Positions 1 through 64,000 of a stretch of DNA of 64,000 nt are shown here, one piece after another. Numbering within the stretch: position 1 is the stretch's first letter; each line of letters starts with the position of its first letter. The DNA comes from Panopea generosa (lineage: Eukaryota; Mollusca; Bivalvia; Adapedonta; Hiatellidae): the NCBI GenBank assembly GCA_029582155.1, contig CM055894.1, positions 28,805,207-28,869,206 on the forward strand. The letters run 5' to 3'. Position numbers and translations under genes: made by a program. The notes beneath the pieces were generated by a model. It made no database searches, had not been told where the DNA came from, and saw nothing but the letters and a program-made list of their open reading frames with translations.

Positions 1-89
1 TACATGTATTCAATCTCCTTTAAAGGACCCAGTCTCCAATGTATCAACTAACCAATGCCAAGACATCGAGATGCTTGAAATAAAACCAA

Positions 90-637
90 CAAGAGTTTTT
101 GACTATTCGAATCATATTTGTCACAAAAGTACAAACTTTGATTGAGATTAATTACCAATCCAAGTAGAGTTTATCTAAATTTATCTTAAATTAAGTATAT
201 AGTAGGTCTCATAACTGCAAAACCTTTATGAAGTTTCAATCCAATACATGCAGTGGATGCTGAGAAATACACTTTAACCAGAATTTCTAAGGGAAATAAT
301 TTGCATTATATTTATGTAAGAGTTATCCAATTTAGTTATAGTAGGTTTGATGACTGGGAAGTCTTGTGTGAAGTTATGGACTCGATGGTATTTGCACGTA
401 AAACTTTAACACAGAATTTCAAGTCAAACAAGGGCAATTATTTGCATTATATTAATGCAAGAGTTACCTACTTAGTTATTGTAGTAGGTTTGAAGACTTG
501 GGGCCTTGTGTGAAGTTTCAATCCAATACATGCAATGGTTACTGAGATCATAGTAACTTGCACGCAAAACTTTAACCAAGATGTGACGGGGACGATAAGT
601 TAATTAGTTCTCTTTATTCATCAAATAGTCAATCTAA
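90..637. repeat. CAAGAG-type repeat, family 1, copy 1
   Basis: Non-coding repeat beginning CAAGAG and ending near a segment resembling CTTTATTC...AATAGTCAA. The interior has two to three copies of a unit of roughly 150-160 bp marked by phrases such as TTTGCATTATATT and CAAGAGTTA. A better copy lies at 10,411-11,305. It abuts the next repeat (family 2) directly at 638. No protein signal; the open frame at 253-513 is a by-product of the tandem unit. Confidence 0.6.
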
Positions 638-1900
638 CAAGAAGGGCCAAGATGGCCCTATATCGTTCACCTGACTGACCTTGAGTCACCCAATATAAGT
701 AGATTATGTAATTCATGTATGCTCAAAATTCCAGAAAGACAAGATGGGCAAGAAGTTAGAATTTTGATTTTGTTTTGAAGATGTAACAGATGCGTAGAAG
801 AGTTCAAACTTGGTAGAGGTTCACCCATGGTAAATGTCAGTGAAATTACATAAAAATCAGGTCAGTAGATTCTGACTAGAAGGCTTTTGAAGTTTTTACT
901 ATAGATGCTTAGTCTTTTAACTAAGATAAAAATCCAGTTCCAGCACAAAACTAACCTGTTATGTTTGAGAACAGTTTCAAACTAAAGCATCAGACTAAAC
1001 TGTTGTGCATGAAACAATCGGCAGTGCCAGCACAATAAATATTCCTATGAGTTTCAAACACAAGCCTTCCTTAAGTACATCGCTTGAAAGAATCTTTGCC
1101 GCAGTGCACTCTCCCCCAAAACAATTAAGCTCCTCCAAGATTTCAATTACACCTTGAAACTGAAAATCTTAAGCTGACTTCTTGCTGTGATGAAACTAGC
1201 TAAAATTATGGTATTGCTTTATTATGAAGTAGTAAACCATCCCTGTCTGAACAATTAAAACTCTTGACTTTTATATTCAGAAAAACATTTATTTTTAAAA
1301 TGGTTCATGATATTTGAATAATATTCAATCATTGATTATAATTGTATCATTCACTATTTTATGATGAATTATCTTTTAAAACTTATATCTAGTATAATAT
1401 TGTATAATAATAGCAAAAAAAAGTTTATTTAAAGAGTTTATTACCTCTCCTATAATAATTGCTATATACAGACAAAACAGGGATGATAATTTGACATAAA
1501 AAACTAACCCCACCCCCTGGCTGCCATGTTTTTTGAGGAATCAAGATTGCTTGAACAAACTTGGTAGAGAGTAGTTACCCAAGGAACATTTCTGTGAAAT
1601 TATTTTAAAATCGAGCCAGTAGTTTCTGACAAGAAGATTTTTTTTAGTTTTTACTATAGCTTATATAGTAAACTAACCCCACCCCCTGGCCCCCATGTTT
1701 TGTGACGAATCAAGATGGCTTGAACAAACTTGGTAGAGGCTCACCCAAGGAACATTTCTGTGAAATTGTATCAAAATTGGCCCAGTGGTTTCAGAGGAGA
1801 AGTTGTTAAAAGCTAAAAGTTAATGACGGACGACGGACGACAGACGACGGACACCAGGCGATCACAAAAGCTCACCTGTGAGCCTTTGGCTCAGGTGAGC
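638..1900 (+). repeat. CAAGAG-type repeat, family 2, copy A
   Basis: Begins CAAGAAGGGCC with a small GGGCC...GGCCC hairpin and ends in a long hairpin at about 1,870-1,900 (AGCTCACC...GGTGAGCT around a TTT loop), preceded by a GACGGACGACGG-like tract. The middle has units of about 180 bp recognisable by CCCCTGGCCGCCATG and TTGACGAATCAAGATGG. Copies B, C and D of the same family lie at 6,122, 8,395 and 31,780. Flanking bases are TAA on the left and TAAAAA on the right. Class of element unknown. Confidence 0.75.
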
Positions 1901-3989
1901 TAAAAATAAATGGAAAAAACAGAATGTCCTGTTCTCCCATAGTAATCCTATGTTAAAATCAAAGTTCCCTTACTAGGCCCCAATGGACTCGAGTCTTTTA
2001 CTTGAACCAACTTAAAAACTTTATTCATAGAGATCATTTAAACAAAATATAAACACATTTTATTTGTTGGTTCCTTAGAAGCTTCTGCTGGTCCCTTATG
2101 TATATCAAATCCTCCTTTAATGACCCAGTCTCAACTAAAGACTAAAGTTGATTAAAATAATATATCAAGATCCGTTACGAGGTGAAACTCATTTTAACGC
2201 ATTTTTAATAGGACTTTGTTGATATTTTCAACCAGTTTCATGATAAAATTGTGTTATAACAGTTGATGAATGATTGATAAATATAAATTTAATGGTATGT
2301 TACATTTTTTCCAACTGTGACCACCTAATTTTTGTTAATCATATTATGTTTTTGTGAATGAACGGTGTCAGAACAGTAAGCAGCCAATTGTTTACACCGG
2401 ATATTGTATTACTAGTGGGGTGGGTGTGGGGGGTAAGTATAAACTTCATGTTAGGTGGCAAAGAAAATCATGTGTTGATCTTGTGATGTAAAGTTCGTAA
2501 AGATGACAGACAGAGAATGTTTGCAAAACAATCCATTTTTGCCCAAATAGTCAATATATACAAAGTAATCATTTCATGATAAGTTACACTATATATTGAA
2601 AGAAAGAGAAAGAAAGACACAGTATGCCTTGTGCTATATTTCATTCCATTTACAATGTAGTAAAGTGACGGTATAACTCAATTATTAAAAGCATGGGATC
2701 AAAACATAAATCAAACTACAAAATCTATTTAAAGAGGCCTCGCCTATACATTTATGTTCACGAAATGATCCAACCGTACAGTCTGAAACTTGATGTAATT
2801 TGAAGAAATTGGTGCGATTCTTGTTACTTTCTAGAAAATAAGTGTCTATAAGTGTATTTGTGATTGATTTTAGAAATCCAAAGATTTTTTAATGTCACGC
2901 AACATGAAAAATGAAGTGTCTAATTTTCCTATCCGCACAACATTCGTGCATATTACTGTATTTATCCACATGTGCCCATTATTGCCCTTATCTGCACGAC
3001 GGTAATGCCGATATTGTTTCTTAATGGCAGGACAGGCACTCGACAAGGGATGCAAGTCACGGCAGATGGTCAAGGGGTGTAAGTATATATGGGGCATTTT
3101 CCAGCATTTTCAAAATTAGTTCAAGATTGATAGGATCTGACTCGTCAATTCATACAGAATTTTATTAAAGAGTTCAGGAACAAGCACTTTTCCTGGACAA
3201 GTTGAATGAAATTCTGTATGAATTGATGGCAAGTCTTTAAAATGGCTGCCCACACAACCTAATTGTTTCCATGGAAATAAAACTATATTCTTTAAAAAGT
3301 TTACTGTTCACATGATGCTTGTGATTTAGTTATTTTGCTTTATTAAAAAAGTATGCTCTGAATGAAAGCTTGCATATGTTTTAGAGGCCATGTTGTTGTT
3401 TTTCCATAATTTGTTTCCTATAAAAATCTAATTGCAGCTGTATAATTTACCAAATAGTTATTGCTCTTAATAAAACGTATGCCAGCGATGTATGACTAAA
3501 ATCCCTGTTATGCCTTGGACAATTCTTGTTATTCTGATGTCTTCATATGACAGCCTCCCTGGTATTGTCAGAGGGGTGTCTTGTGATGTCTTGTCTGCTG
3601 CATGTTGCATTATATTATCTTGTCTTTTGATTATTGTCATGTCTTGGCTTTTTTCCTTTTGTTTACTCCTTTCATGTCTTGTCTAATATTAATTCCCTCA
3701 ATTCTTTATTTCTCCTCATTCATGTGCTATGTAAAATGATTCTGTCATGCCGATAAGGAAAATAATCGACATGACGGTTATGCCGATAGCCTTGTCCTTG
3801 ATATTTGCCCATTTATTCTGTTATATCCAACATTCTATTCGTCTTACATATTCGTAATTGTTTTATTATAACCGGTGTTACAGTACAAATATACACGCTA
3901 ATAAAAGTATCAAAACCATGCTGTTGATTCCTTTGCAATAAAGTCCACCATCAAAAGGGTTTGCTATAGTTGCATACTGTCCACATAAG
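1901..3989. other. AT-rich stretch without a recognised gene
   Basis: No supported coding region. The first 250 bp look like decayed relatives of repeats seen elsewhere (phrases on CCCTTACTAGGCCCC). Short open frames at 2,870-3,097 and 3,492-3,686 have no recognisable motif or homologue. The only structure I can support is the 18-bp inverted repeat at 3,145-3,226. Confidence 0.5.
3145..3226. repeat. 18-bp perfect inverted repeat (hairpin)
   Basis: TCAATTCATACAGAATTT at 3,145-3,162 is the exact reverse complement of 3,209-3,226, with a 46-nt loop. The loop itself holds a second inverted pair, CAGGAA and TTCCTG. Not part of any gene I recognise. Confidence 0.75.
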
Positions 3990-5064
3990 ATGGGTTTACC
4001 GCCATTTCCCTCTTTTGATGTTGATGCAGACAAAACAAACGATGCTCACCGTTGAACAAAGTGGGTGGGGTGTTTAGAAAATTGTCGGTGCTTGTCCGTT
4101 TGAATATAACCAATGATGGGAGAAACAGGCATTACTCCTCCATTATGCTGGTGGGAGAGTGTATGACATATATGATGCTGAAAAAGGGGACAGTGCAGAA
4201 GACTATGATAATACAAAAAAAATAATCATAGACTATTTTGCCCCAAAAGTAAATACAAAGATGGAGGTTTACAAATTCCGTACATGTAAACAGAAAGACA
4301 GTCAGTCTGTAGATGAATACATAACCAAACTTAGAGCATTATCTAAAAGCTGTGGATTTGCGGATGCAGATAATGAAATCCTGCAACAAGTTATACAAAA
4401 TTGCAAATCCAATTGCCTGCGACGAAAGGCACTATTAGAGAGCCGGATAAGAAGTTGTCAGACATTCTATCAATGGGCCGTGCCATGGAGCTGGCCGATG
4501 AACAGGCAATGAAATGGAGCAACCAGCTGCACCAGTAAATGCAATTAAAATGATCAAATCATGTGAATCGTGGTTGTGGCAAAAGGTGGTCAATGGTATC
4601 TCGACATAGCCAAGGTCAACAAGGCATCATGGCACCTGATCAACCCAGTGCAGAAACTGTGGAGGTGAATATCCACATACAGGGGTATGTCCAGCCAAGG
4701 GCAAAACCTGTAATTACTGTAAAAAGCCAAATCACTTTATGAAAGTATGCTTCAAGAAAAAAGGATCAGTTAAGACAATACAGGATTATGGTGCAAAAGG
4801 CAGTCAGTCGAAAGTTCAGATGATGATTACATGTACTCTATAAAAGAAGGAAGGTCCAGAACACCCAATACTACTGTATTCATCAATAACAAATCAACAG
4901 CAATGTCTTGATAGACATCGGTTCTACAGTAAATAATCTGGATGAATCCACATACAAAAAACTAGGATGTCCCAAGCTGTCAAGACAAAACAAGCCCAAA
5001 TTGCTACCATATGGTGACAATACGGCACTCAGTCTCCATGGAAAGTGTTAATTGAACATTGAAA
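3990..5064 (+). pseudogene. Ty3-type retroelement fossil: gag to protease portion
   Basis: A gag-like segment (about 4,159-4,512) has the pattern DYFAPKVNTKMEVYKFR and SVDEYITKLRAL typical of metazoan Ty3-type gag. It is followed by a zinc-knuckle-like stretch (CNYCKKPNHFMKVC, about 4,705-4,755) and a retropepsin-like stretch. No polymerase region follows; a family 3 CAAGAG repeat begins at 5,065. No terminal repeats are visible. The element is broken in several places and looks old. Confidence 0.7.
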
Positions 5065-5366
5065 CAAGAGGCCCAAGAGGGCCTGAGGACGCTCTACTGA
5101 CTCATAGTGGCCATAGCACTTTTTGAAATTCTACTATGCAATAGAAACATCGGGGCGGGGTCATTTTAACTCTAGGGACACCATTTGAACAAATCTAACA
5201 AAACTATAGTTGGTCATCATTACCACATAAACATTTTGAAAATCTGTTGGACTGTTCATGAGAAGAAGATTTTTTAAGTTTTGGACTATTTTTAGTAATG
5301 GTGGCCATCTTGAATTTTAGATATAAAAAAAATCTTTTGTATAGTCTCCTATGCAATAGAAACATC
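5065..5366 (+). repeat. CAAGAG-type repeat, family 3, truncated copy
   Basis: Begins CAAGAGGCCCAAGAGGGCC, then GGACGCTCTACTGACTC, as in the longer copy at 11,420-13,113. The match stops at CATCCATGTG, where the pogo-type sequence begins. The terminal hairpin is absent, so this copy has lost its 3' part. Confidence 0.75.
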
Positions 5367-5415
5367 CATGTGTATAAATATACTGTATTTTATCACATCA
5401 TTCCTTAATCATGTC

Positions 5416-8070
5416 ATGAGGAAGGCATATGCCATTACAGAAAATTTCACTAGAATAAATAATGGAGAAAAACAATCAGCAGTCTCTAAACAGCTCCGAA
5501 TCGCCGAATCAACAATGTGTTGGTGGCTGAATGATGAGGAAAAACTTCAGCTTACCTCGATCAACATGGATGAATGTGGCCAGAAATATGAATGAGCCAA
5601 AGAGGCAAAAGATGCTTTTTTTTAAACTGGTTTATCCAAGAATGTGCTGAAGGGGTTCTCATCTCCAACACAAACCAGAGCTGAACAAAGATACGAGCAG
5701 CTTCAAGGCCAGTAAGGGGTGGTTTAATCGATTCAAGGGCCGCCACGGCATCATATTCAAAAGAACTGAAAAAGGGCAGCGATGTTTCCATCATATCAGC
5801 AAGGGCACACTGCTGTTTATATACATATTAAAAATGCCTGGATGATGTCTGTTCTATCTGAAGACTAGTTCCATAAACATTTTGCACCAGCACGGAAACA
5901 AAAGCTTGAGTGCGAGGCCATACAATTGATGGACCACTGCCCAGCACATCCAAGAGATGCACTCATCAGCAAAGACAAGAAAATAAATATCTTCCAATAA
6001 ACACAATATCTAAGAAACGGTCACTGGACCAAGAGCTCTTTACTACATTCAAAAGAAACTACTGACGAAAATTAATCAACAACATGCTAAATGGACAGAA
6101 GACCATCACCAAATATTTAAACAAGAGGGCCAAGATGGCCCTATATTGCTCACCAGACTGACCTTGGGTCACCCAACTTAGAAGATTATATAATACATGT
6201 ACACTCAAAATTCCAGAAAAATGAGATGGGCAAGAATTTTGATTTGTTTTGAAGATGTAACAGATGCGTAGAAGAGTTCAAACTTGGTAGAGGTTCACCC
6301 ATGGTAAATGTCAGTGAAATAACATTGAAATCAGATCAGTAGATTCTTACAAGAAGGCTTTTGAAGTTTTTACTATAGCTGCCTATATAGTAAACTAACA
6401 CCTCAGTGTGGCGGTCATGTTTTTTAACAAATCACAACGGCTCATATAAACTTGGTAAAGGGTCACCCAAGGAAAATCTCTGCGAAATTGTTTTAAAATT
6501 GATCCAGTGGTTTCTGACAAGACGATTTTTTAAGTTTTAACTATAGCTTATATAGTAAACTAACCCCATCCCATGACCACCATATTTTTTGACGAATCAC
6601 TACGGTTTGAACAAATCAAACCAGTAGTTTCTAACAGGAAGATTTTTTAAGGTTTTACTAATTAAACTTGCCCTGCCCCCTGGCCGCCATGTTTTTTGAC
6701 AAATCAAGACGGCTTGAACAAATTTGGTAGAGGGACACCCAAGGACAATTTCTGTGATATTATTTTAAAATCGAGCAAGTAGTTTTTGACAAGAAGATTT
6801 TTTAAGTTTTTACTATAGCTTATATAGTAAAATAACCCCACCCACTTGCCACCATGTTTTTTGACGAACCAATATGGGTTGAACAAACTTGGTAGAGGGT
6901 CACCCAAGGAACATTTCTGTGAAATTATTTTAAAATTGAGCCAGTACTTTCTGACAAGAAGATTTTTTAAGTTTTTACTATAGCTTATATAGTAAACTAA
7001 CCCCACCCCCTGGACGCCATGTTTTTTGACGAATAAAGATGACTTGAACAAACTTGGTAGAGGGTCACACAAGAACCGTTTCTGAGAAATTATTTTAAAA
7101 TCGAGCCCGTAGTTTTTGACAAGAAGATTTTTTAAGTTTTTACTAATTAGCTTACATAATAAACTTACCCCACCCCCTGGCCGCCATGTTTTTTGACCAA
7201 CCAAGATGACTTGAACAAACTTGGTAGAGGGTCACCCAAGGAACATTTCTGTAAATATATTTTAAAATTGAGCCAGTACTTTCTGACAAGAAGATTTTTT
7301 AAGTTTTTACTACAGCTTATATAGTAAACTATCCCCACCCCCTGGCCGCCATGTTTTTTGACGAATCAAGATGACTTGAACAAACTTGGTAGAGGGACAC
7401 CCAAGGACCATTTCTGTGATATTATTTTAAAATCGAGCCAGTAGTTTTTGACAAGAAGATTTTTTAAGTTTTTACTAATTAAACTTGCCCCGCCCCCTGG
7501 CGGCCATGTTTTTTGAAGAATCAAGATGGTTTGAACAAACATGGTAGAGTGTTACCCAAGGAACATTTCTGTAAAGTTACATCAAAATTGGTCCAGTGGT
7601 TTCAGAGAAGTTGTTAGAAGCTAAAAGTTAACGACGGACGACAGATTACGGCCAACGGCCGACGGACACCAAGTGATCACAAAAGCTATCCTGTGAGCCT
7701 TTGGCTCAGGTGAGCTTAAAAGATGAATATTAAGGATGCTAGATGAAAGGACTTGGTCCCTCATTCACCAACGATGCCAATACAAACTTCGATGGATTTA
7801 CCATAGATGTGCTTTGAACTGCTAGCTGAGCAAAACCTTGCAAATACCAGAAACTATGACGGATTCAACCCAGAAGATGTAATCGCCACTCAACAAGCTT
7901 TAGGAGATCATTTGACAACATTAGAGATCCAAGATTGGTTGAATGCTGATGATGAAACACCCACCAACTACAAGGTGACATACGACAAGATTGTAAATAG
8001 CACCAGAAATAAACCCATAGAAAATGATGTTGATGAAGATGACGACCTTGACCCATCCCCAGCTTTATAA
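5416..8070 (+). pseudogene. pogo-family (Tc1/mariner) transposase fossil, split by a repeat
   Basis: Degenerate transposase in three stretches. The N-terminus from ATG at 5,416 has a psq/CENP-B-like helix-turn-helix (INNGEKQSAVSKQLRIAEST). The region 5,690-5,800 contains a second HTH phrase on the pattern KGWFNRFKGRHGI in shifting frames. Around 5,900-6,110 a run resembles the catalytic core (DHCPAHP). The C-terminal tail lies at 7,807-8,070, with an acidic end (DVDEDDDLDPSPAL) and the EIQDWLNADDE motif usual for Tigger/pogo tails. Several frameshifts and stops are visible, so it is inactive. The family 2 repeat at 6,122-7,715 interrupts it. TIRs were not found. Confidence 0.75.
6122..7715 (+). 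repeat. CAAGAG-type repeat, family 2, copy B, inserted in the pogo fossil
   Basis: Starts CAAGAGGGCC and ends at the hairpin-distal AGGTGAGC. It carries about six interior units of roughly 180 bp (6,400-7,560). It is flanked on both sides by TTAAA (6,117-6,121 and 7,716-7,720), consistent with a target duplication within the transposase sequence. The long open frame on the minus strand at 6,704-7,204 is just the tandem unit read through and shows the same ~60-residue phrase three times. Confidence 0.8.
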
Positions 8071-8159
8071 GAAGTTATAAAGGGATAAGAAACAGCAATG
8101 AAGTGGTTCAAGAAGCAGGAGAAAGCTACAGTAGCCAACATACATTTACATTCCATGTT

Positions 8160-8388
8160 GCACTTCACCAGGGCCGAATCTTAGAAATAGATGTAAACAG
8201 ACCAAGCTGATGGAATTTTTTTACTCCCAGAGATGAGATGTAAAAAGATGTTAAAATAGATGTAAAGAGATGTGTTAAAAAAGAAAGCTGCACTTCACTT
8301 GGGCCAAGTCAAGAAATAGATGTAAAGAAATCAAGCTGACAAAGTTTTTCAATTCCAGAGATGAGATGTACAAAAGATGTAAAAGAAA
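8160..8388 (+). repeat. Two tandem copies of a ~130-bp unit downstream of the pogo fossil
   Basis: The phrase CACTTCACC...GGGCC...AGAAATAGATGTAAA...CCAGAGATGAGATGTA occurs at about 8,160 and again at about 8,290. Position suggests the pogo element's 3' untranslated part, but this is inference. No coding signal. Confidence 0.6.
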
Positions 8389-8394
8389 TAAAAA

Positions 8395-9798
8395 CAAGAG
8401 GGCCAAGATGGCCCTATATCGCTCACCTGACTGACCTTGGGTCACCCAACATAAGTAGATTATATAATACATGTACACTCAAAATTCCAGAAAGACGAGA
8501 TGGGCAAGTAGTTAGAATTTTGATTTGTTTTGAAGATGTAACAGATGCGTAGAAGAGTTCAAACTTGGTAGAGGTTCACCCATGGTAAATGTCAGTGAAA
8601 TTACATCAAAATCAGGTCAGTAGATTCTGACAAGAAGGCTTTTGAAGTTTTTACTATAGCTGCTAAGTCTTCGAACTAAGATAAAAATCCAGTTCCAGCA
8701 CAAAACTAACCTGTTATGTTTGAGAACAGTTTCAAACTAAAGCATCAGACTAAACTATTGTACATGAAACAATCCACACTTCCAGCACAATAAATATTCC
8801 TATGAGTTTCAAACACAAGCCTTCCCAAAGTCTATCGCTTGAAAGAATTTTGTCGCAGTGCACTCTCCTCCAAGATTTCAAGTACACTTTGACACTGAAA
8901 ATCTTAAGCAGACTTCTTGCTGTGATGAAACTAGCTAAAAATATGGCATTGCTTTATTATGAAGCAGTAAACCATCCCTGTCTAAACCATAAATACTCTG
9001 ACTTTTATATTCAGAAAAACACCTATTTTAAAATGGTTCATGATATATGAATAATATTATAATATTTCAATCATTGATTATAATTGTTTCATTCATCTTT
9101 TTATGATTTATTATCTTTTAAAACTTATATCTGGTATAATATTGTATAATAATAGCAAAAAAAAAAAGTTTATTTAAAGAGTTTATTACCTCTTCTTATA
9201 ATAATTGCTATATACAGACATTTATGCTATAAAACAAGGAAAGTAATTTGACATAAAACTAACCCCATTCCCTGGCTGCTTTTGACGAATCAAGATGGTT
9301 TGAAAAAACTTCGTAGAGGGTCACCCAAGAAACATTTCTGTGAAATTATTTTAAAATCGAGCCGTGAAGTTTCTGACAAGAAGATTTTTTAAGTTTTTAC
9401 AATAGCTTATATTGTAAACTAACCCTACCCCCTGGCCGCCATGTTTTTTGACGAATCAAGATTGCTTGAACAAACTTGGTAGAGGGTCACCCAAGAAATA
9501 TTTCTGTGAATTTATTTTAAAATCCAGCCAGTAGTTTCTGACAAGAAGATTTTTGAAATTTTATCTAATTAAACTTGCCCCGCCCCCTGGTGGCCATGTT
9601 TTTTGATGAATCAAGATGACTTGAACAAACTTGGTAGAGGGTGACCCAAGGAACATTTCTGTGAAGTTATATTAAAATTGGCCAGGCGGTTTCAGAGAAG
9701 TTGTTAGAAGCTAAAAGTTAACGACGGACGACAAACGACAGACGACGGACACCAGGCGAACACAAAAGTTCACCTGTGAGCCTTTGGCTCAGGTGAGC
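8395..9798 (+). repeat. CAAGAG-type repeat, family 2, copy C
   Basis: Begins CAAGAGGGCCAAGATGGCCC and ends in the AGCTCACCTG...CAGGTGAGC hairpin at about 9,765-9,798. Both sides carry TAAAAA (8,389-8,394 and from 9,799), a likely target duplication in an A-rich site. Shares with copies A and D an interior stretch around CGCAGTGCACTCTCC. No coding signal. Confidence 0.8.
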
Positions 9799-10410
9799 TA
9801 AAAATAGTATTGTAATGTATTTGATTATATATTTGTAAATCTTATATTGTAAATAATCTTTATTCATATCATATTGTATTTGATCATAAACACAAACTTA
9901 TTTATATCATTTTATTATTGTAAATAATCTTTATCTTTATTATTGTAACACTAATAGAGTTTTTACATAGACACTGTTTTTTATGAGTTAATCACATTAC
10001 CATGCAATCAATAATATTCACCTAAGAGTCAGACAGCACAATAGGTGTGAATAACCAACTTCCCCTATTTAAAGGTAAATGATCTCTATAACGAGGTCTG
10101 CATATATCGCAGTTTCATTTTGAGGAACCTCAAGATCCGCATTATAAAGAAACCCGTGTGTGCTTCGTTTTTGGCAAATGTAAGCATTCAGAATGGTCCT
10201 GCAAATACTATCACTGGAGCAGTTGCTGACTGTCCGAATGAAATTTGTATTGATGTCTAAATGTGTATCATTACTGACAGATGCAGTCAGTGTAATGATG
10301 GGTTAGAAGAGTTGAGTTAGTGTACAAATCAAGTTGTGTGAACGCTTTGCAATCGAGACTCACTGTCATGCACAAAGACTAAATTTAGCTCAGATGGATT
10401 CCATGAAAAA
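9799..10410. other. AT-rich stretch, nothing recognised
   Basis: Low-complexity AT-rich sequence with short recurring phrases (TTGTAAATAATCTTTAT occurs twice near 9,850 and 9,920). No gene, RNA or terminal repeat could be supported. Confidence 0.5.
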
Positions 10411-11305
10411 CAAGAGCTGTCGAAGGAACAGCTATTCGAATATTTGTCACAGAAGTACAAATTTGATTGTGACTGATGACAATTCCAAGCAAATAAGTAA
10501 TCTAACTTCTAAAATTGACAAAATTGAATAGGTTTTATAACTGCAATATCTTGTATGAAGCTTCATTCAAATACATGCAGTGAGTTATAAAATTTCTAAG
10601 TAAAACAAAAGGCCCTAATTTGCAAAAATATATGGCAAGAGTTATCCAACTTCATTTATTTAGTTGATTTCATGACTACAAAGCCATACTTTAAGTTTCA
10701 ATCAAATACACTGAGCAGTTGGTTGACAGTACTTCTATTCAAAATTTTAACAACATTTTCTACGTCAAACAATGGCATTAATTTGCATTATATTCATGCA
10801 AAAATTATCTAACTTAGTTATTGTAGTAAGGTTGATGACTTGAAAGGCTTGTGTAAAGTTTCAAGTCAATACAGGCATTGGTTACTGAGAAATGGACTTG
10901 ATTGTATTTGTAGCAAAACTTTAACCAGATATTCTAAGTCAAACAAAGGCAATGATTTGCATTATATTCATGCAAGAGTTGTCTAACTTAGTTACTGTAG
11001 TAGGGTTGATAACTAGAAAGCCTTGTGTAAAGTTTCAAGGCAATACATGCAACGGTTACTGGGATAGGGACTTGCATGCAAATGTTTAACCAGGATTTCT
11101 AAGTCAAACAAGGGCAATAATTTGTATTATATTCATGCAAGAGTTATCTAACTTAGTTATTGTAGTAGGGTCATGACTAGGAAGGCTTGTGTAAAGTTTT
11201 AACCTAAAACATGCAATGATTACTGAGATAGGGACTTGCATGCAAAACCAAGGTGTGACGCCTGGGTGAGTAGAATAGCTATCTTTATTCTCCGAATAGT
11301 CAAGT
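10411..11305 (+). repeat. CAAGAG-type repeat, family 1, copy 2
   Basis: Begins CAAGAGCTGTCGAAGGAACAGC, a small hairpin start, and ends near GAATAGCTATCTTTATTC followed by TCCGAATAGTCAAG. The interior has three to four units of about 150-160 bp with TTGCATTATATTCATGCA and TAGTTATTGTAGTAGGG. Relative of 90-637. Confidence 0.7.
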
Positions 11306-11419
11306 TAAAAATGAAACACTTATTAATTTCAGAGACAAATTCAGTGCATTGTATCATTTCATAACTAAAGCAGATACAGAAACGTTTAGGTAAGTTTGAA
11401 AACTGCTGATGTAAATTAA

Positions 11420-13113
11420 CAAGAGGCCCAAGAGGGCCTGAGGACGCTCTACTGACTCATAGTGGCTATAGCACTTTTTGAAATTCTACTATGCAATAGA
11501 AACATCAGGGCGGGGCCATTTTTAACTCTAAGGACAACATTTGAACAAATCTAACAAAACTATAGTTGGTCATCATTACTACATAAACATTTTGAAAATC
11601 TGTTTGACCGTTCATTAGAAGAAGATTTTTTAATTTTTGGACTATTTTTAGTAATGGTGGCCATTTTGAATTTTAGATAGAAAAAATAAATCTTTTGTAT
11701 AGTCTCCTATGCAATAGAAACATCCATGTGAAGTTTCAGTTTAATTGGCCTAGTGGTTTCAGAATAAATGAAAAAAAAAGAGAATTTTCTGTTTTCCCAC
11801 AGTATCCCTATGTAAAATTCTAAGTCCCCTTACAGGGCCCCTATAAATTTTAGCCCTTAAAATCTTATCTGCAATCAAACCCCTACACTTAGGGATAATT
11901 TATATCAAATATGTACAAATCTGACATACCAGTTCTTAAGAAAACAATTTCACTAATTCCCAATTTGTACCCTTTTGGGGTCCCTCCTGACCCCTTAAGA
12001 CATAGGAACCCAGTCATTTTTACAAATCTTAACCTCCTTTACCTAACAATGCTTTAGTGAAGATAAAGGCAAAATTATTTCCATTTTAAAAAAAAAAATA
12101 AAAATAGTATATTGACATGTGTCCCCTAATTGAACTCTCGGGATAGGGTCATTTTTAACCCTAGGGACACCATTTGAACAATCTAACAGAACTAAAGTTG
12201 GTCATTATTACTACTTTAACATTTTGAAAATCTGTTGGGCCGTTCATGAGAAGAAGATTTTTTAAGTTTTGGACTATTTTTAGTAACGGCGGCCATTTGA
12301 ATTTCAGATCGAAAAAAAAAAAAATCTTCTGTATAGTCTCCTATGCAATAGTAACACCCATGTGAAGTTTCAGTTTAATTGGCCTAGTGATTTAAGAACA
12401 GATGAAAGAAAAAGAGAATTTTCTATTTTCCCATAGTATCCCTATGTAAAATTCTAAGTCCCCTTACAGGGCCCCTATAAATTTTAGCCCCTAAATTCTT
12501 ACCTGCAATCAAACCCCTACACATAGGGATAATTTATGCAAAATATGAACAAATCTGACATACCGGTTCTTAAGAAAATGAATTTAGTAATTCCCAATTT
12601 TTACCCTTTTGGGGCCCCTCCTGACCCCTTAAGACAGTGGAACCCAGTCATTTTTACAAATCTGAACCTCCTTCACCAAACAATACTTCTGTGAAGATAT
12701 AGGCAAAATCATTTCCATTTAAAAAAAAAAATAAATAAATATTATATGACATGTGTCCCCTAATTGAACCCTCGGGGCGGGGTCATATTTAACTCTAAGG
12801 ACACCATTTGAACAAATCAAATAAAACTATAGTTGGTCATCATTACTACATAAACATATTGAAAAACTGTTGTGCCGTTCATGAGAAGAAGATTTTTTAA
12901 GTTTTGGACTATTTTTAGTAACGGCGGCCATCTTAAATTTCAGATTGAAAAAAAAATCTTCAGTATAGCCTCCTATGCAATAGAAACACCCATGTGAAGT
13001 TTCAGTTTAATTGGCCTAGTGGTTTCAGGGAAAGTGTTGCTAACAGACGACAGACGACGGACGACAGACAACGCGCCATCGCATAAGCACTTCTGGCCTT
13101 TGGCCAGTAGAGC
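11420..13113 (+). repeat. CAAGAG-type repeat, family 3, full-length copy with ~632-bp units
   Basis: Starts CAAGAGGCCCAAGAGGGCC, then GCTCTACTG. It ends in a hairpin around TTCTGGCC-TTT-GGCCAGTAGAGC preceded by a CGACAGACGACGG tract. The phrase CATGTGAAGTTTCAGTTTAA occurs at about 11,726, 12,358 and 12,990, a regular 632-bp period. No coding signal. Same building plan as family 2 but a different sequence. Confidence 0.8.
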
Positions 13114-13437
13114 TAAAAATTAAGATAATTGTTTACCTGATCAGATCACCAATCTTGACAAATTATTTACTTGTTTGCATAAAATCAGTGTTTAGTTTTA
13201 GTTTACTATTATTGTTATGTTTAAGGGGAAAAAGCGGTTGTACGGTCCCCTCATTAATAATGGAAATAACATCATGTAGATGTAGACAGGGTGAAAAGAA
13301 TAACAAAACACAAATTGTAAAATATGAACTATGATCCATATAATTATAGTCATAAGATTTTATTTTCAAATTTATATTTCACACATACAAGTCCGATTGT
13401 TTTTGTTTTCTCTGTTAATGCCAATTTTGTTTTGTAG

Positions 13438-14482
13438 ATGAGCCTGAGTTGACTGTGAAAGAACCCTTTTTGATTCATTGGCTGCAACTAAAGAATGCGG
13501 TGGAGGGCGAGTTCGTATCTTATGGTTCTATCTTAGAAACACTTTCGAAGTTTGCACAGGAGAAAAAAGCCATTGCTAAGGGATTGTATAAGTATACAAG
13601 GTTGCATTGTTAATTGCAATAATGCCATATATACATACAGAGCTTAGTTCTAAGCTGTCAGCTGCAGAAACAAAATCTCCTTCTATCCACCTTTGGTGTA
13701 TAGTACTATTGGTAGACTTGAACATTTAAAATCCAATGATGACATGAAGGAAAGTATAAATGAGAAAGATGGCAATGCATCCTACAAAGGTGAAGAGAAT
13801 GGAGAGAATGCACTAACTCAGTTTGAATCTGTTAGGTCAGAGTATCTTACCAACATAACCAAGAACAGTTGTCACAGGCTGTGCATGGAGGACTGTCAGG
13901 TAATGGAACAAATAAATCATATAATAGAGCCTATAACTGTTAATTCAATACCGGAGGAAGAATGTATGGTGGCATTGGATTCATTAGCTGTATTGTATGG
14001 GAAAATAACAACAGTTAAAATAGTTGAAGGTGATTTACAAGTTGAAGGATTTTGTGAGAGAGAAGCCCAGATTGGGTCTCTACTTAATCATGAGCAACTG
14101 ATCAAGGAGTGGCCAGGTACACAAGTAATGGTTAAAGGGTTATAGTCTAACCTTATTGTTAATTATTTGTGTAAGAGATTGATCTTACTGTACCAGGATG
14201 TCCAATATGGCTAAACTAGCAGAAATTGCTCTGTGTGTCACTGTGACCAGTGTTGAATGCGAGCGCAGTTTTAGCTACCAGAACAGAATCAAAAACAAAT
14301 TCAGATCTTCTCTTAAGAGTGACAAGCAGTATCTTCTTCTACATATCAATATGTGTGGGCCTGGTGTAAAAGACTTTGATCCTGCTGCAGCTTGTAGACT
14401 TTGGTTCTTGACAAGACTTTGTCAGGACTACAAACTTAGGCAGTCTGAACTTAGGCCCAAAATGTCAAAAACATGTTGTTAA
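13438..14482 (+). pseudogene. hAT-type (ZNF862-like) protein, C-terminal part, frame-disrupted
   Basis: Three coding stretches. 13,438-13,613 follows a plausible splice acceptor (TTTTGTAG). 13,693-14,145 carries CHRLCMEDCQVMEQIN. 14,198-14,482 is a clear hAT dimerisation domain (MAKLAEIALCVTVTSVECER, then FSYQNRIKNKFRSSL). Family members are long hAT-derived proteins with an N-terminal zinc finger and a DDE core; those parts are missing because a repeat occupies the sequence upstream. The change of frame between 14,145 and 14,198 and the stop before 13,693 suggest a relic, although splicing could explain part of it. Confidence 0.65.
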
Positions 14483-14585
14483 AATAAATTGGCAAAGAAA
14501 ATTATTGACTCTAAGATAATATACTTTAGTGCCTCATACATAGACATATTTAACAGATCTAATAAGTATGTTTAATGTATAACTA

Positions 14586-14843
14586 GGGTCCTCCATGGCC
14601 GAGTGGTCTAAGGCGTCGTCTCAAAACCACTGACCTCTCACTACTAAGGTTGTAGGTTCGAGTCCCGCTTGCTCCAAAAACTTTATGTGAGAAAATTTCC
14701 AGCTACTTGCCGAAGGACGGTGGTTCTACTCAGTTTGAATCAGTCTGAGGTCTTCCTCCACCAGTAAAACTGGATATGCCATATATAACCTGAAATGTGT
14801 TGTAAATGGCGTTAAACCTCATTCTAAAAAAAAAATTATAATA
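14586..14843 (+). mobile_element. SINE with tRNA-Leu-type head
   Basis: The head at 14,587-14,675 resembles tRNA-Leu (CAA-like anticodon loop CTCAAAA; A box GGCCGAGTGG; B box GGTTCGAGTCC). The body contains GCCGAAGGACGGTGGTTCTA and GGCGTTAAACC, followed by an A-rich tail. TATAACTA flanks it at 14,578-14,585 and 14,844-14,851, a convincing target duplication. The anticodon stem pairs poorly, so it is not a working tRNA gene. Confidence 0.85.
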
Positions 14844-14851
14844 TATAACTA

Positions 14852-16218
14852 TTTTGATAGAGATTGAGAAAGAAAAGAAAAAAGAACAAAAAAGTTAGTT
14901 GTAAATAGCTATTGTTATACAATTCCCCATCTTACACAATGCCCTCTTATACAGAATCCCTAATTCCTGTAAAACTAAACATTTAAAATATAATAAATTA
15001 ACCGAATAAAGAGCATTAGTGTCGATTGTGTTTTCACTCAAAATGGAAATAAAGGCCGGCCCGAATGAGTGAAAATAGTTGTTTTATTATGGAAAAGAAA
15101 TATTCACTCATGCAAATTTTAAAATATCAATTTCACTCACATAATTTTATTTTGACGAGTAAATACCCCTTTCACTTCAAAACTATTTTTTTACCCACCC
15201 TGGCCTCTTATGGAAAGTCAATTCTCCTTATTGAACCAAATCTTGTTTTCTATGACTAGATGATGCTTCAGAACTCAAACTGAATAATAATTTTGCCCAA
15301 ATGGATAAAACAAGAAAATATCGGTGGAACCGATGGATGCTCCCCCCAAGTGAGTGTTTGACTCTGTACTATATGGTAATGATATTGAACGGGGGGAAGT
15401 AACTGTGAGAGTTTTAAAGAGAAGTCAATACATTATTTTTTATTTCGTGATATAATACATTGTACAACACACTTTGAAATAGGTCATTATGATGCATCCT
15501 AGCAAATTTCATAAAATTCCAACATGGGGTTGTAGAGAAATAGTGCGGACAAGAACTTTGGTCAGACAGAATCAAAGGGCCATAACGCTGTGAAAAATCA
15601 TCGAAACAAAACACAAAGACAATATGCACATCTGCACTTGGTAATGATACATCCTAGCAAGTTTAATAAAATTCTAACCAGAGGTTGTAGAGAAACAGCC
15701 CAGACAAGAACTTGGGGATGAACAGATGGACGCACTGACGAAGTGGCGACTATATGCTTCCCCCCTTTGGGTATTTTCTGTTTTCCTATAGTATTCCTAT
15801 GTAAAATTCTAAAGTCCGCTACAGGGCCCCTATCAATATTAGCCCCTTAATTTTTATCTTCATTCAAATCCCTACATTTAGGTATAATTTATGCCAAATA
15901 TAAACAATTTTGACAGACTGGTTCTTAAGAAAATGATTTTTGTAATTCCCATTATTTACCCTGGAACCCAGTCATTTTTACTAATCTTGCATGTATGCAA
16001 TCTCCTTCATTAATTTCCAAAAAGGTTCTGTTAATGCTTCTGTAAACATTTCAGTAAACTCCAAATGGTAGTTATTGAGAAATTATGCACAATGAACTGA
16101 AAGATGGATAGATGGTTAATGGAAGACCATTTCTAAAATAATAGCTCAGATGAACGCGAATTCATAGCCAAACTACCGGTACTTATTAATTAAAGCAATC
16201 GGTGTTGTAATAACTTAC
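14852..16218. other. Mostly unassigned; includes a fourth CAAGAG-like repeat
   Basis: 15,311-15,773 begins CAAGAAAATATCGGTGGAACC, with a perfect ATCGGT-GGA-ACCGAT hairpin, and ends near GCTTCCCCCCTTTGGG. It looks like another family built on the CAAGAG plan. The following 400 bp resemble the interior of family 3. No coding region could be supported. Confidence 0.5.
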
Positions 16219-16328
16219 TGTGTTGCCATCGCTTACTGTGATTGTTGATGTACTTGGATACACCTGATCAATCGTTATTTCTATTCTGTCATCATCCTTT
16301 CTTGAAACTGAAAGATTTCCGCTAACAC
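16219..16328 (-). CDS. Exon of an immunoglobulin-superfamily gene (linker/start of an Ig domain)
   Basis: On the minus strand a 110-bp open segment lies between an acceptor (ATATAG before 16,328) and a consensus donor (GTAAGTTA after 16,219). Translated in the phase left by the exon at 23,519-23,815 it is open and reads VSGNLSVSRKDDDRIEIT..., ending TVSDGNT. That resembles the linker and first strands of a further Ig domain. It would be the next visible exon of the same gene, with further exons to the left outside the window. The link between the two exons is inferred from strand, phase and splice sites. Confidence 0.6.
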
Positions 16329-16344
16329 CTATATAAAAAAAGAA

Positions 16345-16396
16345 AAACATACACATATATATATCTATATATATAGAAATATATATAGAGAGAGAG
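16345..16396. repeat. AT/AG simple repeat
   Basis: ATATATATAT followed by AGAGAGAGAG directly at the tail end of a SINE copy. A second AG run lies at 16,687-16,712 on its other side. Confidence 0.9.
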
Positions 16397-16687
16397 ATTG
16401 ATCGATTGATTATTTAGTGTCACTTTTATGCCATAGTGGGCTAACAGACAATCAGTTAACCTAACCACTGTTTCCTGGAAGGTTAACCAGTACTCAAGCA
16501 CACTCCATCTCCACAAGAAAATGATAACTTTCCCACTTGAATCAGTGGTGAGAGACGAATGATAATATGATTATGAGATGCAATGTCGTATATCAACCAT
16601 CATGGAGATTTTGGTCGAGCTGGGATTAGAACTCACGACCCCTGGATTGATAGTCAGACATGCTAACAACTGAGCTTATCGGGCCCC
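16397..16687 (-). mobile_element. tRNA-headed SINE, copy 1
   Basis: Read on the minus strand: a tRNA-like head (B box in the GAGTTCTAATCCC position near 16,630), then a body with AGTGGTTAGGTTAACTG and GGCATAAAAGTGACACTAAA, and a tail of ATTGATTG-type repeats at its left end. AG runs on both sides obscure any target duplication. Same family as copies 2-4. Confidence 0.8.
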
Positions 16688-16953
16688 GTGAGAGAGAGAG
16701 AGAGAGAGAGAATTGAAATCACAAAGGAATTTCCGAATTTTGGACATTCACAATGTATGACATATATATATATGGAGATAATTATTTGTGAACAACAAGA
16801 TATAAATGTACAGACAAGACTATGACGAGCGCGCCTAGCTACAATGCAAACCATAGACATACTATCAAGGTATCTACCAAACCAATACATTTGGTGCCAA
16901 CCATGACTTATATACTATGGTGCAGACCGTAATCCATTCTAGTACACCAATGA

Positions 16954-17240
16954 TTGATTAATTGATTGAATATTTAGCGTCATTTTTATGCCATCGAGGG
17001 CTAACAGACGATCAGTTAACCTAACCACTGTTTCCTGGGATTAACATGTACTCGAGCACACCCCATCTCCGCAAGTAACTGATAACTTTCCCACTTGAAT
17101 CAGTGGTGAGAGACAAATGATAATGAGACACAATGTCGTATATCAATCATCACGGAGACTGTTGCCGGGCGGGGGATTCGAACTCACAACTCCTGGATTG
17201 ATAGTCAGACGCGTAACCGACTGAGCTAATCGGGCCCGGC
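16954..17240 (-). mobile_element. tRNA-headed SINE, copy 2, with 16-bp target duplication
   Basis: Full-length: minus-strand tRNA head at 17,165-17,240 (A box TTAGCTCAGTCGG, B box GTTCGAATCCC), body, and an ATTGATTAATTGATTG tail at left. TCTAGTACACCAATGA occurs at 16,938-16,953 and 17,241-17,256 as an exact duplication. The target is the left TIR of the 3-kb element, so the SINE is younger than that element. Confidence 0.9.
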
Positions 17241-19136
17241 TCTAGTACACCAATGAATGCAAATGAAATGAATTTCAAACGCATTTTAACATTATACAAA
17301 CGGACTAAAAATGTAAACGAAACGATTAACGAAACGATACACAGATTCAACAGGAAGAATGATCCAGGAACGATACAAAATGATAATGCAAATGTTAAAC
17401 GCATCAAAAATTAAATGCGTTTTTAGGATATACCTTAGAGATTTGGATATCCTTTAATATTATCATAGGTATATTGACAATGAAATAAATAATTAATCAA
17501 AACGATTGCTCTCTAAATCATTTAATTCTATAAATAGCTATACCTGTAACTTTAATTTGATTTCTTTGTTATAAGTATCCATGAAAAACATTGCCTCCGG
17601 CATCGTTTCTTTGCTTGTAAAAGTGTGATAAAACAATCAGGTGACGCATGGCCTGCTTACACAACTCCCCCAATTAAATGATCTATTTATCTACACATCG
17701 ATTTATGTCGCTGTTCTGTTATATGATTGACATTTAGGAAAAGTTTTCATGCTATTTTTAGAAAATCTTTTCGTTATATCGAACTGGTTGAACAGAATGA
17801 ACATGCAATCTGATCACCTCGGCCTTTATGCTACGCAATAGACCTCTGACATAATAAGGCGCCATTTTGGAAATACTTTCAGTCACATGATAAAGCAAAA
17901 TGGCGGCCCCCTTATGCCACCTGTTTATATACATGTCCGTTGAAAATATAAACATTTGTTAATCAAGACTGATATTTTAAATTTCGCTATAAATATGACC
18001 CATGTCAAATTTATAAATAATAAAATCGATATAACAACGCCATATATAATCAACTTAATGACGGATACATTATTTGTTACTTTCACGCGAATGAACACAG
18101 ACTTGTAACACAGGCGATTCCCGTTGGTGTATTCTAGAGCTATACACGAGGTGTATTCTACGGAGGATACGGAAATACCCGATGTTTCACGATTGAATGA
18201 ACATGCTGTCAATTACATTATCACCTGTGTCAATGTCCGATGACATCACCAGTGAAACAAACATTATTATGACACATGCTATTTCACTTAATGGGTATCT
18301 TTGAAATTTTTGATGAAAGAATATCAAAGGAATTCTATCGGTGTAATGTACATAAAACTCCTTGAAAGCGTCAGACATGTTTATGTCTTTTATTTTAAAA
18401 AATTAAAACACTTCGTAGGAAATTTATAAAAATAATTGATTAAAGTTGAATCAACGATGATAAACTGGTATGGTATTAATTTCAAATGCTTTTTATATTT
18501 TATTTACGGTGACTACACATCAATGCACAGTTGTGGGGGTCATTTGCCATAACATGGCTTGTAGATCAAAGAAATTACTGATCAAACACATTTCGATGGC
18601 CCACTGATCACATACCAGAAGCGTGCTATTAATACTACGATTGACCCTTCCGGTAGCTTCCCTACTATCAATAATGGTTTAGCCTAATTTGACCCCATTT
18701 GGCACACCTGAAGACAAACAATCGGGTTCTGGATCAAATGTTATTTTATGGGTTTATACGATTTGTAGGAAATATCTGGAAAGACAATTTATTAAATTTC
18801 GAGAAGAAAATAGGTCTAAAGAAGGAAATACCAGTGATTTTAGAAGCCCTGCCACAAGGCATAAATTTTTACCCTTCAAAGAATCTATTTTTATGAAAAC
18901 ACCAACCAGGCATAATGTTTTAATTATAATGCCGTCCAAACCCCACCCACCCCCTGCGTTTACATTAGTGAAATAAAACGCGTAGTAAAATGGCGCAAGA
19001 AACTGTCAGAGTGACGACATTACACATTGGAACAAGGTTAAAAATAAATTGTGTCCGTAGTTATAGGCATAAAGCGTGTGCATTTGCTATATAAATTAAG
19101 GTATGGCGTATTTGTAAATATATTTATCTCTTCGGA

Positions 19137-19158
19137 ATATATATATATATATATATTC
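19137..19158. repeat. AT dinucleotide run
   Basis: ATATATATATATATATATAT within AT-rich intronic sequence. Confidence 0.9.
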
Positions 19159-20073
19159 TTTTGTTAAAGAATTGCTATAATTGTTTTTCATGACAATCTA
19201 TCGAAACTCAAAACAGGAATAATAATTGCAAAAACACGGTAAATAATGCATTAAGATTAATACTAGCCTGAGGCGTATATAATCTGTTTTTCGCATAGAA
19301 GCAAATTATAAACAACTCCAGATACATGTTTAAAAACATGGATACCATAATGTTAACTTTAGTGTGAACCAGTCTGGCTTTGAGCGGCCATATAATTATA
19401 ACGTGATTGTAACGTGTTTATCTGATGAAATTGAAATGACGCGCTTACCCTATTTAATTTCAAAGACTGAGTTTTATGTAACATATTAATCTGCTGTCAC
19501 GCTACAAATCATCATCTATATGGTATACCATATATAAAATAGGGTGGCGTAGTTAGCAATCTTTCAGAAAGATTTTAATCAATATTATTTTAATTCATTT
19601 AATCATATAACACCCGGTGATTTCGTTAAATATATTGTTCTTACTATTTATTCTACTGCAACCAAATATTTTGTAATGGGTGTACAATTGGACAACCAGA
19701 GATGATGTGATTGGTGAGCACGCCGTGTAAAAGATACACGGTAAAAGATACACGGTAAGCAATTTGAACGCAAATGCAGGCTAAAATGGGTTTAGTATCG
19801 TTTTGAACTGAATTTTTGTATTTTCACCAACGTTTATCATAAAAAAATGCAAACCACAAACGAAACTAAAATGCATTTCAAACGCAAAACAAACGCATTT
19901 GACACGCAAAACAAACGCATTTAAAATGCATTTTTGGTGTACTTGAACAGATTATGGTCTGTATTAAATGCAACATATCTGGATGAGGAGGACAATTTAC
20001 ATACATGAACTGATAGCTTTATACGAGTAGGATCCAGTTAAGGATTCAGGACTACTCACATGCTATATAAAGG

Positions 20074-20298
20074 TTGATTGATTGATTGATTGAATATTTA
20101 GCGTCATTTTTATGCCACCGAGGGCTAACAGACGATCAGTTAACCTAACCACTGTTTCCTGGGATTAACCAGTACTCGAGCACATCCCGCCTCCGTAAGT
20201 AAATGATAACTTTCCCACTTGAATCAGTGGTGAGAGATGAATGATAATTAGACACAATGTCGTATATTAATCATCACGGAGACTGTTGCCAGACGGGA
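20074..20298 (-). mobile_element. tRNA-headed SINE, copy 3, head missing, 12-bp target duplication
   Basis: Same body as copies 1 and 2 with a TTGATTGATTGATTG tail, but it stops at GTTGCCAGACGGGA, just before the tRNA head. GCTATATAAAGG flanks it exactly at 20,062-20,073 and 20,299-20,310. The duplication lies at the truncated edge, so the copy was inserted already shortened at its 5' end. Confidence 0.9.
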
Positions 20299-20570
20299 GC
20301 TATATAAAGGACATACATAGAAACACATTGGATCATGAAGATACAGTGAAATCATATGTATTTATTGCTTTCAGTTATGGTTGCCATCAATAGCATACAA
20401 ACAGAACAATGTGATCACCTGATTTTTTACATTTCAGAATCTATTCTTTAAAACTGTTGGTGGGCCAAATTTAACCTTAGAACTATGAATTGTAACAATA
20501 TCAGATATTTAGGATAGTATTGTAAAACATGTTTTTTATCAGTGAAAACTTGAACATGCAAACTAAATGC

Positions 20571-20770
20571 GCAGTGAGAAAGATGTAGTCTTCCGCATTT
20601 TCATATCAGTGAAAAATGTGTAATTTAAGTATCATGTTTCTGAAGTTTTTGCTCTCTGCTTGATACAAGACAAACAGCAATAAAATTTTGAATATCTCAT
20701 TGTATAATGTCCTCTGATATGGCAAATGGGTTTTAAAATTTGTGAAATATTTCATCGGTCAAGTCAGTAT
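20571..20770. repeat. Diverged repeat, related to 48,825-49,050
   Basis: Shared order of phrases: GCGCAGTGAGA...TCTTCCGCATTT, then GATACAAGACAAA..., then ATTGTATAATGTCCTCTGATATGGCAAATG, compared with GTGCACAGCGAGA...TCTTCCGCATTT and TTGTATAATTCGTCCTCTGCTATGGCAAATG in the second place. Coding status unknown. Confidence 0.5.
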
Positions 20771-20859
20771 CATGGTCAACAGTATAACAAAGTGGTAGCT
20801 AAACAATAGGTTCTAAATCGCTCACTTAAGTCTATAGGCAATATAAACTTAGTGTGCAA

Positions 20860-21740
20860 TGAGTTAAGGCCTTAAACTCTCACACTAAATACTTGATTTG
20901 GCCAGTTCAAGAACTTGACCAATATATTATGGTTATATAACTACTTAATAAGTTTGGTGAAGATCAAATGAAAAATGGGGGCACTAGAGTGTACACAAGG
21001 TCAAATAACATAATATTTGATGTGTCAAGGGACATAACTCTTGACTTTAATGATCCAATTTAGTCAGTTTAAGAACTTGTCCAAGATAGTATGGTTATAT
21101 AGTTACTTTGTAAGTTTGGTGAAGATCAAATGTGGGTGCTAAAGTGCACACAAGGTCAAATAGTGCAATTTTTAATGATTCAGGGGCTATAACTCTGACA
21201 GTTCAAAAACGTGGCCCAATATAATATTTTGGTTATATAACACCTTTATAAGTTGTTTGGTCAAGATCAAATGAAAAATGGGGGTATTACCGTGCATACA
21301 ACATCAAATAACATAATATTTGATGACTCAAGGTACAAAACTCTGGCATTAGATATCCAATTTGGTCACTTCAAGAACTTTTTTGAGATATTATGATTAT
21401 ATAACTACTGTGTAAGTTTTAGAGAGGATCAATTGAAAAAACATGTGCTAGAGTGCACACAAGGTCAAATAGTGCAATTTTTATGTTTCAAGAGCCAAAA
21501 CTTCCACATTAATTACCCGATTTGGCCAGTTCAAGAACTTGACTGATATATCGTTGTTATTTAGCTACTATATAAGTTTGGTAAAGATCAAACTAAAAAT
21601 GTGAGCGCTAGAATGCACACACCATCATATAACGTACACAACTCAGGCATTAACTATCCAATTTAGTCAGTTCAAGAACTTTTCTGAGATACTATGGTTA
21701 TACAACTACTGTGTAAGTTTTAAAGAAATTGGCATACATG
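20860..21740. repeat. Tandem array of ~170-bp units
   Basis: About five diverged units marked by CAGTTCAAGAACTTGACC, TATGGTTATATAACTACT, TAAGTTTGGTGAAGATCAAA and GCACACAAGGTCAAATA. Non-coding, moderately decayed. Confidence 0.75.
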
Positions 21741-22514
21741 ACCATTTTGACACTGCTGGTTTGTTTTGCATTATTAAGTCTTATGACATGTCTTGTTGCC
21801 CATATCTTGTTATTCACTCTTTGCGGGGGCTAAAAAAACAAAGGAACCCATGTTTCGCCCCCAGTACCAATATTTGTAAAATCTGTCGTATTAATAAGTA
21901 TTTGCCAATTTGACGAGAGTATGTTTCTGGTCATCAGTAGGCAAATGTGGTATCCATCTGGCACAGATCTTAGTTCAAGTGGTGCTTAAAAATGGCATGG
22001 GCCGCTTCTGTTGGTATGCAAACATACTTAGCTATTTGCCTAGTTGTGCATTGTTACTTACTATTTTCCCCAACTTGAGAGACCATTTTAGAGTTTGTTG
22101 TGCTTTTCGTTCTATGAGAATAGGGTACATCTTACACTGAAATTACTCCACTTTTAAATTTCTGAAACCAATGTGTACCTGTAACCTAAGAATAGAGAAT
22201 CTCATCATGGAATATATTTTAATAAAAATGCCCCAATGAGTCTTTATATATGGTTGTATTATTACATTAGTACATGTAGGCTGTGTGTAACATGCAACAG
22301 GTTGGGGCGAGTATTAGGGGGACATTTACAGAGAGAATATGGTATTATACATTAAATGATGAAAAAATGTGATCAAAGTTTTTTTGAATTCTTTTTAAAG
22401 AAACCAAATATCGTTAGTAATTATTAACTAATATTTATCTTCCATTAGCCAATTTCTAATGCCAATGATAAATCAAAAGACTCAAGGTCCTGAAAGGCGC
22501 CATTTGTTTGTTTA

Positions 22515-22758
22515 TTTCAATATTGGAGTCTTCGCTGTGCCATCTTAAGACAATCAGTTAACTTAATTTCTGTTTCCTGGGATCCTGGAAAGTTAACCAG
22601 TACTCGAGTACTTCCATCTCAACAAGTAACAGTTAACTTTCCCACTTGAATTGGCGGTGAGAGATGCGAGAATGAGACGTAATGTCATACAGCAGTCATC
22701 ACGAAGACTGTGGCCAGATCAGGATTCAAACACAAGAACCAAGGATTGATAGTAATAA
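22515..22758 (-). mobile_element. tRNA-headed SINE, copy 4 (old)
   Basis: Same family as the other three, clearly more diverged: ACAATCAGTTAACTTAATTT, TGTTTCCTGGGATCC, CTTTCCCACTTGAATTGG and a decayed tRNA head near 22,700-22,758. No target duplication recognised. Confidence 0.7.
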
Positions 22759-23518
22759 GCCCCCCACAGGGGGAAGTACTGATATTGAACATTTATGAAG
22801 CAATTCTTGTTAGAAATTGTAACTAATGCGCCGACTTTTAGGATCAGACTTCTGAAGGCGCCGACTTTTAGACCTGGTTTCTCAAATCTGTCACTATCTG
22901 GTGAGTGACATCCGGGTAGTTTTGTATTTTGGCTTCAAACAAATTCTTCAATTTATTTACAAAATAAAACATTTCAAGTGGTGATTTTTTCCTATCTTTG
23001 TTGAAATAAGATGCTGAGAAAACCTTAATGATTGCATTGTTTTGTTTACTTGTCAAATGCCCAATAATACACGATTAAAATTAGTTTGATGAACGAAAGA
23101 GGCGATCTTCCAGATACAGACTTTATTACGTACTTTTAAATGAACTGAATCTATATGACGTAGGGCCTATTACTGAATTTTCTGTAATAATGTTTAACAT
23201 TTCTGAACTGACTATCGAAATCAATATTGACAGGTTAAATTTTTCAAGCAGAAAACCAGTAACATTTGCTTCAGGGACACTTTTCATTGTTACTATGGGA
23301 TATGCTTATTAGTACACTCCTGCATTTCAGCCTTTGTTATGCTCCACTAAATAGCTTTCTTATAAATAATCAAGAACTCCCTTATCTTGAGTAGTTTGAA
23401 ACCATGAGGAAGCAGATTTTGGGAGCATATGAAATGAACTACATTTTTCAACTACCAACATCCTACAATACTATAAAGAGACACCAGAAAGTCTGGTGCC
23501 TCAAAAATGGATACTTAC

Positions 23519-23815
23519 ACTGGTAATGTAATGTTTTACTAGGCGATGTGGTAACCCTATATGTGCATGTGTAGGCTCCTGCATCAGCAATTGCAACATT
23601 TTTTATCGTTAATAAAAATGAATTTGTTGTGGCAGCATTTGATATGTCCTCCTCATATTTAGAAACATCAGATGAAGTACCGCCAGTTACAAGTGTATTT
23701 CCAGATGGGCCAACCCAAGAACGTGATCTCAGAGAATCAAATGTCTCTGATATACTGCATGTCAATTGTAGATTTATTCCGCAGTTGAGGTCTGTTGGGA
23801 TAGTGAGAACCTGAG
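23519..23815 (-). CDS. Immunoglobulin-domain exon
   Basis: A 297-bp minus-strand exon with an acceptor (TTTGCCACAG) before 23,815 and a consensus donor (GTAAGTAT) after 23,519; both introns are in phase 1, usual for Ig domains. It encodes one V/I-type Ig domain of about 98 residues: first cysteine in QLTCSISE, tryptophan in SRSWVGPSG, and the closing motif DAGAYTCTYRV with the partner cysteine. An additional cysteine lies at the start (DLNCG). A secreted or membrane adhesion/recognition protein is likely. Upstream exons (signal peptide) were not found to the right. The family member cannot be named. Confidence 0.85.
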
Positions 23816-24105
23816 CTGTGGCAAAGAAAATGAAGAAAATGCATGAATAAGTAGGTTATTTTTTAACAATTAATATTGATATCAAGAAACATTATCATTA
23901 GTTTCTTCGCAACTCTTTTTTTAAATAGAATACAATATTTATTCCAAATAGAATTCCATGAATACCACTATACTGAAAGGACAAAGAAACGTGTGAGTTT
24001 CAGAGCAAGATTACAATACTGACAAAATAAATGCTATGAATTATGGGACAGGTAGGGAATGCTTTTACATTAGGGTATAACTAACCAGAATAATAATAAG
24101 AAGAA
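23816..24105. other. Upstream flank or intron of the Ig-type gene
   Basis: AT-rich sequence without recognisable exon, promoter or repeat ends. Confidence 0.4.
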
Positions 24106-24190
24106 GATGCCCAAGAGGGCCTGAGGACACTCTACTTGGTTATAGTGGCCACAGCACATTTTGAAATGTCTCAATATTAACCCTTTTTGG
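24106..24190 (+). repeat. Short fragment of a family 3 CAAGAG-type repeat
   Basis: AGATGCCCAAGAGGGCCTGA followed by GGACACTCTACT matches the 5' end of the repeats at 5,065 and 11,420; the match fades after about 85 bp. Confidence 0.6.
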
Positions 24191-25360
24191 CGGATGGGGT
24201 GACTTCTTAAATAGAATTTTTTTGTACTCATTGATACAAATACAAAAAACTTCAGATTTCCCCATAAAAGTGAAAATTACCTTACAAGTATGGAGGGTGA
24301 TATCTGCCAATATATTTCAACTTAATTATCGACAATCTAAATTCACTCAAGTGATAACTTCTTACTTCTATGTACATAAACTACAAATAACAGGTGGGAA
24401 ATTCACTCATACGACAATTTCTTACTCTCAGGCAAGTAAAATGCATGTTGCAAATGGGTAATTGCAAATTCCATTCACTCAACTTCTTGCTTTTACTTAT
24501 GTCAATTAATAGTGTATCAATTAAATATTGCAAATTATAGAATTATTGTTTATTCAAAGCAAAGTTTAATTTGAAAAAAGGCTATCTTTTTTTTCTGTAA
24601 TACTATAATTATATTGATCTAATAACCTAAAGAGCCACCTAGTATCTTAATTTTTCCAATGTTAACATTATGACATCAAACGGCACTGTTTTTTATTATT
24701 CCTCAACAAAACCAACTACTGCTCCCTTCATTAGTAGTGTACATTTTTGGTCATCATTCTGTATAATATGTGAAACTGACTTATTTCCACCTTATCTGAA
24801 TTTTTGAATGAAAATCAAGTTTGTTCAGTTTGCAAAAGTAAGCAATTCAGAAACACATGGACCTTTTGTATTGAATTAAAACAATTTTTGCTGATAGCAC
24901 TCTCTCCATAAACCCACAGGTCACAATATAGAATGGCTATAAAACGCCTCAATAGAAAATTCAGAGTGAACAGAAATGAAAAGTCTCCACATGCCCCTTA
25001 ATAGTAAGCAAGAATAGATAATTATATAAATAAAAATTTCGGCACTTAAAACATAGCATGCTACTTTAAAGTGTACATTTTCTCTCAAAAATCATTAATT
25101 ATTGCTTGCCCAGATACACATGTGTATGACATAATGAATGTGCCACAGATGCTGATGTAACTATTGCAACATATGCATAGGAGCAGAGCAACCTTTTCCA
25201 GTTCTGAAACCAATTTTCATGGAAAACAAGAAATGTCAATGGTAAGTGTCACATGCCCCACAAATGGTCTGTGAAAATAACAATATATGTTATAATAGGT
25301 AGCGATGTATCCATGAATATCAAGAGTAATGGACTGACGTTTCAGACTAGACATGTTTTT
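24191..25360. other. AT-rich stretch, nothing coding
   Basis: 24,340-24,480 has recurring TTCTTACTCTCA and TTGCAAAT phrases, and a diverged inverted counterpart appears near 31,500-31,620 (GAGTAAGAAATTGTC, GTTGCAACATGCAATTT). Otherwise no feature could be supported. Confidence 0.4.
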
Positions 25361-26160
25361 TTTATTAAAGTGTGACCTTGACCTTTGTGTAACCTTGACA
25401 TCTGATGAAATGGTCTGGGTATTTCTACAGATAAATGCAGGTGACACATCATCATTACATGTTGATCACTTGTGTCAAGCTATTTTTAAAATCCCTCCTT
25501 GTTAGACAAAGTTACAAATCAGACATGAAATATCAAACAAACTAAGAGTGTCACCTTGAGGTAAGATTCTGGGTCTTAACGTGACAGGTTGTCATGTCAT
25601 GTTGATCAATTGATAAATTGAGCCAAGTGTATTTGAAATCCATCCATGTATGATAAAGTTACAGGACGGAATTGAAATCTCAAACAGACTGAAAGTGTTT
25701 CATACAAACTTAAAGTGTGACCTTGACCTTTGAGATATGGGTCTAGGTCTTACGTGTGACAGGTCATCATGTCATCTTGTTCAATTGAGCCAAGTTAAAG
25801 ACAAAGAAACAGACCAGACACACAATATCAAACAAATTGATATGTGACCTTGACCTTTGAGGAAAAGTTCTTGATCTTACAATCATGCAACACTTAATTA
25901 TGTCATGTTGATCAACTAAGCCAAGTGTTTTTATAATTTATCCACAGATGACAAAGTTACAGGCCAGACACAAAATCTCAAACAGACTGAAAGTCTTGTC
26001 AAATAAAGTTAAATTGTGACCTTGACCTTTGAAGTGGGAGTCTGGGTGTTAAGTGCAACACGTCATGTTATGTTGATCACTAATTTGTAGCAAGTATTTA
26101 TAAAATCCATCTATGCATGACAAAGCTACAGACCGGACACAAAATACCAGACGGAAAGAC
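25360..26160. repeat. Tandem array carrying TGACCTTGACCTTTG motifs
   Basis: Four to five diverged units marked by TCATGTTGATCAA, GAGCCAAGTGT, AAATCCATCCATG, GACAAAGTTACAG and TGTGACCTTGACCTTTG. The last motif is intact at 25,373-25,387, 25,718-25,732, 25,845-25,859 and 26,017-26,031, with a degenerate copy near 25,550. The array ends in a GACGGAAAGACGGACGGACG tract. Confidence 0.75.
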
Positions 26161-26513
26161 GGACGGACGTTCTCACAAATGGGTATTTAAGTGGCTCCTT
26201 TGCATCAATCGTATTACTTGTGTGGCTAAATTTTAGCCACGTAAGAAAAAAAAAGCCACCTAAGAGCTGTTTTTTAAGTATCTAGAACAGCCACGTAATG
26301 TTTTTTCAACAGCTTTTCAACTGTCCATAAAAATTACTAACCCTAAACCCTAGACACTTAAATACCCATTTGTCTGCCCGGACAGACAGACGGACACTGC
26401 GATTACTATATGCCACCCCAAAATTGGGGGGGGGGGTATCTGTATCAGTATCACATGTAGAGAACAGCTCACTCAAATAGGTCTGAAAATGTTTAAAAGT
26501 CAGAATATACAAA

Positions 26514-27303
26514 CAAAAGGCCCAGAGAGCCCACTACAGGCAACGGATGGGCAGATGAACATTTCATACTGAGAGGAAATTTTTTTTGTAAGTTTCTCTT
26601 CAACAAACCTTTATGGGGACCTCCATGCTACATTTTAAAGGTTATTAAGAAAATGTTTTTTTAAAGTTTCGCTTAAAATGTGCTTATAAGCCCCATGGCA
26701 GGGCATTTGTGGTCGAATCAAGCTGTTTCAAGAACTAGTCCGAGGTCTTCTAGTTATGTAACTGTTGTTCAAGTCTGGTTAAGATTCAATGAAAAATTAA
26801 GGTACTATTGCGTCTACAACATTTTCCCTATATAACTCTATGTAATACAGTGACCCCTGTGGAAGTTTGGTTAAGATTCAATAAATAATGGGGGTGCTAT
26901 CACGTTTACAACATTTCCCCTATATAACTCAGTCTATATGTAAAACAGTGACCTCTGTGGTGGCCCCAAATTTGACCCCAGGGACCTGACTTCACAAATC
27001 GTTTAGGGGACCTCCATGCAATGCTACATGTTAAATATCTGAGATTTAGGCCTTGAACTTTCAGAGAATGTTTTTTAAAGTTTTGCTTGAAATGTGCTTA
27101 TAAGCCCTGTGGTGGGGGCATTTGTGGTCAAATCACACTTGTTCAAAAACTCATCCAAGATCATATGGTTATATAACTGCTGTGGAAGATTGGTTAAGAT
27201 TCAATGAAAAATGATGTTACTATCATGTCTACAAGAAAAAGGTTAAACAGCGAACAACAACAACGGACAATTTACCATGACATAAGCCTTTGGTCAGTAG
27301 AGC
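26514..27303 (+). repeat. CAAGAG-like repeat of the family 3 plan
   Basis: Begins CAAAAGGCCCAGAGAGCCC and ends CCTTTGGTCAGTAGAGC, the same terminal signature as family 3. The interior has two units with AATGTTTTTTAAAGTTT, AATGTGCTTATAAGCCC and GGGGACCTCCATG. Relatives of the interior recur at 35,580-36,150. Confidence 0.6.
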
Positions 27304-27847
27304 TAAGTAGAACTCTTAAACAAGATTTTTACTATTCACCATTTTATCCCTTTTTGAGTCACTGCTGGCCCTTTATTGATATCAAAATGATATCAAATTA
27401 ATGCTCTTTAAAAGTCTCGAATCAGCTGTTATGAGTAAACAATACACCAGACCTCAAAATGGTGAAAATAATTCCCAAAATAACTGATAAAAATAAAATT
27501 TACTGCTTTTTCCAAAAGTATTCCTAGGTAAAAATTAGTCCCCTTACTGGACCCCAATAGATCCTAGCCCCTTCATTTGAACAAACATGAAACCCCTACT
27601 CAAAGGAAACATTCATACCAAATATGAACAAATTTGTCTAGAAAGTTTTTGAGAAGAAAATGTTTTAAAAATTCACAAAATTCAAACCTTTTTTTGGGCC
27701 CCTGCTGACCCTTATGTATATTTAATCCCCTTCAAAGGACCCAATCTCAACTATTATGACTAAACAATGTTCCAGACATCCTCAAGATAACTGAAATAAT
27801 ACATAAATTGGTGAGAAAAACAGAATATCTTTTTTCCCATATTATTT
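27304..27847. other. Diverged repeat-like sequence, no gene
   Basis: Phrases such as CCCCTTACTGGACCCCAATAG and TATTCCTAGG recur elsewhere in the window (1,930; 11,800; 28,690). Nothing coding. Confidence 0.4.
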
Positions 27848-28490
27848 ACCATATATTCCCTTAAAAACACCCCTGGGGGCAAAACATTTTACCAGGTGGG
27901 AGCGTTTATTAAAGATAAAAAAAGCAAATTTAACAACAGTTAAAAATACAATTAAACCATAAAGTCCTGGAAAAACCCTTAAATCCAGTTTAAATCCCCT
28001 AAAAAGTGGTTCAGAATTATTTGAGAGCGAATGAAATAATCAACATAGGTGAAAAAAAGCTGAAAATCTGTATGAAACTACTAGCCTGCGTACTGGAATA
28101 TCCGAATTTATGGTCAGTGTACTCTTCACTTTAAATCACTTGGACGCTTGCTCTTATCAACGTAGAACAATGAGCTTTCAGCGTACAAAGACTAACCGCA
28201 TCGGAAAGACTTTTGTAATGTTTTAATTGACAGACGACATTTTTACTAAATATGGGGAAGTGTATATTCAACCAAAAGTGGTTAAGTGACCCAAGATATA
28301 AACAATGGGTTAGAGAGTTCAAAGGTGATAAACACTCCGCTAATTGTTGCCAGTGTAACAAAATAATCGATCTGGGAAAGATGGGCGAATACGCACTCAA
28401 CTCGCATATACGTTTTATTTTTAAATATTCCAGAAAAATAGGTGGGGGGCGTTTATTAGAGTGGGGGCGTTAATAAGGGAATATACAGTA
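27848..28490 (+). mobile_element. 0.64-kb TIR element with zinc-finger exon, copy 1
   Basis: Terminal inverted repeats: the left end reads ATATATTCCCTTA..., and the right end is GGGGGCGTTAATAAGGGAAT followed by ATA. Inside, at 28,252-28,400, lies an intact frame beginning MGKCIFNQKWLSDPRYKQW. It has CCQCNKIID...NSH, a BED/THAP-like zinc-binding pattern seen at the N-terminus of transposon-encoded proteins. No catalytic domain follows, so the element appears to be a deletion derivative that kept the DNA-binding exon. The second copy is at 29,625. Confidence 0.7.
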
Positions 28491-29624
28491 TGTATAAAAA
28501 TCAGTCTCCTTACGGGATCCTACTATACCTTAACCCCTTAATTTAAACAAATTTAGAACCCCTATTCATAGGGGATATTTATCAGTTTATCAGCCCTTTC
28601 AGCCCTTTAAAGGACCCTGTCTCAACTGTTATGTCTACGCAAATAATACCTAAAATAGATAAGATAAAGAGAATTATCCGTTTTCTCATAGTATTCCTGT
28701 GTAAAAATCAAAGTCCCCTTACTGGGCCTATATCAATCCTAGTCCCTTTATTTGAACAATTTGAAACTCTTAGTCATAGTGATCATAAACGAATTTGCTT
28801 GGACGGTTCTTGAGAAAAAGATTATTAAATGTAAATTTTCATATGTTAAACTGACAATTTTGACCCTAGCGTCATGGCCTGAACAAACTTGACAGAAACT
28901 CATTAGATGATACTACAGGCAAAATAGCAAAGCTCAAGGAATTGTACTTTCGAAGAAGAAGATTTTTGAAATTTTGAACAAACTTGAGAGAGCTTTCTGT
29001 AAGAATGCTTCACACAAATTTGGCGTAATCTGTCAAGTGGTTTCAATAGAGCTCAAAGAGCTAAAAATACCCCCAAAACAAAATAAATTTTAAAACGCTC
29101 GAAGGCCTATGTGCTTTCCCTTTCAGTTTAAAAGTGATACAGAACACAGAATTAAATAGGTTTATATTTCATTCTGTAGCAAAAAATAAACGTAGATGGA
29201 CATGTAAATGTATGCATTTATGTAAAACTCCCACAAACCTCAGCAAAAAAAATCTATTTTTGTAATTTAATCATTTGTTTTATATGGATATAGGCCCATT
29301 TAAAAGGGAAAAAAAGGGTGGGTTTTACATAATATCATTATAAAGAATATTATAGTCTGTACATGCTATAAATATCACCAACCTTATCACTCCTTCAAAC
29401 ACACACGAAAATAACCCACCCCATAGAAAAATACAAACAATAACAAAAAAGACAACAATAAAACAGTAGAATATATTCGTATGAAAATTAGAGACATTAA
29501 ATCAAAACTTTTTGTTGTTGTTTTAATGTAAGGATAGTAAGGGTAGTTTAATCAATGATTATTCTTTTTACATTGGATCAGGTAAAGCGATCCTAAATAC
29601 CGATACTGTAACATGTGATTCCAT
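28491..29624. other. Spacer between the two TIR elements
   Basis: 28,500-29,060 is a decayed relative of the repeat interiors seen elsewhere; 29,060-29,620 is AT-rich. No gene or RNA could be supported. Confidence 0.4.
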
Positions 29625-30269
29625 ATGCCGTATATTCCCTTATTAATGCCCCCAGGGGCGTTACATTTTACAAGGTGGGGGCGTTTATAAAAGATAAAAA
29701 AAAGCAAATTTAACAACAGTTAAAAATACAATAAAACCAATAAAGTCCTGGAAAAAACCTTAAATCCGGTTTAAATCCCTGAAAAAGTGGTTCAGAATTA
29801 TTTGAGAGTGAATGAAATAATTGACATAAGATTAAAAAAAAACTGAAAATCTGTATAAAATTACTAGTCTGCGTACTGGAATATCCGAATTTATGGTCAG
29901 TGTACTCTTCACTTTAAATCACTTTGAACAATGAGCTTTCAGCATACACAAACTAACCACATTTTCCAACGTTTTGTAATGTTTTAATCGACAGACGGCA
30001 TTTTTAATAGTTTTAAACGGTAAATATGGGGAAGTGTTTATTCAACCAAAAGTGGTTAAGTGGTCACTCAAAACATAAACAATAGGTTAAAGAGTTTAAA
30101 GGTAATAAACACTCCGCTAATTGTTGTCTGTGTAACAAAATAATCGATCAGGGAAAGATGGCGAATACGCACTCAACTCGCATATTATACGTTTTATTTT
30201 TTAATTTTCCATAAAAATAGGTGTGGGGCGTTTATTAGAGTGGGAGTTAATAAGAGGAATATACGGTAT
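29625..30269 (+). mobile_element. 0.64-kb TIR element with zinc-finger exon, copy 2
   Basis: Left end CCGTATATTCCCTTATTAAT then GCCCCC; right end TTAATAAGAGGAATATACGG. By eye 85-90% identical to copy 1 over the whole length, same orientation, 1.1 kb away. The zinc-finger frame (about 30,026-30,180) is recognisable (KHSANCCLCNKII) but broken by frame changes. A target duplication could not be fixed. Confidence 0.7.
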
Positions 30270-30494
30270 GCGCAATGAACATGGTACAGTAATGGGTCAA
30301 TCTTGTAGTTTCGCTGATCGTATTGCTTTAGATATTTCCCTTGTTTACAAATTTGTTATTTATCCGTATTTCATAGTCCTGACTATTTCGTGTTTTACAA
30401 ACACGTCACACATTCTAACATGGTGAATGCTTAGAATTTAATTGGTTCACAATCGCAAGTCATTTTTTATTATTTATTTTATATTGACTGTGAA

Positions 30495-30662
30495 ACAATT
30501 TCTTACAACTTAGACAAATCATGCCTGTGTAGAACCATTAATATGCTGTGCAGATAGTGTCTTGCTCAAGGAAATGAAGGACACAACATAATTATAGCCG
30601 TAGAGGAGGATCGAACCCACGATCTTGCATCTATTATGCTCTTTAACTCAACCAGGCGCTCC
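30495..30662 (-). mobile_element. SINE remnant with tRNA-like head
   Basis: On the minus strand the head (about 30,600-30,662) has GGTTGAGTTAAAGAGC (A-box region) and GGGTTCGATCC (B box). The body contains GTGTCCTTCATTTCCTTGAG and CAAGACACTATCTG, resembling a common animal SINE body motif. Decayed; no target duplication seen. Confidence 0.65.
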
Positions 30663-31779
30663 AATTTAATTCTAAATTCACCCACTGCATCAATTTTAAT
30701 TTGGAAATGTCTTTAAACAAAACTACCTACACGGCTATTCATACTATTCACAACACAAACAGTTATCTTCAGAAATTCCCAGGAATTTTATCATTCCAGA
30801 TATTTGAAAATTGAGTATAACGGTACTTTTATTGAGATCAACAAGCTTTTGGATTATTCAAGACGTTTGAATTAGATGTGCAAATATCCTTGTATACCAT
30901 TATTTTTTTAATTATTGATCTATTCTTATTATCATTTTTTTATCCTTGTTCACGTTTGCATTAACAGTTTTCTTATGGAAATAAAACGAAAAAAATTTAT
31001 TAATGCATTCACTAGTCATTGCATATTGTGACATATGGATAGAGATGAATTTATATAAGCTTTATCAAACTTGTTTTCAGATCCATTCTACCTTGTACCT
31101 TTCATATATGAAACGTATATAATACATAAAACACAACAGAAGAAATATTGTTTAATATACCATTTCAAAGGGAAAAAAAGAACTGTTCACTGCTATCTGA
31201 AGTTATTTTTGGCAACATCAAATGGGTTACTCAGATTTCTTTCTTTTCCCTTACCATGACAGGGAGCAGTTGTTATTCAAAGTGTCAGCATTTTAGCCAC
31301 TTAATGACTTAATTCAGATGTGTCAATATTACTAACTTGTAAATTCTATGTTTTAAGTTTCAGATTCTATGTTTCAATTTATGAATGTCTCTAAATTTAT
31401 ATCATTTCATAATTAAGATGATGACATGAGTAACTTGCAAATTTTATACACACTGACCAATAAAGTTGACATTTCATTACAAGTTGCAACATCAAAATAA
31501 CACATATCAGAGTAAGAAATTGTCATCTGAGTAAATAGAATTTATAATTATCCAGTTGCAACATGCAATTTACACACCTGGATGTTGAAAATTGCCATTC
31601 AAATGAATGCAATTTGTAATAACCAACTTGAACAAGACCACTGCCAGCGGGTGCAGATGCTCGTCTTTTTTAAGTCCTCCTAGTAGGTCAGGGTCAGTAT
31701 TGTAAAAACTTTTTTAACCTGATGGTGGGAAGTTTGCAGAATTACTAATAATTACTGAAAAGTAAAACATATTTTAAAA
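30663..31779. other. AT-rich stretch, nothing recognised
   Basis: No coding, RNA or terminal-repeat signal. 31,490-31,620 shares diverged inverted phrases with 24,340-24,480. Confidence 0.4.
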
Positions 31780-34301
31780 CAAGAGGGCCAAGATGGCCTT
31801 ATATCGCTCACCTGACTGACCTTGAGTCACCCAACTTAAGTAGATTATATAATACATGTACACTCAAAATTCCAGAAAGACGAGATGGGCAAGTAGTTAG
31901 AATTTTGATTTGTTTTGAAGATTTAACAGATGCGTAGAAGAGTTCAAACTTGGTAGAGGTTCACCCATGGTAAATGTCAGTGAAATTACATCGAAATCAG
32001 GTCAGTAGATTCTGACAAGAAGGCTTTTAAAGTTTTTACTATAGCTGCCTATATAGTAAACTAGCACCTCATGGTGGCGGTCATGTTTTTTAACAAATCA
32101 CAACGGCTTGAACAAAGTTGGTGAAGGGTCACCCAAGAAACATTTCTGCAAAATTGTTTTAAAATCGATCCGGTGGTTTCTGACAAGAAGATTTTTTAAG
32201 TTTTTACTATGGCTTATATAGTAAACTAACCCCACCCCCTGGCCGCCATGTTTTTTCACGAATCACTACAGTTTGAACAAACTTGGTGAAGGGTCCTTCA
32301 AGGAACATTTCTGTGAAATCATTAATTAAACAATTTACTAATTAAACTTGCCCCACCCCATGGCGGTCATGTTTTTTGACGAAACAAGATGGCTTGAATT
32401 AACCTAGTAGAGGGTCACCCAAGGATCATTTCTGTGAAATTATTTTAAAATTGAGCCAGCAGTTTCTGACAAGAACATTTTTTAAGTTTTTACTAGAGCT
32501 TATATAGTAAACTAACACCACCCCCTGGCCGCCATCTTTTTTGACGAATCAAGATGGCTTGAACAAACTTGGTAGAGGGTCACCCAAGGAACATTTCTGT
32601 GAAATTATTTTAAAATCGAGCCAGTAGATTCTGACTAAAAGATTTTTTAAGATTTTACTATAGCTTATATAGTAAACTATCCCCACCTCCTGGCTGCCAT
32701 TTTTTTTGACGAATCAAGATGGCTTGAACAAACTTAGTAGAGGGTCACCCAAATAACATTTCTGGGAAATTATTTTAAAATCGAGCCAGTAGTTTCTGAC
32801 ATGAAAATTTTTTAAGTTTTTACTAATTAAACTTGCCCCGCCTCCTGACGGCCATGTTTTTGACGAATCAAGATGGCTTGAACAAACTTGGTAGAAGGTC
32901 ACCCAAGGAAAATTTCTGTGAAATTATTTTAAAATCGAGCTGGTAGTTTCTGACAAGAAGCTTTTTTAAGTTTTTACTATAGCTTATATAGTAAACTAAC
33001 CCCACCCCCTGGACGCCATGTTTTTTGACGAATCAAGATAGCTTGAACAAACTTGGTAGTGGGTCACCCAAAGAACATTTCTGTGAAATTATTTTAAAAT
33101 CAAGCCAGTAGTTTCTGACAAGAAGATTTTTTAAGTTTTTACTATAGCTTATATAGTAAACTGTCAAGATGTTTGGTGAGTATCTTGAACTAAAAACGGG
33201 ATCTTCTGTAAGGCGACTGTGTCTTCACTGGATTAAGCTGTGAAACAGCCTAGCTTGAAACTATGTTAAACATTTTGTTCAAACTATATAATATATAAAT
33301 TTTCCTCAGGTTTCTTGCCTCATGATTAGTAAACTTCAAACAAAAACAATAATAAAATGATTCTAATAGAAAGAATCTTTGTCGCAGTGCACTCTCCCCG
33401 CTACACAATTAATCTCGTCCTCCGAGGTTTCAAGTACACTTTGACACTGAAAATCTCAAGCAGACTTCTTGCGTCGAAAGAAACTAGCTAAAAATATGGT
33501 ATTGCTTTAATATGAAGCAGTAAACCATCCCTGTCTGAACCATAAAAACTCTGACTTTTATATTCAGGAAAACACCTATTTTAAAATGGTTCATGATTGA
33601 TGAATAATATTTCAATCATTGATTATAATTGTATCATTCATCTTTTTATGATGAATTATCTTTTAAAACTTATATCTGGTAAAATATTGTATAATAATAG
33701 CGAAAAAAAAGTTTATTTAAAGAGTTTATTACCTCTTCTTATAATAATTGCTATATTGTAACAGACATTTATGCTATAAAACAAGGACATTAATTTGACA
33801 TAAAAACTAACACCACCCCCTGGCCGCCATGTTTTTTGACGAATCAAGATGGCTTGAACAAACTTGGTAGAGGGTCACCCAAGGAACATTTCTGTGAAAT
33901 TATTTTAAAATCGAGCTGGTAGTTTCTGACAAGAATTTACTATAGCTTATATAGTAAATTAACCCCACCCCCTGGCCGCCATGTTTTTTGACGAATCAAG
34001 ATTGTTTGAACAAACTTGGTAGAGGGTCACCTGTGAAATTATTTTAAAATCGAGCCAGTAGTTTCTGACAAGAAGATTTTTTAAGTTTTTACTAATTAAA
34101 CTTGCCCTGCCCCCTGGCGGCCATGTTTTTTGATGAATCAAGATGGCTTGAACAAACTTGGTAGAGGGTCACCCAAGGAACATTTCTGTGAAGTTATATC
34201 AAAATTGATTGGCCCAGTGGTTTCAGAGGAGAAGTTGTTAGAAGTTAAAAGTTAACGACAGATGACAGACAACAGACAATGGACACCAGGCTTCGGTGAG
34301 C
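31780..34301 (+). repeat. CAAGAG-type repeat, family 2, copy D (largest)
   Basis: Begins CAAGAGGGCC and ends CTTCGGTGAGC with a partly lost terminal hairpin. Contains about nine interior units of roughly 180 bp and the CGCAGTGCACTCTCCC segment at 33,380. A-rich flanks (TTTTAAAA and TAAAAAAAA). The open frames on the minus strand inside (32,714-32,902 and 33,959-34,141) are translations of the unit and not genes. Confidence 0.8.
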
Positions 34302-34714
34302 TAAAAAAAAACAAGCCTGCGATAAACAAAATTTGAACGCAGTTTTAGAGCCTAAATTATGGAAACTTAGGTAACGCAAGTTTATTAAATAGGTCATGGT
34401 CAGTGGTGTAAAAAAATTGTTTAACATGACAGTGATCAGTTAACAGAATCAATATCTATTATTGAAAAAGTTTGCTAAGCACCAAGAATATCCAAGTACC
34501 GGTACATGTTTTGCGTTATAGTTGCAATATTGTCAGGAAAATTTTTTATACTTTTCGTTTAACATTCTCTTTTAAGATGTAGGCAAAAATTTTAAAATTT
34601 GTTTGTGTTTTACGTTTGTTTTAAGCTTTTAAGTAAGATAACCATTGAAAATAGAGATTTTTATGAAATAGGGAATTTTCTAAATTTGCCAAAAAGACGG
34701 ACCTAACCGGTATG

Positions 34715-35031
34715 GGATTAATATTGAGTATGTGACCCCTTGTTGTTAATACAGCTTGGCAACACCTCCTCATGGTCCATATCAGGTTCCTGATGGTCCT
34801 TTGTGGGATGCTGTTCTATTCTTGGACCAGCATGGCACCATCCTCCTGGATACTTCTTGGCTGGACATGACAGGCTTGAATTCCAAGCTGCAACTCATCC
34901 CACACATGCTCGATGGGATTGAGGTGGGGTGATCGGGCAAGCCAGTCCAGCTGTGCAATATCCTCCCTCTGAAGGTACTCCCGGACAGCATGGGCATCAT
35001 TATCATCCATTAGAATGAACCCATCATCCAT
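34715..35031 (-). pseudogene. Tc1/mariner transposase, C-terminal fragment
   Basis: Minus-strand frame from 35,031: DDNDAHAVREYLQ, then LDWLARSPHLNPIEHVWDEL, the hallmark of the Tc1 catalytic C-terminus. In a shifted frame it continues toward IPQRTIRNLIWTMRRCCQAV and the family's usual end near 34,715. Only about 105 of about 340 residues remain and no TIRs are visible. Confidence 0.85.
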
Positions 35032-35039
35032 TAAGATAA

Positions 35040-37200
35040 AGGCCAGTGATGTAAACTTTTTAAAAAAGATGGTGATTAGTTTACAGAATCAATACCTATA
35101 ACTTAAAAACAAAATAGTTGAACTAAACATAAAACTTTAACCTGCAGACGACAACGACGATGCCAGGTTCATACCAATAGCTCTTCATTTTTTTAAAAAT
35201 GACAAGCTAAAAATGCAATTAAAAATCTGAATTATGGCAGATAATACTCTCTCCATAGGAACCTTTACATCCCAGCCCCTTGATATGCTGAATCTTTAAT
35301 CCCTTGCTGATGTCTGAATAATCATATATAAACAAATTTGACAGAAAGTTATTGAGAAGAGGATTTTTGAAATTTTATCATTTTGGTGTCTCTATTTATG
35401 TGTGATCCAAAGTTTAAAGTGAATCTGTTCATGCAAGTTCATAGCCACTTCCTTTTATGCCTCAAAGGAACAAGGAGGTGACAAGAGGGTCTAATAGTCA
35501 GTGTTAATTTAATCGCAACAACGTTCTGAAATGAACTGCATACATCTTTGGGCTAGAAACACATGAAAACCAATGAATCATACAATATATGACAAGGAGG
35601 ACCCTATGGAACTCTATGTAAAACAGTGACCCCTGTGGTGGCCTCAAATTTGACCCAAGGGACCCAATTTCAACAAATGTTTTAGGGGACCTCTATGCAA
35701 TGCTACATATAAAATATCTATGTCTAGACCTTGAACTTTCAGAGAAAATGTTTTTCAAAATTTCACTAAAGATGTGCTCCATGTAAAATATCTAAGGTCT
35801 AGGCATCAAACTTTCAGAAAAAATGTTTTTTAAATTTCACTTCAAATGTGCTTATAAGCCCTGTGGCGGTGGTATTAATTTTGTAGTTGCATGACGCTGG
35901 TTAAATAACTTGTCTGAAATCTTGTGGTCATATAACTGCTGTGCAAGTTCAATGAAAAATGAGGGTGCTATTGCGTCTACAACATTTTCCCTATATAACT
36001 CTATGTAAAACCATGGCCTCTGTGGCCCGACTTCAACCTTTTAGGGGACCTCCATGCAATGCTAAATGTAAAATATCTAAGGTCTAGACATTGAACTTTT
36101 AGAGAAAATGTTTTCTTAAGTTTGACTTACCATGAATTTCACTGTTTTGGCCCCGTCCACAAGGTCTCTGGGGGTCAGGGAAATAAATTCAAACATAAAT
36201 TTTGACTGTCATTTCAGCAATAACAAATCACACCAAAAACCATTAAAGTGAGTCTATTCGGTTATGAGAAATAATGTTTTTTGTCATTTTTCATAATATG
36301 TAGATTAAGTAAGTAGGCCTCACCCCCAGGATCAAATGCTAAGACCCATGGGCATGTAATTAACAATTTTTATAAAAAATCCATAGGCCTTAATTCTTAT
36401 GCTGACCATTTGCTTCCCAGTGCTTCCCAGAAGAAGTTTACCTTGAATTTGATGCTTTTTTGGCCCCGTCTGAAGGCCACAGAGGGGTGGGGGTACTCAA
36501 TTTATTGTCATGTCAGCAACACCAAATCACACCAAAAAAAAACATTCAAATAAGTCATTTCAGTCATGAGAAATAACAGTTTTTGTCATTTTCTCTATAT
36601 AGATTTTGAAAACAAGGTCCAACCCCCAGGGCAAAACAGTGAGACCAAGGGGCATGAAATTAATGCACAATTTTTATAAAGGACCCATCAATAATTATGC
36701 TTGCAATTTGTTTACCAGCGCTTCCCATATTAAGAAGATTTTTTTAAGTTTACCATGAAATTGGCTGTTTAAGCACCACCCTCAAGGCCCATGGGTGTGG
36801 GGACCATGAAATTCACAATTTTGATTTTACCAAAATTTCATTACGATTGGGCGAACGGTTTTTAGGTAGTAAAAACATGTGAATTGTATACGGAAACATG
36901 ATGCAAACTGCATGACAACAGACAATAGGTGATCGCAAAAGATCACTTGAGACAAACTTTATAGCTTTTAAGGTCTCAGCTTCATATGGATATCAAATTC
37001 TCAGATCAAGTTTGACACTAATACTTGAACAAATCTGAGAGAAAATCATTTGGTGATAGTGATACTCCATGCAAAATATTGAAGCTCCAGGCCTTTCAGT
37101 TTCAGAGAATACTTTTTAAATTTTTAAAATAAAATCAAAGGCCTGAGGGAAGGCTCGCTGCTTGTGTTAATTTGAAAATGTAGATTGAAGAAATTGGAAA
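35040..37200. repeat. Diverged tandem/interspersed repeats, no gene
   Basis: 35,580-36,150 repeats phrases of the element at 26,514 (ACTCTATGTAAAACAGTGAC, GGGGACCTCCATGCAATGCT, CTTATAAGCCC). 36,130-36,950 has units with AAGTTTACCATGAA and TTGTCATTTTC. They look like interiors of CAAGAG-type repeats whose ends have been lost. Confidence 0.5.
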
Positions 37201-37202
37201 AC

Positions 37203-37529
37203 TTAGTTAGATTTCTGATATGTTAAGTAAGAAGGCAATTCATTGGGGTTTAGAAAAGAATGTGGTGTGTTTGATATTTCTTTCGTATATCTGTATAAAT
37301 AATCGCCTGCATACAATATAGAGTCCATATCAATACTTTTCCAACAGTACCTATCAAACGGTTTTAATAATGCATTTGCAAAAAATGCTAAACAACATGG
37401 TACACACTGTCTTCCCTGTGAAAACTGACTGAATATTCGATGACCCTGTTGAAAGTTGCCATTTACAGGGAATTTTGTAAACTGGTAACGTGGTGGTCCA
37501 GGATTCCTTTCCACATCTCCACATAAAAG
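37203..37529 (-). pseudogene. Fragment with 2A-like motif followed by a GRQC-type protease-like domain
   Basis: The minus strand encodes LLCGDVERNPGP (37,494-37,529), which fits the 2A ribosome-skipping consensus ending D-V/I-E-x-N-P-G-P. About 30 residues later comes FSQGRQCVPCCLAFFA, with a Q-C pair like the nucleophile motif of OTU/herpes-tegument-type cysteine proteases, then DMDSILYAGDYLYR. The catalytic histidine half is absent. 2A motifs at such positions are known from non-LTR retrotransposons of molluscs and from RNA viruses. The parent element could be a LINE or something virus-like, and it is a broken fossil. Confidence 0.55.
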
Positions 37530-37662
37530 TTATCAACATGAACAACCTATATGAAAGCTTAACAAACAAACGTTCATATTCTGACATTTGACTTTTTAAT
37601 AAGAGTATTGATAGACACATGCTTCCCAGAAAAACTATCAATTTTACATCTCCACTGCTCAA

Positions 37663-38928
37663 TATATATCTATCCCCATTATTTCATCAAAACAAAAGAA
37701 TGTACCACTTTAAAGTGCCTTTTAATAATGTGCAAACAATCTCCAACAATGAATGAATTATTGTTTATTTAAAATATAGTGAAATTTTTAAAAAACACAA
37801 TTTTGTTTTTTCATGAATCATCTCCAGTCTGGCAATCATATATTTTGTACTACAACTCCAGTCAATTTTAATATCTCCAGTTCAATAGTTATGATTTATG
37901 GATAACGAAACGCATTCAGCACATACAGCCATTTTTGAATAATTGACACAATGTAATATTAAAAATGTTTGAAAATCAACTTTCTGCTATTTTGTCAATA
38001 CGTTTATTATTCAATAGATAAATACTTTCAGATTTAATCTGCAAAATTTTCCCTACACCACTTTTTTAGTGTTAATTTGATAAACATCTGAAATACTGAG
38101 GTGAGACGACTGTTACAGAAGGTGAGAACGTACATGTATAATGTATTTTGCTTACCAAGTAATCTTTGTACTTTTAAATACAAAAAAACAAACATGAACA
38201 CTATTTTTGAGTATGAGATTGATGATAAAATTAAAAGTTAAAAGTTCGTTTTGATCATTGCAATGTGGAATATAGCAAACGAACATTAACATGGTAGTTT
38301 GAACAAAATAGAGTTTTATTGAAAATGAATTTGGTTTTCATGTATAAAATGATCAAATAAAATGAAAAAGAAAAAAATCATAATCATCTACATACATGTA
38401 GTAATGCACTATCAAAGATAATGTATTACCGTTAGAAATTGTCCTTTAATGGTTTAGTTATCAAGTCTTTTTTGTCAACATACATTTTGTTATGTAGGTG
38501 AGAATAAAAAATGTTGTAAGATATTTCTTAATTTTAACCACAAGGAGAGACCCGGAACACTATAAAATATTCTACTCGTTTTGGAGTACACTCATTATTG
38601 ATTGAAAGTTTAATGTGCCTGTTTTGCACCTGGTACCCATTCTGTTCAATTAACAATCTATAGATAAAAACTTTAAGTGTAGCTCCAATTTATACTATAT
38701 AATGAACACGTATTGTAAGTGAAAATGTTTCTTCTCATAAACAGGATAACAAATAGCATCATTTGAACACTTTTAATACATCCTGAAGCTCATCTGATGA
38801 AAATACAAGATGACACAATATGTGTTACACAGGTGATACATTATCATTCAAACACATTGTATCATCTTTCATATATGGTAAAACCATAACTGCTTTAAAC
38901 TTTTCTGGAACGAATCTTCAATTAAACT
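37663..38928. other. AT-rich flank, 3' side of the Tudor-like gene
   Basis: No coding region. An AATAAA (minus strand; TTTATT on plus) near 38,315 could serve as poly(A) signal for the gene starting further right. One GTAGGTGA motif at 38,494-38,501 and variants near 38,096-38,130 are present. Confidence 0.45.
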
Positions 38929-39486
38929 TCATTCCGCTTCCTCTAGTTGGTACAATCTCTTAGATTTACCAGTGACAGTTAGACTTTTGACCACCAATAA
39001 GACCTTATCCTTACTTACCCAAATCTCATCACGGTTTTGGGGGGATTTATAAGCATTGCCGTATTTACCTGCCTTTGTTAAAAAATTAACTTGAATATCA
39101 TCTGTATCAATCTTGGTAATTTCTCCTATAAACCAGTCTTTATTGTACACTGCTGCTACCCACTCTCCACATTTTGACATGCCCATTGGATCTTGTTTAG
39201 CCTGTTTCAGTTTGTATTTCTGTTTCTTTGTCTGTGATGTATCTGGTGCCTTGGACTTATGTTTGTTTACTTGTATCCCATCTGGTGGTGGATTTTCAAC
39301 TTTCTTGGATTTCGTTTTCTTCATATCGGTGGATTTAGCAGACAATGATTCTATAGCATTTGTTGCATTCTTGGGTTTTGGACTATCCTTTACAAGTTGC
39401 TGCGCTGTCTCTCTCTTTCCTTCTTTTTGTATCCTTCTGTGTTAACTTCCTTTTGTTTCTGTCGCTCTGCGTTGGTTAGCGCCATT
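38929..39486 (-). CDS. Small protein with Tudor/SH3-like domain (coding exon, one frame slip)
   Basis: Minus-strand exon with acceptor TTTTTACAG just before ATG at 39,485. It starts MALTNAERQKQKEVNTEGY, an N-terminal motif found in several uncharacterised invertebrate proteins, continues through a lysine-rich linker, and ends in a domain with GEWVAAVYNKDWFIGEI and NRDEIWVSKDKVLLVV, which I read as a Tudor/SH3-like fold. Two reading frames are needed: they meet at a GAGAGAGA run (39,406-39,420), where two extra bases shift the frame. That could be a sequencing slip, a polymorphism or a real lesion. The stop is at 38,929-38,931. Total about 184 residues if continuous. Likely nuclear by lysine content; function unknown. 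Confidence 0.55.
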
Positions 39487-40199
39487 CTGTAAAAATGTAT
39501 TTTCTTTTAGTATGATTTACATTTAAACATATGTAACCTATTTGTGTGAAAACAAATGTTTAACTATCATTTCTTATGAAATTATTAGATGTTAAACAAT
39601 CCGAATTCAACTAAATTTGTTGTATTCTCTAAACCATTTAATGCGGGCATCAAAATTAAAAATGACCTCACCTTCCTAACATTATCTCACCTGCATAACG
39701 TTTCAATGTATAGGCATTAGATAATTTAGGTGAATAAATTGCTGTAAAAATTTGTCTTAATATTACTATTGGAAATATTGTTAACACTAATAGATATATG
39801 CAGAGTTCACAGAATGCTTACCGTTTCCAGAATAGATTGAGTACGTTACTTAAGTGACGACCTCACCTACGGAACGCTAATGTATTATCTAGTATGTTAG
39901 TGCTCACCCTTCTGTCCGTGTAAATGGTAATACAATACATTCTCAAACATGTAAAGTCAAAATAAATTATCCGCATTGCATATTTAAAGATATATTATAG
40001 GGTTTTCACAAAAGCTTAAAATATTATCACCTACGTAACAGTTATTCTATTCAGGGAGAATGACACTGTTACTACTGACCCTTTTTAATAAAAAAGCTAA
40101 AGGATTTCATTATGCAAAGTTTTTAAACAAATACTGACAATATCATAATATTTTCTATCAAAATCGTGGTCGGAAATATATGCAAAGAAACCAACTTAC

Positions 40200-40290
40200 C
40201 TTTATTGATAGAAATATTCCATTTTCAATTCTAAAAACAGAAAAGCAGACAGCAGTACAACTTCCGCGACTCGGTGTGATATAAAATTAG
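40200..40290 (-). other. Putative 5'-untranslated first exon of the Tudor-like gene
   Basis: A strong donor (AAAG|GTAAGTTGG, exon edge at 40,200) lies 714 bp upstream of the acceptor of the coding exon on the same strand. The segment before it is non-coding and slightly richer in CG (CACCGAGTCGCGGAAG). The transcription start is not defined; the right edge is a guess. Confidence 0.4.
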
Positions 40291-40584
40291 CTGTTCGGTA
40301 TAATCAGGCGTATACTGATACCGCATGTATACTCATATTATTTTCATTATGTAGGTGATGCGTTACATAAGTGTGAAAATACAGTTCAAATGTCAGTTTA
40401 TGTCTTTAGGTTGTTACTATTTTTAATAGATTTGGTTTTGTTATTACTAATATTGGTTACATTAATGTGCAGATCCAACAAATTCAATACAGACGTGTAA
40501 ATTATGCAACAAAATACCATTACGTAGGTGAAGTTCGGAAGTGTGACAAATTTAAAAGAGAATTTAGAGTTGTATATCCACTTA

Positions 40585-40637
40585 TAGGCTGGTAAACGAA
40601 ATCTTGCGTAGCATCATGTCTCGGACTAATTGCAACA
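40585..40637 (+). repeat. Left terminal inverted repeat of the Academ-like element
   Basis: Outer 17 bp TAGGCTGGTAAACGAAA, then a 19-bp non-matching spacer, then TCGGACTAATTGCAACA, all mirrored at the other end with an 8-bp spacer. Confidence 0.85.
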
Positions 40638-41571
40638 CAAACGTTTCTATTATTTTCGTAAACTACAATATATGTAGTTATACAGGGAGAAAGTTGCATT
40701 CACTCAGATCAGGCATTTCTGAGAAAATTGACTTTATATTAAGGGCATAACGAAATGTTCTAATAACCACTCACATATACATATTTGAGTGTTGTGGTAC
40801 CTTTTTTGATAATTTATGGTATGTTTTACCTTAATTTATACATTATTTACATGTACATAGGTTTAATGGTATTTTTTATCATTCTTTGCATTTGAATGTA
40901 AGAAATAATTCATTTTTTCCTTTTGTGATGGGGGAATTACCCCACCCACTATTATGAATATACAAAAAAATAAAAATCGAAAATGAAACAGACAAATCTT
41001 TATTTGTGTTGATAATTATTTCATTTGCATTAATTATGAAATCTCAAATATAACTCCTCAAAATGATCAGTTTAAATTATGGTTCAGCATACATGCGTTA
41101 ATTAATAGATTTGATACACGCGTAATGTATGTACAATTCTATCACTCCAGAACTGTCCGATAAACATTGTAATACAGAATGCAAATACAATTACACTATC
41201 TTTCCAATTATCAACAAATGGTAATAAAACTTCGTGCCTTCGTACTTTAACCCTTTCCCTCATATAAACGCTTTCTGACCCCTCTACTGCAGACGGCCTT
41301 TTGAAACATGGTGGCAAAAGAAGAAATTGCATAAAACGTGCAATTTCTCCTTTTGACACAATGTTTTCCACTTTAAATCAAAGGTTATCATTTGAATTAT
41401 AGAGAGTTTCTATGTTTTGACAAATCAAACAAGTCGTTTGTTGCAGGATTGTCGTATGATAGAAAGAGTTAAGGACTCTTAATGCTTGATGCGGCTCAAG
41501 TTATCATATGTTAAAAGATCCAACAAAATAGACAAAACTTGACATTGCATGTAAAACTAAGTAAATTCAAC

Positions 41572-42190
41572 CTATTCTGGCATGTGGGAGTTTGTGCAAC
41601 TAATTCCACGACAGGCTCCACATCCAAAAGAACATTCCAGACCGTGTTTCCGACATGAGCATCGTTTACTGTCACAGTTAGCTTTGCAATTACATCGAAC
41701 AACGTTCAGCAGTTTTGCGGGTGCTACAGGCATGTTATTTTTTATGGGACTGTACACCTCATTCTTCAGCTGCCAACCCCAGTCTTCAGGTTGCAAGTTT
41801 TTTTTCGCCAATCCATGTTGGAGACTGAATATACACTGAAATGCTATGGAAAGCTGTTGCAGCAGATGTCGGTGGTAGTGTATGGACTTGAACGCACGAT
41901 GTACTCGTCATAACCTTCGCAGTGAATTTTTGGAACCTTATTACGTCAAGATTTTGATCCGTATTTTCACCAAGAAGCAATATCAGAGCTAATTCTCCAT
42001 TGCGCATTACTTCTTGTTTTGTCTCACTTGTCATGAAGAGTGTCCCCACCTCTTGTAGCTGGTGACTCGTACAAAGCCTTTTCAATGCAGCGGTTTTGCC
42101 GATCCCATAGATTCGCGAGGTAGTGTCGCAACCCGTGAGTGCATGTAGAAATGTGAGAAGATCACAAACAGGTCTTGTTAGTATTGCCTG
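41572..42190 (-). pseudogene. Academ-like protein: nuclease tail and C-terminal cysteine cluster
   Basis: From right to left: LTFLHALTGCDTTSRIYGIG then KTAALKRL (a helix-hairpin-helix-like G-x-G motif as in FEN1-type nucleases), then LPPTSAATAFHSISVYIQSP. In a second frame follow LQPEDWGWQLKNEVYSP and the end RCNCKANCDSKRCSCRKHGL, then CSFGCGACRGISCTNS. The last part has nine cysteines in CXC-like spacing, probably a zinc-binding DNA-contact domain. One frame change separates the two halves near 41,800. Confidence 0.75.
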
Positions 42191-42735
42191 TGTTTTTTTT
42201 AATGTCCCAAACTTTGTTTTGTTTTAATTTTGTCTGCTTCGTATCAGACTTAAACAAAATATTCATTGCGTCCTTCGCATGATAACACAGAAGGACAAGC
42301 AGATCTGTGTCTTCTCCTATCACAAACGTCGTAGTGGTTTCAGCATGCTCTACGGCTGTATCGACTATAAGTACATCTGCATCGCTTTCTGCATACCTAA
42401 CGTTTTATCCCTCTTTCTTCAAGGTAACTCCCCAACAAGTATATAAAGTTTTGTTTGTTTTCAATGTTTTTCAGGAACGAATCTTTGCTTGATCGAAAGG
42501 GTGTGTCGTTTGTAAATCTCACTAGTGTGCCTACTATTCCTATATTTCGGCAAACGTGGGTGATATCCTTGTTGGATGGTCCATTGGAGTAGCCATCAAA
42601 CACTACTGTTGTGCTCGAATACTTCTGGGCCATACTTCTGGGCCAAGTACTGAAAATATTGTTCCCATATAATTCTAAATGTGCTATTTATCTGCCACGG
42701 AATCTTCTGTAACAAAGACCCCCCATCAATCACGT
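42191..42735 (-). pseudogene. Academ-like protein: FEN1/XPG-like nuclease domain
   Basis: Motifs in order: VIDGGSLLQKIPW (about 42,690-42,730, N-terminal Asp motif), VVFDGYSNGPSNKD (about 42,560-42,605, like VFDGxPP of FEN1), ESDADVLIV (about 42,360-42,390, acidic motif) and GEDTDLLVLL (about 42,290-42,317, second acidic motif). These match the metal-binding aspartates of the PIN/FEN nuclease fold. A 13-bp tandem duplication near 42,635 (CTTCTGGGCCATA-type) and a frame change near 42,395 break it. Confidence 0.75.
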
Positions 42736-43836
42736 AGGACACCGACTCTGTTTGCATTTGAATATGGTCGAAATATCTTCATCACACCTATCGGCCACTG
42801 TAATTAAACGTTGAAAAAGAAATTGAGGATTAATGAATACTGTTTCATCATTTATCTTTATAGAGCTATGTTCACTTAGTGGTACTGCTTGACCTTTCCT
42901 TTTGTATACGTATTCATCAACGGGTTGTCCAACCATGCCATGAATAATTTTCTTCCCTTTGTCAAAAGCCACATCAACATTGACTCGTTTATCCGCTGTA
43001 ACACCAGTTTCTATGTTTCGCAAAGATATATCTGCCTCTTCAAATGGAGATCGGGCTTGCAAGAATTGCACAACTTGTTCTACATCATGGCTGTCCCATT
43101 TACGGCGTGATAATGACGTATCTTGGTGTTGTTCGCTGGTAGCATAATTAGTGCCACTGAAAACTTGCATGGCGAGATTCATTTCGGCACATGCTGGCAT
43201 AGATAACAGCCACAACGTTTGCTGAGCCTCAGACATGCCTCTTCCCCTCGTAAGTCCTGCAGTGGTCTTCAATGATCGCATCAATACCTGTTCAATAATA
43301 AGATTGGTAGAATGACCTCCCCAGTACCTATCTGTTCTTCTGACAGTGTGGTTCCCTTGTAAGAACTGTCGGTGTACATCCGGATGCTCATGTTCCAATC
43401 TCGTCATATTTTGAAGATAGACGTAGGCAGATTTCAGATATAGATAGTGTCCAGATGCAGCAAAATATGGTAACATCTTTCTAAGAGCATTTAGATGTCC
43501 AATCCAATCACCAGTTCTCTCTGCACGTATAAATTGTTTCAGTACCGCAATCATATCTATGTATTGAAACCATAATGCTGCTGTTCTGTGTTTGTGTAGC
43601 TTTACTTTAAGTTCGACGATCTTTTGAGACACCACTTTCAAACTTTCACTTTGACACACTTCATGTTTGGAAACAATGTTTTTTTCAAGTTTGTCATACG
43701 TCTCTGATAAGCTGGTCATTACATCCAAATGAGATTCAGAGCTGCTGGTGCATTCCTGTCGAACTTCTCCGGTTGAAAGGGAAACTTCAATGTACGTCTT
43801 GCCAGCGTGTTCAGAATCATTTGATTCATCTACCAT
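42730..43836 (-). pseudogene. Academ-like protein: central helical region
   Basis: An open 368-residue stretch including WFQYIDMIAVLKQFIRAERT, MLPYFAASGHYLYLKSAYVY, VVIEQ-like LIIEQVLMRSLKTTAGLTRG and LLSMPACAEMN. This pattern is shared by multi-copy uncharacterised proteins of cnidarians and molluscs that I associate with this transposon group. It is separated from the upstream part by two frame changes between 44,030 and 43,840. Confidence 0.7.
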
Positions 43837-43996
43837 GTGAAATAATGTGGTGCTGCATCCAGTCTTGTGTTCAGTTGTGCCATCCCCTGGAATGAATCAC
43901 ACGTTGATATTATGTCATCAGGTACGTATACGTCGTTGACACTGCTTCTGCCATTGTCTTGATTGTAGGACATTAGCATAGTAGGGTATATATTTG

Positions 43997-45454
43997 CTAG
44001 CAAAATTGCGTGTAGAGCCGTATCAACAAGAAAATGTCCTCTGATCGCGCGTGATATAGTTTCCCAGACATCGTATGTGTCACTGCGTTTGGGGCATATA
44101 TTGTCTGAAGCACGTCCTGCAATCCGGAACCCGACATGATAAAGCCCACAGAGCCAAGGAAACTCATTTCAGTGTGAAAGGCGCCCAATCTGAGAACGAT
44201 ACTTTTAAGTGGACTCGACCCAACAGACATAGATACAATTTGTGTAGCTTTCTGAAATAACGGCTGATCAAATGTCAGGACTGGTGTAACTCCATACCTG
44301 CTAGATTGCTTGCATACAAAGGGCAGGGTCGAATTTATGCATGACATATCAGAGGGACTCATGTCTATCATAGGTAAAAACGTTACAGATGATTTGCCTG
44401 GGTACATATCAGATTCCTGCTTGATGTACATCTGCATAAAGCCAGACCAGCTTGGACGTGTTTCTTTCAAAGGCCAAATTACTTTAGAGAATAAATCAAA
44501 CTGACTATTATCGAAGTCCTCTGTTGTTGAGTCATTGTCTTCCCCAAGGTTAAGGAAATGTATTTTCTCTGGTGCTCGATTGTCAGGGTGTTTGAAATAT
44601 TTGATGGTTATTTTTCCAATATCTGACAACTCACTCAGTTGAATGTTTGCCCTAGGGATCGGTAGGCTTACGTTGGACCCGGGTGATGTACAAGCTATAA
44701 TCCCCATCCAATGGAATGTTCCGTGCCCATCAAGCGTACGAACGTTATGGTCCGCATTGTCTGCTACAAACTGAAGGAATTTTCCAGGGAAATAAGATGG
44801 GATAGTTGTGCACAGTGTTGCTGCAGCATTTAACTCAAACCGTTGAACCTCATAATATGATGCACTAAACCCCATACTATTAAGTAAATCCAGCAAGAAC
44901 CTAGAACCAAAGTGGTGATGTAACTGAACACCTAGACCTATCTGTAAAGGTGCCAGTAGGCTCTTTGGTCTGCATGCCTGTATTATTGCTTGACCAATTG
45001 GTGCTAACTTAACACTGGTATCATTCCCACACAATAATACTGTCAGCAATGTCTGTAAACTTGCAGGAATGAACTCCTTATTTTCATTTGTAGACAAAAC
45101 AGAAGAAAATGATGGGTAGAATTTCTTGATGGTCTCTGCTTGGATTGAATTAATATCAGCCTTGATCAGCTTCGCTGCTGCAGTTATAATTGTTTTCCTT
45201 TTTTCGCTTTCCGAAAACCCTTGTGTATCGTTTGAGAAGTTATGAATAATTTCTGATGCTTTTTGTTTCATTGTGACCTTACCTTCAGTATTGCCGAAAG
45301 TGGTTACTGATATAGAGTCTCCAAAATGGTCAGTTAACCTGTTTTTCAGATGTTTGTATGAGTAAGCACGGTCCCCACAAGTATCTTCCATCAAATGAAT
45401 CAGTTCAGACATTGTTAATACACACCCCTCATTTTCTTCTATATAACTCACCAC
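43997..45454 (-). pseudogene. Academ-like protein: transposase-like core
   Basis: An open 485-residue stretch, the longest frame in the window. Notable are SLLAPLQIGLGVQLHHHFGS, FVADNADHNVRTLDGHGTFH (closely spaced aspartates, candidate catalytic strand of an RNase H fold) and LKSIVLRLGAFHTEMSFLGS. No standard superfamily motif is as clear as in the nuclease part. The catalytic assignment is inference. Confidence 0.7.
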
Positions 45455-46056
45455 ATTTTTGAATGCTTCAGTGGTATCTGGTGCTTCAGGTCTTCCTGGG
45501 CTTTTTGTTTACTTTTTACAAGGACTGGCATCTGTTTCAAACTCCTTGGGAAGCTGTCGATTTGTCCTGAAGTTGACACTGCATGTCTGATGGTATAATG
45601 CATCAGCCGCTGGTAGATCAATTATGCTAGCGATCCTTCCAGAGACAACATGGACCCACTGATCATTCCTTTCTGAACATACACGTTCAATGGACTTCTT
45701 ATAAGGAAGAATTCTAACTGAAAAAATAGCATAGCCCCGTTTTCTATGGTTAAACTTTGCATCCTGTGAACAAAATATGCATTTATGTTTAAAGTCAAAT
45801 ACGCCCGATGACCTTGTAGAACATTTAGTAGTACTATCATTCTATCATTATTGTTAATATCATAATTGCTAGCTATAACGTTGCGTTTATGAATATAGTC
45901 TCTTCTGCAGTCCACCGGAACTTCCTGTCCAGGAATAACATTTATGTTTGATTGCCGCTCATCACTGGCTTCGTTTATCGACTTGCTGCCTTTATTCCGT
46001 AGCTTCACTGTGGGAAGATCATTGAGAGGTGTGTTGCAGAATACACAGTCATCCAT
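45454..46056 (-). pseudogene. Academ-like protein: N-terminal zinc-binding region
   Basis: From ATG at 46,056: MDDCVFCNTPLNDLPTVKLR and GQEVPVDCRRDYIH form a Cys/His cluster. In a second frame follow FDFKHKCIFCSQDAKF and ADALYHQTCSVNFRT, a second C-x2-C...H-x3-C unit, then SPGRPEAPDTTEAFKNV leading into the core. One frame change lies near 45,810 and a stop near 45,510. Confidence 0.7.
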
Positions 46057-46399
46057 CTGAAATGAATAATAACGTCCATTTGTAAGGTTTCAATTTGGGT
46101 AAATTCTAGAAAAGTGATGATTATATGTAGCAATAACATTCACAGACGAATGCAGCAGACATAAGGTTGAAATTGATTGAGACAGTTTCGACAGTCTACA
46201 TTCTTAAGTGTGTATAGAGCATGATTTCATTCTTCAATTATTAGTGCATAGGTTATAATTATTCTATACCAGTATGTGTTGTGATGTATTGGTCTATAAA
46301 ATATTATCAAAAATATCTAAAGTGGGATTGTTGTTTGTCCAACAATATATTATGTGCATTATTCGGTTAGATTGGTACAAAACACGTACGATGTGTTAG

Positions 46400-46760
46400 C
46401 TCTGCTGTGCTGCCGGTATCCCAAGAGATGTATGGTTCACCGTTGGTTGTGCAGAATACAATAATACACTGCAGCTGTATTCAGCATCTGAAATTAAACA
46501 AAAATTCAATTACAAAGGTCCTCAAGATGGTTTTACAATAATATTATAACATAATAACATGTATCAATATTAAAGCAAGCTTTACTATTATAATTGTATT
46601 GTGCTGCAACGGTCTGTTTTGCAAAATTGTTGTTTAATAAAAGATAGGTACTTAGGTACACGTACAATGATATATTTATGTACTGCTGCTGGTGATCCAT
46701 GGTATGTATGGTTGCTTGTGTGGCGTACATCTGCGCAATATTCAGCCTGCAATGTAAGAA
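46400..46760 (-). other. Two similar exon-like segments upstream of the Academ-like gene
   Basis: Minus-strand segments ending near 46,749 and 46,489 are each preceded by a splice-acceptor-like CAG. Both encode related phrases: AEYCADVRHTSNHTYHGSPA and AEYSCSVLLYSAQPTVNHTS (then LGIPAA). They look like a duplicated exon in the 5' part of the transposon. Expression is unknown. Confidence 0.35.
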
Positions 46761-47526
46761 AAAATGCGTTTAAATACATAGACCCTGTATATGATTTTAT
46801 TGTAATATAATGATGTTAATAACACACAAAAACATTCAATGATATAAAAACAATCATAACATATTCTAAACAAAGTGTTACTTGTCAAAACTTGTAAATT
46901 CAGTAATTAAATAAGCTCCTGATTTGGTAGTCAGTTAACACGTTTTTTAGAATTATGGCAAAAATGGGCTTCCATACTTTGAAAAATGAACGAATGTGAC
47001 CCTCGAGAAGTAAGTTTTTTTCTTCAAGTAAGTGTTATTTTGTTCATTTTGAACACTGTTGTTAGTTTAATACAAATGTTTAACGCTAGCAAAACTCTTA
47101 ATATCCTAAAATTGCATGTTTATACCGTATTCAACCTAACCTCAAATTTCATCATGAAACAACGTTCATCAACAATTATGCAGACATACAAGACTTAAAC
47201 ACAAACAAACTTCACGGAATTCATTAAAAATAAACATAATTGATACTTACCCCGCATATTTGATCGATAATGGCACTTTCAAACAGTTGTTTATATATTT
47301 TGACTGGGCGCCGCCATGAAATTATGACGTATTTTGATGACGTCATTGTACCTCCCGCTGAAGAATTCTTACTATGGTGAGCTAAACCGTCCAAAATTTC
47401 AAATTATAAAATAGGGTATTTTTTTTTTTTTTAAGTCAATATTTTTGTTTTGCCGAGGAACACAGTCTGCAAGTTTGGTTTGGGAGATACTAATACAATG
47501 TACTTTCGTTCTGTATAAATACAGTT

Positions 47527-47570
47527 TTTGTTGCAATTAGTCCGAGTGAATATTTTCGTTTACCAGCCTA
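47527..47570 (-). repeat. Right terminal inverted repeat of the Academ-like element
   Basis: Reverse complement reads TAGGCTGGTAAACGAAA, 8 bp, then TCGGACTAATTGCAACA, as at the left end. Confidence 0.85.
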
Positions 47571-47573
47571 TTA

Positions 47574-50500
47574 ATTGTGGAGTAAAAGGTGACTTTAATT
47601 ATCTGTTCATTTAAATCTATCTTTTAACTTTGTAATAAACCTGTTATGTATTTTCTAGTATGAGTTTTATTGATTTTAGTAGTACTATCAAAGTATGTTA
47701 TAGTAGGTGAGACGAATTTGGTGACAATATATTTTTGACCCAAAATAAAATAACTCGGTACTTTTTAGCTATAAAAGTGATCAATATTGATTTTACATTG
47801 GTAAGTCATATGAAAAATCATAACATTTACCTGGGATGTCATGTTTATTGATCTTAGACTGTTTGTTCTATTTTAGGAAGTATACCGTCGACAGGTGAAA
47901 ACGTAGTCCTATTATAAATTCTGAGTATACTACTTCGAAAAATATGTGAGAAAAACAAATAAATGCGGTACCGAAGTACTATGTAACAATATATTAACTA
48001 TGTGGTCAAATATTTGAAAGTAATTCCCAACAGGTACACGACAGTAATCCACCAAATGTCTGCGACAACGATATTTTCAAAGTGTGTTATTATTCAAGAA
48101 TGGCTGATAATGTTCCCGATTGTCCGAGAATATACCACACATATCCCTAACTCTTTGTCCAAAACAAAACAAACATGACCTACTTATAGATTTACGTGTA
48201 TATTAACTTTAGTTATGTTCGATTCTCATATCGCTTTCAATCAACAATATAAATTATCAATTAATAGCATGTAAACGGGATTGCGTGACCTATATTTAAT
48301 CAATCTAAAAAATACAACACAGAAACACAACAAACATAACGGTCGGATGACCTAATTAACGGTTAAATATGTTTGGGTAAACTAATTAGCAGCAAAAATT
48401 GAGTAGCAATACAACAGTATACGATAAGGTTGAATATAAATATGAAATTATAAATGTATATTTAAATCAATTACTTTGAGCAGTGGATCTGTTCATCAAC
48501 ATCAAAACACTGCTTGTATAAGATGACAGATTGGCGCGTTTTTCTGTCAACAACAAAAATAGCCCTGAACTTAATTTCTTTGTTTTACTATCAAAATCAA
48601 AGAGGACGTTCTGTAGTGAATGAAATTACACTTAACAATCACTATTTACTCAAACTACGAGTTATTATATCGAAAACATGTCAATATTTCATCCCGTTAA
48701 TGACTACACCCGATTACAGATGAATGGTGTTAGAGATTATAGCACCCTCCCACCAGATGATGTCACTATGCATAGTAGTAAATGTGTAAAACAATTTTTT
48801 TATCAATGAAAATTGCCGCGTTTTTTTAGTGCACAGCGAGATAAGTGTATTCTTCCGCATTTCAATGGAAATTGTATGCTTCTCGTATCGTATCTTTGAA
48901 TTTTTATACAGATAAAAATCCGCAATAAAGAAAAAACTTTGAATCTTTTGTTGTATAATTCGTCCTCTGCTATGGCAAATGCGTGTTGAAACTTGCGAAC
49001 TACTTTACTGGTCGGATGAATATGGCGGTTCCTGTCATACGTTCCTTTATAACAGATTGCTAGAGTTGCATGACAACTAAGGAAGTCAGAGCTTTGCTCG
49101 TCTTCCAAAAATCTGAAAAGCCCCTGTGGCGGAGTCAAATTTGAACAAACTTAAGAGTGCTTCACATAAGAATGATTCACACCACTATAGGAAAATTTTG
49201 AGCCACGGGGATTTTGAGCGTCTCCAGAGTTCAAGCTCCTGCATGCATACCTTTCTCTCAGCATCTTAGTGTTAGACATGTGTCATCCGGACACCCAAGA
49301 GATTGGTGGTGTTCATCAACCAATGGTTCTTCCTCAGGATGACCTAAAGTCAGAAACCTCAGGAAGAGAGCTAAGAGACAGATGGATGTCTTGCCTTAAC
49401 AAGAACATTCCAGGTGTAATGAGGCAACACTGCTATGCCATTAATATCACCCATTATGTACAAGCTTGTATCAAAGGCTTGGTGCAAAACTATTTAAACT
49501 AGATTTTCGCAAATTGTTCACAACAATGAAAGAATTGTTTGCAAGTTTCTTTTCTTACATATTTTTCGAAATTCAAAGGGAAACTGCTTTACTTACAAAA
49601 TTAACAAGTGTTTTCAATGTATGTTTTATTTCAACAGAATTTATCAAAGTTTGTGTTGAAAATGCAATAAAACTGATTTCAGATTTTGTGCAAGAACATT
49701 GTTGGTGTAATGAGGCAACACTGCCACTCAAAGTTTGTCAGAGCCATTATCAGTCATTCAGTACAAAATTGTTATACTATGCATTGTACAAAAACTGAAA
49801 AATAAAACAATTTAATAGCAAAAGAATTCACCGAGATTTAGCAAGTGTAATGTCATAAGATAAAAATAAACTAATTTTAGTGTACATGAAATACAGGTCA
49901 GTGAATAACAGACGGAAGACATGCATGTGTAACAGGCATAAAATTACTGCTATAGTATTATTGTTGTTATTTAATAAAATAAATAAAAATAACAAATTTC
50001 AGTTAAAAGCTAAAATTTTCAATTATGTTAATTGTAAAATGGTATATTTGTCTGATGTTTGTAGAGCTTTATTAGGTGAAAATTTTGTTAATATGCAGTT
50101 TATACAAGTTTAATTAGAGTAACGATTATACAAGCTGTTGTAAAAGGAAACCCTTGAGGTGTTAGTAACAACCATATTTTGAGTTAATAGGAGAAAGTAT
50201 TTAACTTTTCATTTCCTTTGGGGCAATTATTACATTATAGTAGTTTAGAATTGTATATACATATGACAGGTGTATAAGATAGGATGACAGACTACTGGAG
50301 ATAAATAATAGCCTAGGGTTATCTTGATGTATAGTTGACAGTAAGTTTATGGGCGGGATTTTAAAGGCCATAATTAAAATACTGACCAACAGAAAAGTAG
50401 AAATGAATTGACCGATGATAGTACAGTTGTTCAATCAGTCTGAGACTGGTTTTAGTAGAGACAAGTCTTTCAGTTAGAATGTAGATGCGAACCTGGTAAC

Positions 50501-50640
50501 ATGTCAGTTTAGACTAGGTTTAGATTAAACAAGGGAATGTGAGTTTAAAATGTTTTGTGACTTTGAACTTATGCAAACTATACAAATATGTAATTAAAAT
50601 TACTTATATAAAACAATGGTGTTGAGTCAATTATGCCACA
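47574..50640. other. Unassigned AT-rich stretch
   Basis: Contains one GTAGGTGA motif (47,703), the diverged repeat 48,825-49,050, and a direct repeat (AAGAACATT...GGTGTAATGAGGCAACACTG) at about 49,402 and 49,694. A short frame at 49,269-49,502 (RELRDRWMSCLNKNIPGVMR) is unrecognised. Whether the last few hundred bases are the 5' terminal repeat of the Ty3-type element cannot be decided. Confidence 0.4.
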
Positions 50641-51033
50641 TGGCACATGGGTATAATAAATGGTGCCATGACCAGGATTGGATTTAGTATTAAAACAACG
50701 CAGAGTTTAGGCCACGTATACGACATGGAGATAAAGGAAAAATCGGTGAGTGTGTTTATGTGATTTATTTTCTTACAAGTACGAAAATGACAAACCAAAA
50801 TGTTGCTTCTGTATTTAAAAACTTAGCAGATCAATTAGCACAATTAAATAATTTGTGGGGCTCAGGGGATTACAAAATTCATAAAACATTTTGATGGAGA
50901 TTCGAAACAATTTAAAACTTGGGTAAAAAATATTGAAAAATATGCAATTCTTACAAAAACAGATGAAAGTCAAATCAAACTAATAGCATTACAAGCCAGT
51001 AAGGGGGTAGTAAGCTATTTTATTCGAAGATGG

Positions 51034-51411
51034 ATGATTTATAATCCTAGTAAAACTGGGTCACAATTGAAAAATGGACTTGCAATGCGATACGCTGAGG
51101 TAATAGATTCTCAGCATTCATTAATGCGACTGGGTACAATTTTGCAACAAACATATGAAAATGTACAAAATTATGCAGAAAGATTGCTAGATTTTGGTCA
51201 AGATGCATTCAAAGAATATCAGGGAGATTTACAATTTATTGAAAAAATGTTAATGGGATATTTCATAAATGGGTTGGTGTCTGATTATATGAAAATGAGG
51301 TTAATGAGAGAAAATCACATAACTCTCCAAGCAGCAGTCAATTCAGCAATGATAGAACAAAATCTTAGGAAAAAATTAGAACTAAGAACAAGTCAAAATT
51401 CAAGAAAATAA
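51034..51411 (+). pseudogene. Ty3-type gag segment of the fossil
   Basis: An open stretch with ENVQNYAERLLDFGQDAFKE and EKMLMGYFINGLVSDYMKMR, the retrotransposon gag pattern. Belongs to the element at 50,641; fossil. Confidence 0.75.
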
Positions 51412-51900
51412 TTTTCAAAAGAGGCATCAGATAAATTTTGTGAATGGCAAACAAATTCAGGTTATCAGTAAAAGATCCACAGGTTACAAATAAAGCAATG
51501 CTCAAGGCAAAAAGTTAAGATCAAGTCAAAATTCAGGAAATGATTTTCATAATAGATATCAGATAAACTCTCAAAATGGCAAGGAAAAGCAGGTTATCAG
51601 TAAAAGATCAAAAGGTTACAAAGGAAGTAATGCTCAAGGCAAATTCACATGTTGGAAATGTAGGAAGACGGGTCATTTTAAGTGACAATGCAGATCAAAT
51701 GGGGTCAATCAAAATAAAACAATTCTTCAGGAAAACCAGTATGCTCTTCATGTTATCGAGCCGATATGAAGAGAGATAAAGTTCCTACATGCAATATTGC
51801 AATCACAGGTAGCCCATGTTCATGCATTTTGAAAACTAATGGAATAAGAATTAGATCTTTAGTGGATTCTGGGGCAGAAATTTCATTAATACATAGGAGA

Positions 51901-52798
51901 CAGAGCTCCAGATAAGATGTGTATTTGCGTATTTACGCAATTATATAAAGAAAAAAAGCAATTAAAATAAACAACTAGCGTATCAAAAAGTAATTGAAAA
52001 AAAAAAAATGCATGCGTATCAACAGTTTCAACTTCCTACCGAAATGTAAACAGTGGAAGGGTTATTATTTACGATGAGACCGGTAGACTGACCTGCGTGT
52101 TTATCAGTTTAAAATACGAAACCCGTGAATATTATTTTAAACCAGTCCTCATTCAGTCCGGGTTATAGGAGTGCTTTCATAGACTGTTCATAGGGACAGG
52201 TCTACATCGCGGCAGGCCGCGGTTTATGGAATAACGCAGCGGTATAGTTTATCTCTTTGAAGAAAGAATAATGTGAATTAAATTGTGTATATTTTATATG
52301 CTATAAAATAAAAATGTTGACACACTCGGCCACAAAATCCAGAACTGCGATTTGTTACCACCGCGTGTTCCTGAAATGGCGGACCCAGCCGCAATATAGA
52401 CCTGTCCATTTGTAAGCGCTTTAGTGACTATAAACACAAATGACGTTGAAACGTCAAAGAAAGCTCAAAATAAAACACAAACAGCAAGATACTTGAGTAT
52501 TTTGAACAAAATAAAAAAGACGAAGGGCATACTATTGCCGAGAGCATATTGTATGACATTGTATCCAAGTTGGCTGAGTACCTGTTATATTATTGCTGTA
52601 AGAAATATGATATAATAACACAATTTTACCCAAAACAGAAATGATGAGTAACTTTACTCAATTGAAATTGAAAATACCCAATTGAAAAAAAAATAGGGAT
52701 TAAAACTATTTTTTTTAATCAATTGAAATTGAAAATACCCAAATTAAAAAAATAGGGAGTAAAATACCCAATTGCCTCAAACCTTATCTGGAGCTCTG
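51901..52798. mobile_element. 0.9-kb TIR element inserted in the Ty3 fossil
   Basis: CAGAGCTCCAGATAAG at 51,901-51,916 is exactly mirrored at 52,783-52,798. AGA flanks both sides (51,898-51,900 and 52,799-52,801). The insertion lies in the protease region. No transposase, so non-autonomous. Superfamily undecided; a 3-bp duplication with a CAG start would fit several. Inside lies a second inverted pair around GGACAGGTCTA (52,194-52,213 and 52,388-52,407), possibly another small element, and an AATACCCAATTG repeat at 52,650-52,775. Confidence 0.85.
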
Positions 52799-53895
52799 AG
52801 AAGACTTTATCAATCCGCGCAATGTACCGAAATTTAGCAAGAAATCAATCGTATTACAATCTGTAAATGGAAAAGCATTAACAGTAGATGGTTATTTTGA
52901 ATTAGATTTTGACTTAGGAGGTAAAAAATTTAGTCCTACTTTTTATGTGGTACCAAACATGAATCGAAGAATGATATTAGGTAGAGCTTTATTTTGATCT
53001 AAATTTGTTAAGAATTGAAGGAATTACGTAAAAATGGAGGAGGATCTTCATATCTCTTCTATAGTAAGACTAAAATCTACCACCATTTTAAAACCACAAA
53101 CAATAAAATTAATGTTGTAAATGGAAAATTAAAATATAATCCAGATTTGCCAACACATGATTATGAAATAAGACTGTTAGAAACAGGATTTGTTAGTTCA
53201 GAACCAGGATTAGTAGTTTCAAATTCAGTACTTCAACTAAATCATGATCATACATTTCCGGTTATGCTAATTAATAATTCACAAAAAACTCTTAGGCTAA
53301 GAAAGGGTTGTGGTATTGCAAAGGTTGAAAAACTAAAAGATGCTAAATTTACTTCAGTAAATGAGGATAACATGTCAGTCAGAGGTGACAACTGAAAAGT
53401 TTAATCGTAAGGATATTACGGCACCTAGCGAACATTAAGACGACATACATAACTTTTTACAGGAAAATTCAGATTTATTTGCTGAAACAGATTTAGATAT
53501 AGGTAGGGCAATTGGCCCAAAACTGACATTAAATACAGGAAATAATCCTCCAATTAAATCAAGACAGTATCGCACTCAGATAAACAATAGGAAACATATA
53601 GATAAAGCAATTAGTGATAGGCTTGAAGCTAAAGTTATACAAAGATCAAACTCTGCATGGAGTTCCCCGATAGTTCTAGTAGATAAGAAAGATGGTACGA
53701 AACGATTATGTGTTGATTATAGAAAGATTAATTAAATATCAAAACCTATAGCTTATACAATCCCATTAATAGAATGATGATATATTGTTGTTGTTAGGGA
53801 ACGCAAAATACTTTACGTTAGATTTAAAGAGCAGCTACTGGCAAATTCCTGTAGATTGAAGAGATCGACATAAGACAGTATTGGTCTATTTATAT

Positions 53896-54035
53896 CTTAC
53901 GACAACATTACATATGCTAATACTCGATTTGCCATAATCCACGAAAACAGAAAGACTTAACTATCCTCTATAAGTAACGAGTTACTATCCTTTGCTATAA
54001 ATATGCGCATGCGCGAAAGCAACTGCCTCTTTCTG
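53896..54035 (+). repeat. Left inverted terminal repeat of DIRS copy 1
   Basis: Begins CTTACGACAACATTACATAT and includes GCGCATGCGC. Matches the reverse complement of 59,908-60,047 nearly perfectly. Confidence 0.9.
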
Positions 54036-56099
54036 TTTTCGTAACCTCGTGTGAGGTAGGTAATTCGAATTCACTCGTAAAAATTGCTAATTTTCCACGG
54101 TTTCTTCGTTATATAGTACGTTTTATTGTTTTATTAAGAAGCACATTCATTAGTTTGTAGTTGTGTTACTTCTTTTCAGCGAATAAATTCGCTTTACAGT
54201 TTTAATTCTCAATTTAATTTCGCGAGAATTTCACTGTTAAATTATTAAAAAGTAAATAGTCGACGAGTTTCTTCATCATTTAACTGTTTTTTGTTGTTTT
54301 TTTTTTTACAAATAATATGTGCAAACTAACCGGCGAAATTGTTCGCCAATTTTGTTTTATATTTCAGGATATTTGTACAACCTGCGTTTGTACAAAATGT
54401 CCTAACAAAGCTCAGTCTTGGTAATCAAGGGATATACTCTTAACCCAGGTATCTTCACCACGGGGAGATATCCCTCAGATTCCAGGGGCCTTCCCATGGA
54501 GCAATGTCTCTTGGAGGAAGGCACCGTTGGTGTTAGAGCTACACCCTCCGTAGACCTTCGACCTCCGGGTCAGTTTACAAGGAGTCTCAATGGGCTAGGT
54601 CTAGTACCAAAACCCAGAGAGTGACGGGTGGACGAAGATGCTCCAGGAGCTCCTCCACATTCGCTAGCTATCACTGTCCCAGCAGCTCTCTGTAGCAGCA
54701 CAAAGACTTGAAGAGATTTCCCTTAAAATCAGCTATCACTGTCCCAGCAGCGCACAACAGCAGCACAAGGACAGGAACAGAAGGCGATCGAGGGAAGACT
54801 ACCACTAAGAGTGGAAGGGAACATAGAAGAAATAGAGGTAAAGTTTCTTGTTTTTCATCTAAGGGAAGAGACACCGACTTTCGGTTTTCTTTTTCTCTTC
54901 TTATTAAAGGGACAGATCTAAGGGAGTCTCTACACTAGTTCTAATAGTCTTGGAAACTAACCAGTGGAATTCCAATGACATATCTATACATTACCCCCAA
55001 AAATATATGTATACCTTACCGGAATTACCGGAATCAAATTTACAAAGGCAAGTGGGGGGTGCCCTTTAAATAAACAATGGTGTTTTAACCATGAGGAGTT
55101 TTCCCTAATTATTATAAGGGCCTTCCAATGGAGCAATGTATCTTGAAAGAAGGCATCTTTGGTGTTGGAGTTACACCCTCAGTTAGACCTTAGACCTAAG
55201 GGTCAGTCTAAAAGGAGTCTCATAGGGCTAGGGCTGGTACCACAACCCAGAGATCTCGAGTACTTTCTCACTCAACTAGATCTAATTTTTCCAGGGGTTT
55301 CACTCCTGACCACGTAGTCCCTTAACTCCCTGCTAACCAACTACCAGTCCCCTTTCCAGGGGCGATGGTTGCTTCTCTTTCCATTGATGACAAGGCCATT
55401 TGGTCGAGAAATTAAAGGAACACCCTTTCCCCATTACTCAGAGATGTTTTCTCTGCTTAGAGATATATTTGGCCCTGAACTTTGTCTCACAGTGGTTTAT
55501 ACTTACACTACTGTTCAGGGTTACTTAGCCTTAGAATTTTATTTAAGACTCACACTCCACCTAACTCTATCCTTTCGCTACCACAGAGTAGTCAGGTACC
55601 TCATTTGATGACTATTTTACATCAGAGCTTAGAGAGGAAGAGATGGTCCCTTATGGCCCTTCCTCTCACTTTTCTAAAGCTATTACGTCAGACAGGTTGG
55701 GCACGGATTTGAAGTACTGTAATTAATTCTTTACATTCGTTGGCATGTTAAGAAGTTCAGGCCCAATTTCACTCGGATATTATGGGGGCGGAGGTTGCTC
55801 TTCCGAGAGGGTTCGCCGGTCAACAGCACTCGATCGGTGTCCGCTTCCCTGAGGATGGTCGTTCGCACTCCTGTTACACGGAGGGGAGAACCCGTCGCTT
55901 TATAGCATCTGTGGTATCTTGTCTATCCGGCAGGACCATAAACTTACCTGAAGCTCTCATCGAGCTGCATCTATTCCTATAGTCAATGGTTAAGGACAAC
56001 GCCAATATGATGGAGTATTTCGTCAGGCTTTCAATATTTCCTTTCTTTAAGGAGTCAGACTTTTCTGTTGGAGTAGAGTTCTCTAAACCAACAGCTGGT

Positions 56100-57777
56100 T
56101 TCTAGTCTGTAGGATGGACCATTTAACTCTTATACACTTCTTGGACTTAATTTCCAAGAAGTGGTTAAGATTCTTGGAATAGAGTTTGAGAACCCCTCTT
56201 TTCAGCGGTTAGCCATGGCCAAACTTCATACCAGACCTCCAGTATGGTTCCATTTATAGCTCCTCAAGCTCCATTCAGTAGGACTCCAGTAGTTGGGTCT
56301 TAAGGCCCCATTTTACTCGGGATCTTTCTTCCAGGGTTACTTTTAACCATAAAGGAAGCAAGTCATACAGAGGCAGGGGCGAGGGCAGAGGAGGTCTAGT
56401 GCCTGACCAATAGGGGTGCCCTTTCTGGAAATTTCCAGGCTCTTTCCAGTTTTGCTGGGTTCTTCCAACTTAAATTTGAAGATCCCAAGGCTAGACATTC
56501 TCTCAAGAGGTAGACTTTCTACCTTCTCAGAGTCCGGGGAAAATTATTTTTCGCAGACCCTTAGACCCTTTCGGTGATCCAGAGGGGTATCTAATGCTTT
56601 TTTGGGTCAATCCCCAACGGTTTCTTTTCACCCAAGATGCTTAGTAATTCTCTGGGATCAAATGAAGCAGTAGATTTCGACACATATGTCTAGAATTTTC
56701 TGTCTCACTGCAATTGAACCGGTATCCCCCTCCTCTCCCAAGCAGGGGTGCTACAGTCGTCTTTTCATAGTTCCAATAGAACAGGGGTATGGAGAACCTT
56801 TATCGATGGAACTACAAAGAACGAGTGGGTAACTTCGCTTGATCTGTTAGTTGCTTACATTCACTTTCCTATACAACCAGATTCAGACGATACATTCGCT
56901 TCCCTTGGCAAGGTTCAACGTATCAGTTCGAGCTCTTCCCTTCAGTTTATCACTAGCACCTTACGTTTTCATGATTCCAGGTGCATTATACAGATATTTG
57001 TCTCCATTCTTATCTGGAAGACTGGCTCCTAACCTTCAATTCCAGGGACTTGGCTCTGCAACACTCAAGACATCTTCTATGTCTAATTCTAGAGCTGGAC
57101 TTCTTTCCCAATGGGAACAAGTCGGTATTGGTTCTTTGTCAAATATTTACTTGCCTAAGACCACATTTCCAACTACAGGAAGTTTTTTTTGATCCTTCTC
57201 TAGAAAGATTAAGATTATGTCAGGTAAAACTGGAACATCTTCTTTCAGTTCCCTCTGCCTCAGCCAGGGAACTTCTTCCATTCTTTCATTCATTCATTCA
57301 GTTATTAACGAGCCATATAAACATATTGCATATGAGGGCAGTATTTCCGTCCCTACATCCTTTCTAGTGTCAGTACGAGGTCACTTGGTCACGCTAACCA
57401 CAGACAACACAACCTTAGCTTCTTATGTGTACAACAAGAGGGGGGGGGGGGGTGCTCATGCTCAGGAGCTCTCGAACTTTGCAAAGGAGACTCTGACTTG
57501 GTACTCCCAAGTAAGGATCTCTCTCAGAGCCAGGTATATTACAGGCAAACTGAATATTCTGGTATATTCCCTTTCCAGGAAAACCCATATATTTCACACA
57601 GAAAGGATGGTACATCGATCTACACTAGATCAGGTGTTCCAACTTTGGGACACACCTTGTAGATCTATTTGCTACTCGGTTGATCAATCAACTCCCAACC
57701 TTGTTTCTCCAGTTTCAGATCCTCTGTCAGGGGCAGTAGACGCTCTGTCAATTCCTTGGCAGGGTCTGTTCAAGTAA
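56100..57777 (+). pseudogene. DIRS reverse transcriptase/RNase H region
   Basis: Recognisable phrases in several frames: WVTSLDLLVAYIHFPIQP, YLEDWLL-type text, LTTDNTTLASYVYN (RNase H), ARYITGKLNILVYSLSR, and SPVSDPLSGAVDALSIPWQG at the end. All are typical of the DIRS polymerase. Fossil with multiple breaks. Confidence 0.85.
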
Positions 57778-57780
57778 TAC

Positions 57781-57860
57781 TGTCTTTCGTGGTGTAATGG
57801 TTAAGGCGTCCATCTCAAAAGCAGGTGGTCAGAGGTTCAAACCACCTGGGAATTCCGGGT
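57781..57860 (+). mobile_element. tRNA-like insertion (SINE head) inside the DIRS element
   Basis: TGGTGTAATGGTTAAGGCG (A-box-like) and GGTTCAAACC (exact B-box core) are spaced as in a tRNA. AGGTGGT and ACCACCT also form a stem around the B box. It lies where DIRS polymerases are continuous, so it looks inserted. No body or target duplication was identified. A tRNA-derived SINE fragment is the simplest reading. Confidence 0.6.
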
Positions 57861-58059
57861 GCTTTAGACTAAAATGCATACTCTCCACCTCCACTTCTAT
57901 CTTGGGTACTTCTGAAAGCACAGAGAGAAGACGGTTTGCTGCTGATGATAACACCATTTTGGACTGGACATCCATGGTTTCCTACACTGTTATCTCTATT
58001 AGTGGCTCCTCCAGTAGTATTCCCTCTCAGACTAGGCCTGGTGTGTCTAGCTCTTGATC

Positions 58060-58910
58060 GGCTAGTTCACGCCAAGACAAGTGTTTCATCTTTACTCCTG
58101 TCTCTTATCTAACGACATCTCGAAACAGAATGATTTGCTACTCGAGTTCTTTCAGTCGGTATTTCTAGAAGTTTTTCTACAAATGTCTTTACGAGTACAG
58201 ATGAAAAGGTTGGTTGGAAAAGGGTGAGTCAGGGTCATTGGATCTATGCAATCACACTTTTCAATTATCTATCAGATTTCTTGTGTCACTTTCAAAGATA
58301 AAGGTCTTTCACCATCTTCAGTTTAAGATTATTGTTCAGCCATTTCTGTAACATTTAGGCAGGTTACAGGAAAGTCCGATAGTCGTCTACTTTCTAACAT
58401 AGTTAGAGAATCCCGCTTCTTTTTATGTCACTCCAGAAGGGGACTGTCTCCAGGTCCTGTAGGCTATTTCAGGTCCTACATCCGAACCACTTATATCTTG
58501 TTTGAGATTGGGATTAACTTTTAAAACTACTTTCCTGTTAGCTATAACTTCAGGTATTGACGTAGTGAGCTACATGCATTATCAGGAACTTAAGATTCCA
58601 TTTACTTCGCGGTAGGTGGCCCTTCCATTACGTTGCTTTTCTTTCCAGGGTTTCTCTCATAGCATTAACCTCCTTTGGTTGCTATTCAACAACTGGTTAT
58701 TCCAGCCCTACCTACAAACACCTTAGGTAACGAGATTTCTTCTTCTGGTTTATGTCCAGTGAGAACATTAAAATCTACTGAGATAGCTCTAAGGCATGGC
58801 GCAAGTACAGGAAACGGCTTTTCGTTGCTTATCTCCCAGAAACCACAAGAGATTTTCTCTTGCTTTCATATCAAGAAGGATTGTAGGGACAATTATGTCT
58901 TCTTATGAGT
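58060..58910 (+). pseudogene. DIRS tyrosine recombinase region
   Basis: By position (after RNase H, before the internal complementary region) and by decayed phrases matching the SAM-like N-terminal and catalytic parts of DIRS recombinases, this stretch is the recombinase. Strongly decayed; catalytic residues are not claimed. Confidence 0.55.
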
Positions 58911-59797
58911 TAGAAGAAGTAGTACTTCCATGAGCAAACTCAACAGCACACGAAGTTAGAACATTGTCTTCTTCTCTTGCTTGGCTGAATTCTAATTCTC
59001 AGGATCGTATCCTATGAGCATGTTACTGGAGTTCCCATAACTCCTTAACTAAGTTCTATATAAGAGATTACTCATCTTTTTATATTTCCTGACTCTAAGT
59101 TCTGTTGTGGTAGCTCAGTTTGTGATCAGAGGTGAACCTCTAGATTGAGTTTGTTTTTAACAAACTTTATGGTTTTAGACTACATAATCTAGCTCCTTTT
59201 GGTGGGTGTTTTATGTATCAGGTTTCTTGATCAAATAAATTTATTTACATTTTAATTTTCATCTTACTGATATTTGTTAATCTAGGATTTATGTTATGTT
59301 TCTCTAACTTAATATATCAATATATCAATACATGGATCTCCTAATCAACTTCTGAAGTTCTGATTTTGTAGATTTATGTAAGTATATATATAAGATAGAT
59401 ATATATTACTTAAAATATTTTGACCTTTTGACTGCCGTGTCTCCAGGTATCTTTGACTAGAGTTTCTTCAGTCTACACAGGCAGAGTAAGTTATTTCTGC
59501 TACTTTATAATATGGAATGGATTACAAGCTGTACTTGTTGGAATGAAGGTCTTCTACAACTAGACACTTTGGTCATCTCCTACTTCGGAGATGTTACAGC
59601 ACTTCCAGATGGTTCTACAAAGTATGTAAGTTTTGTAGCACTGTTAAAGTTTATTTAGTTTAGTTCTATGTTAAAATTCATAACTGATTTTTACATGACT
59701 TATCTTAGTTTCTTAAGATAATTTTTTACAGGCTCCCCTGTTCCCTTTTATTTTGACTTATCTATCCTCTCCTCCCCAGGATTTTATGTTAAAGTCA
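58911..59797. other. DIRS 3' non-coding part
   Basis: AT-rich interior sequence between the recombinase remnant and the internal complementary region; no separate feature seen. Confidence 0.5.
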
Positions 59798-59892
59798 GCA
59801 TATGTAATGTTGTCGTAAGATATAAATAGACCAATATAGAAAATTTGAGTTAATTTTACTATTTGTCTATAGTATACTTACGACAACATTAC
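59798..59892 (-). repeat. DIRS internal complementary region
   Basis: 59,798-59,835 is the reverse complement of the left end (to TATTGGTC), and 59,836-59,892 the reverse complement of the right end (from TTTTCTAT), joined directly. This is the circle-junction template typical of DIRS-1-like elements. Confidence 0.9.
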
Positions 59893-59907
59893 AAGCCCTC
59901 CCCTCCT

Positions 59908-60047
59908 CAGAAAGAGGAAGTTGCTTTCGCGCATGCGCATATTTATTGCAAAGGATAGTAACTCGTTACTTATAGAGGATAGTTAAGTCTTTCTGTTTTC
60001 GTGGATTATGGCAAATCGAGTATTAGCATATGTAATGTTGTCGTAAG
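59908..60047 (-). repeat. Right inverted terminal repeat of DIRS copy 1
   Basis: Mirror of 53,896-54,035. Ends ...TAATGTTGTCGTAAG before a unique 41-bp outer extension. Confidence 0.9.
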
Positions 60048-60302
60048 TATACTATAGACAAATAGTAAAATTAACACAAATTTTCTATGTTTTTATGTCA
60101 TAAAGGCTTGTATGAATTTAATGTTGCTCCGTTTGGGTTACATTCGAGCCCGGCTGTGTTTATGGAATTAATGAATGAGGTATAAGAGGGATGTAAAGGT
60201 TTTGCATTTGCGTACCTAGATGACATTATCATATATAGCCCAAATTTAGAAACTCCCTATGATCATATCACCAAGGTTTTCACCAAACTACGAAAACATG
60301 AT

Positions 60303-61198
60303 TTGAAACTCAAAATCAGTAAATGTAATCTTTTACAAGCTGAACAAGGTATTCGCCCAGATGAAGGAAAGGTCAAAGCAATAAAAACACTAAAAGCGCC
60401 TACGTCTGTTAGAGAAGTAAGATCCTTTATTGGAATGGCAGTATATTATAAACAGTTTATTCAAGGTTTTTTAAAGATAGCAAATCTGCAAATAGAATTG
60501 ACAAAGAAGTTTGCAAGATTTAAGTGGGATCAAAACTGTCAAAATGCTTTTGAAATAATAAAAGAACGTCTTGGTTCACTCCCACTGCTTGCACATCCAA
60601 ATCCAGCTAAAAGATATATTTTACATACCGACGCCTCTAATTTTGCGATAGAAAGTGTGTTATCCCAACCAGTAGATGAAAGTATTTCAGATTTAGATAG
60701 TAGTAATCTGTTGCCGATATATTACTTGTCACACAAATTAAGTAAGACACAACAAAAATGGCTGACGAATGTTTTGCCATTTACTTTTCACTTTCAAAGT
60801 TAGATCATTATCTATATGGGGCTACTTTCACAATATTTTGCAATCATAAACCGTTGAAATATGTTTTAGAATCACCAAATCAAAATAAACTAATACAGCT
60901 TTGGTCATTAGCAATATCAGCATATAATGCGAAGATTGAATTTATCGAAGGTCGTAAAAATGTTTCAGCAGATTTGTTGTCTAGAATACCAGAATCAGAG
61001 GCATTAGCAGTAGGTTCTAATGAGGAGATAACATTAGAAGATGTAAATGACAGGAGTTTTCAGATAAACACAGTAAACACACATCAGTTAAACACAAGGG
61101 CATATATGGGTGTTGATTTAAACTTTAGACAATCACCAACAGAACGTGTCAAAACATTTAAGTCTTTCAATAAGGTCACTAAACAATCGAAAGATTAA
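60303..61198 (+). pseudogene. Ty3-type RT end, RNase H and connection domain
   Basis: The right half of the split polymerase: AYLDDIIIYSPN near 60,213, then APTSVREVRSFIGMAVYYKQ, FIHTD-type YILHTDASNFAIESVLSQPV (RNase H), and NAKIEFIEGRKNVSADLLSR. Continues the Ty3 fossil beyond the DIRS insertion. Broken. Confidence 0.85.
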
Positions 61199-61469
61199 GT
61201 AAAAACTGATATTATAGGTCAGTATAATACTGGTAAAATGGTCAAAAAGGTCCTGGATAATTACATAATTATAGATAATCTATTGTATTACATATTGTAT
61301 GTAAAAGAAACCCCCCCAAATAAGGTTATTCATTCCTAATCACTTGAGGGCTGATGTCATGGATCAATTTCAACTAGCTAATGGGCATATGGGGAGCAAT
61401 AAATGTTTTGACACCATCAAGATAAAATATTACTAGCCAAATATGTTTAAAGATCTTTGTGATTAAATT

Positions 61470-61913
61470 GTTGTTGTTGTTGTATGGTGTTTAGCGTCGC
61501 TTTCAACAATTTTTCAGTCATATCGCGATGGTGTCTACTTGAGACAGTATTCTAAGCGCTGTCATACTGGAGTATCATGCCGCAGACACATGGTATGATA
61601 CCCCACCCAGTCACATTATACTGACACCGAGCCGACCAGACCTAGAACTCTCCTCTAAATGCTGAGCGTCAAGACCGCGGCGTGGTCTAGTGGTAGAGCG
61701 TCTGCCTCGCATGCGGAAGGTCGTGGGTTCAATCCCGGGCCTGGTCATACCAAAGACTTTAAAAAGGGTTCTAGAAGCTTCCTCGCTTGATGCTCAGAAT
61801 ATTAAATTCACGGTGTTACAAAATTAAATTCAAATGATGGCTTCCGGTAGTTTGATACTTTAATTTAAATCTGATTGCTATACAGAAATTTAAAAGAACA
61901 ACAACAAAACAAC
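61470..61913. mobile_element. SINE complex: inverted tRNA-Ala-type head joined to a body
   Basis: 61,473-61,672 is a SINE body on the minus strand with a (CAA)n tail at its left end (GACTGAAAAATTGTTGAAAG, then CGACGCTAAACACC). 61,673-61,746 is a tRNA-Ala-like head on the plus strand (anticodon loop CTCGCAT, B box GGTTCAATCCC), followed by ACCAAAGACTTTAAAAAGG and CTTGATGCTCAG. The body begins with nearly the same CTTGACGCTCAG. ATTAAATT occurs at 61,462-61,469 and 61,801-61,808; GTGATT(T)AAAT occurs at 61,459 and 61,914. Either pair could be the target duplication. Confidence 0.75.
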
Positions 61914-61924
61914 GTGATTTAAAT

Positions 61925-62098
61925 ATGAACACTAGCAGAAAGAGACATACGAGTAGTTTGCAGTTACCATGAACAATAATTAGATTATCAGCTATACTAT
62001 AAGAACATTAATGATTTTTGTGTCGACATTTCATTTTACTTATATTTGCATTTTGTGGTGATGGGTTGTTTAATACTGTTATTTGATTTTATGATTAG
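61925..62098. other. Short AT-rich spacer before the second DIRS copy
   Basis: May still belong to the Ty3 integrase region at its left edge; otherwise unassigned. Confidence 0.4.
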
Positions 62099-64000
62099 TA
62101 TTGGTCTATTTATATCTTACGACAACATTACATATGCTAATACTCGATTTGCCATAATCCACGAAAACAGAAAGACTTAACTATCCTCTATAAGTAACGA
62201 GTTACTATCCTTTGCTATAAATATGCGCATGCGCGAAAGCAACTTCCTCTTTCTGTTTTCGTAACCTCGTGTGAGGTAGGTAATTCGAATTCACTCGTAA
62301 AAATTGCTAATTTTCCACGGTTTCTTCGTTATATAGTGCGTTTTATTGTTTTATTAAGAAGCACATTCATTAGTTTGTAGTTGTGTTACTTCTTTTCAGC
62401 GAATAAATTCGCTTTACAGTTTTAATTCTCAATTTAATTTCGCGAGAATTTCACTGTTAAATTATTAAAAAGTAAATAGTCGACGAGTTTCTTTGTCATT
62501 TAACTGTTTTTTACAAATAATATGTGCAAACTAACCGGCGAAATTGTTCGCCAATTTTGTTTTATATTTCAGGATATTTGTACAACCTGAGTTTGTACAA
62601 AATGTCCTAACAAAGCTCAGTCTTGGTAATCAAGGGATATACTCTTAACCCAGGTATCTTCACCACGGGGAGATATCCCTCAGATTCCAGGGGCCTTCCC
62701 ATGGAGCAATGTCACCGGGAGGAAGGCACCGTTGGTGTTAGAGCTACACCCTCCGTAGACCTTCGACCTCCGGGTCAGTTTACAAGGAGTCTCAATGGGC
62801 TAGGTCTAGTACCAAAACCCAGAGAGTGACGGGTGGACGAAGACGCTCCAGGAGCTCCTCCACATTCGCTAGCTATCACTGTCCCAGCAGCTCTCTGTAG
62901 CAGCACAAGGACTTGAAGAGATTTCCCTCAAAATCAGTTATCCCTGTCCCAGCAGCGCACAACAGCAGCACAAGGACAGGAACAGAAGGCGATCGAGGGA
63001 AGACTACCACTAAGAGTGGAAGGGAACATAGAAGAAATAGAGATAAAGTTTCTTGTTTTTCATCTAAGGGAAGAGACACCGACTTTCGGTTTTCTTTTTC
63101 CCTTCTTATTAAAGGGACAGATCTAAGGGAGTCTCTACACTAGTTCTAATAGTCTTGGAAACTAACCAGTGGAATTCCAATGACATTTCTATACATTACT
63201 CCCAATAATATATGTATACCTTACCGGAATTACCGGAATCAAATTTACAAAGGCAAGTGGGGGGTGCCCTTTAAATTAAACAATGGTGTTTTAACCATGA
63301 GGAGTTTTCCCTAATTATTATAAGGGCCTTCCAATGGAGCATGTATCTTGAAAGAAGGCATCTTTGGTGTTGGAGTTACACCCTCAGTTAGACCTTCGAC
63401 CTACGGGTCAGTCTAAAAGGAGTCTCATAGGGCTAGGGCTGGTACCACAACCCAGAGATCTCGAGTACTTTCTCACTCAACTAGATCTAATTTTTCCAGG
63501 GGTTTCACTCCTGACCACGTAGTCCCTTCACTCCCTGCTAACCAACTGCCAGTCCCCTTTCCAGGGGCGATGGTTGCTTCTCTTTCCATTGATGACAAGG
63601 CCATTTGGTCGAGAAATTGGGAACACCCTTTCCCCATTACTCAGAGATGTTTTCTCTGCTTAGAGATATATTTGGCCCTGAACTTTGTCTCACAGTGGTT
63701 TATACTTACACTACTGTTCAGGGTTACTTAGCCTTAGAATTTTATTTAAGACTCACACTCCACCTAACTCTATCCTTTCGCTACCACAGAGTAGTCAGGT
63801 ACCTCATTTGATGACTATATTACGTCAGACAGGTTGGGCACGGATTTGAAGTACTGTAATTAATTCTTTACATTCGTTGGCATGTTAAGAAGTTCAGGTC
63901 CAATTTCACTTGGATATTATGGGGGCGGAGGTTGCTCTTCCGAGAGGGTTCGCCGGTCAACAGCACTCGATCAGTGTCCGCTTCCCTGAGGATGGTCGTT
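62099..64000 (+). mobile_element. DIRS-type element, second copy, cut by the window end
   Basis: Begins at the same base as copy 1 (TATTGGTC after AGT) and follows it with about 97-98% identity by eye through the inverted repeat (62,116-62,255) and 5' region to the window end. Same orientation as copy 1. Incomplete here, so its right end and wholeness cannot be judged; broken in the visible part. Confidence 0.9.

Follow-up and report, generated by a model that had tools for sequence, protein, structure and literature searches.

The question raised by this locus is what the 6,986 bp at 40585-47570, flanked on either side by TTA, represent, and what part would be played there by a flap-type nuclease whose motifs lie in the same broken coding region as a candidate transposase core. 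Positions refer to the window, the whole 64-kb stretch of bivalve DNA that was analysed. The element very likely belongs to the AcademX branch of DNA transposons, as a single copy with intact ends and a dead coding region. Its ends are made up as follows.

40582-40584, no strand: left target-site duplication, TTA
40585-40601, plus strand: left outer terminal inverted repeat, 17 bp, with its exact mate at 47554-47570
40602-40619, no strand: left spacer between the end blocks, 18 nt
40620-40642, plus strand: left inner block, 18 bp exact and 22/23 overall, mirrored at 47524-47546
47524-47546, minus strand: right inner block, mirrored at 40620-40642
47547-47553, no strand: right spacer between the end blocks, 7 nt
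47554-47570, minus strand: right outer terminal inverted repeat, 17 bp, with its exact mate at 40585-40601
47571-47573, no strand: right target-site duplication, TTA

The outer repeat, TAGGCTGGTAAACGAAA, is identical at the two ends over 17/17 bp; the perfect outer repeats and the TTA on both flanks described in an earlier note on this DNA are confirmed. The same note had placed a second mirrored block of 17 bp behind an unequal spacer; the block and the inequality of the spacers (18 nt on the left, 7 nt on the right) both stand, and the block itself is longer than was claimed. When up to 3 mismatches are allowed, the outer repeat matches the 64-kb window at these two places only (0.28 matches expected; two reached in 2 of 100 shuffles), and the 17-bp core of the inner block likewise has only two matches in the window (0.19 expected; two reached in none of 100 shuffles). 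The element ends share a word of 18 nt, and among 19,819 random pairs of 58-nt segments from the window two share a word of at least 14, the longest being 24, in draws that may take in other repeats and the element itself. A reading in which the inverted repeats are fortuitous or unrelated and enclose a decayed host gene would draw on the single copy seen (a second was not found within the 64-kb window) and on the number of exact inverted pairs that reach 15 bp and lie within 15 kb of each other in the window, 22 with both end pairs of the element included. Against it, two nested blocks follow one order at each end, together with TTA, and 12 of the 20 remaining pairs sit in one repeat cluster at 53.9-62.3 kb, which makes that reading extremely improbable. 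The flanks have nothing in common beyond TTA. Another possible reading of the ends is a TA duplication of 2 bp bordering GG...CC termini.

Between these ends lies the remnant of a single long transposase-nuclease coding region, and two tandem duplications fall within it.

41572-46056, minus strand: remnant of the coding region, from the frame map
45834-45849, no strand: 8-bp tandem duplication at a frame change
42619-42645, no strand: 13-bp tandem duplication at a frame change

The protein that had been proposed at 41,572-46,056 is retained on the minus strand as a remnant. Followed from about 46056 down to 41572, the frame map as we read it has eight frame changes and a single in-frame stop. 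Some of the frame changes may be introns. Should the breaks instead be largely assembly or read errors, the element would be intact and active, a reading that overlaps the Academ assignment and departs from it solely in the term "coding-dead". The excess of eight frame changes over a single in-frame stop and the almost perfect end repeats favour such an intact element; two of the eight breaks, however, coincide with the clean 8- and 13-bp tandem duplications, which resemble real mutations, and we consider it unlikely. The preferred description is that of a dead coding region, along which the following parts are arranged from the N to the C terminus.

46036-46056, minus strand: first Cys cluster, MDDCVFC, the likely start
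45722-45781, minus strand: second Cys/His cluster, beginning CIFCSQDAKFNHRKRG
44744-44764, minus strand: ADNADHN, candidate first catalytic Asp of the transposase core
44258-44278, minus strand: LTFDQPL, candidate second catalytic Asp
44034-44185, minus strand: GAFHTEMSFLG...RAIRGH, end of the candidate core
42719-42733, minus strand: FEN motif 1, VIDGG
42589-42603, minus strand: FEN motif 2, VFDGY
42375-42389, minus strand: FEN motif 3, ESDAD
42303-42317, minus strand: FEN motif 4, GEDTD
42074-42139, minus strand: FEN motif 5 and helix-hairpin, LTGCDTTSRIYGIGKTAALKRL
41596-41694, minus strand: nine-cysteine CXC-like tail, from its cysteine spacing

All of the peptide motifs named earlier, including the N-terminal clusters, the cysteine tail and four of the nuclease motifs, are found on the minus strand in the order claimed for them, with the two Cys/His clusters followed by the three segments of the core, five FEN-type motifs and the tail. 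The core at 44.0-44.8 kb is a candidate RNase H-type fold in which ADNADHN and LTFDQPL would supply catalytic aspartates and GAFHTEMSFLG...RAIRGH would be a conserved stretch. The nine cysteines of the tail are spaced 1-3-4-1-6-3-2-4, an arrangement that we take to resemble a CXC domain, and the tail has no Pfam match at E <=1.

The nuclease region is best defined by its motifs and their spacing. The fifth motif (GCD...GIG in LTGCDTTSRIYGIGKTAALKRL), absent from the earlier note, completes the FEN1 set, and in this segment would lie FEN1's GIG hairpin and the final Asp among its metal ligands. The distances between successive motifs are 39, 71, 26 and 60 residues with a further 7 to GIG, compared with 53, 72, 21, 61 and 8 in Pyrococcus furiosus FEN1 (a reference sequence matching PDB 1b43 end to end), the values for the element shifting by a few residues with the choice of frame joins. 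A five-motif spacing pattern, with limits chosen when the sequences were already known, matches five of five archaeal FEN1 proteins and the element protein and none of 100,000 shuffles, and looser limits behave likewise. The element and archaeal FEN1 (e.g. PDB 1b43) have the same five acidic and hairpin motifs in the same order with similar spacing, and differ in that profile-level similarity is lacking and the nuclease of the element sits inside a transposon protein. Scored with a profile built from five archaeal FEN1 proteins, the joined nuclease receives -2.4 bits, ranking 202nd of the 408 reported among 1,001 sequences (itself and 1,000 shuffles), the best shuffle reaching 5.6 bits; hhalign against the FEN1 profile returns a probability of 0.2%. 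This profile search had been set out in the earlier note as a check, and its lack of signal is compatible with either the presence or the absence of a FEN/PIN fold. When the protein is aligned pairwise with P. furiosus FEN1 in MAFFT the motifs fall out of register, and this alignment was dropped; single-sequence structure predictions were discarded at a mean pLDDT of 38.3 for a 503-residue transposase piece and 29.9 for a 181-residue nuclease piece. Since the FEN1 profile missed the protein and the structure predictions are unusable, the FEN-like nuclease is a strong inference at the level of motifs and spacing.

Database searches with the protein return little. Of ten separate pieces compared with Pfam at E <=1, four give weak hits, five in total, which lie below the family cut-offs and include no nuclease, transposase or helicase family; the joined nuclease has no Pfam match at E <=10. 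Three sequence searches of the PDB find no nuclease: two of them return 2 weak hits each, and the third returns 34, with a best E of 0.32, of which all but one (33) are KRas. Relatives were also sought among contigs and mobile elements. Viral contigs searched with the 503- and 388-residue pieces give six pattern matches each, none of them confirmed. The first degenerate DNA pattern for the transposase core finds nothing in viral or genome contigs; the second finds 2 loci in viral contigs, both set aside as their translations show nothing related, and 14 in genome contigs. In tblastn comparisons of the ten pieces with the fetched loci there are short weak matches only (best E 0.21), and one locus with several of these, L011, was rejected with its open frames reading as ordinary bacterial genes. 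XPG_I (PF00867) is not found in the one genome searched, that of L011; among 14 control genomes it is found in 4, each of them archaeal. The pattern GCDTT...GIGK is not found in the viral contigs, nor is the FEN1 pattern, so this collection may hold few FEN1-type genes. At E <=1 tblastn finds no match to the joined nuclease in plasmids and none to the 388-residue piece in phages, while the FEN1 bait finds one plasmid record (Salinibaculum, annotated as a flap endonuclease) and no phage record. Rfam gives no match in the window at gathering thresholds. The window has a G+C content of 33-40% in 4-kb steps and reads as eukaryotic DNA; it is rich in repeats, with repeat arrays, and these are presumably of a type known from bivalves.

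Terminal inverted repeats are a feature of AcademX elements, and the nuclease of AcademX is of the XPG type. The outer repeats and inner blocks of the element supply such repeats, and the TTA on both sides is a duplication of 3 bp. In PMC10045372 the duplications of AcademX are given as 3 or 4 bp and those of AcademH as 9 or 10 bp, lengths that seem tied to the encoded nuclease and helicase, respectively; the word XPG does not occur in its text. AcademH shares its superfamily with the element and itself has a helicase and the longer duplications, neither of which is found here in the ten protein pieces (Pfam, E <=1) or in the flanks. Because the nuclease motifs, the 3-bp duplication and the inverted ends fit AcademX and the marks of AcademH are missing, the element is assigned to AcademX as a probable member, a kinship judged from published descriptions and candidate motifs. 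PMC10294476 counts Academ among the DDE/D superfamilies and reports an expansion specific to bivalves, with 100 curated elements of a mean length of 5,565 bp; other sources list it as a superfamily added to Repbase with citation of a 2010 report (PMC4455052) and count 1,097 copies beyond bivalves in a whitefly (PMC9143410). The element resembles AcademX in the nuclease motifs of its protein, the 3-bp duplication, the inverted repeats and the bivalve host, and departs from it in its length of 6,986 bp, as against the curated Academ mean, and in its two-block ends with unequal spacers.

One rival origin would lie in a different DDE/D superfamily that makes duplications of 2-3 bp, for instance Zator or a relative of EnSpm/CACTA, and that captured a FEN-like nuclease. 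The core matches no Pfam transposase family and the ends can be read with the 2-bp TA duplication, both of which leave room for this origin, whereas the termini TAGG...CCTA are not CACTA-like. Zator too has 3-bp duplications according to PMC10045372, but there it is AcademX that is described as pairing a nuclease with duplications of 3-4 bp, and capture by another superfamily is very unlikely. Among the readings weighed, the Academ assignment proposed earlier is the best fit to the nuclease motifs, the 3-bp duplication and the bivalve expansion of the superfamily, and the element is a probable inactive and previously undescribed AcademX member. As a member of the family it is ordinary; a transposon bringing its own flap-type nuclease would make the role of that nuclease testable.

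In a living element both ends would be bound at the two-block repeats by a single protein of some 1,490 residues, with the zinc and CXC-like parts probably contacting the DNA. The RNase H-type DDE/D core would excise the element and, with a stagger of 3 bp, insert it at a TTA target. The FEN/XPG-like nuclease fused to this core may then trim the 5' flaps of donor flank, or a branched junction, remaining after strand transfer. FEN-type enzymes cut 5' flaps at junctions between single- and double-stranded DNA, and for this reason the trimming of flank-derived flaps would be the likeliest job for the nuclease, to which we give about even weight among the roles it could have.

The arrangement of the ends may bear on how such a protein would bind. 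The left and right spacers have no sequence likeness and differ in length by 11 nt, and the blocks are near-identical at both ends; as the blocks have been kept while the spacers drifted, two candidate protein-binding sites per end are suggested. The difference of 11 nt is about one helical turn of DNA, and we estimate that a difference resembling a whole turn would arise by chance in perhaps one case in five. The 7- and 18-nt spacers may simply reflect a chance insertion or deletion, and a single copy looks alike either way. By analogy, the two ends could form a matched short- and long-spacer pair of which the transposase would synapse one of each, a parallel to the 12/23 rule of RAG that would have evolved separately; we regard this hypothesis of helical phasing, drawn from a single copy, as quite unlikely. 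The literature surveyed, which consists of titles, openings of abstracts and passages on Academ in PMC10799480, PMC9783078, PMC9143410, PMC9004415 and PMC8905726 and on RAG-like elements in PMC7204232, with the main Academ papers lying outside it, holds no description of two-block Academ ends with unequal spacers.

The closest parallel in the design of the ends is with the RAG signals, which are also bipartite with unequal spacers of 12 and 23 bp and have the same 11-bp difference as the 7 and 18 nt of the element. ProtoRAG ends are bipartite too, with spacers unequal at 27 and 31 bp (PMC8289069). RAG and ProtoRAG are unlike the element in having 5-bp duplications and CAC-type ends (also PMC8289069) and RAG1/RAG2-like proteins, and the comparison concerns the working of the ends, with no relationship being claimed. 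Should further copies keep the 7/18 spacing, Academ would stand beside these systems as a further example from nature of transposon ends that are asymmetric and helically phased.

The right-hand part of the window contains a direct repeat with copies covering at least 53880-54159 and 62100-62379, spaced ~8.2 kb apart, and between them lie an inverted partial copy of the same repeat (pieces at 59797-60075) and fragments of reverse transcriptase/RNase H at 60186-61198. This arrangement resembles an LTR retrotransposon that carries an inverted piece of its LTR inside.

To the left of the probable AcademX-type transposon copy, the minus strand carries an open frame of 170 amino acids (39441-38929) that is lysine-rich at first, continues with ...WVAAVYNKDWFIGEITKI... 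and has no match in Pfam at E values up to 0.001.

A 174-bp unit is present three times at 10740-11248 and resembles sequence at the start of the window. A unit of ~165 bp or its variants (TTTTGACGAATCAAGATGGCTTGAACAAACTTGGTAGAGGGTCACCC...) is arrayed at several sites:

6676-7597, array of the ~165-bp unit or variants
9280-9678, array of the ~165-bp unit or variants
32010-33162, array of the ~165-bp unit or variants
33892-34173, array of the ~165-bp unit or variants

Repeats similar to these ~165-bp arrays are known from bivalves.
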